From positions 1 through 34,720 of the forward strand of contig CASEAH010000106.1 of NCBI GenBank assembly GCA_949285935.1: 34,720 nucleotides of DNA, given 5' to 3'. This document shows, piece after piece, positions 1 to 34,720 of the stretch. Position numbers and translations under genes: made by a program. Origin of the DNA: an uncultured Oscillospiraceae bacterium. GTDB lineage: Bacteria > Bacillota > Clostridia > Oscillospirales > Ruminococcaceae. The notes below the pieces were generated by a model. The model did no database searches. It was given only the letters and a program-made list of their open reading frames with translations, and was not told where the DNA came from. Position 1 is the first letter of the stretch; each line of letters starts with the position of its first letter.

Positions 1-138
1 GACCGCAGCGATCACAAAGGCAGAAAACGTGCAATTTTGATTCTGAATTGCCTTTTCCACTCCTTCCACCACATCGCTTGGGAAGCGGATTGTTTTGTTG
101 ATCGTAGGCGGCGTGGATGGTATCTGAAATCTGCCCAT
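1..138 (-). CDS. ribbon-helix-helix (Arc/CopG-type) small protein, 3' part outside window
   Basis: The minus strand is open from an ATG at 136-138 to the window edge, giving 46 residues beginning MGRFQIPSTPPTINKTIRFP and continuing with a helix (DVVEGVEKAIQNQN). The pattern of a short beta strand (NKTIRFP) followed by a helix and then FSAFVIAAV fits the ribbon-helix-helix fold of small DNA-binding proteins seen in many Clostridia. A ribosome binding site (GAGGAAA) lies 5 bases before the ATG. A perfect inverted repeat sits just upstream (153-166), as would be expected for an autoregulator. The C-terminus is missing only because the window starts inside the gene. The target is unknown; an antitoxin is possible but no toxin gene is visible. 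Confidence 0.65.
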   Translation of the reverse strand, partial: MGRFQIPSTPPTINKTIRFPSDVVEGVEKAIQNQNCTFSAFVIAAV

Positions 139-152
139 GGATGTTTCCTCGC

Positions 153-166
153 AATACATTTGTATT
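153..166. promoter_or_regulatory. inverted repeat, probable operator of the RHH gene
   Basis: AATACA-TT-TGTATT is a perfect 6+6 inverted repeat with a 2-base spacer, 15 bases upstream of the ribbon-helix-helix start codon. RHH dimers bind short palindromes of this kind, so an autoregulatory operator is a reasonable inference. No binding evidence is available from sequence alone. Confidence 0.4.
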
Positions 167-198
167 ACGATTAGTCTATATCACGAGTTCTTGAAAGT

Positions 199-232
199 AT
201 GCATTGCATTCGCAATGCATCTCTGATATGAT
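199..232 (+). promoter_or_regulatory. perfect palindrome overlapping a possible promoter of the zinc-ribbon gene
   Basis: ATGCATTGC-attc-GCAATGCAT (199-220) is a 9-bp perfect inverted repeat. TTGCAT (204-209) and TATGAT (227-232) are spaced by 17 bases and could be -35 and -10 elements, so the palindrome would cover the -35 box. The predicted transcription start then falls very close to the ribosome binding site (238-242), which weakens the promoter call; the palindrome itself is certain. Confidence 0.35.
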
Positions 233-250
233 GGAACAGAGGTGCTGTCA

Positions 251-456
251 ATGGCAGAACTCTGTCTGAATTGTTGGAATAAGCTTACAGACTCCGAATA
301 CAGTCTCAAGTGCTTCCTTTTCTCCAAAAACCTGATCTTTGTGAGGAGTGCGGAGAATGGAAGCCGGTTATCATTCGCTTCAAGGAACGATACCTTGTGG
401 GGGAATGGTTGCATGAGAGATTCAATGGCTTTTCGGGTAAACAGAAGAGTGTATAA
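251..456 (+). pseudogene. small double-CxxC zinc-ribbon protein, frameshifted in an A run
   Basis: From the ATG at 251 (AGAGG ribosome binding site at 238-242) the frame reads MAELCLNCWNKLTDSEYSLK... and contains the first zinc knuckle CLNC. After the A run at 326-330 that frame becomes meaningless, whereas the -1 frame continues as PDLCEECGEWKPVIIRFKER... to a TAA at 454-456, supplying the second knuckle CEEC. Joined at the A run, the two halves give about 68 residues with the layout of a small clostridial zinc-ribbon family (CLNCWNK, a short linker, SK.PDLCEECGEWKPV). Restoring a sixth A would fuse the frames as SKKPDLC. This may be a true pseudogene, a phase-variable tract or a base-calling error. 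A -1 slip at C-AAA-AAC would also give a full protein but is not a canonical slippery heptamer. The function of the family is not known to me. Confidence 0.6.
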
Positions 457-458
457 AT

Positions 459-496
459 AAAAATCGGCAAGCCCCTAAAGGAGCTTGCCGATTTTT
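459..496. terminator. bidirectional intrinsic terminator
   Basis: A 14-bp perfect stem (AAAAATCGGCAAGC at 459-472, complement at 483-496) with a 10-base loop is flanked by A and T tracts, so it can end transcription from the zinc-ribbon gene on plus and back up the tRNA terminator on minus. Confidence 0.8.
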
Positions 497-540
497 GGTG
501 TCGCTGAATACTTTAGATTGATTTTGACGCGGGCCACAGT

Positions 541-582
541 TTTGGACAAAAAGAAAGAGCCGGAGCGCGGCTTGGCTCCGGC
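541..582 (-). terminator. intrinsic terminator of tRNA-Leu
   Basis: On the minus strand GCCGGAGC (575-582) pairs with GCTCCGGC (559-566) across an 8-base loop, followed by the T-rich run TCTTTCTTTTTGT. It begins 10 bases after the CCA end of the tRNA. Confidence 0.75.
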
Positions 583-591
583 CCTGGCCGG

Positions 592-678
592 TGGTGCCGC
601 TGACCGGGATCGAACCGGTACGATGTTTCCATCGAGGGATTTTAAGTCCCTTGCGTCTGCCTGTTCCGCCACAGCGGC
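592..678 (-). tRNA. tRNA-Leu (anticodon TAA)
   Basis: The minus strand gives an 87-base class II tRNA. The acceptor GCCGCTG pairs with CAGCGGC followed by discriminator A and an encoded CCA. The anticodon stem AGGGA/TCCCT encloses CTTAAAA, giving anticodon TAA for UUA codons. There is a long variable arm (CGATGGAAACATCG) as expected for leucine tRNA, and the T arm carries CCGGTTCGATCCCGG. It stands alone, with its own terminator downstream; an AT-rich stretch upstream (about 679-715) probably holds its promoter, although no clear -35 box is evident. Confidence 0.97.
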
Positions 679-754
679 ATACAATATATAATCCAAAACC
701 AGTTTGATGATACAACACCCCATTCCAAAAGTCAAGAATCCCCCTGGCGGAAGG

Positions 755-783
755 TTGCAAGAAAAGGAGGGATACGTTATAAT
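755..783 (+). promoter_or_regulatory. sigma-A promoter of the EIIC gene
   Basis: TTGCAA (755-760), a 17-base spacer and a perfect TATAAT (778-783) form a strong promoter. Transcription would start near 790, leaving a leader of roughly 185 bases before the TTG start at 976. I see only weak hairpins in that leader and no recognisable riboswitch; a 22-codon open frame at 795 lacks a well-placed ribosome binding site. Confidence 0.75.
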
Positions 784-975
784 AAAGTACATCTATGCCT
801 CAAAAAAGGACAGATTTTTCGTATGGCCGTTCATATAACGGTCACATTGTTGTGATATGCTAACTGCGATACGGCAAAGGCTGAAACATCTTTTTTCATG
901 TCCCTGGCCAGAATGGAGCCTGGAACAAAGAATGTTTTGGCAGTTGTTTCCCTGCAGAAAACGGGAGGTTGAATT

Positions 976-2595
976 TTGAACTGGATCATCGGTTTTTTTG
1001 AAATATTGCTGAACATGGGCGCTACCGTAATGGTACCGCTGTTTATTCTGGTAATCGCTTTATGCACCGGCGTGCGGCCCGCGCAGGCTGTAAAAGCAGG
1101 CATTACCACCGGTGCCTGTATCATTGGCGCTACTCTTATCGCCAATCTGCTGGGGGGCAATCTGTTCTCTGTGGGACAAATGATTGCAGAAAGCAATGGA
1201 TTTTCCGCTCCCGTTACCGATGTGGGCTGGCAGGCTTCCTCCGCTTTGGCAAGCGTTTCCCGGTCAGGACTGTATGCAGTACCTTTGTGCGTTGCGCTGA
1301 ATCTGGTAATGCTGCTGACCAAAACCACCCGCACTCTCAATCTGGATTGGTGGAACTGCTGGCAGGCAGCCTTTATGGGCGCTATGGTGGAAACCTTGAC
1401 GGGACAGGCTGTGTACGGACTCATCACCACCGGCGCCGCCATGGCAATCATCCTGGTGGTGGCGGACAATACTGCCCCCCGGACGGAAAAATATCTGGGC
1501 CTTACGGGGATTTCCCTGACCCATGGTTTTTCCGCTTCCTTCGGGCCCATTGCCGCTTTGTTCAACTGGCTGGTGGATAAGATTCCCGGCGCAAAAAAAT
1601 TCTCCTTCTCGCTGAAAAATCTCAAGAAAATTCTGGGCTACGCTGCGGACCCTGTACCTCTGGCCGCAGTTGCAGGTTTGGCGTGGGGGCTGATCAGCGA
1701 CCGGAGTTTTCAGGCTTCAGCCCAGCTGGCCGTCAGCATGGCGGCGGTCATGCTTCTCCTGCCCAAAGCGGTACAGATCCTGATAGAATCGCTGCAGCCG
1801 GTAACCGACGGTGTCAAAAGCTTTGTGGAAAAAAAGCTGAAGATGCAGGGAAAACTGTATCTTGGCATGAGCGGTACCCTGGGCCTTGGAGACCCCACTG
1901 TGCTGCTGACTGCAATGATCCTTACCCCACTCTGCGTCTATCTGGCAGCGCTCCTGCCGGGCAGCCGGCTAATCCCCGGCTCTGACCTGGTGATGATCCC
2001 TTATGTAATGATTACGGTAGTGGCTATGGCCCGGGGAGACCTGCTTCGTTCCCTGGCCGGAGGGCTGCTGTCCATGACGGCCATGCTGCTGTGCGGCGCA
2101 GGAATGGCGGAGCTTTTCACTCAGGCCGCGCAGCTGAGCGGTGCTCAGGAATATGCTTCCGGCCAGTTGGTAAGCAACCTCTGCAACGGCTCCAGCCCTC
2201 TTACCTGGGTGCTGGTCCATGTCAATTTGTACGGCGTGGCGGGAGTTGTGCTGCTGGTGGTGGCTACGGTGGCCCTGCTGGTGTGGAACCGCAACCGCAT
2301 TACCGGCGGTGTCAAGCTTTATGTCCGCCAGACCAAAACCATCCGGGCTTCTCATATTGAAGCGGTGGAAACTGAGCCGGAGGAGCTCCCTCCCGTTCCC
2401 GAACTGCCCCAGCCCAAGGGTCTCCGCCGTTTGATGGGCGGAAAAAAAGACCCTGCTTCCTCCAAACCTAAAAAAGAAAAGCCGCTTGCAAAAAGCGGTG
2501 AAGGGAAGGAAAAGGCGGGAGATACTTCCAAAACTCAGGAAACACCCGAAGCCTCTCCTTCGGTATCCGATTCTTCTCAGCCCAAAGAACCATGA
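976..2595 (+). CDS. PTS galactitol-type transporter subunit IIC
   Basis: The 539-residue protein resembles EIIC of the galactitol (GatC/SgcC) class, the membrane channel of a phosphotransferase sugar system. It has many hydrophobic segments through about residue 440 and family-like stretches such as the N-terminal NWIIGFFEILLNMGATVMVP, DNTAPRTEKYLGLTGISLTH and GTLGLGDPTV. The start is a TTG preceded by GGGAGG with 7-base spacing. No EIIA or EIIB gene is nearby, so the partner proteins must be encoded elsewhere or the protein no longer does group translocation. The last 95 or so residues form a hydrophilic Pro/Glu/Lys/Ser-rich tail that is not part of the usual EIIC core. The gene has its own promoter and terminator and is therefore monocistronic. 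The substrate cannot be deduced. Confidence 0.85.
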   Translation: MNWIIGFFEILLNMGATVMVPLFILVIALCTGVRPAQAVKAGITTGACIIGATLIANLLGGNLFSVGQMIAESNGFSAPVTDVGWQASSALASVSRSGLYAVPLCVALNLVMLLTKTTRTLNLDWWNCWQAAFMGAMVETLTGQAVYGLITTGAAMAIILVVADNTAPRTEKYLGLTGISLTHGFSASFGPIAALFNWLVDKIPGAKKFSFSLKNLKKILGYAADPVPLAAVAGLAWGLISDRSFQASAQLAVSMAAVMLLLPKAVQILIESLQPVTDGVKSFVEKKLKMQGKLYLGMSGTLGLGDPTVLLTAMILTPLCVYLAALLPGSRLIPGSDLVMIPYVMITVVAMARGDLLRSLAGGLLSMTAMLLCGAGMAELFTQAAQLSGAQEYASGQLVSNLCNGSSPLTWVLVHVNLYGVAGVVLLVVATVALLVWNRNRITGGVKLYVRQTKTIRASHIEAVETEPEELPPVPELPQPKGLRRLMGGKKDPASSKPKKEKPLAKSGEGKEKAGDTSKTQETPEASPSVSDSSQPKEP

Positions 2596-2602
2596 TAAGC
2601 GG

Positions 2603-2640
2603 CCCCGCCGGCAGAATGTTTTCTGCCGGCGGGGATTTTG
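2603..2640 (+). terminator. intrinsic terminator of the EIIC gene
   Basis: CCCCGCCGGCAGAA (2603-2616) pairs perfectly with 2621-2634 across a TGTT loop and is followed by ATTTTGCTTG. It begins 8 bases after the stop codon. Confidence 0.85.
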
Positions 2641-2772
2641 CTTGTATGAGGACCGGGTAAAGGGGAAGGACTGCGCCGTTGCCCCCGGCTCGGCGGCATC
2701 CGGCAGGAAACCGGCGCTTGGGATTTTAAGCGGCAAGGCAGGCTTTTTGGTATATCTAAGGTAAAGCACCTG

Positions 2773-4623
2773 TTAAACCAGAAGCCGCACGGCAACGATC
2801 CGCTCCCAGGTATTTTTGCCGATAATGCCGTCGGGCACCAGACCAAAAAGCCGCTGGAAGGCGATGACCGCCGCCTTGGTGGCCGGGCCGAAAATACCGT
2901 CGGCAGCAACGGAAGGAATGGGATACCGCTGGGAAATTTTCCGCAGATACTCCTGCATGAGCCAGACATTGTCTCCCCGGGACCCTTCCCGCAGGAGAAA
3001 ACCGGGGTAGGGAATGGCCAGACCGGTGGTATTGGCAATACCCAGAAACACGTTGTACAATGCGTTCCAGGTATTGGGACCCACCACTCCGTCCACCGTA
3101 AGGCCGAAGCGTTTCTGAAAATCCCGGACAGCCGCTTCGGTGTTGGCTCCAAAGATACCGTCGATGGCGATGGGCCGGATCTCGTTATAGTAGTTGGCAA
3201 TAATGCGCAGGAAATACTGGGCCAGAGACACCAGTTCGCCACGGTCTCCACGACGGATGACGCCGGTGGGACGGGTGGGAGGAAGCGGCTCCTGCTCTCC
3301 GCCCAATTCCGCCAGCCGTTTGACCGCCACATAAATATAGGAAATCTGGTTCCAGGTCGCTTTACCCACAATACCGTCCGGGACCAGATTGAAGATCCGC
3401 TGGAACGCCCGGACCGCAGCCTCTGTTTCTGCGGTGAAGGTATTGTCCACATTGGAGATGACGGGGATAGCGGGGTAGTTCCGGCGGATGCGGTTCAGCT
3501 GGGTCTCCAGGGTGCGCACGGCGGTGCCGGAGCTTCCCAGCCGCAGAGGTGTTCCCGGATAGGAACTTTCAATCTGCTCAATGGCAGTGGCCTCCACGAT
3601 CTCAATGTCATCCCCATAGTACCTTTTCAGGATGCGCAGGGGAGTATAGCCGTTTTGTGCCAGGGAGACGGTCCCCCACTGGGACATTCCGTCACAGGTA
3701 ACGGTGGTACCGTTGCAGTATTCGGCAAAATAGGGATTGAGAGCGCCCCGCTTGCGGATATATTCGTCAAAAATCTCATCCACGATTCGGCTGATATTTC
3801 CGAAAATATTCCGACCGTGAACATAGTACTGGTCGTAGGCAGTGTTGTTGGTAATATCAAAGCTATACCCCCGGCTGCGGTACCATTCGGTGAAAATCCG
3901 GTTGAGGGCAAAGGAAATCTGAGCATAAATATTGGCCCTAAGGGCGCTTTCCGGCCAGGTGGGATAGATTTCACTGCTGGCCACATTTTTGATATAGTTG
4001 GGGAAGCTGACGGTAACATTTTGGGCAGAGGTATTGTTGGGGCTGCCCAGATGTACCGTAATAAATTCAGGGATGACCACCCTGTTGAGGATGCGCGCTT
4101 CCGGTCTGACCGGGCCCTGGCCGTCGTCCTCCCCTTCCCCACACTCCGTCTCACAGTCATCTTCCTGGCCAACGGAGAAAAAGGGGCCCGCTTCTCCCTC
4201 TCCCGGCCCACGGGGTTCCCGTTCCAGTTCTCCGGGAGGCAGCAGCAGTGCCGGCTCGGGAATCGTATAATCTTCCGCCGAGGCAATGGCCCGCTGTTCT
4301 TTGGGGACCGGGTTCATTTCCAGCGCCTCAATGCTCTCAATGCCGTCAAAAACCTGAATGCCTTCGACGGTCACGGGAACAAATCCGCTGGCCTGAATGG
4401 CGGCATTGTAGGCTTTATAGGGCAGCTCCTGAGCATCGGGATCCAGGCTGATGGAGGCGGGAGGCGCAGTGACACACAGTTCTGGCGTGCGGCCCGAGGA
4501 GTTGGTGGTCATGGTGCGGGTGGCTCCGGTCTCGGGGTCGGTGACCACCACCCGGGCATTCGCCACGGGCTGCCCGCCCCGGGCGGTATAAAGCTGAAAG
4601 ATCAGCGTCGCTTGACAGCTCAT
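2773..4623 (-). CDS. SpoIID/LytB-like protein with three peptidoglycan-binding domains
   Basis: This 616-residue protein has a modular layout. Residues about 1-105 form a beta-rich carboxypeptidase-regulatory-like domain (VANARVVVTDPETGATRTM). Next comes a low-complexity acidic linker with a CETEC motif (about 130-180), then a SpoIID-like region (about 185-345; FITVHLGSPN, VASSEIYPTWPESALRANIY, GMSQWGTVSLAQNGYT). The C-terminus carries three PG_binding_1 repeats (about 355-430, 458-525 and 545-613), each ending in a DGI(I/V)G..TW-type motif. SpoIID proteins are lytic transglycosylases acting on peptidoglycan in sporulation; the repeats would hold the enzyme on cortex or cell wall. There is no obvious signal peptide, so it may act in the mother cell or spore coat. 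The start has AAAGGAG 9 bases upstream. Related fusions occur in sporulating Oscillospirales, to my knowledge. Confidence 0.8.
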   Translation of the reverse strand: MSCQATLIFQLYTARGGQPVANARVVVTDPETGATRTMTTNSSGRTPELCVTAPPASISLDPDAQELPYKAYNAAIQASGFVPVTVEGIQVFDGIESIEALEMNPVPKEQRAIASAEDYTIPEPALLLPPGELEREPRGPGEGEAGPFFSVGQEDDCETECGEGEDDGQGPVRPEARILNRVVIPEFITVHLGSPNNTSAQNVTVSFPNYIKNVASSEIYPTWPESALRANIYAQISFALNRIFTEWYRSRGYSFDITNNTAYDQYYVHGRNIFGNISRIVDEIFDEYIRKRGALNPYFAEYCNGTTVTCDGMSQWGTVSLAQNGYTPLRILKRYYGDDIEIVEATAIEQIESSYPGTPLRLGSSGTAVRTLETQLNRIRRNYPAIPVISNVDNTFTAETEAAVRAFQRIFNLVPDGIVGKATWNQISYIYVAVKRLAELGGEQEPLPPTRPTGVIRRGDRGELVSLAQYFLRIIANYYNEIRPIAIDGIFGANTEAAVRDFQKRFGLTVDGVVGPNTWNALYNVFLGIANTTGLAIPYPGFLLREGSRGDNVWLMQEYLRKISQRYPIPSVAADGIFGPATKAAVIAFQRLFGLVPDGIIGKNTWERIVAVRLLV

Positions 4624-4707
4624 AGGGGTACTCCTTTCGTATCCTGATTATCCACATGATATGCAAAAAGTTCCAGCTTTGTTTACATCTGGGCGGGCTG
4701 GCGGAAC

Positions 4708-4736
4708 TTGACTTTTTGGGCCTTTGCGGGTAGTAT
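4708..4736 (+). promoter_or_regulatory. sigma-A promoter of the secreted Ser/Pro-rich protein
   Basis: TTGACT (4708-4713), a 17-base spacer and TAGTAT (4731-4736) form a good promoter, about 70 bases before the ATG at 4805. Confidence 0.7.
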
Positions 4737-4804
4737 TATTCTTGAAAAGGCAAAGGTCCGGAATCCCGGGGGCTGATTTGCCGCAATAATTGGAGGTAAC
4801 AGTC

Positions 4805-6082
4805 ATGAAGAGATTTTTGTCCGCCCTTCTCGCACTGGGAATGGTGTGCGCTCTGGCGGTTACGGCTTTCGCCGCCGATAACGACAGCTGGGTCAGCAAA
4901 GAAGACGTTTATCCCGGAGACACCATCACTGTCCACGGCTTTTATACCAAGGACGGGGAAGAACTGGATGAATCCGACCTGGATACCGAATATTACAGAG
5001 TCGCCTTTTCCGGCAAGAAGAACGGCGACTATGTGGAAGATGTTTACATTGACAACAGCGACAGCGAAGTGAAACTGGTCATCAAATCCGGCCTGTCTGT
5101 TTCCAGCGAAAAGGAGATCTCCGGCACCGTGACAGTCCGTGACCGGGAGGACAGCCGCAAACGCTTTGAGGCGGAGATCACCCTGACTTTGGGCGGCGGC
5201 GGAACCGCCCGGATGGAATATGCCGGCAACATGAGCTTTGAGCTTCCCGACGAATACCAGACCAAAAAGGTGAAGTTTGAAACCGAAGACGGCGACACCA
5301 TCGGTACTCTCCGGGCCGATTTCTGGGATGAAAACTACGACAGCGTTGCTTATTTCAACGTCAAGGTGGTTGACCAGAGCTCCCTTTTCCTGGGCCACAA
5401 CAGCACTCCCGATATTGACCTTCTCAAAAAGTATGAAACCGCCGATCTGCGGTTCCTCACCTGGAGCGCAGCCCCCACGTTTGACGCTTCCGGTACTCTG
5501 GGAATCTACTGCTACGAAGACGATTATGTTTACGGCCGCAAAGCCGACGGTTCCCTCTACAAACTGGACGGCAAGTATAACGACAGCACCGGCGCTTTTG
5601 AGATCAAGACCAAGACTCTGGGCAGCTATGTCATTTCCGACAAGGCCCTCAGCGCCAGCGGCTCTGCTTCCGGAAGCGGCTCCTCCGCCTCCTCCAGCAC
5701 CCCTGCGCCTTCCAGCAGCTCGGTAGCTCCCCCGCCTTCCAGCAGCACCCCTGCGCCCTCCAGCAGCTCTGTGGCGCCTCCTCCTTCCAGCAGTTCGGTA
5801 GCTCCCCCGCCCTCCAGCAGCAGTTCTTCCGCCTCTTCTGAGAGCAGCGTCCCCGAGGAATCCTCTCAGCCGGAAGAATCCTCTCTCCCCGAGGAGAGCA
5901 GTGAAGAATCCGAGGAACCCTCCGAGCCTGTAGACGCCCCCGAGGAAGAGGATGGGGAAGACGGCGGCTTCCCTGTGGTGCCCGTAGTCATCGGCGTACT
6001 GGCCGTGGTGGTCATTGGCTTGGCCGTCTTCCTGTTTGCCGGCAGCAAAAAGAAGCGCGGCTACGACAGCTGGGACGACTGA
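4805..6082 (+). CDS. secreted, C-terminally membrane-anchored Ser/Pro-rich protein
   Basis: The 425-residue protein starts at ATG 4805, with GGAGG 8 bases upstream; an in-frame TTG at 4790 precedes the ribosome binding site and is rejected. It has a signal peptide (MKRFLSALLALGMVCALAVT, likely cut after AFA at residue 23). An acidic beta-rich ectodomain follows (about 24-285), then a low-complexity linker with repeats of SSSVAPPPSSS and PSSSTPAP type and a glutamate/serine run. A single transmembrane helix (VVPVVIGVLAVVVIGLAVFL) and a short basic tail (KKKRGYDSWDD) end the protein. The layout indicates a surface-displayed protein held in the membrane with the linker crossing the wall. There is no LPXTG sorting signal. 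The family and ligand are not recognised. Confidence 0.75.
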   Translation: MKRFLSALLALGMVCALAVTAFAADNDSWVSKEDVYPGDTITVHGFYTKDGEELDESDLDTEYYRVAFSGKKNGDYVEDVYIDNSDSEVKLVIKSGLSVSSEKEISGTVTVRDREDSRKRFEAEITLTLGGGGTARMEYAGNMSFELPDEYQTKKVKFETEDGDTIGTLRADFWDENYDSVAYFNVKVVDQSSLFLGHNSTPDIDLLKKYETADLRFLTWSAAPTFDASGTLGIYCYEDDYVYGRKADGSLYKLDGKYNDSTGAFEIKTKTLGSYVISDKALSASGSASGSGSSASSSTPAPSSSSVAPPPSSSTPAPSSSSVAPPPSSSSVAPPPSSSSSSASSESSVPEESSQPEESSLPEESSEESEEPSEPVDAPEEEDGEDGGFPVVPVVIGVLAVVVIGLAVFLFAGSKKKRGYDSWDD

Positions 6083-6116
6083 TTTCCCATATTGCCATAG
6101 ACTTTAACCTGCATGC

Positions 6117-6152
6117 AAAAAACCTCCCTGAAAGATTTCAGGGAGGTTTTTT
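6117..6152. terminator. bidirectional intrinsic terminator
   Basis: AAAAAACCTCCCTGAAA pairs with TTTCAGGGAGGTTTTTT around a very short loop, with an A tract on one side and a T tract on the other. It lies between two converging genes and can terminate both. Confidence 0.85.
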
Positions 6153-6207
6153 AATGTAACGAAGCCACGGAAGGGGCAAGTAAAGTTCTTATTTTTTGCA
6201 GCTCATC

Positions 6208-7128
6208 CTATGCCAGACCATAGGCGGCGGGGTCCTCCAGCAGGGCCGCCACCTGATCCCGGGTGGCCAGCCAGGGCTGGAAAGCTGAGGCGCTTCCCGC
6301 ACACAGGCCCAGCCGGAAAGCCCGGGCATAATCTCCGGTTTTCAGGTATCCAGCTACAAACCCCGCCACCATGGAATCTCCGGCGCCTACCGAATTGACC
6401 ACTTTACCCGCCGGAGGCAGGCTATGGATCACCTGTCCATCATCTGCCACCAGAATGGCGCCCTCTCCCGCCATGGATACCAGGACATTGCGGGCGCCCT
6501 CCTGCTGGAGCATTCTTGCGTGGTCGACGATCTCTTCCCGATCATGGAGCTGCCGGCCGAAAAGCTCTCCCAGCTCGTGACTGTTGGGTTTGATGAGAAA
6601 GGGGCGGAAAGGAAGAACACGACGCAGGAGCTCCCCCGTGGCGTCCACCACAGAAAGGACCCCGCGGCCCTCCAGACGGCTCAGGATCCGCTGGTAGCTG
6701 TCCGCAGGCAGCGTATTGGGAATACTGCCCGCCATCACCAGCACGTCATCGCGGCCGAGGGCGTCCAGTTTCTGCATCAGCTGCTCTACCGCCGCCTCCG
6801 TGATACGGGGTCCCTGGCCGTTGATCTCGCTTTCCTCCCCTGCCTTGATTTTGACATTGATGCGGGAAAATCCCTCTTCCAGAGGGATAAAATCGGTGGC
6901 ACAGCCTGACTCCTCCAGCATCCGCAGGAGCGCCTGGCCGGTAAAGCCCGCGCAAAACCCCAGCGCAGTGTTGGGGCAGCCCAGATGGCTGAGCATAATG
7001 GAAACATTGACGCCCTTTCCGCCGGGATAAAGGGCTTCCGCCTCCGCCCGGTTGACTTTGCCGGAGCGGAAATCCGGGACCTGCACAACATAATCCAGCG
7101 AGGGATTAAAGGTAAGGGTAACGATCAT
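6208..7128 (-). CDS. fruK: 1-phosphofructokinase family (PfkB) sugar kinase
   Basis: The 306-residue protein matches the 1-phosphofructokinase/tagatose-6-phosphate kinase group of the PfkB family, which phosphorylates fructose-1-phosphate (or a related sugar phosphate) with ATP in the cytoplasm. It has the N-terminal MIVTLTFNPSLDYVVQV, the substrate motif GGKGVNVSIMLSHLG (about 37-51) and the C-terminal catalytic signature NSVGAGDSMVAGF (about 243-255) with the base Asp. The ATG at 7126-7128 has AGGAGG 8 bases upstream and matches family N-termini; the open frame extends further upstream but without a better site. No PTS fructose permease or FruR regulator is adjacent, so the substrate is an inference; lacC is the main alternative. 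Confidence 0.85.
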   Translation of the reverse strand: MIVTLTFNPSLDYVVQVPDFRSGKVNRAEAEALYPGGKGVNVSIMLSHLGCPNTALGFCAGFTGQALLRMLEESGCATDFIPLEEGFSRINVKIKAGEESEINGQGPRITEAAVEQLMQKLDALGRDDVLVMAGSIPNTLPADSYQRILSRLEGRGVLSVVDATGELLRRVLPFRPFLIKPNSHELGELFGRQLHDREEIVDHARMLQQEGARNVLVSMAGEGAILVADDGQVIHSLPPAGKVVNSVGAGDSMVAGFVAGYLKTGDYARAFRLGLCAGSASAFQPWLATRDQVAALLEDPAAYGLA

Positions 7129-7432
7129 GGCGCCGCCTCCTGTTATGGTCTGTTTTTTCCGGGAGTTTTTCTCCGGGTCCTGTGGCAAGGGGCAGAGTCC
7201 GGGCCAATACATCCCGGGCCGCAAAAATGCTGAAGTAAAGCATTCTCCCGGCCACGGCGGCCCCACTCAAGCCTTTCCGTCTCTTTCAGAGTATCATCAA
7301 AAGCCTTTAAAATCAATTCTTTTCCGTCTGCGGCAGGCCTATACGGAGCAGTATTTTCCGCAGCTGCAGGAATCTGAATTTTTTGAACATGCGGCGGGTT
7401 TGGATGTAAAAATGATTTTTTTGCCGCCGGCG
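7129..7432. other. intergenic region between the divergent fruK-like and flavodoxin genes
   Basis: No gene is supported here. On the minus strand TTGATT (7311-7316) and TACTCT (7288-7293) with 17-base spacing are a weak promoter candidate for the kinase, with a leader of about 155 bases. That leader contains a small hairpin (AATGC/GCATT near 7222-7250) followed by T residues, too weak to call an attenuator. Confidence 0.35.
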
Positions 7433-7461
7433 TTGACAACTTACACCGGGTGCTATACCAT
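7433..7461 (+). promoter_or_regulatory. sigma-A promoter of the flavodoxin operon
   Basis: A perfect TTGACA (7433-7438) is followed after 17 bases by TACCAT (7456-7461). It lies 55 bases before the flavodoxin ATG at 7516. Confidence 0.75.
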
Positions 7462-7515
7462 AGTATCCGGAATCCCGCTGGTCCGCGGAGGTTTGCACAA
7501 GCAAGGAGGATGGCC

Positions 7516-8058
7516 ATGAAAACCATTATATTGTATGGTTCCCGCTACGGCTCCACCAAAGCCTATGCCCAGGAACTGGCACGGCGTCTTGGGTGCCAGG
7601 CTGTGAGCCTGGATCAGGCGAACCCGGAAGATGTAAAAAAATACGACTGCGTCGTCATTGGGGGCGGATTGTACGCCAACAAAGCGGTCGGGTCCAAGGC
7701 TGTGGCCCGGATGGCCCCGCTGCTCAAGGACAAGCATGTGGCGGTTTTCACGGTGGGCATCACACCGCCCACCTGCTATGACGCACTGCGGGTGGGGTGG
7801 AAGCAAAGCTATCCTCAGCTGGTGCGGCAGGATGTGGATTTCTTCCACCTCACCGGCGTTCTGGATCCTCAGAACCTGAGCTGGTTCCACCGCACGATTC
7901 TCAGCCTGCTGCAAAAGTCTCTGCGCAAACGGGCCGGGAAGGATCTGAGCCAGGATGAGTGGATCATGCTGGATGCTTTGGAGAACCCCGAGCGGGAGCT
8001 GAAGCTCGAGTGGGTGGCGCCCATTGAAAAACTGGTGCGCTCCTGGGAAGAGAAATAG
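7516..8058 (+). CDS. flavodoxin-domain protein
   Basis: The 180-residue protein begins MKTIILYGSRYGSTKAYAQE. This contains the phosphate-binding loop of flavodoxins (GSRYGSTKAYA), which cradles the FMN phosphate. A second strand-loop, YDCVVIGGGLYANKAVG, is typical of the Flavodoxin_5/HemG-like group (menaquinone-dependent protoporphyrinogen oxidase family). The ATG at 7516 has AGGAGG 6 bases upstream; an ATG at 7510 abuts the ribosome binding site and is less likely. It is the first gene of a three-gene unit with a cysteine hydrolase and a GNAT protein. No haem genes are nearby, so a general FMN redox role is more cautious than HemG. The electron partners are unknown. Confidence 0.8.
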   Translation: MKTIILYGSRYGSTKAYAQELARRLGCQAVSLDQANPEDVKKYDCVVIGGGLYANKAVGSKAVARMAPLLKDKHVAVFTVGITPPTCYDALRVGWKQSYPQLVRQDVDFFHLTGVLDPQNLSWFHRTILSLLQKSLRKRAGKDLSQDEWIMLDALENPERELKLEWVAPIEKLVRSWEEK

Positions 8059-8093
8059 CAGATGGCCTGTGTGGCCCAAAGGAGGAATATATC

Positions 8094-8621
8094 ATGTCCA
8101 AGGTACTGATTGTGGTAGATTATCAGAAGGATTTTGTGGACGGGGCGCTGGGCTTTCCCAAAGCGGCCACCCTGGAGGCGGGTATTGCCGCCAAAGTAGA
8201 AGAGGCCATCCGGGAAAACCGGCCGGTGGTTTTTACATTGGATACCCATGACGCCGGTTATCTGGAAACCCGGGAAGGCCGGCATCTGCCTGTTTCCCAT
8301 TGTGAAAAAGGCTCCCAGGGCTGGCGGCTGTATGGGAGTCTGGAGCGGTATATGGATGAAAGCCATGAGAAGGTTTTTCTGGCCCCCAAATACTCCTTTG
8401 GCGCCCGGAATTATGCCTTTTTGGAGCAGTTCTCCCCCACTGAGTTTGAGCTGGTAGGCGTCGTCACCAACATGTGTGTCATCAGCAACGCCGTTATCCT
8501 CCAGACTCAGTTCCCCAATGCGGAAATCACCGTAAATTCCGCCCTGTGCGCCAGTTTTGACGACGCCATGCACCAGAAGGCCCTGGATGTGATGGCAGGG
8601 CTCCAGATGAACATCGTTTGA
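8094..8621 (+). CDS. isochorismatase-family cysteine hydrolase (nicotinamidase-like)
   Basis: The 175-residue protein has the catalytic triad expected of the family: Asp9 in VVDYQKDF, Lys99 in APKYSFG and Cys128 in VVTNMCVISN, where the cysteine attacks an amide or related bond. DTHDAGYLETREGRHLP and CEKGSQGW fit the metal- and substrate-binding region of nicotinamidase-like members. The GGAGG site 8 bases before the ATG is strong, and the gene follows the flavodoxin gene by 35 bases. Hydrolysis of nicotinamide in NAD salvage is plausible, but this subfamily is often annotated only as cysteine hydrolase, so the substrate is left open. Confidence 0.85.
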   Translation: MSKVLIVVDYQKDFVDGALGFPKAATLEAGIAAKVEEAIRENRPVVFTLDTHDAGYLETREGRHLPVSHCEKGSQGWRLYGSLERYMDESHEKVFLAPKYSFGARNYAFLEQFSPTEFELVGVVTNMCVISNAVILQTQFPNAEITVNSALCASFDDAMHQKALDVMAGLQMNIV

Positions 8622-8634
8622 GGAGCGGAATGTT

Positions 8635-9180
8635 ATGGAGTATCCTCCCAGAACCGTTATACTCAAGGACGGCACTTCTTCCCTGATACGTTCTCTCTCA
8701 CCGGATGACGCGTCTGCTGCTATCCGCTATCTCAAACAGGTCTTTGATGAAACCGACAACCTGGCCCGGTACCCGGAGGAGTTTTTCCTGACTCCGGAGG
8801 AAGAAGCTCAGGTGCTGCGGGATGCGGCCCATTCTCCCCGGTCGGTAATGCTGGGGGCTTTTGTCGGGAATCAGCTGGCTTCCCTTATTTTTCTTTTCCC
8901 TTTTGAAAGGCAAAAAATGGCCCACCGGGGCCAACTGGGGCTTTCTGTCCGAAAGGAGTTCTGGGGGCGCGGACTGGGGCGGAGCATGATGAGCGCCGTG
9001 CTGGAATGTGCCCGCCGCAGCGGCCTGGAACAGGTGGAGCTGGAGGTGGTGGCGGATAACCTTCCCGCCCTGGACCTGTACCGGAAAGCCGGTTTTTCGG
9101 TATATGGGATGCGGCCCCGGGGCTTCCGGCTGCGGGACGGCTCATACCGGGATGAACTGCTGATGCTGCGGACCCTTTGA
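8635..9180 (+). CDS. GNAT family N-acetyltransferase
   Basis: The 181-residue protein carries the acetyl-CoA binding core of GNAT enzymes: the beta4 strand HRGQLGLSVRKEFWGRGLGRSM (motif A, R/Q-x-x-G-x-G/A form as GRGLGRS) and the C-terminal LDLYRKAGFSVYGMRPRGFR, usual in RimI-like acetyltransferases. It follows the hydrolase by 13 bases, with GGAG upstream, and closes the operon. The acceptor (protein, amino acid or small amine) cannot be deduced. Confidence 0.85.
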   Translation: MEYPPRTVILKDGTSSLIRSLSPDDASAAIRYLKQVFDETDNLARYPEEFFLTPEEEAQVLRDAAHSPRSVMLGAFVGNQLASLIFLFPFERQKMAHRGQLGLSVRKEFWGRGLGRSMMSAVLECARRSGLEQVELEVVADNLPALDLYRKAGFSVYGMRPRGFRLRDGSYRDELLMLRTL

Positions 9181-9181
9181 A

Positions 9182-9230
9182 GGAAAAAGGAAGCAAGATC
9201 GACATGCCTTCCCTTCTTCCTGATATTTTT
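9182..9230 (+). terminator. probable intrinsic terminator of the flavodoxin-GNAT operon
   Basis: An imperfect stem (9182-9195 with 9205-9220, purine-rich arm against CT-rich arm) is followed by GATATTTTT. It starts right after the GNAT stop codon. Mismatches lower confidence. Confidence 0.5.
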
Positions 9231-9466
9231 CCGCCTCGTTCCCAGAGTATGCCTTGGAAGTATCCTGGAACACCGCCCGGGATACGATTCCTCAGGGCCA
9301 GTTTTTCGGGATGGTAAAAGCCTGCAATGGGCGCACTCATGGAGCGGCGTATCCGCACAGGGGCGGCATCAGGAGCGCCAGGCACAAATCAGGTTTGGCG
9401 TGATCTTTTTGTTGCCCAGGGACCGTAAAAGGGCTCGGATTCGCCCGTCATATTCAGCTTTTTCAC
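9231..9466. other. intergenic stretch without recognisable gene
   Basis: I see no coding frame with protein-like composition and no clear repeat here. Open frames on both strands lack ribosome binding sites and convincing sequence. Confidence 0.5.
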
Positions 9467-9492
9467 GGACCTGCGCCTGGAGGCGCAGGTCC
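9467..9492 (+). terminator. perfect 11-bp hairpin upstream of comEC
   Basis: GGACCTGCGCC-tgga-GGCGCAGGTCC is a perfect stem with a 4-base loop, followed by AAATTTGTTG rather than a clean T run. It may be a weak second terminator or a structural element; nothing is transcribed toward it except read-through from the operon before. Confidence 0.4.
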
Positions 9493-9579
9493 AAATTTGT
9501 TGCAGGCAGAAAATTTAATGGCTATCCAGGTCCACATGGGATGGACAGGGATATTTGTCGAAAAAAGTCGAAAATTGCA

Positions 9580-9608
9580 TTGAACCCCATTCGTCGTCTG
9601 GCTATAAT
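9580..9608 (+). promoter_or_regulatory. sigma-A promoter of the comEC-holA operon
   Basis: TTGAAC (9580-9585), a 17-base spacer and a perfect TATAAT (9603-9608) lie about 50 bases before the comEC ATG. Confidence 0.8.
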
Positions 9609-9659
9609 AGAAGGGTAAGATTCTTCCTTGCCTCAAAAAGCAGACGGGGGGACAAGCCT

Positions 9660-11693
9660 ATGAAACGGCCCTTATGTGTTTTCGCAGCGGCTTTCCTGCT
9701 GCACACAGGGGCTTTCTTTTTCGGCGGAAAGCTTCTGGCCGCAGCGGTACCTGCGGTGGGAGGCATATGGTGCCTTTTATTTTTTCGCAGCCGGAGCTCC
9801 AATGCCTATGCCCTGGCCCTCTGCCTATTGGCGGGAAGCCTGGGCTCTCTTCTTGCATCCCAGTGTTTTCTTATCCGGACGCAGCAGTTCCAGGCTCTGT
9901 CCGGCCAGACCCTGTCATTTGAGGGGTATGTAAATGAATCCGGAGCCTACGGTTCCGGCACTGCGGTGATCTGGGCACGCATCCCGGGTTTGGGGCATCG
10001 GGTACTGCAGGCTTCGCTCCAGCCCGGGGAAGCGGAACCCGGCGACCTGGTGGAGGGCCGTTTTCTTGTCCGGGGTATCCGTTCAGACGCCGGTGAGGTC
10101 CCTGTGTCAGGCGGCCTGATCCTCACCGGTCGGGTGGAAGAGCTGCAGCTTTTGGAAGAAACCCGGAATATTCCCCTGCTATGGAGGATCATGGGAATCC
10201 GCCGCGCACTCTTTGAGCAGGTACGGCTGGCGGTTCCCGGCCCCAACGGCGGACTTCTGGCCGGGATGCTCTTTTCCATCCGGGACGGGATTCCCGACAG
10301 TATCGCCTATCCTCTGGACGATGCGGGACTGAGCCATATCCTGTCTGTTTCGGGGCTGCATCTCAGCATCCTGTCGGGGCTTTTGCTGGGACTCTGCCGT
10401 CATTTGCGGCTCCGGCCCGGCGTGACCCTTCTGCTTTGTTCCGCAGGAGTGGCTGTTATGGTTGTGGCGGCCGGCTTCGCGCTTTCTGTCCTTCGGGCCG
10501 GGATCATGACCCTGCTTTACCTGGCCGCACAAACGGTGGGGCGGCGCAGTGACGGCCTTACTTCCCTGGCTCTGGCCGCCGTCCTTCTCTGCGCCTTCTA
10601 TCCGCCTGCCCGGGGAGAAACCGGCTTTCAGCTTTCTTTTGCCGCCACGCTGGCCATCCTTCTTCTGGCCAGACCTCTGTCCCGATGGTTTCTGGACCGG
10701 TGGGTCGCCCTGCGGGGAAAGGCCGGAGTTCCTTCCCGGTGGGCAGCCGGCACTCTGGGCGTCTGCTGTGCCGCCCAGATCGGCGTCATGCCCATTCTGG
10801 GTTTTCTCAACGGGTATCTGCCCACCTACAGCATTGCTGCCAATCTTCTGGCAGCTCCTTTGATTTTTGCCGCTCTGGCCATGGGGCTCACCGGCTCCTG
10901 CCTGCTTCTTGTGGGGTTGGATCTGGTTGCCGCGCCCATGCTCCGGGCCGCTTCCCTGCCCTGCGGCCTGCTGGCAGGTCTGGGAAAGCTCTGCCGGGCT
11001 TTGCCTTTGACCCGCCTTCCGGTATATCAGGACTGGGCGAGGGCTTTGATGCTGCTGACGGTCTGCGTGGCAGCGGCGGCAGGCTGTCTGACTCTGTCTC
11101 CTCCGGCCCGCAGAACTCTTTTGCGGCTCTGGGCCGCGGTGCTGGCGGTTTCCTGCCTGATTTTTCCTTTTTCCCGGTCGGGCAGCGTTATGGTGGTAAC
11201 CAACCCGGAGGCCCGTGCCATAACCCTTACCGGTCCCGAAGGTACGCTGATGGTATATGATCTGACGGACCGGGGCAGTTACGAAGCACGGATGGTCACT
11301 CAAATGCTGACCCGGTCGGGACTGGGCGTGCCGCAGCGGAGCCTCCCGCTCCAGGGCGGCGTTATGTCTGGTTTTTCCGCCCGGCAGCTGCTGCCGGGAG
11401 TCCGGGTGGGGATGCCTCACACCTATGCCACCACGATAGAGATCGGCAGCATCAAAGTGCTGAAATTCTGGGCGGGATATGATATAATAGTCCAGTATGG
11501 ATCCCGGGGGCTTTGGGAAGAAGCAGATCTTATCGCCGATGTGGAATGGAATCTGTATGCCCGCAACCCGGAAATCACCATCCACCGGAGGAATACCGGC
11601 GATCAAATCGTGGTTCTCTCCCGGAAGCTGGTTTGGAAAGGAGGGGGCGGCGGTGCGGCTTCAGGACCCCAAAAAGCTGTACGAAGCGGGTGA
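9660..11693 (+). CDS. comEC: ComEC/Rec2 family DNA-uptake channel
   Basis: The 677-residue membrane protein has an N-terminal DUF4131-like part (to about 190; QTLSFEGYVNESG, GDLVEGRFLVRG). The Competence domain core follows, with the hallmark ILSVSGLHLSILSGLL near residue 225 and the later GFLNGYLPTYSIAANLLAAPLI. ComEC forms the inner-membrane channel for incoming single-stranded DNA. I chose ATG 9660, which has a G-rich ribosome binding site; the open frame upstream (from 9555) spans the promoter. The C-terminal 190 or so residues occupy the place of the metallo-beta-lactamase-like nuclease domain but have no HxHxDH motif, so that domain is degenerate. comEC followed directly by holA is a common arrangement in Firmicutes; here they overlap by 41 bases. 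Confidence 0.88.
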   Translation: MKRPLCVFAAAFLLHTGAFFFGGKLLAAAVPAVGGIWCLLFFRSRSSNAYALALCLLAGSLGSLLASQCFLIRTQQFQALSGQTLSFEGYVNESGAYGSGTAVIWARIPGLGHRVLQASLQPGEAEPGDLVEGRFLVRGIRSDAGEVPVSGGLILTGRVEELQLLEETRNIPLLWRIMGIRRALFEQVRLAVPGPNGGLLAGMLFSIRDGIPDSIAYPLDDAGLSHILSVSGLHLSILSGLLLGLCRHLRLRPGVTLLLCSAGVAVMVVAAGFALSVLRAGIMTLLYLAAQTVGRRSDGLTSLALAAVLLCAFYPPARGETGFQLSFAATLAILLLARPLSRWFLDRWVALRGKAGVPSRWAAGTLGVCCAAQIGVMPILGFLNGYLPTYSIAANLLAAPLIFAALAMGLTGSCLLLVGLDLVAAPMLRAASLPCGLLAGLGKLCRALPLTRLPVYQDWARALMLLTVCVAAAAGCLTLSPPARRTLLRLWAAVLAVSCLIFPFSRSGSVMVVTNPEARAITLTGPEGTLMVYDLTDRGSYEARMVTQMLTRSGLGVPQRSLPLQGGVMSGFSARQLLPGVRVGMPHTYATTIEIGSIKVLKFWAGYDIIVQYGSRGLWEEADLIADVEWNLYARNPEITIHRRNTGDQIVVLSRKLVWKGGGGGAASGPQKAVRSG

Positions 11694-12699
11694 GGTTTCG
11701 TTTCCTGTGGTGCTGCTGTACGGAGAAGACAGCTACCGGCTGGAAAAAGCCGCTGCTGAACTGCTGAAAAACGCCGTCACCGCTTTTCCGGATTTCAACC
11801 TGTATTCGGTGGACGGCCGGGCCGGCGTGGATATGGACAAGGTGGCCGACTCGGCCCAGAGCCTTCCCTTTATGGCAGAGCGGCGCGCGGTGGTGCTGGA
11901 CGACCTGGATTTGGCGGCCCTTTCGGCTTCCGACGCCGAAAAACTCTGGCAGCTGCTGGCCGATCTTCCCTCCACCACACTAATGCTGATCACACTGCGC
12001 ACCCTGCCGCTGGAATATAAGAAAAAAGGCTCCCGCAGCCAGAAGCTGTATGACCTGTGCGACAAAGCTGGAGCGGTGTGCGAATTTTCCAAGCCGGGCC
12101 GCAGCGACTGCGCCCGGATGGCAGCTTCTCTGGCCAACCGTCAGGGAAGCCGCCTGGATCCTCCAGAGGGACTTCTGCTGGCCGATTACTGCGGATGCGA
12201 CACCCTTCGGATCCGCGGCGAGGTGGAAAAACTGTGTGCCTACGCCGGGGAACAGATCCACCGGGAGGACATCCTGCTGTTGGTGGAGCCGGTTCGGGAA
12301 GCCCGGGTCTTCGACCTTTCGGACCGGATCGTCCGGCGGGATTTCCGGGGTGCTATGGAGGTGGTGGACCGGCTGCTTTTCCAGCGGGAGGCTCCGGTAT
12401 CTGTGCTGACCATCCTCACCATGGCCTTTGTGGATATCTACCGGGCGGCTGCAGCCCGGGCCGCGGGGCTTTCCGAAAAAGATGCCCGGGCCGCCTTTGG
12501 ATATGGCGCATCGGCCTATCGCTACACCAAAGCGGTGGAAAACCAGCGGCGGGTAGACAGCCGCTGCCTGGGTGAGATTCTGGAAACTCTGGCCAATGCG
12601 GACCAGGATATGAAAACCGGCGGCATCGATCCGGCCGTGGTGCTGGAAACGGTGGTAGCCCGGATTTTTCTGATTATGAACAGGAGCGATCCGTCTTGA
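11653..12699 (+). CDS. holA: DNA polymerase III subunit delta
   Basis: The 348-residue protein matches HolA, the clamp-loader subunit that opens the beta clamp. Support includes the N-terminal VVLLYGEDSYRLEKAAAELL, LPFMAERRAVVLDDLD, and the delta-specific C-terminal helices (ARVFDLSDRIVRRDFRGAMEV, LANADQDMKTGG). The start is a GTG at 11653, with AAAGGAGG 8 bases upstream, inside the end of comEC; an upstream in-frame ATG at 11497 has no such site and would add unrelated residues. It overlaps comEC by 41 bases and meets the next gene at TGATG, implying translational coupling. Confidence 0.9.
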   Translation: MRLQDPKKLYEAGEVSFPVVLLYGEDSYRLEKAAAELLKNAVTAFPDFNLYSVDGRAGVDMDKVADSAQSLPFMAERRAVVLDDLDLAALSASDAEKLWQLLADLPSTTLMLITLRTLPLEYKKKGSRSQKLYDLCDKAGAVCEFSKPGRSDCARMAASLANRQGSRLDPPEGLLLADYCGCDTLRIRGEVEKLCAYAGEQIHREDILLLVEPVREARVFDLSDRIVRRDFRGAMEVVDRLLFQREAPVSVLTILTMAFVDIYRAAAARAAGLSEKDARAAFGYGASAYRYTKAVENQRRVDSRCLGEILETLANADQDMKTGGIDPAVVLETVVARIFLIMNRSDPS

Positions 12700-13307
12700 T
12701 GAAGGTGGAGCTGCCCATTATCGTAGAGGGCAGATATGATAAAAGCAAACTCAGCTCCCTGGTGGAGGCGGAAATCATTGTCACCGGTGGGTTCCATATC
12801 TACCGGGACCGGGAAACCATGGCCCTCATCCGCCGCCTGGCCCGGGAAAGCAAAATCATTATCCTCACCGACAGCGACCGGGCAGGCTTCCAGATCCGCC
12901 GGTATATCGCCGGAGCCGTACCGGCCGACCGGGTCGTCCATATCTATGTGCCCGAAATCCTGGGCAAGGAAAAGCGGAAGGCTGCTCCCGGCGCCCAGGG
13001 GATCCTGGGGGTGGAGGGAATTCCCGCGGAGATCCTCCGCAAGGCCTTTCTGGATGCAGGGGTGGCGGTGACAGATGCGGGGGAGCCCCCTGCTTCTTCC
13101 CATCCTCCCATCACCAAGGCAAACCTGTATGCCCTGGGGCTGTGCGGGGGACCGGACAGTGCCCTGCGCCGTCGGGCACTGCAGCGGCGGCTGGGGCTTC
13201 CCCAGGGTCTGAGCGCCAACGCCCTGCCTGGTGTTCTCAGCCGCATCATTTCACTGGAGGACCTGACCGCCCTGGTGCGGGAACTTTCCTCCCAAAAAGG
13301 AGAGTAA
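12699..13307 (+). CDS. rnmV: ribonuclease M5-like TOPRIM protein
   Basis: The 202-residue protein has a TOPRIM domain: the catalytic Glu in PIIVEGRYDKSKL near the N-terminus and the DxD motif in ILTDSDRAGFQIR (about 50-60). It continues into a C-terminal DUF4093-like part (ITKANLYALGLCGGPDSALRR...). Ribonuclease M5 matures 5S rRNA in Gram-positive bacteria, and this is the usual assignment for TOPRIM proteins of this size with such a tail. The ATG at 12699 overlaps the holA stop by one base; a TTG at 12696 has slightly better spacing to AGGAG and is the alternative. A 5S role is inferred from the family, not shown here. Confidence 0.8.
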   Translation: MKVELPIIVEGRYDKSKLSSLVEAEIIVTGGFHIYRDRETMALIRRLARESKIIILTDSDRAGFQIRRYIAGAVPADRVVHIYVPEILGKEKRKAAPGAQGILGVEGIPAEILRKAFLDAGVAVTDAGEPPASSHPPITKANLYALGLCGGPDSALRRRALQRRLGLPQGLSANALPGVLSRIISLEDLTALVRELSSQKGE

Positions 13308-13312
13308 TAATT

Positions 13313-13486
13313 ATGGAACCGATTCATTACATTCTGCTGCGCATCGATGGAGATTACGCCCAGCTGGTATCTGCGGAGGAGCCTCTGTCCACTCCCTTTC
13401 CGGTTGCCCTGGCCCTCCTCCCCGACTCCGTGCGGGAGGGAGATCATCTGGTGTGGCAAAATCTGGAATATGCCGTCCAGCCCTGA
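13313..13486 (+). CDS. small DUF3006-like protein
   Basis: The 57-residue protein reads MEPIHYILLRIDGDYAQLVS... and ends ...LLPDSVREGDHLVWQNLEYA. The combination of an initial IDGDYA.L strand and a later LP..VREGD turn resembles the short DUF3006 domain, whose function is unknown. It follows the M5-like gene by 5 bases with a strong AAAGGAG site. The family match is by eye and should be treated as moderate. Confidence 0.6.
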   Translation: MEPIHYILLRIDGDYAQLVSAEEPLSTPFPVALALLPDSVREGDHLVWQNLEYAVQP

Positions 13487-13538
13487 CCCTGCCCTCAGTC
13501 CCCTTCCAGGATCCGGGGGCAGCTTTTCCGGAAGACTG

Positions 13539-13565
13539 CCGCAGCGGCTCTGACTGCGGTATTTT
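13539..13565 (+). terminator. possible weak terminator between the DUF3006-like and MBOAT genes
   Basis: CCGCAG (13539-13544) pairs with CTGCGG (13554-13559) and is followed by TATTTTCCCC. The stem is short, so read-through into the MBOAT gene is likely. Confidence 0.35.
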
Positions 13566-13595
13566 CCCCATGGGAACAGAAAGGAGGAACCGGAC

Positions 13596-14984
13596 ACGCA
13601 GATTTTCAGCCTGACTTTTTTATTCTTTTTTCTGCCCCTGACGGCTCTTATTTTTTATGCCGTTACGCCGCGGTACAAAACTTTTGTGCTGTTTGTGGCG
13701 TCTTTGTTTTTTTATCTTTTCCTTCCCCAGCCCTTTCTGGGGCCGGAATCCATGCGCCTTTTCCCCCTGAATCTGGCGGTGATGCTGGCATGTGTATACT
13801 CCGATTATCTGCTGGCCCGTCCCATCTATCTGTACGGAAAAGGGCGGCCTCAGGCCAGAGCGGCTCTCTATTTCTGCGCCGCTAAAAACATCCTTTTGTT
13901 TGTGATCCTCTCCTCCGTGGGGCAGCTGGGGATCCTGAACATGCCGGTAGGGGTGGCGGTGTACGCCTTTACCTCTCTGGGCTACCTCATTGATCTGTAC
14001 AACGGAGAGGCCGACCTGGTCACTTCCCCCTACGACTACGGTCTGTTCTGCTTCTTTTTCGGCAAAATTTATGTGGGTCCTATTGTTTCCTGCAATGATT
14101 TTGTTTCCCAGCTTCACCGGCCCCGCTCTTTTTCCCTGACCCGGATGGGCAACGGCTTTGTCTGGGTAATCCATGGCATGGCCAAAAAGGTGATCCTTGC
14201 CGATGGGGTATTGGCCCTGGCCAGCCGCCTTCAGGCCATTGACTATACCGAAAAAACCGTTTTCTCCATGTGGCTGCTGCTGGTGTGCTACATCTTTGCC
14301 GCCTATTTTACCCTTTCCGGCTACAGCGACATGGCCCGGGGCACCGGCGCCCTGCTGGGACTGGATCTTCCGGAAAACTTCCATTACCCTCTCCAGGCTG
14401 ATTCGGTGACCGACTTTTTTTCCCGCTTTAACATTTCCGCTTACCGCTTCGTCCGCAAATATGTCTATGGCGCTCTGGGCGCCGAGGACAACGGACCTCT
14501 GGCCACCACCCTGAACATCATGCTCATCACCATGCTGATGGGCCTGTGGTATGGGGTTTCTGTAAATTTTCTGGTTTGGGGAGCGTCTCTGGGGCTGGTG
14601 ATCGTATTGGAAACCGTCTTTGGCGAGCGGTTTCTCCACCGGGTCCCTGCTCTGTTCCGGCGGATCTATACCTTTGTCTGTATCGTTCTGTCCTTTGTAT
14701 GGTTTTCCACCCAGAGCCTCAACCAATCCTTTTTTTATCTGCAAACCATGCTGGGGCTGAGCCGGGATACGTATAATCTGGCCGCACCTGTTTTTGTGGA
14801 TGAATACAGCCTCTATCTTGCTTCTTCCAACTGGCTGCTGCTGACGCTTTGCGTCTTTTTCTGCACCGGGCTCACCACCCGTACCGCCCGGCGGCTGGCC
14901 AGCCGGAAGCCCCTTTTGGTGGAGACGGTTTCCGCCGCCGCCAATCTGCTGCTGCTGGCCGTGGTGCTGGCCTTTATGGTTTAG
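13596..14984 (+). CDS. MBOAT-family membrane protein lacking the catalytic histidines
   Basis: The frame matches membrane-bound O-acyltransferases of the AlgI/DltB type, polytopic proteins that move acyl groups across the membrane to wall or extracellular polymers. Family landmarks are clear: FFGKIYVGPIVSCNDF, GYSDMARGTGALLG and LPENFHYP. The defining residues are changed. The WRRWHIS-type motif is FSRFNIS (Asn279), and the LWHG..WNF..WG..HG motif reads LWYGVSVNFLVWGASLG (Tyr319 for the catalytic His, Leu332 for the second His). Start choice: family N-termini extend upstream of the first conventional start (GTG 13686). The frame is open to 13554, and the codon at the right distance (8 bases) from AAGGAGG is ACG at 13596; ATT at 13602 is the other option. 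A conventional caller would start at 13686 and lose the first membrane segment. The DHHW-like gene follows by 15 bases. Confidence 0.8.
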   Translation, partial: TQIFSLTFLFFFLPLTALIFYAVTPRYKTFVLFVASLFFYLFLPQPFLGPESMRLFPLNLAVMLACVYSDYLLARPIYLYGKGRPQARAALYFCAAKNILLFVILSSVGQLGILNMPVGVAVYAFTSLGYLIDLYNGEADLVTSPYDYGLFCFFFGKIYVGPIVSCNDFVSQLHRPRSFSLTRMGNGFVWVIHGMAKKVILADGVLALASRLQAIDYTEKTVFSMWLLLVCYIFAAYFTLSGYSDMARGTGALLGLDLPENFHYPLQADSVTDFFSRFNISAYRFVRKYVYGALGAEDNGPLATTLNIMLITMLMGLWYGVSVNFLVWGASLGLVIVLETVFGERFLHRVPALFRRIYTFVCIVLSFVWFSTQSLNQSFFYLQTMLGLSRDTYNLAAPVFVDEYSLYLASSNWLLLTLCVFFCTGLTTRTARRLASRKPLLVETVSAAANLLLLAVVLAFMV

Positions 14985-14999
14985 GAAGGAGGAGCCGGA

Positions 15000-16127
15000 T
15001 TGGAACGACATTTTTCTACGGTTCTTTACGGACTTGCCATTTTGGTTTTGTCTGCCGCCGCCCTGCTTCTCCATCCCTCCTCGGCCCGTGAGGCGCTGGC
15101 CATGATCACCGATCCTCTTGTCTTTCCCACGGTGATGGAGGATTTTTATCAGCACGGACTTCCCTTTGCGGATACCCTCCGGGACGTCTGCCTTCAGCTG
15201 CGGATGTTGGGAGGAGCGGAGGAATTTGACGGGATCGTGCTGGCCAACGACGGCCTGATCGAAAATTTTATCCCCAGTGAGGACACCGCCCTGCGGAAAA
15301 AAAACACCGCCGCGGTGCGGCAGTTTGCCGAAGAAAGCGGGATTCCCACCTACCTGATGATCGTCCCCACCGCCTGCGCCATCTATCAGGAACAGCTTCC
15401 CGCCAACATGAACCTGTATAATCAGAAGCGGTTTATTGAAGAGACCTACCGCTCTCTTTCCGGGCAGGTGACTGCCATCGACGTCTATCCCACCCTTTAT
15501 ACCGCCCGGGAGGATTACCTTTATTACCGCAGTGACTCCCGTCTCACCTCTCTGGGAGGATATACTGTCTACCAGACTTTGGCCCGCCGGCTTGGGCTGA
15601 CTCCCAGCCAGGAATTCTCTCTGGACCGTGTCTCCCATGATTTTTACGGAGACCTGTATGACCGGTGGGGATATGGCGGCGTCAAGCCGGACATCATCAC
15701 CCTTTACCACAACCTGTCCGCGCAGCGCTCATACCGGGTCTACCACTGGGACCGGTATGAGGAGCGTACCTATTACGGACTGTATCCTTCCGAGGCCGCC
15801 GTCTCCGGCAAACAGGAGGATATTATTCTGGGGGGACATTCTCCCCGTATGGAGATCACCGCCTTGGGCGCCCCCGATCAGAGCCTCCTGGTATTGGGCG
15901 ACCGGGGGACCCTCAGCTACCTGCCTTTTCTGGCGTCCCATTACCGCACCATCACCTACCTGGACCTGACCCTCCTGACCCAATGGGAAATCGAAGATCT
16001 GTCCGCCCAGGGGTATGATCAGGTGCTCTTTGCCTGCGATTTAAGCACCTATCTTAATACCGACAGCTTTGCCCGGGTTTCGGGTCTTTCCCTGGCAGCT
16101 CCGGCGGAAGGAGATCCCGTGAAATGA
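15000..16127 (+). CDS. DHHW/AlgJ-like extracellular protein with degenerate active site
   Basis: The 375-residue protein has an N-terminal signal anchor (ERHFSTVLYGLAILVLSAAA) and the general layout of DHHW proteins, SGNH-like partners of MBOAT acyltransferases. Matching landmarks are FDGIVLANDGLIENFIP, YLMIVPTACAIYQEQLP and DVYPTLYTAREDYLYYR. In the signature segment the usual YYRTDHHWTSLG reads YYRSDSRLTSLGG, so Asp179 remains but the His residues and Trp are Ser180, Arg181 and Leu182. The usual KDS motif before the fully conserved PFL is LGDRGTLSYLPFL, with Arg302 at the serine position. Catalytic Asp/His/Ser chemistry therefore seems lost. The TTG start at 15000 has GGAGG 8 bases upstream. 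It overlaps the MATE gene by 4 bases (ATGA). Family membership rests on motif reading by eye. Confidence 0.7.
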   Translation: MERHFSTVLYGLAILVLSAAALLLHPSSAREALAMITDPLVFPTVMEDFYQHGLPFADTLRDVCLQLRMLGGAEEFDGIVLANDGLIENFIPSEDTALRKKNTAAVRQFAEESGIPTYLMIVPTACAIYQEQLPANMNLYNQKRFIEETYRSLSGQVTAIDVYPTLYTAREDYLYYRSDSRLTSLGGYTVYQTLARRLGLTPSQEFSLDRVSHDFYGDLYDRWGYGGVKPDIITLYHNLSAQRSYRVYHWDRYEERTYYGLYPSEAAVSGKQEDIILGGHSPRMEITALGAPDQSLLVLGDRGTLSYLPFLASHYRTITYLDLTLLTQWEIEDLSAQGYDQVLFACDLSTYLNTDSFARVSGLSLAAPAEGDPVK

Positions 16128-17482
16128 AAAACGACTTTTCCCAGGGCAGCGTTATTTCCAACATTCTTTCCCTGGCGCTGCCCATGACGCTGGCCCAGCT
16201 GGTCAATGTCCTGTACAACATTGTGGACCGGATGTACATTGGCCGGATGCCTCAGGATGCGACCCTGGCCCTTACAGGCATCGGTCTGGCCCTTCCTATC
16301 ATTACCATGGTCATGGCCTTTGCCAACCTCTTTGGCACCGGAGGCGCTCCCCTCTGCTCCATCGCCCGGGGCAGCGGCCGTATTGAGGATGCGGAAGTGA
16401 TCATGGGCAATGCCTTCTCCCTGCTGCTGCTTTGCGGCGCGGTCATCACGCTGCTGGGACTGCTGTTCCAGAAGCCTTTGCTGTATCTGTTCGGAGCCAG
16501 CGACGCCACCTATCCCTTTGCAGGTCCCTATACCACCATCTACCTTTGCGGCAGCATTTTTGTGATGATCAGCCTGGGGATGAACGGCTTTATCAATGCC
16601 CAGGGCTTTGGGCGGATGGGGATGATGACCGTACTGCTGGGAGCGGGCGCCAATATCCTTCTGGACCCCATTTTCATTTTTGTTCTGGGTATGGGCGTCC
16701 GGGGCGCCGCTTTGGCCACCATCCTCTCTCAGGGGCTTTCCGCCCTGTGGGTCCTGCGGTTCCTCACCGGCCCCCGGGCCATCCTGCGGCTCCGGCTTTC
16801 CTGCCTGCGGCTGCGTCCCCGGCAGGTGCGGGAAATCGTGATGCTGGGGCTTTCCGGCTTTACCATGGGCATTACCAACAGCGCCGTGCAGGTTTTCTGC
16901 AATGCCGGTCTTCAGGCCTATGGCGGCGACCTGTATGTAGGGGTAATGACGGTCATCAACTCTGTGCGGGAGATCGTCACCATGCCCATCAACGGCCTGA
17001 CCAACGGCGCCCAACCCATTATGGGCTACAATTACGGCGCCGGCTGCTATGGCCGGGTACGGCAGGCCATTCGCTTCTGTTCCTGGACCTGCATTATCTA
17101 CACCTTTGTTTTTTGGGGACTGCTTTACTTCTTCCCCGCCTTTTTCATCCATATCTTCAACGACAACCCCGCTTTGGTGGAGGCCGCCATTCCGGCTCTT
17201 CACATCTATTTCTTCGGCTACTTTATGATGTCTCTGCAATTTGCGGGGCAGTCTGTTTTTGTGGCGCTGGGTAAATCCCGACAAGCCATTTTCTTCTCCC
17301 TGCTGCGCAAGGCTTTTATTGTCATTCCTCTCACCCTGCTGCTGCCCCGGTTGTGGGGGCTGGGGGTCACCGGGGTATTTTTGGCGGAGCCCGTGTCCAA
17401 CTTCATTGGCGGAGCCGCCTGCTTTATTACCATGCTTCTTACGGTCTGGCCTGAGCTGTCCCAAGAAGAAACAGTAATGTAG
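16124..17482 (+). CDS. MATE family efflux transporter
   Basis: The 452-residue protein has about twelve hydrophobic segments and typical MATE sequence: an N-terminal ISNILSLALPMTLAQLVNVL followed by YNIVDRMYIGRM, LFGTGGAPLCSIARG, and a second-half NGLTNGAQPIMGYNYGAG. These antiporters export drugs or metabolites using Na+ or H+ gradients. It overlaps the DHHW-like gene at ATGA, so translation is likely coupled and the three genes MBOAT, DHHW-like and MATE are co-transcribed. The substrate is unknown; co-occurrence with the altered acyltransferase pair leaves open export of a wall or lipid precursor, but that is speculation. Confidence 0.9.
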   Translation: MKNDFSQGSVISNILSLALPMTLAQLVNVLYNIVDRMYIGRMPQDATLALTGIGLALPIITMVMAFANLFGTGGAPLCSIARGSGRIEDAEVIMGNAFSLLLLCGAVITLLGLLFQKPLLYLFGASDATYPFAGPYTTIYLCGSIFVMISLGMNGFINAQGFGRMGMMTVLLGAGANILLDPIFIFVLGMGVRGAALATILSQGLSALWVLRFLTGPRAILRLRLSCLRLRPRQVREIVMLGLSGFTMGITNSAVQVFCNAGLQAYGGDLYVGVMTVINSVREIVTMPINGLTNGAQPIMGYNYGAGCYGRVRQAIRFCSWTCIIYTFVFWGLLYFFPAFFIHIFNDNPALVEAAIPALHIYFFGYFMMSLQFAGQSVFVALGKSRQAIFFSLLRKAFIVIPLTLLLPRLWGLGVTGVFLAEPVSNFIGGAACFITMLLTVWPELSQEETVM

Positions 17483-17566
17483 TGGAACCGCTTGCTTACC
17501 GACATGCCGTTTACAGCCCAGCCTGAGTCTTCCCGGAAGGAACCAGCATTGTAAAGGGGAAAACAT

Positions 17567-17953
17567 ATGAAACAACGACTTTTGATCCTGTTTTTAGCTC
17601 TTGCCTGTCTGTGGTCCGCCGGATGCGGCAATCTCTCCGCCCCCACTGGTTCTTCCTCTTCGTCCAGTATGGAGGAAGTCTCCACGCCTTCCCGGGAAGA
17701 TGCGGAGGCTTTGCTTCTGGAGAAGGTCTCCGTTGCTTATGGGGAAAGCTATGGCGATTCCATTGCTCTGCGGCTGCGCGGCGAAGAAGAAATCGAAGGA
17801 AACCTCTGTTACGTATATGAAGCTTGCCCGGAAGAGACAAACTCGGAAGATTTCTATTTTGCGGTGGTTGCCGTCAGCCAGGATCTGGAACACTTCTATG
17901 ATATGGAAATGGTAAACGGCACCTTTGTGCCCTGGGAGCAACTGCACTCCTGA
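17567..17953 (+). CDS. small putative lipoprotein
   Basis: The 128-residue protein has a lipoprotein signal peptide with lipobox SAGC (Cys20), a serine-rich linker (TGSSSSSSMEE), then an acidic alpha/beta domain of about 90 residues. AAAGGGG precedes the ATG. It sits 84 bases after the MATE gene and is the last gene before the strong terminator downstream, so it may belong to the same transcript. The domain is not recognised. Confidence 0.75.
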   Translation: MKQRLLILFLALACLWSAGCGNLSAPTGSSSSSSMEEVSTPSREDAEALLLEKVSVAYGESYGDSIALRLRGEEEIEGNLCYVYEACPEETNSEDFYFAVVAVSQDLEHFYDMEMVNGTFVPWEQLHS

Positions 17954-18035
17954 CAGCCTCTGTCCTGGGCTTTTATGGCGCTTTCCGGTAGGGATGGTTC
18001 TTTCCGCCCCTGTTCCGCAGGTTAGCAAAGGCTTT

Positions 18036-18350
18036 TTATAAAAACCAGCCCTTTTTTATCCCGTATATAAAACGAAAGCCTTTATGGTCTCCGGCCGTGT
18101 ATTTTTGCTGCATCCATCCCCCCATGGCTCCCTGGTTTAAACCGGCCCTGATATGCTTCGGAAAGGCTGCTTCCCGGCAAGCCCGGGAAGAGTCGCCTGA
18201 AAGAAGCTCCTTATATTTTTCATCCCACAGCCTGCAAGTGATCTGTACGTCTTCCCATTTTTGAAGTTTTCTCTTTAACAGGCCGGCCCTATGCTGTACG
18301 CGAAAGTTTTTTGCACTTTCAGCCGGATGCTTTGCACCAAAGCCAACTAT
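18036..18350 (-). pseudogene. open frame without start, possible gene remnant
   Basis: On the minus strand a frame is open for 104 codons between TAG (18351-18353) and TAA (18036-18038). Its translation has balanced, protein-like composition (for example LLKRKLQKWEDVQITCRLWD and KGFRFIYGIKKGWFL) but contains no ATG, GTG or TTG until an internal ATG near 18123. I do not recognise the sequence. It may be the tail of a decayed gene or chance. The rest of 17954-18352 shows nothing else convincing. Confidence 0.25.
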
Positions 18351-18352
18351 CT

Positions 18353-18402
18353 AAACAAAGAGCCCGAAAGTCTGGTTTCCCTGACTTTCGGGCTCTTTGT
18401 TT
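18353..18402. terminator. strong bidirectional terminator
   Basis: A 20-bp perfect stem (18353-18372 with 18383-18402) around a 10-base loop is T-rich after the hairpin on both strands (TTTGTTT). It separates the converging lipoprotein and HIT genes. Confidence 0.85.
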
Positions 18403-18461
18403 CTACACTTTAAAATTTCAGGCCAAAGCGGCGTTTGGGATCACACAAGGTCCAGCCGCCA

Positions 18462-18803
18462 TCAGCCCGGAGGCCAGGCCAGGGAGCGGCCTGCCAGAAC
18501 ATGAAAATGCAGGTGTCCCACTGTCTGGCCTCCTTCCTCACCGCAATTGGTCACCACCCGGAAGCCTTTGTCCAGGCCCAGCTGGCCGGCAACTTTAGCG
18601 ATCACTTCGTAAATGTGACCCACCACGGCGCTGTTGCTGCTGTCCACCGCGGCAGCGGAGGGAATATGGGTTTTGGGAATGACCAGAAAATGAACCGGCG
18701 CCTGAGGGCTCAGGTCGTAAAAGGCCAGACACTGGTCGTCCTCATACACTTTGTTGGAAGGGATCTCTCCTGCTGCGATCTTACAGAAAATACAGTCGCT
18801 CAT
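18462..18803 (-). CDS. HIT family nucleotide-binding protein
   Basis: The 113-residue protein begins MSDCIFCKIAAGEIPSNKVY and ends with the histidine triad HLHFHVLAGR, the catalytic site of HINT-type purine nucleotide phosphoramidases. VHFLVIPKTHIPS is the conserved central strand. GGAGG lies upstream of ATG 18801-18803; the longer open frame would add 38 unrelated residues. The CxxC at the N-terminus (CIFC) is common in bacterial HIT proteins. Length matches the family. Confidence 0.93.
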   Translation of the reverse strand: MSDCIFCKIAAGEIPSNKVYEDDQCLAFYDLSPQAPVHFLVIPKTHIPSAAAVDSSNSAVVGHIYEVIAKVAGQLGLDKGFRVVTNCGEEGGQTVGHLHFHVLAGRSLAWPPG

Positions 18804-19315
18804 CTTTTGCGCACCTCCTTTGAAGTAAATTCCGAAAAGAAAATATTTCTTTACAACACAACCGGCCGCAAGCGTCTCGGCGGACAGGAACCACCAAAAC
18901 CCTCTCAGTTTTTCCACTGTGTCTTCCTGCCGGGGTGGAAAACAATTTCCGGCTCATCCTCCGATGACGGCACAGGGAGGGGCTTTCCGGTATCCCGCCA
19001 TTGGCATGCACACCCTGTTCCAGAGCAGATAAAACAAGTATCTGCATATTTCTGAAGATGGTTCTAAAACAGCAGTATGTTTTCCTTCCCGTTTCTTTTG
19101 GGGGAAATGGATGGATGGATGGGACTGCCGTTTTGTTACGGTGCTTCCCCTCGGGCACAACCGGCACCGATTCCTCAGAAGAAGCAGTTGTTCTGCCCGA
19201 TAAGATCTCTTCCCGGCAAAGGACATCCTTCTCCGGTGTTGCAGGCAGCCTCTCTGGGTTCGGCAGCGTTTTCGTCTGAATATTAAGGCATTTGCGGCGT
19301 CTCCGGGGAGCCGCC
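18804..19315. other. intergenic region between HIT gene and alaS
   Basis: About 510 bases with no supported gene. Open frames on both strands have low-complexity, non-protein-like translations. A short tetranucleotide run (four copies of ATGG around 19106-19122) and an imperfect palindrome (about 19294-19315) are the only structures noticed. The HIT promoter should lie near 18810-18870 on the minus strand but no good -35/-10 pair stands out. Confidence 0.5.
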
Positions 19316-19371
19316 AATTTTCCTTTGGATGGGGATCCCCTGCCGGAACAGGGGTCCCCGCCACAGGAAAA

Positions 19372-19373
<2 letters not shown>
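19316..19373 (-). terminator. probable terminator of alaS
   Basis: On the minus strand a long stem-loop starts at the alaS stop codon. An outer AATTTTCCT/AGGAAAATT pair brackets an inner GGGGA(T)CCCCTG/CAGGGG(T)CCCC stem. The T tract after it is poor, so efficiency is uncertain. Confidence 0.5.
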
Positions 19374-22017
<2,644 letters not shown>

Positions 22018-22060
22018 GGTTTGTCTACTCTCTTTCTATCCTTTTCTTCAAATTTGGGGC

Positions 22061-22300
22061 AAAAAAGAACGGCTCCCGTCCCTACGCTGGGACGAAAGCC
22101 GGTGCTTCCGTGGTACCACCCAGATTGCGCCCTGCGGGCGCCTCTCTGTCCGGCGGTAACGTGCCGGGATCCGCCGTCCTTCCTCGGGACGGGGCTCAGG
22201 GGCGGCCTGTTCCCTTGCAGCCGGAGAGACTTTCAGCCGTGGCCTCTCTTTCTGGTGCGGCGGAGGGGGGAACTTCTTCCCTTCATTGCCTGTAACAGGG
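22061..22300 (-). promoter_or_regulatory. T-box riboswitch leader of alaS
   Basis: On the minus strand the leader carries the T-box core TGGGTGGTACCACGG (22108-22122), whose bulge pairs with the tRNA acceptor end. It is followed by a terminator stem (22070-22101, CGGCT..CGTCCC/GGGACG..AGCCG) with a T-rich run at 22061-22067. The T-box core includes bases that would form the competing antiterminator. Upstream, AGAGAGG...CTCTC forms a Stem I helix, and GGCTGCAAGG nearby contains GCT and GCA, both alanine codons, in a position suited to the specifier loop. Which codon acts as specifier is not settled by eye. Confidence 0.92.
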
Positions 22301-22302
22301 CT

Positions 22303-22331
22303 ATTATACTGTGTTTGTCCCCACTTGTCAA
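22303..22331 (-). promoter_or_regulatory. consensus sigma-A promoter of alaS
   Basis: Reading the minus strand, TTGACA (22326-22331), exactly 17 bases, then TATAAT (22303-22308): a perfect match to both boxes. Confidence 0.92.
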
Positions 22332-22474
22332 CCGCCTCCGGTTCTCATGGGCCAAACTTTCCCTGCCAGGCAGCCCACCGGTTCTGACACATTCCCCGCC
22401 GGTGAAAAATCTTTGGGGCGGCTCCTCCTCCGCGGCCTTTTTTGCAAAAACCATAGCGTTTTCTTTGCAAAATA

Positions 22475-22483
22475 TGCTATAAT
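22475..22483 (+). promoter_or_regulatory. extended -10 promoter of the zinc-ribbon membrane gene
   Basis: TGCTATAAT (22475-22483) is a perfect extended -10 element; there is no good -35 box, which is normal for this type. It lies about 50 bases before the start codon. Confidence 0.6.
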
Positions 22484-22536
22484 TCAGAAGAATTTATATT
22501 TATCACTACCACTTCGATTTTGGGGAGGCGATTTTG

Positions 22537-23469
22537 TTGGCCACCATGATCCGCTGCGGCACCTGCGGCAAGCGGTATGACTACAACAAGGACGAATTAT
22601 GCCCCCGCTGCGGCGCCTATACCAGTCCCTCTGACCGGCAGCAGCAGATGCTCCAGGCGGAGCGGCAGATGCTGGGCAACCGCTTCGGAGCGCCGGAGGA
22701 CTGTACTCCGGAGTGTATGCCCCAGGGCTACGGCGGTCATGTTCATCGACCCTCCGCACCTCCGCCTCCCCCACCGGCCTCTGTCCGGACCGCCACCCGG
22801 CGGGCCTCCCGCCGGGAAGCTGCCGCCGCCCGCTTTGATGCCCGGAGGGAATACGCCCGGGAAACCCGTCCCACGGGAAACCGGTGGATAAAAGTGGTCT
22901 TTTTTCTGCTGATCCTGGGCGTCCTGCTGCTTATTCTTGTTCCCACCATTGTGGGGCCCATTCTGGAGGAACGCTCCGCCGCCTATGGCCGGGTCGATAC
23001 CTTTTCTGCCTTCCCCCATGCGTTGGGAGAGCCCTTCCAGACCGGGGAACTGTCCATTACTCCCCTGGAGTGGGGCGTCATAGACTCTCCGGAACTGGCT
23101 TTGCAGCTTCCTGCTGACCATCAGCTGGTATATGTGCGGGTCTCCATTCCCGGTGTGGAGGATCTTCCCAACACCCTGCCGCAGGTGTATCTGTCTGGCA
23201 ACGGGACTTACTTCCGGCCGCTGCGGTACACCGACCAGTGGTACCTTTCCTCCGATCTGCTGCAGATGGGGTATGAAGAAATCGCCCTGGAGGATGCTTT
23301 GTACCTGGATCCCGCAGAGGGCTGTTTCCTCTTTGTGGCGGAGAAAATCGCTTCTCCCTATGTTTTCTGTGTGGAAGAAATGGAATACAATGCTCTTGGC
23401 TGGGCCAAGGTCACCGGCGTCCATGAGGTCACTCTGGACGGCGTCGCAGGAAGGGAGGCGGCGATATGA
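22537..23469 (+). CDS. zinc-ribbon, single-pass membrane protein of unknown function
   Basis: The protein of about 310 residues has an N-terminal zinc ribbon (MIRCGTCGKRYDYNKDELCPRCG, two CxxC pairs) and a Pro-rich and Arg/Ala-rich linker. One transmembrane helix follows at about 120-142 (VVFFLLILGVLLLILVPTIV), then an acidic C-terminal domain of about 165 residues that would lie outside if the ribbon is cytoplasmic. Start: GGGGAGG at 22522-22528 best fits the TTG at 22537; TTG 22534 and ATG 22546 are alternatives. It overlaps the next gene by 4 bases (ATGA). The domain is not recognised. Confidence 0.75.
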   Translation: MATMIRCGTCGKRYDYNKDELCPRCGAYTSPSDRQQQMLQAERQMLGNRFGAPEDCTPECMPQGYGGHVHRPSAPPPPPPASVRTATRRASRREAAAARFDARREYARETRPTGNRWIKVVFFLLILGVLLLILVPTIVGPILEERSAAYGRVDTFSAFPHALGEPFQTGELSITPLEWGVIDSPELALQLPADHQLVYVRVSIPGVEDLPNTLPQVYLSGNGTYFRPLRYTDQWYLSSDLLQMGYEEIALEDALYLDPAEGCFLFVAEKIASPYVFCVEEMEYNALGWAKVTGVHEVTLDGVAGREAAI

Positions 23470-23960
23470 GCGCATCCGGGCGACGGGGCGGCTTCAAAAT
23501 CGTCCTGATCCTGATTCTCGTTTTTTATGTGGTTCCTGCCTTTTTTGGGATGGTCGCCAATATTGCCAGCGATTTTTCCTATACTCTGGAAGGTTATACC
23601 CAGGAATTTCTGTTTCTGGAAAACGCTCAGGCTTCCGTGGCCGAAACAGAGGAAAATGATTCCGACGGCATCCCTCTGACCCTTACCATGGAGGTGCGCA
23701 ACGGTGGAAGCGGCTATGCCATGCTGGACGAATATACTGTAACGGTCTTTTGCTTTGATGACGAGGAGGAATATCTTCCCTGCGTCTGGGAGCCCAAGCT
23801 GGACGGAGATCAGGAATGGGTCTACCTGCCGGCGGGGCGAAGCGTTTCTTTGGATTACCGGCTGACGGTAGCCCCGGAAACTTCCCGCATCGTTCTGCGG
23901 TGCTGGAGCGGCGTTCCCGGCGAAGAATCCCCTCAGGAGCTGACCCTTTTCCGCAACTGA
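23466..23960 (+). CDS. single-pass membrane protein of unknown function
   Basis: The 164-residue protein has a basic N-terminus, one membrane helix (FKIVLILILVFYVVPAFFGMV) and an extracellular beta-rich domain (LTLTMEVRNGGSGYAMLDEY...LPAGRSVSLDYRLTV) resembling an immunoglobulin-like fold in its strand pattern. It overlaps the upstream zinc-ribbon gene at ATGA, so the two are probably translated together and may act as a pair. The family is unknown to me. Confidence 0.7.
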   Translation: MSASGRRGGFKIVLILILVFYVVPAFFGMVANIASDFSYTLEGYTQEFLFLENAQASVAETEENDSDGIPLTLTMEVRNGGSGYAMLDEYTVTVFCFDDEEEYLPCVWEPKLDGDQEWVYLPAGRSVSLDYRLTVAPETSRIVLRCWSGVPGEESPQELTLFRN

Positions 23961-23990
23961 TTCTGCCCTCTTCCGCAGCAATCATATATG

Positions 23991-24042
23991 AAGCGTTCCG
24001 AAAAGCGGCTGTAAAGCCTGCTCTTTCCGGAACGCTTTTCTG
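23991..24042 (+). terminator. intrinsic terminator after the membrane gene pair
   Basis: AAGCGTTCCG (23991-24000) pairs with CGGAACGCTT (24028-24037), with further pairing inside (GGCT/AGCC), and TTTTCTGTTT follows. Confidence 0.65.
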
Positions 24043-24625
24043 TTTGGTACAACAAGGCATCAGCACTGCTGGGGAGAGTAAAAAGGCTTCTGCTTCCAGT
24101 ATTGCGTGAAGGTAAAAAGGCGTAACAACAATCTTTTTGCAGCGCAAGGGCTGGGTTCGTGGGCTAAGCACTCCTTTTACAGGCTGCGGGCAGGCGGTGC
24201 CAGCGGTGGATTTTTCAGTGCCGCCTGAGAGACTTGCCGGTATCATGCCCTCCCCGGGCTGCTCCCTCTTCCCCGGTTCAGCCGGGTTCCTGACTATGCG
24301 CTTTGATCGCGCCGGAAGCCTTCGGTTCTGCTGGGGAGAATCAAAAAGTTTTCAACCCAGCAATGGTGCGAATCCAAAAACAAACCGAAATTTTGCCGCA
24401 GGGGAAAAGCTTTCTTCCTGCGCAAATGCCCGTTTACGGGGTGCGGGATAAGTGATACAAGGGGCAGCATCATAAGTACCCCTTAAGAGGCTTGTGGGTA
24501 TTCTGCTCTTATCATGCTTACCCAAGCTCCGGTTTTGCCGGGGCTGACCATGAAACGACTCCCCGTGCGCCTGGATATCGAAAGGAGCTTATGTCTTAGA
24601 TAGGGGAGAAAGCCAACTGTTCAGG
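24041..24625 (+). ncRNA. candidate large structured non-coding RNA
   Basis: This gene-free stretch is dense in potential helices, with A-rich unpaired segments on the plus strand. Helices visible by eye include CAGGCGG/CCGCCTG (24191-24197 with 24221-24227), CCCGG/CCGGG (24272-24286) and TGCTGGG/CCCAGCA (24329-24335 with 24356-24362). Others are CGCAGG/CCTGCG (24397-24402 with 24417-24422), CCCG-TTTA-CGGG (24429-24440), an 8-bp AGCTCCGG/CCGGGGCT hairpin (24525-24545) and CTCCCC/GGGGAG (24559-24564 with 24603-24608). A junction is formed by TAAG.GATA pairing with TATC..CTTA (24449-24457 with 24510-24520), enclosing an AAGGGG/CCCCTT hairpin (24459-24484). CTGCTGGGGAGA occurs twice (24067 and 24328), each followed by an A run, suggesting a duplicated module. 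It does not match RNase P, tmRNA, SRP, 6S, cobalamin or c-di-GMP elements as I know them. Strand and ends are uncertain. Confidence 0.4.
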
Positions 24626-24646
24626 GTATTACCGAAAATCGTGCTG

Positions 24647-24665
24647 CCCTTTTTCCAGAAAAGGG
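24647..24665. terminator. small hairpin at the end of spoIIR
   Basis: CCCTTTT-tccag-AAAAGGG is a perfect 7-bp hairpin 17 bases beyond the spoIIR stop codon. No clean T run follows on either strand, so its role as terminator is doubtful. Confidence 0.3.
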
Positions 24666-24681
24666 TCTTGGGTGAAGCTTT

Positions 24682-25371
24682 TCACTCCCGGGAGGAATCT
24701 TCTCCGCCGGCAGAAAGCTGTGTCTGGGAGGAAGGCGTTTGGTCTGTTTCCTCTCCAGCAGGGTCCTCCCCCTTCAGTTTCTCCATCAAGCGTTCCACCA
24801 GTTCCACCCCTGCAAAGGCTATCCTGTAGTCGGGGCGCTCTCCCAGTTCCCGGATCTGTCCGGTAAGTTCTGCCGGGCCGCTGGCTGCCGCCTCCACGCA
24901 CATGGGTGGAAAGAGCACGCACCACCAGTTGCGGCCCTCCGCTTTGCCGATGGTCACCCGCACTGCGTCGTACCGTCCCGCCGGCAAGGTAGCCGTGTCA
25001 TAGGTCCGGGTTTCAAAATACATATCCTGCACCAATTCCACCTGGACAGGATAGTCATAACCCCGGCACCGGATCTCCTCCCGGGCAGCCTCACGGATGA
25101 TCTCCAGATGTTCCTCCGCCGTCTGTTCCGCCTGTTCCAGCTTCTGTGCGCCGGCAAACAGATCTCCTGCAGCCGCCAGTACCGCGTCCCGGACCTGAAG
25201 CTTCAGGGTCTGATCCTCCTGGCTGTCTGAATTGGCCAGGATGTGCAGCCGCAGCACCTGCCCCCGTACTTCCCGGCACTGGCCTCCAAAGGCCATGAGG
25301 CTGCTGAGAAGAATGGCCAGCAGCAACCCGCCCAGCAGGGCTCCGTCTATCCTTGCTTCTCTGCTCTTCAT
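24682..25371 (-). CDS. spoIIR: stage II sporulation protein R
   Basis: The 229-residue protein matches SpoIIR, the forespore-made secreted signal that triggers processing of pro-sigma-E in the mother cell. It has an N-terminal signal/anchor helix (GALLGGLLLAILLSSLMAFG). The family core follows: VLRLHILANSDSQEDQTLKLQVRDAVL, then YDAVRVTIGKAEGRNWWCVLFPPMC, whose GRNWWCV.FPP.C stretch is characteristic. The C-terminal 30 residues are a hydrophilic Glu/Ser/Thr tail. The ATG follows directly on a T run of a large hairpin, and the only ribosome binding site candidate (AGAGGA) is in that hairpin's 3' arm. Sporulation genes in this group imply the organism forms endospores. Confidence 0.92.
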   Translation of the reverse strand: MKSREARIDGALLGGLLLAILLSSLMAFGGQCREVRGQVLRLHILANSDSQEDQTLKLQVRDAVLAAAGDLFAGAQKLEQAEQTAEEHLEIIREAAREEIRCRGYDYPVQVELVQDMYFETRTYDTATLPAGRYDAVRVTIGKAEGRNWWCVLFPPMCVEAAASGPAELTGQIRELGERPDYRIAFAGVELVERLMEKLKGEDPAGEETDQTPSSQTQLSAGGEDSSRE

Positions 25372-25374
25372 AAA

Positions 25375-25432
25375 AAAAACCGTCCTCTTTCCGTGTTGTC
25401 GCTTTGTTTCACGGAAAGTATGGACGGTTTTT
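25375..25432 (-). terminator. large hairpin between the aminotransferase gene and spoIIR
   Basis: Two stacked perfect stems (11 bp, 25375-25385 with 25422-25432; 9 bp, 25387-25395 with 25410-25418) enclose a 14-base loop. On the minus strand it ends in eight T residues that run into the spoIIR ATG. It should terminate the aminotransferase transcript and, if present on spoIIR mRNA, hide its ribosome binding site. Confidence 0.8.
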
Positions 25433-25476
25433 GCAGATTTTAACCCAAAGAAACAGTTTTTGTTTGAAGCAGCCGC

Positions 25477-26682
25477 TTAAGCCTGACGGAGCAGCTCTTC
25501 CGCTTCAGGATTGGCCACTCCCAGCTCCTCCAGATATTTCTGGATCCTCCGCAGGGCTTCGATCAGGTGATTGACCGAATAGGAGTAGGAGATGCGGACA
25601 TGTCCCTCGCCGCTGGCGCCAAAGGCGTCCCCCGGAACCACCGCCACCTTCTGGCTGCGGAGGAGCCCTTCACAGAATTCCTCCGAGGTCAGGCCGGTGC
25701 TGCGGATGGAGGGGAATACATAAAAGGCACCCTGTGGGTCAGCACAGGTAAGGCCCATTTTATTCAGACTGTTTACCAGCAGCCCCCGGCGCATTCCAAA
25801 CTGTACCGCCATCCGCCCGATCTCGTCATCACAGCTGCGCATGGCCTCGATGGCTGCATACTGGCTGGTGGTGGGGGCGCACATGATGGCAAACTGGTGG
25901 ACTTTGGTCATCTGGGAGATGATCTCTCTGGGACCGGCCGCATAGCCCAGCCGCCAGCCGGTCATGGCGTAGGCCTTGGAAAATCCGTTGACCACCACCG
26001 TCTTTTCCCGCATACCGGGGATGGAGGCAATGGAAACATGGCGGTCCTCATAGGTGAGCTCAGCGTAAATTTCGTCCGAGAGGACCAGGATATCCCGATC
26101 CCGCAGGACCTCCGCGATGGCCTCCAGGTGCTCCCGCCGCATGACCGCGCCGGTGGGGTTGTTGGGGAAGGGGAAGACCAGCAGCTTGGTACGGGGGGTG
26201 ATGGCTGCTTCCAGCGCCTCCGGCGTCAGCCGGAAGCCATCCTCGGCCCGGGTGACGATGGGCACCGGCACGCCGCCTGCCAGCCGGGCAATTGGGTCGT
26301 ATGCCACAAAGCAGGGTTCGGGGATGAGCACCTCGTCCCCCGGCGCTACCACCGCACGGACGCACAGGTCAATGGCCTCAGAACCGCCTACGGTGACGAG
26401 CATCTCCTTCATGCCGTCATACTTGAGGCCGAAACGGCGGAACAGATACCGGGCGCATTCCTGACGCAATTCCTTGAGGCCGGCATTGGCGGTATACCAG
26501 GTCTGGCCTTTTTCCAGAGAGTCCATTCCCGCCCGGCGGATGGCATAGGGAGTCTTGAAGTCCGGTTCTCCCACTCCCAGGGAAATAACACCCTCCATCT
26601 GGCCCGCCAGGTCAAAAAAACGGCGGATCCCCGAGGGCTTCAGCTCCCGGACGCAGGGGTTGAGCAGTTTATTGTAATCCAT
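25477..26682 (-). CDS. class I pyridoxal phosphate-dependent aminotransferase
   Basis: The 401-residue protein is a fold-type I aminotransferase of the aspartate/aromatic group. Landmarks are ISLGVGEPDFKTP, YTANAGLKELRQ, the substrate/cofactor NNPTGAV, DEIYAEL (Asp holding the pyridine nitrogen) and the Schiff-base lysine in NGFSKAYAMTGWRLGYA (about residue 235). It transfers amino groups between amino acids and 2-oxo acids in the cytoplasm; specificity is not readable. Its ATG overlaps the stop of the upstream Lrp-type regulator by one base, so the two form an operon and the regulator probably senses the substrate amino acid. Confidence 0.92.
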   Translation of the reverse strand: MDYNKLLNPCVRELKPSGIRRFFDLAGQMEGVISLGVGEPDFKTPYAIRRAGMDSLEKGQTWYTANAGLKELRQECARYLFRRFGLKYDGMKEMLVTVGGSEAIDLCVRAVVAPGDEVLIPEPCFVAYDPIARLAGGVPVPIVTRAEDGFRLTPEALEAAITPRTKLLVFPFPNNPTGAVMRREHLEAIAEVLRDRDILVLSDEIYAELTYEDRHVSIASIPGMREKTVVVNGFSKAYAMTGWRLGYAAGPREIISQMTKVHQFAIMCAPTTSQYAAIEAMRSCDDEIGRMAVQFGMRRGLLVNSLNKMGLTCADPQGAFYVFPSIRSTGLTSEEFCEGLLRSQKVAVVPGDAFGASGEGHVRISYSYSVNHLIEALRRIQKYLEELGVANPEAEELLRQA

Positions 26683-27158
26683 CAGAAGTATACCTCCCTT
26701 TCATCCCGTTCCTGGCCGGCTGTGAGGATCCCGGCCTCCTTGTATTTGCGCAGCACAAAGTGGGTGGCTGTGGACTGGACCGACTCCAAAGGCGCCAGAC
26801 GGCGGGAAACAAACATCGCTACCTCTTTGAAGCTTTTGCCTGTAACGGTGAGGGCCAGGTCATAGCTGCCGCTCATGAGCGTCACATCCTCCACCTCATC
26901 AAACTGAGCAATGGTGTTGGCGATCTCATCAAAGCCCATTCCGCTCTTGGGGGTGACCTTGATCTCGATACGGGCAATACACAGGTCCCGGTCGGTTTTG
27001 TCCCAGTCTACTACCGCACGGTAGCCTTTGATGACTCCCCGTGCCTCCAGTTCCTCTACTTTGGCGGCTACCTCCTCCGGGGTCTCCCCTGTCATAGCGG
27101 CCAGCTGGTCATAGCTGAGGCGGGCATTTTCCGCCAGAATACGCAGCAGATTTTCCAT
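26682..27158 (-). CDS. Lrp/AsnC family transcriptional regulator
   Basis: The 158-residue protein has an N-terminal winged helix-turn-helix (LRILAENARLSYDQLAAMTG... VEELEARGVIKGYRAVVDWD). A C-terminal RAM/AsnC ligand domain follows (VEDVTLMSGSYDLALTVTGKSFKEVAMFV). These regulators bind amino acids and control metabolism genes, often their own operon. AGGAGG precedes the ATG. It is translated in front of the aminotransferase with a one-base overlap. Confidence 0.92.
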   Translation of the reverse strand: MENLLRILAENARLSYDQLAAMTGETPEEVAAKVEELEARGVIKGYRAVVDWDKTDRDLCIARIEIKVTPKSGMGFDEIANTIAQFDEVEDVTLMSGSYDLALTVTGKSFKEVAMFVSRRLAPLESVQSTATHFVLRKYKEAGILTAGQERDEREVYF

Positions 27159-27206
27159 GGTTTTCCTCCTGTTCCTGTCAAAAATTCATCAACGCTTTAC
27201 TGCCCT

Positions 27207-27252
27207 AAAGAGGTTTGTTCTTTACTATACACGATTTTTCCCCGGCGCACAA
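27207..27252 (-). promoter_or_regulatory. promoter and possible self-operator of the Lrp operon
   Basis: On the minus strand TTGTGC (27247-27252) and TATAGT (27224-27229) are spaced 17 bases. The inverted repeat AAAGA-N7-TCTTT (27207-27223) lies across the expected start of transcription, where an autoregulating Lrp protein could bind. The -35 box is weak and the operator is inferred. Confidence 0.45.
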
Positions 27253-27261
27253 GCCCCCCGG

Positions 27262-27293
27262 TGCAAAAATACCGGCTCGATCTGAGCCGGTAT
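27262..27293 (-). terminator. intrinsic terminator downstream of the PHP gene
   Basis: ATACCGGCTC pairs with GAGCCGGTAT (27269-27278 with 27284-27293), followed on the minus strand by TTTTTG. It lies about 180 bases after the PHP stop codon; nothing else is seen in that gap. Confidence 0.7.
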
Positions 27294-27475
27294 GAAAACG
27301 CCGGAAAGCTCTCCGTGCTGCCACAGGGGCATTCCATGCTTTGGTTTCGGGATCCCCGCAGGCGCAGAACAGTCCGTAAAATCAGGCGGCGCCCACTCTT
27401 TCCGGGGTGATCTATGCAAAAGGTCCTTTGCCGCGGGGGGAACCGACCCGCTCTCTGTGCCGGCGCCCCGGCAAA

Positions 27476-28291
27476 TTATAAAATGCGCAGCATCACCGGC
27501 TGGCGGTCCTTGTAGAAGGCAAAATACCGGTATCCCAATTCCAGCAGCATATCCATGGCGACATTGAAATCCGCTCCGATGTCCTGTGCCCGATGGGCGT
27601 CAGAGCCCAGGGTAATCAGTTCGCCTCCCAGCTCCCGGTACCGCTTGAGGATGGCGCGGTCGGGCGTGCTGTGCCCCAATCCGTACCGATAGCCGGAGGT
27701 GTTCACTTCCAGAGCCTTGCCGTTCTGGATCAGGGTACGGAGGATCTGGTCGATCCGCTCCAGATACGGCTCTACCCGGAAGGGGATCCGGTATTTGACC
27801 CAGACATACCGTTCCGCATACCCCAGATGGGCGAGGATATCAAAACCGTTCCACTGAACCAGGTCCAGATTTGCCTGATAATATTTTTCCAGGATATCCG
27901 CCACCACCACGCCGGGGTCATTGAAGTCCACAAAACACAGGTCTTTTCCCGGTTCTATGCTGTGTACCGAGCCCAGCACCACATCAAAGGCATACCGGGA
28001 AAGAACGTCCCGGGCCACATCCGGAAACATCTGGGGCTGTGCCAGCTCAATGCCCTTGGCCAGCCGGATCTCTCCGCCAAAGGTGGACTGGGCCAGTTCC
28101 GTTTCAAAAACGGACTGCCGCAGGCGGGTGTCATAACCTTCCTCTTCCACCGCATCGCATTCAAAATGATCGGTGACGGCAAAGCCCATGATCCCCATTT
28201 CCATGGCTTTCTCGCACAGATAACTGATGGCATGACTTCCGTCGGGGGAGTTATCGCTGTGGGTATGACTGTCAAAAACATTTAGTTTCAT
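27476..28291 (-). CDS. PHP-domain phosphatase, histidinol-phosphatase (HisJ) family
   Basis: The 271-residue protein has the metal-binding motifs of the PHP fold: DSHTHSDNSPDG at the N-terminus, AVTDHFE (about 47-53), VVLGSVHSIEPGKD, DILAHLGY and the C-terminal GSDAHRAQDIG. This matches HisJ-type histidinol-phosphate phosphatases, which remove phosphate in histidine synthesis. No other his gene is present, so a broader phosphoesterase role is possible. The ATG at 28289-28291 follows GAGGT; an in-frame ATG 23 codons upstream would add a non-conserved leader. Confidence 0.85.
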   Translation of the reverse strand: MKLNVFDSHTHSDNSPDGSHAISYLCEKAMEMGIMGFAVTDHFECDAVEEEGYDTRLRQSVFETELAQSTFGGEIRLAKGIELAQPQMFPDVARDVLSRYAFDVVLGSVHSIEPGKDLCFVDFNDPGVVVADILEKYYQANLDLVQWNGFDILAHLGYAERYVWVKYRIPFRVEPYLERIDQILRTLIQNGKALEVNTSGYRYGLGHSTPDRAILKRYRELGGELITLGSDAHRAQDIGADFNVAMDMLLELGYRYFAFYKDRQPVMLRIL

Positions 28292-28372
28292 TTGGTTGAC
28301 CTCACTCTGTCCTGAAGGACAAAATTGCAGTTTGTTGTGTTTAAATTCTGCGTAAATCATGATAACGGTCTT

Positions 28373-28401
28373 ATAATATCACGATTTTTCCAGGTTGTAC
28401 A
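28373..28401 (-). promoter_or_regulatory. promoter of the PHP gene
   Basis: On the minus strand TGTACA (28396-28401), a 17-base spacer and TATTAT (28373-28378) form a fair sigma-A promoter 82 bases before the ATG. Confidence 0.55.
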
Positions 28402-28575
28402 CCCATTTTTTGAACTTTTATATCAAAAATCCTGCATTTTAGCGAACCAGCTTAAGGCATTGGGGTCACAGATGCCTTTTTTGACGGAAAATACAAATGT
28501 TTCCTGGCCTTTTCTCTCCTTTTTAATAAATTTGCCGTCTCTGGCCCTTTTTTTGAAAATTAGGGATTTTGCGTC
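28402..28575. other. AT-rich divergent intergenic region
   Basis: This AT-rich stretch lies between the divergent PHP and V-ATPase promoters. I find no gene, strong hairpin or repeat in it. Confidence 0.5.
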
Positions 28576-28604
28576 TTGAATTTGCACAAAAATAGTTTTA
28601 TCAT
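28576..28604 (+). promoter_or_regulatory. promoter of the V-type ATPase operon
   Basis: TTGAAT (28576-28581), a 17-base spacer and TATCAT (28599-28604) precede the first V-ATPase gene by about 80 bases. No other promoter stands out before the window end. Confidence 0.65.
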
Positions 28605-28686
28605 GGTCACGTTTTCAGCTTCATGTCTCCGCCCCTTTTGGGAAATACTGAAGCAATAGGGTCTTTGGGAAGGAGGAGATTCGTTT

Positions 28687-29004
28687 ATGGCTGTGGATCG
28701 CATTCTGGAGCAGCTGGTGGCTGCGGATCAAAAAGCCTGCGGCATCGTTGACCAGGCGCAGGCTGCGCTGGACTCCACCCTGGCCAATCTGGACCGGGAT
28801 GTGGCAGAGTTCAAGGAGGACTACACCCAGCGGGCCATCCACCGGATCGGCATCATCCGGGACGAGGAGGGCAAGGCCTCTCAGGAGGCGCTGGAGGATA
28901 TCTCCAAGCGGTACGAAGGACTGATGGCTGGTCTGGAACAGGCCTATGAAGCGCATCACAAGGAATGGGAAGCGGAGCTCTTCCGGCGATGCCTGGAAGA
29001 ATAG
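28687..29004 (+). CDS. V-type ATPase peripheral-stalk subunit (H/G-like)
   Basis: The 105-residue protein is almost entirely helical and charged, with heptad-like spacing (AAL..TLANLDRDVAEFKEDY...IRDEEGKASQEALEDISKRYEGL), as expected for the long coiled-coil stalk subunit that pairs with subunit E. It is first in the V-ATPase operon, with AAGGAGGAG upstream. The assignment rests on size, coiled-coil character and position rather than a motif. Confidence 0.65.
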   Translation: MAVDRILEQLVAADQKACGIVDQAQAALDSTLANLDRDVAEFKEDYTQRAIHRIGIIRDEEGKASQEALEDISKRYEGLMAGLEQAYEAHHKEWEAELFRRCLEE

Positions 29005-29040
29005 CTTCCCTTTGCATTTGACTGAAAAGGAGGACGCCGG

Positions 29041-30078
29041 ATGCTTAAATCCTTTTCCGACAAGGCTATTGCCGCCAAGGCCCGGGCCATGTATGGCAGC
29101 CGGCTGACCCCGGATGACTACGACCAGCTGATGAAGCGGTCTACCGTGCCCGAGGCAGCAGCCTATCTCCGGGACAACACTTATTATGGAAAGGTGCTGG
29201 ACAAGGCGGATCTCACCGCCATTCACCGGGGCCAGCTGGAGGAAATGCTCCGCCGGGAGCGTGCCGCCCGTTACGCCCGCCTGATTCACTACGACTTTGC
29301 CCGGGAGCCGGGATTTTTCCAGTACCTGTTTCTCTGGGACGAAGTGACCCAGCTGATCGACCAGCTTCGTTACATCGCCGCCGGCAGCCAGGGTACCAAC
29401 CACATCCGGGGACAGACCTCACCCTTCTGCTCCTATGACCGGGACGCCCTGCTCCGGGCCCGCACCTGGCAGGAGGCGATTCAGCTGCTGGAGGGAACGG
29501 ACTACCATCGCATCCTGCTGCAGTACCTCCCCCGGGACGGCCAGGATGGGACCCGTCCGGATATCGTGGCTCTGGATCGGGAACTGACCATCTATTATTA
29601 CCGCAAAGTTTTTGATTGCATTGACCGGCAGTTCGGCAAAAGCACCGCCCGGCAGCTGCGGAATATTTTCCTCCAGCGGATCGGGATGAGGAACATCGCC
29701 ATTGCCTACCGCCTGCGCCGCTTTTTCAACAGTCCGGACCAGACGGTACGGGACAGCCTTCTCCCCTTTGTAACCCCCAGCCACAAGCTGGTGGAGCAGC
29801 TGATTGCCGCCCGTCCCCAGGATCTGGACTCCCTGCTGCGTGCCTCCTTCCTTGGCGCCCTGAGCCGGGAAGGCGAGCTGGAGCCGGTAGAGACCCTGAC
29901 CCTGCGGATGCGGGATCAGGCCTCCCGCCGTCTGCTGCGTTACTCCACCAGCGCCCCTGTGGTGCTCACCGCCTACGCTACCCAGATGGAAGTGGAGCTT
30001 TCCAATATCATTCATATCGTGGAGGGGATCCGGTACCAGCTTCCTCCCCAGGAAATCGCCAGGATGATCGTCCTGTGA
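29041..30078 (+). CDS. ntpC: V-type ATPase subunit C
   Basis: The 345-residue, largely helical protein matches subunit C (the d/AC39 relative), the funnel that joins the central shaft to the membrane ring. Support comes from AAKARAMYGSRLTPDDYDQLMKRSTV and YLRDNTYY near the N-terminus, LTIYYYRKVFDCIDRQFG in the middle, RNIAIAYRLRRFF, and a C-terminal VELSNIIHIVEGIRYQL, which resembles the family's NI..I.EG.RY ending. AAGGAGG lies upstream. It follows the stalk gene by 36 bases. Confidence 0.88.
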   Translation: MLKSFSDKAIAAKARAMYGSRLTPDDYDQLMKRSTVPEAAAYLRDNTYYGKVLDKADLTAIHRGQLEEMLRRERAARYARLIHYDFAREPGFFQYLFLWDEVTQLIDQLRYIAAGSQGTNHIRGQTSPFCSYDRDALLRARTWQEAIQLLEGTDYHRILLQYLPRDGQDGTRPDIVALDRELTIYYYRKVFDCIDRQFGKSTARQLRNIFLQRIGMRNIAIAYRLRRFFNSPDQTVRDSLLPFVTPSHKLVEQLIAARPQDLDSLLRASFLGALSREGELEPVETLTLRMRDQASRRLLRYSTSAPVVLTAYATQMEVELSNIIHIVEGIRYQLPPQEIARMIVL

Positions 30079-30129
30079 TTCTGATGTGTATCCTTGTCAG
30101 TCAATAAATCCGGAAAGGTGGTGAAGTCT

Positions 30130-32076
30130 ATGTCCATTGAGAAGATGTCCCTGGTGACCATCCGGGGGGACCGCCAGTATCTGGACGAAGTGCTGCTGCG
30201 CTGCCAGAGCTCAGGGGTCTTCCACCCCGAAGCGGCTTCCGCCCTCAAGGAATACTCCGCCGGGCTCCAGGCCATGAAGGAGGATAACCCCTATACCGCC
30301 GTGGCGCGCCAGCTGGCCGAGATCGCTTCCAACACCGATATAGACCTCCGTTATACAGATTATGCCGGGCTGGATCTTTCGGGCAATCAGCTGCCAGACT
30401 ACGCCGCCCGTCTCAGCACACGGCTCAAGGAACTGCTTGCCCGCAGGCAGGAGACGGAGCAGGTGATCCAGACCCATAAAAGCGCCCTGGCTCAGCTCCA
30501 GCACCTCCATAGTCTCAACACAAGCTTTGATGAGCTTTTTGCCTGCCGGTTCCTTAAATTCCGGTTTGGGCGTCTGCCGGAGGACAGCTACAGTAAGCTT
30601 TCCTACTACAGCGACCGGCCCTTTGTGGTGCTTTCCTGCGACCGGGAGGGCAGCTACCGCTGGTGCATGTATCTGTGCGCCGGAGCGGATGAGCAGGAAA
30701 TCGACGGCCTGTTTGCTTCTCTCTATTTCCAGCGGATCCGCATCCCCGATTATGCTCACGGCACTCCCGACCAGGCCATGGATTTTATCCGGAGCGATAT
30801 CACCCAAAAGGAGGCCGAGCTGCAGGAGATCCGTGACCAGCTGTCCCAAATCCTCGGAGAAGAAAGGGAGCGTCTGGTCCAGGCTTATTCCAAAGTAAAG
30901 GTGCTGGAAGAAGCCTTTGAACTGCGCCGGTACGCCGCCTTTGTCAAAAAAGACTTTGTGGTGATGGGGTTCATTCCTCAGCGGGAGCGTCAGGCCTTCT
31001 CTCGCCAGCTGGAGGAAGGGCTGCCGGAGGTGGAAGTGGCCGTCCGCGAGCCGGACAGCGACGCCCGGCTCACCATTCCGGTGCGGCTGCGGAACAACCG
31101 CTTTATCCGCCCCTTTGAAATGTTTGTTACCATGTACGGCCTCCCCTCCTACCGGGACATCGACCCCACCCCCTTTGTGGCGGTAACCTACATCCTGCTG
31201 TTCGGCCTGATGTTCGGGGATCTGGGACAGGGCGCCCTTATCTGCCTGCTGGGACTCTTTCTCCAGCACAAAAAAGGGATGCCCCTGGGCGGGGTTATGT
31301 CCCGCATCGGCCTTTCTTCCATGGTGTTCGGCTTCCTGTACGGATCGGTTTTTGGCTATGAGGAGCTGCTGGTGCCGGTACACCGTGCTCTCTTCGGCGT
31401 CGACCACCTGATCCAGGTGATGGCCCCCGCCACCACCAACACCATTCTGCTGGCCGCGGTGGGGCTGGGCGCGGCCATTATCATCGCCGCCATCCTGATG
31501 AACATCACCCTGGGCTTGAAGCAGAAGGATTGGGGCCGGGCCGTTTTTTCCAACAATGGTTTGGCGGGGCTGATCTTTTATGTGGCGGTGCTGTACGCCG
31601 CAGTATCCACTCTGGCCCTGGGCCGTCAGGTCCTGACCCCACCTTTTGTCATTGTCTGTATTGCTCTGCCTCTGACGGTGGTTTTTCTGCAGCAGCCCCT
31701 GTCCCGGCTGACCTCGGGCCAGCGGCCCCTGCTGGAGGATACGGTAGGCGGCTTTGCCGTGGAAAATTTCTTCGAAATGTTTGAGGTGCTTCTCAGCTTC
31801 ATTACCAATACCATGTCTTTCCTGCGGGTGGGAGGCTTTGTTCTCAGCCACGCCGGCATGATGGCGGTGGTAATGACCCTGTCGGACATGGTAAGCGCCG
31901 GCGCATCCCCTGCGGTGGTAGTGCTGGGCAACCTGTTTGTCATGGCCATGGAGGGCCTGATCGTAGGGATCCAGGTCCTGCGTCTGGAATTTTATGAGGT
32001 CTTCAGCCGCTTTTTTGAAGGCGACGGCAAGCCCTTTGAACCCGCCGTGGTGGATCCTTCCGCTCCGGCAGCCTGA
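30130..32076 (+). CDS. ntpI: V-type ATPase subunit I (membrane stator, a-subunit)
   Basis: The 648-residue protein has a hydrophilic N-terminal half with coiled coils (about 1-330) and a membrane half with about seven helices. Family motifs are MYGLPSYRDIDPTPFVAVTYILLFGLMFGDLGQG, GFLYGSVFGYEEL and FITNTMSFLRVGGFVLSHAGM; the last contains the helix with the arginine used in ion transfer. It forms the ion half-channels against the c-ring. The ATG at 30130 fits family N-termini (MSIEKMSLVTIRGDRQYLDE) with GGTGG upstream; the GTG-type start at 30094 is less likely. Confidence 0.95.
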   Translation: MSIEKMSLVTIRGDRQYLDEVLLRCQSSGVFHPEAASALKEYSAGLQAMKEDNPYTAVARQLAEIASNTDIDLRYTDYAGLDLSGNQLPDYAARLSTRLKELLARRQETEQVIQTHKSALAQLQHLHSLNTSFDELFACRFLKFRFGRLPEDSYSKLSYYSDRPFVVLSCDREGSYRWCMYLCAGADEQEIDGLFASLYFQRIRIPDYAHGTPDQAMDFIRSDITQKEAELQEIRDQLSQILGEERERLVQAYSKVKVLEEAFELRRYAAFVKKDFVVMGFIPQRERQAFSRQLEEGLPEVEVAVREPDSDARLTIPVRLRNNRFIRPFEMFVTMYGLPSYRDIDPTPFVAVTYILLFGLMFGDLGQGALICLLGLFLQHKKGMPLGGVMSRIGLSSMVFGFLYGSVFGYEELLVPVHRALFGVDHLIQVMAPATTNTILLAAVGLGAAIIIAAILMNITLGLKQKDWGRAVFSNNGLAGLIFYVAVLYAAVSTLALGRQVLTPPFVIVCIALPLTVVFLQQPLSRLTSGQRPLLEDTVGGFAVENFFEMFEVLLSFITNTMSFLRVGGFVLSHAGMMAVVMTLSDMVSAGASPAVVVLGNLFVMAMEGLIVGIQVLRLEFYEVFSRFFEGDGKPFEPAVVDPSAPAA

Positions 32077-32118
32077 CAGAACCCATTCGGGCAACATATG
32101 ATTTTGGAGGTAGTCGTT

Positions 32119-32586
32119 ATGCAAACCATTCTGATGTTCCTGGTTCCTCTGGCCGCGGTGCTTCTGCTGGCCATGCCCCTGGTGCCTGTCTATCGGGGCA
32201 TCACCACCGGCCGCCGTGCCAAACATGCAGTCATTTTCAACCTCTGCGCCTTCTTTGGCGTGGCCCTGCTGATGGTGATCCTGCCGGTCACCGGCATGGT
32301 GACTTTGGCGGAGGCTGCTCCCGCTGCGGAAGCCACTGCGGAGACCGCCGCCGCTTCTGCCGGAATGACTACCGGCGCGGGCATGGCTTATCTGGCCGCC
32401 GCTCTGGTAACCGGTCTTTCCGCCATCGGCGCAGGCATTGCCGTGGCCGCCGCCGCTCCTGCCGCCATCGGCGCCTTTTCCGAGGATCCCAAGGCCTTTG
32501 GTAAGGCGCTGATCTTTGTGGCCCTGGGCGAAGGCGTGGCCCTCTACGGCCTGCTGATCTCCATCCTTATCATCAACAAGCTGTAA
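32119..32586 (+). CDS. ntpK: V-type ATPase subunit K (proteolipid c-ring)
   Basis: The 155-residue protein has four hydrophobic helices. The second pair is a classic proteolipid hairpin, GLSAIGAGIAVAAAAPAAIG then ALIFVALGEGVALYGLLISI, with the ion-binding glutamate in ALGEGV. The first pair carries no carboxylate and is joined by an Ala/Glu-rich linker (TLAEAAPAAEATAETAAASA). The first 65 residues therefore do not look like a duplicated hairpin. A threonine or serine next to the glutamate, seen in Na+-binding rings, is absent, so protons are the more likely ion, but this is weak evidence. GGAGG lies 8 bases before ATG 32119. Confidence 0.93.
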   Translation: MQTILMFLVPLAAVLLLAMPLVPVYRGITTGRRAKHAVIFNLCAFFGVALLMVILPVTGMVTLAEAAPAAEATAETAAASAGMTTGAGMAYLAAALVTGLSAIGAGIAVAAAAPAAIGAFSEDPKAFGKALIFVALGEGVALYGLLISILIINKL

Positions 32587-32619
32587 AGACCGTCCCGGCG
32601 GGCAAAGGAGGCGACCTCT

Positions 32620-32928
32620 GTGCGGTTTTATCTTCTCAGTGATAATATCGATACCCTTATGGGCATGCGGCTGGCCGGTATCGAGGGCGTTGTCCTGCAT
32701 GACGCCGACCAGGTGGAACGGGAGCTGCGCCGGGTGATGGATGACCCCCGCATCGGGGTCGTGCTGATGACCAACAAACTCATCAACCTCTGCCCGCAGC
32801 TGGTATATGATCTCAAGCTCAACCGCAAAAAGCCCCTGATCGTGGAGGTTACCGACCGCCACGGAGCAGGGCAGCTGTCCGAAGCCATTACCCGGTATGT
32901 CCGGGAAGCGGTGGGGATCAGCATCTGA
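32620..32928 (+). CDS. ntpF: V-type ATPase subunit F
   Basis: The 102-residue protein has the CheY-like layout of subunit F, part of the central rotor shaft: FYLLSDNIDTLMGMRLAGIEG at the start, IGVVLMTNKLINLCPQLV in the middle and PLIVEVTDRHG near the end, close to the usual P.IVEIP pattern. The start is a GTG with AAAGGAGG 10 bases upstream. Confidence 0.9.
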   Translation: MRFYLLSDNIDTLMGMRLAGIEGVVLHDADQVERELRRVMDDPRIGVVLMTNKLINLCPQLVYDLKLNRKKPLIVEVTDRHGAGQLSEAITRYVREAVGISI

Positions 32929-32979
32929 TCGGCTCCATCTTTGGGGCCTTATGGATATGGAAACAAGGGGGTATGACCT

Positions 32980-33576
32980 ATGGCAAGCATTCAGGATCGC
33001 TTCGGGATGATCGAAGCTTCCATCCTGGGGGAGGCCCAGGCCCGGGCGGACGCTCTGCTGCGGCAGGCGGAGGACCGGAAGGCCGCCGCCCTCAAGCAGG
33101 CCGAGGATGAAGTGCTCCGCCAGCTTTACGGAAAGATCCAGGACGAGGTGGCGGACATTCATACCTCTGCCACCCGCACCATCTCCCGTCAGGAGTCTCA
33201 GGCCCGGAGGGAACTGCTTCTCAAGCGGGAGGAAATCACCAAAAACGTATTCCGCCAGGTGCGCATGCAGCTGCTGGACTATACCCGCACTCCCGAGTAC
33301 GCTCAGATGGTGCTGCGTCTGGGACGGCGGATGGCACAGCGGTATCCCCTGGAGGGAAGCGTGGTGCTTCTGCGCCGGGAGGATTACCACATGGCCGCGG
33401 AGCTGGACGGCATCTTTGGACGCAAGTGCCGCATCCAGCCGGATGATACCATCCGCATCGGCGGTCTGAAGCTGATGAACCAGTCCGCCGGCATTTTTGT
33501 GGATGAGACGCTGGACAGCCGTCTGGAGGACCAGAAACCCTACTTCTGTTCCCATTCCGGTCTCACTGTCCTCTGA
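32980..33576 (+). CDS. ntpE: V-type ATPase subunit E
   Basis: The 198-residue protein has a long helical N-terminus (EASILGEAQARADALLRQAEDRKAAALKQAEDEV...) that forms the stator stalk with the H/G-like subunit, then a globular C-terminal domain (GIFGRKCRIQPDDTIRIGGLKLMNQSAGIFVDETLDSRLED), which matches the family's terminal G.......DNTL..RL segment. It follows subunit F by 51 bases and precedes subunit A by 110 bases, a gap with a C/T-rich and G/A-rich hairpin (about 33599-33620). Confidence 0.88.
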   Translation: MASIQDRFGMIEASILGEAQARADALLRQAEDRKAAALKQAEDEVLRQLYGKIQDEVADIHTSATRTISRQESQARRELLLKREEITKNVFRQVRMQLLDYTRTPEYAQMVLRLGRRMAQRYPLEGSVVLLRREDYHMAAELDGIFGRKCRIQPDDTIRIGGLKLMNQSAGIFVDETLDSRLEDQKPYFCSHSGLTVL

Positions 33577-33686
33577 CCGCAAAGCTTTTTTTCCCCGCCC
33601 TTTCCTTCCGCACGGGAAGGGGATGGGGGTTCCCGGGGCAGAACGCTCCGGTTTCGTCACCTGTGCGGAGAAAGGGCGGTAGACCC

Positions 33687-34720
33687 GTGAGCAGCAATCA
33701 GATCTATTCCATCAACGGCCCTGTTGTCACCGTCAGGGACTCCAGGGATTTTTCCATGCAGGAAATGGTGTATGTGGGGCGTCACCGCCTGGTGGGCGAA
33801 GTCATCTCCATCACCGACCATGTCACCACCATCCAGGTTTATGAGGAAACCACCGGACTGCGGCCCGGAGAGCCGGTAGAGCCTACCGGCAGCCCCATCT
33901 GCGCCACCCTGGGTCCGGGGATCCTGTCCAATATTTTTGACGGCATTCAGCGGCCCCTCCAGATGCTGGAGCAGCTTTCCGGAGCATTCATTGGGGAAGG
34001 CTGCAATGTCTCCTCTCTGGACGACCAGCGTCGTTGGGACGTCACCGTTACCGTCCGGACCGGGGATTCTCTCCGGGGGGGGCAGGTATATGCCACCTGC
34101 CCGGAAACCTCCCTCATCCTGCACAAATGCCTGCTGCCCCCCAATCTGAGCGGCCAGGTGGTCTGGGCCGCTCCCTCAGGCCAGTATGCCCTCAACGATT
34201 GCATCCTGAAGCTGCGGGACGAAAACGGCAGGGAGCACAGTTTGACCCTCTGCCAGCGGTGGCCCATCCGCATCCCCCGGCCGGTGGCAGGCCGGCTGCC
34301 CATCTCCCGGCCCCTCATCACCGGCCAGAGAGTCATCGACACCCTCTTCCCCATCGCCAAGGGAGGAACCGCCGCGGTGCCCGGCGGCTTCGGCACCGGC
34401 AAGACCATGACCCAGCACCAGCTGGCCAAATGGAGCGACGCCGATATCATCGTCTACATCGGCTGCGGTGAACGGGGCAACGAAATGACCCAAGTCCTGG
34501 AGGAGTTCTCCGGCCTGGTGGACCCCAAGACCGGCAAGCCCCTTACCGACCGCACCGTCCTCATCGCCAACACCTCCAACATGCCGGTGGCCGCCCGCGA
34601 GGCGTCCATCTACACCGGCATCACCCTCGCGGAGTATTACCGCGACATGGGCTATCACGTCGCCATCATGGCCGACTCGACCTCCCGCTGGGCGGAGGCG
34701 CTGCGCGAAATCTCGGGCCG
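33687..34720 (+). CDS. ntpA: V-type ATPase catalytic subunit A, cut by the window end
   Basis: The first 344 residues are present. The N-terminal barrel reads IYSINGPVVTVRDSRDFSMQEMVYVG, with GLRPGEPVEPTGSPICATLGPGIL before the bulge domain. The Walker A motif PGGFGTGKTMTQHQLAKW lies near residue 232, followed by VYIGCGERGNEMTQVLEEF and MADSTSRWAEALREISGR at the window edge. This is the ATP-hydrolysing or ATP-forming subunit of the rotary enzyme. The start is a GTG at 33687 with AAAGGGCGG upstream. Subunits B and D are expected next, outside the window. Confidence 0.96.
   Translation, partial: MSSNQIYSINGPVVTVRDSRDFSMQEMVYVGRHRLVGEVISITDHVTTIQVYEETTGLRPGEPVEPTGSPICATLGPGILSNIFDGIQRPLQMLEQLSGAFIGEGCNVSSLDDQRRWDVTVTVRTGDSLRGGQVYATCPETSLILHKCLLPPNLSGQVVWAAPSGQYALNDCILKLRDENGREHSLTLCQRWPIRIPRPVAGRLPISRPLITGQRVIDTLFPIAKGGTAAVPGGFGTGKTMTQHQLAKWSDADIIVYIGCGERGNEMTQVLEEFSGLVDPKTGKPLTDRTVLIANTSNMPVAAREASIYTGITLAEYYRDMGYHVAIMADSTSRWAEALREISG

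Follow-up and report, generated by a model that had tools for sequence, protein, structure and literature searches.

An MBOAT protein and an adjoining SGNH protein of the DHHW type, encoded on contig CASEAH010000106.1 of an uncultured Oscillospiraceae bacterium (the 34,720-nucleotide stretch analyzed, hereafter "the window"), have kept their architecture while losing the residues of an acyl-transfer relay. We consider, with a probability of about 0.6, that they represent a conserved, non-catalytic membrane-envelope pseudoenzyme complex that arose in situ from an acyltransferase pair. Judging from the residues of both proteins, the relay has very probably been lost, and it is quite likely that the complex has been retained under selection.

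Residues and folds of the window pair

Table 1. Features of the window pair and its neighborhood, in window coordinates.
Feature	Position	Strand	Remarks
comEC-like gene, slot neighbor	9555..11693	+	PF03772 E 3.7e-44
holA-like gene (DNA polymerase III delta), slot neighbor; start uncertain	11497..12699	+	PF21694, PF06144
Toprim/DUF4093 gene, upstream of the pair, conserved-slot marker	12696..13307	+	PF13331 E 4e-15
MBOAT-fold membrane protein without acyl-transfer residues	13596..14984	+	PF03062 E 1.1e-13; AF2 pLDDT 91.9; top PDB fold DltB 6bug
Lys157, new conserved basic residue	14064..14066	+	Lys/Arg in 27/33 depleted; Gln in 24/24 complete
Asn279, first MBOAT active-site position	14430..14432	+	complete orthologues have His, several other MBOATs Asn
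Tyr319, replaces invariant catalytic His	14550..14552	+	His in 24/24 complete, 0/33 depleted slot pairs
MBOAT C-terminus, stops at last helix, without FxYxxF acyl-shuttle motif	14910..14984	+	
DHHW/SGNH-fold envelope protein without triad His/Ser and oxyanion Arg	15000..16127	+	PF14286 E 1.4e-15; AF2 pLDDT 91.1; top PDB folds 4nzk, PatB1 5v8d
DSRL replaces DHHW (block V), Asp179 kept	15534..15545	+	residues 179-182
Asp-Arg-Gly replaces Asp-Ser-Tyr; block I without its nucleophile, Asp301 retained	15900..15908	+	residues 301-303
Thr324 replaces block II oxyanion Arg (DxRY)	15969..15971	+	Arg in 24/24 complete, 0/33 depleted
MATE transporter, overlaps SGNH stop codon, outside conserved unit	16124..17482	+	TIGR00797, PF01554

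A sequence-only reading of this stretch had proposed that both proteins kept their architecture and lost their acyl-transfer residues, with both reading frames intact. This was borne out: the frames are open, both folds are predicted to be intact (pLDDT 92 and 91), and the relay residues, except for Asp179, are absent. The MBOAT start is uncertain (ACG 13596 or ATT 13602), the place aligned to that ACG being ATG, GTG, or TTG in relatives. The PF03062 match of the MBOAT exceeds the cut-off and its fold matches that of DltB with an E of 1.7e-10, while its score against TIGR04091, the DltB equivalog, is 86.1 bits, below the curated cut-off of 375.

The residues singled out in the MBOAT (Asn279, Tyr319, Leu332) and in its partner (DSRL at 179-182, Asp301-Arg302-Gly303) are as described there; two of the losses drawn from them did not stand. 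Leu332 does not mark the loss of a catalytic His, since 24 of 24 complete slot orthologues carry Phe or Tyr in that column, and Asn279 alone does not amount to a catalytic loss, as the first active-site position is His, Asn, or Asp among MBOATs according to excerpts of PMC5831804 and PMC11035591. Read from sequence, the critical substitution in the MBOAT is that of Tyr for His at position 319; in excerpts of PMC12148441, this His is said to be universally conserved in MBOATs and to be required there. In the DltB alignment, Trp-His stands opposite Phe-Asn of the window protein, and Gly-Phe-Trp-His-Gly opposite Gly-Leu-Trp-Tyr-Gly. Two further losses had been overlooked, i.e., the C-terminal FxYxxF shuttle motif, missing from the window MBOAT, and the oxyanion Arg of the SGNH protein.

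On the SGNH side, the DHHW catalytic blocks TDHHW, KDS, and DxRY read SDSRL, GDRG, and DLTL in the window, and alignment with 4nzk places TDHHW opposite SDSRL and KDSY opposite GDRG. Ser, His, and the block II Arg, to which excerpts of PMC9487903 assign the oxyanion role, are gone from the relay, and Asp179 remains. The N-terminal helix of this protein is a probable membrane anchor, and its fold matches include AlgJ and AlgX. PF14286 was matched by all 38 members of the alignment, five of them complete. For the family surveyed here, the Pfam labels MBOAT and DHHW are, as names alone, no evidence of O-acetylation.

Complete and depleted pairs at a conserved slot

The pair occupies a fixed, family-wide slot in the order comEC-holA-Toprim-MBOAT-SGNH, in a family made up mostly of gut bacteria. 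Both genes were present at 57 of the 98 slot loci surveyed, adjoining on one strand as they do in the window. Among these pairs, 24 were complete, i.e., with His279, His319, DHHW, Ser, Arg, and a terminal FxYxxF, and 33 were depleted, without the MBOAT His319, the terminal Tyr motif, or the SGNH Arg324. Scored on these last three elements, not one of the 57 pairs was half-equipped, and the terminal FxYxxF was present in 24/24 complete and 0/33 depleted pairs, with a single internal look-alike (L143). All 33 depleted pairs had open frames of near-normal length, the shortest MBOAT and SGNH proteins measuring 444 and 345 aa, compared to 467 and 380 aa for complete pairs. Within the main depleted set of 54 MBOAT sequences, Asn279 was found in 96% and Phe278 in 94%, both columns ranking in the most conserved tenth, and position 319 is Phe or Tyr in the depleted MBOAT chamber. 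The SGNH triad columns of the depleted set drift (commonest residue in 28-40% of 53 sequences), and no conserved replacement nucleophile was seen in them. Depleted pairs outside the main clade kept different remnants of the old motifs; among their SGNH proteins, three non-catalytic-looking ones retain Ser, and that of L103 retains the whole triad.

Catalytically complete slot orthologues are still present in sister genera (e.g., L101, L096, and L090), with the same locus, gene order, and families. Within the genus, an orthologue at 60-63% identity was found in 7 of the 9 genomes searched and none in the other two (59% complete each). When these close homologues were checked for WHG and DHHW, the MBOAT His was absent from 7/7 and DHHW from 6/6 partners in the fetched DNA. 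A single decaying copy is excluded by these relatives with the same losses and by the open frames of depleted slot pairs; the adjacency of the two genes and their low dN/dS likewise agree with the earlier claim against simple decay. The pair can be lost, given that no MBOAT was detected at 35 of the 98 slot loci, 11 of these being stretches <3.2 kb, and that two full-length regions (L139 and L181) carry a very divergent MBOAT and no recognisable SGNH gene. One genome, G001, has its pair elsewhere than in the slot.

The sequence-only reading had further placed the pair in an operon with the MATE transporter, perhaps with a shared role. The arrangement itself stands in the window, where the SGNH and MATE genes overlap by an ATGA; however, a MATE relative (E 1e-20 or better) was found at only 1 of 48 named SGNH-bearing loci (L037, on the opposite strand), 38 of which extend 1.5 kb or more downstream, and at only 1 of the 98 slot loci (L135, where the pair is complete). 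For want of a conserved MATE neighbor, a MATE-linked function was rejected. Nothing in the gene neighborhood names a ligand.

Selection and history of the loss

We checked for relaxed selection through dN/dS among named relatives of the window species. Values were far below 1 for 28 close depleted pairs (0.06-0.27 for MBOAT, 0.05-0.47 for SGNH), and those of ComEC, where measured, were 0.16-0.34. For complete pairs, dN/dS was mostly saturated, with a usable MBOAT value (0.08-0.14) in 4 of 14 listed pairs, and selection can therefore not be strictly compared between both states. Given RpoB, MBOAT and SGNH distances displayed partial correlations of 0.52 across 31 depleted and 0.49 across 24 complete genomes, compared to 0.11 and 0.33, respectively, for MBOAT and Toprim. 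At an RpoB identity of ~0.80, mean MBOAT identity was 0.34 in the main depleted clade, 0.25 in other depleted pairs, and 0.60 in complete pairs. This much faster evolution of depleted MBOATs is the pattern expected under relaxed constraint.

Because the Toprim+HolA species tree (13 changes, with stars on 10 of its 95 inner branches) was too weak, RpoB was used as the species tree. There, a single clade of depleted genomes was rejected (p 8e-50). Barring transfer or an old duplication, the loss thus probably occurred more than once, with a minimum of 7 events at 95% support. A somewhat unlikely alternative is that a single pair, an ancient depleted paralogue or one acquired by transfer, was differentially sorted among lineages; in its favor, the MBOAT tree requires only 1 state change and the SGNH tree 3. 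However, the MBOAT tree joins long branches, the SGNH tree groups the depleted L169 with complete L090 and L134 (100%), its genome's RpoB neighbors, and the fragments of old motifs differ among depleted pairs outside the main clade. Outside the main clade, 13 depleted MBOATs (of 33 in all) also scored higher against a complete one than against any other depleted one, a weak argument because complete sequences, which evolve slowly, score high in any case.

Candidate roles of the depleted pair

The ancestor, at the same slot, would have been a catalytic MBOAT-SGNH O-acyltransferase pair whose relay would have passed acyl groups from a cytoplasmic donor to the C-terminal Tyr, with the MBOAT His assisting, and onward to the SGNH Ser and an envelope polymer. 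This relay has very probably been dismantled at every step, whereas the chamber in the membrane, the fold of the SGNH protein, and the pairing were retained. We infer that the depleted pair would perform no acyl transfer, and the presence of both genes, intact and side by side, suggests a second, non-chemical job of the complex. The rebuilt MBOAT chamber (Asn279, Phe/Tyr319, Lys/Arg157) may hold a lipid or lipid-linked glycan, while on the outer face the SGNH domain may bind or steer a surface polymer; we give this scaffold or binding role slightly less than an even chance. On a similarly tentative footing, MBOAT-SGNH complexes in general may have a hidden catalysis-independent function, which several lineages of this one family kept alone as the relay was dismantled as a block and the chamber rebuilt.

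Should the acylated polymer have become unneeded, both genes could instead be losing constraint jointly, the observed cases being intermediates before deletion. The faster evolution of depleted MBOATs, the slot loci with no MBOAT detected (some of them short stretches), the two regions without a recognisable SGNH gene, and the somewhat shorter depleted proteins at the low end would all fit such a slow decay. Yet it is made improbable by the long open frames of every depleted pair, dN/dS far below 1, the conservation of former active-site columns in their new state, and the genome G012 (1.2 Mb, 100% complete), which keeps a depleted slot pair as its sole PF03062 and sole PF14286 match. This same genome bears on the idea that depleted pairs are regulators or decoys, forming mixed complexes with catalytic paralogous MBOAT-SGNH pairs of the same cell. 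The window genome encodes two further MBOATs (L001 and L002), each of which retains both His and the shuttle motif and is accompanied by a DHHW partner. Of the 33 depleted-slot genomes, 30 were searched, and in 29 of these a PF03062 match lies, judged by place alone, away from the slot. However, the pair of G012 cannot act on such a paralogue, as that genome has no other PF03062 or PF14286 match; an active paralogue is thus not generally needed, and we regard this role as quite unlikely.

A neofunctionalised enzyme, with another chemistry running via Asn279, the aromatic 319, and Lys/Arg157 and with the SGNH protein merely presenting the acceptor, would account for the conservation of Asn279 and the Gln157 to Lys/Arg change, which point to a rebuilt, constrained chamber rather than drift. 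In addition, an Asn in first position is normal in other MBOATs, as excerpts of PMC11035591 and PMC5831804 indicate. Against this, the MBOAT His given as universally required in excerpts of PMC12148441 is gone, the shuttle Tyr and the oxyanion Arg are missing from 33/33 depleted pairs, and the SGNH columns show no shared new nucleophile, so that a new enzyme appears unlikely.

In the favored reading, as a conserved non-catalytic complex, a relay has lost, at a fixed locus and apparently repeatedly, the chemistry of both its partners jointly, and the complete orthologues of sister genera provide natural matched pairs for roles of MBOAT-SGNH proteins beyond acyl transfer. If a catalysis-independent function has indeed been kept, these pairs would form a new class of paired membrane pseudoenzymes; the familiar pseudoenzymes are single proteins. 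No description of a double-depleted bacterial MBOAT-SGNH pair was recognised among the matches listed from the open-access literature, preprints excluded.

Among known systems, PatA1/PatB1 of B. cereus, a DHHW-family SCWP O-acetyltransferase pair (PatB1 structures 5V8D/5V8E), shares the MBOAT gene beside a DHHW-type SGNH gene and the SGNH fold, but PatB1 requires the KDS, TDHHW, and DxRY residues according to excerpts of PMC9487903, whereas the window protein is without Ser, both His, and Arg. From the DltB/DltD/DltX system, DltB comes closest to the window MBOAT both among solved folds and as an HMM relative; the window MBOAT differs in its missing catalytic His and in its 86 bits versus an equivalog cut-off of 375. 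The two-protein architecture is likewise that of C. jejuni PatA with PatB and of AlgI-AlgJ-AlgX; unlike the window MBOAT, which has neither, C. jejuni PatA requires His315 and the FxYxxF Tyr (excerpts of PMC12148441). Finally, mammalian HHATL is also an MBOAT with its conserved His replaced, there by Leu (excerpts of PMC5831804), and is said to be a negative regulator of the Hedgehog pathway. HHATL is a eukaryotic single protein, however, whereas here both relay partners are stripped and the loss seems recurrent.

Residues, folds and relatives of the pair

The two adjacent genes match the Pfam families MBOAT (E 1.1e-13) and DHHW (E 1.4e-15), and both the window DNA and the alignment columns bear out the intact frames and residue assignments of the sequence-only reading. 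In the MBOAT protein, Tyr replaces His319 and the C-terminal FxYxxF is absent; the SGNH protein carries Ser302Arg, His181Arg and Arg324Thr and still has Asp179 and Asp301. By alignment, these changed places are catalytic residues of the solved relative DltB and of solved 4nzk, respectively. According to the accessible parts of the cited papers, PatA requires the invariant His and the Tyr of its C-terminal FxYxxF, through which the acyl group reaches the Ser of the SGNH protein (PMC12148441), and PatB1 relies on Ser337, His202, Asp200 and oxyanion Arg359 within the blocks KDS, TDHHW and DxRY (PMC9487903). Two further supposed losses did not hold up: Asn279 alone is no proof of loss because His, Asn and Asp are all possible at the first MBOAT position according to the accessible text of PMC5831804 and PMC11035591, and Leu332, taken for a missing second His, occupies a position that is Phe or Tyr in 24/24 complete slot enzymes. 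Since the AlphaFold models are confident (mean pLDDT 91.9 for MBOAT, 91.1 for SGNH) and their closest solved folds are DltB for the former and 4nzk and Bacillus cereus PatB1 for the latter, both folds appear to be retained as far as prediction tells. The window genome has two further MBOATs (loci L001 and L002), each with both His residues, FxYxxF and a DHHW partner, the distal end of the L001 partner lying beyond the analyzed DNA.

Coordinates of features in the window and at two related loci
Feature	Location	Strand	Remark
Small gene, window	13313–13486		between Toprim and MBOAT; weakly DUF3006-like (21 bits, below cut-off)
MBOAT-fold gene, window	13596–14984	+	ACG at aligned start
ATT codon, window	13602		possible alternative start
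SGNH-fold gene, window	15000–16127	+
HIT and alanyl-tRNA synthetase genes, window	18465–22017	opposite	upstream of comEC in several relatives
SGNH gene, L007	3075		ACG at aligned start; Angelakisella massiliensis type (cf. L037)
Pair, L078	5956–8571		Hespellia sp. MAG

Both ACG codons follow a good AGGAGG, and either these or, in the window, the ATT codon possibly serve as starts; in most other members of the genus the aligned codon is ATG, GTG or TTG.

Homologues with the same substitutions, which the sequence-only reading had proposed to look for, do exist. Orthologues at 60–63% identity were found in 7/9 genus genomes searched (L005–L011), with distant matches only in G003 and G007 (both 59% complete). 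The invariant MBOAT His is missing from all seven and from seven more of other genera (L012–L018; 14/14), L018 retaining His at the first position, and DHHW is missing from 13/13 readable partners (none for L006 within the analyzed DNA; that of L011 is cut). A scan of named genomes, including A. massiliensis, Negativibacillus massiliensis, Merdimmobilis hominis, Anaerotruncus massiliensis and Marasmitruncus massiliensis, yielded 53 loci, 50 without the invariant His (exceptions L081, L083 and L085), although these shares are no survey because the scan patterns derived from depleted sequences, i.e., those without His319, FxYxxF and Arg324. Among the 47 readable partners of these 50, at least one triad member is missing in 46 and the oxyanion Arg is kept in none (the L038 partner is cut). 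L078, which lacks comEC, holA and Toprim neighbors, shows an odd half-loss: its MBOAT has WYN at the invariant His but retains the first His along with the terminal motif FLYFSF (FxYxxF), and its partner has the triad without the oxyanion Arg. At L030 (genome G057), an MBOAT with both His and FxYxxF is paired with a partner reading NDSRW instead of TDHHW.

Joint loss in the conserved slot

Across the named loci and the window (n = 54), the pair neighbors comEC in 40, holA in 41 and Toprim in 41, and complete pairs (all acyl-relay elements) in other genera likewise stand after holA–Toprim. The position of the HIT and alanyl-tRNA synthetase genes downstream of the pair in the window is a local rearrangement.

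For an unselected view of this slot, the Toprim gene was searched in 109 family genomes and matched in 98, including the window genome; downstream DNA was read at 98 loci from the 97 others (G019 sampled twice, one further copy left out). An MBOAT followed Toprim at 63/98 loci, and both genes were detected at 57. The six loci without SGNH comprise four cut by contig or sampled-stretch ends (L088, L097, L108, L142) and two full stretches (L139, L181) with very divergent MBOATs (135 and 50 bits) and no recognizable SGNH gene downstream, where the partner may have been lost. No MBOAT was found at 35/98 loci, 11 of them stretches <3.2 kb; G001 is one such genome, with its pair elsewhere (L010). 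In other families of the order, 128 genomes matched Toprim, and 0/40 examined, chosen across families, had an MBOAT after it (two stretches <2 kb, one 3.3 kb).

Scored by His279/His319 and Asp/His/Ser, the 57 slot pairs comprise 24 complete in both proteins, 32 depleted in both and one mixed (L103). Because L103 also lacks the oxyanion Arg, it counts as depleted, and scoring by His319, terminal FxYxxF and Arg324 gives 24 versus 33 with no mixed case. Single elements persist among the 33 (His279 in 4, Ser302 in 4, Asp179 in 19). Fisher's p for co-loss, 3e-15, ignores kinship and is not taken as a probability here.

History of loss and selection

On the RpoB tree (57 rows, made up of 55 of the 57 slot genomes and two from the window's genus; the other two slot genomes were excluded for fragmentary RpoB), 11 state changes are needed and a single clade of depleted genomes is rejected (p 8e-50). 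Allowing losses only, with polytomies merged, gives 14, 10, 9 and 7 at support thresholds of 0, 80, 90 and 95, counts from one gene and a quick search that assume no transfer. One change suffices on the MBOAT tree (68 rows, after exclusion of four that were cut or extreme), where depleted branches are long and the tree program flags long-branch attraction. On the SGNH tree, built without L143, the count is three, with depleted L169 clustering at 100% with complete L090 and L134, whose genomes neighbor its own on the RpoB tree; L169, at least, is separate from the main depleted clade in a gene tree. Depleted pairs outside that clade retain differing old-motif fragments (KDSY and DPRW in L115, DHRW and RDEY in L169, C-terminal PFLCFTL in L136). 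We infer several independent losses, while gene transfer, or old duplication with sorting, may instead account for this distribution.

The dN/dS check suggested by the sequence-only reading was run on the 28 most alike of 63 close pairs among named loci, yielding 0.06–0.27 for MBOAT and 0.05–0.47 for SGNH, alongside 0.04–0.12 for HolA, 0.05–0.21 for Toprim and 0.16–0.34 for ComEC where present. At comparable RpoB identity, divergence is faster in depleted than in complete MBOATs. In a column comparison of 54 main depleted and 30 complete sequences, which excluded L078, L081–L086 and the second copy from L035, depleted MBOATs conserve Asn279 (96%) and Phe278 (94%), and 83% have Lys in place of Gln157; in the SGNH protein, the triad columns drift, with Asp301 retained in 98%. 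With RpoB removed, MBOAT–SGNH distances correlate at 0.52 (31 depleted) and 0.49 (24 complete), and MBOAT–Toprim distances at 0.11 and 0.33.

Proposed role and known systems

Most likely, the depleted pair forms a complex that no longer transfers acyl groups and would still function as a membrane-envelope scaffold whose chamber is under constraint. Since the MBOAT chamber has settled into a new, conserved state and the SGNH active site drifts freely, the retained function would lie in chamber binding by MBOAT, with the SGNH fold as docking part. New MBOAT chemistry is a rival to this scaffold, as is slow decay of both genes. Regulation of an active pair is possible in genomes other than G012, another MBOAT being present in 29/30 depleted-slot genomes searched. 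However, G012 (1.2 Mb, rated 100% complete) gives no PF03062 or PF14286 match other than the depleted pair, which rules out a general need for an active paralogue and argues against regulation as a general role.

Among the papers listed in open-access literature searches, none was recognizable as a description of paired bacterial losses of this kind; among known systems, the mammalian HHATL is, in the available text of PMC5831804, an MBOAT that likewise lacks the His.
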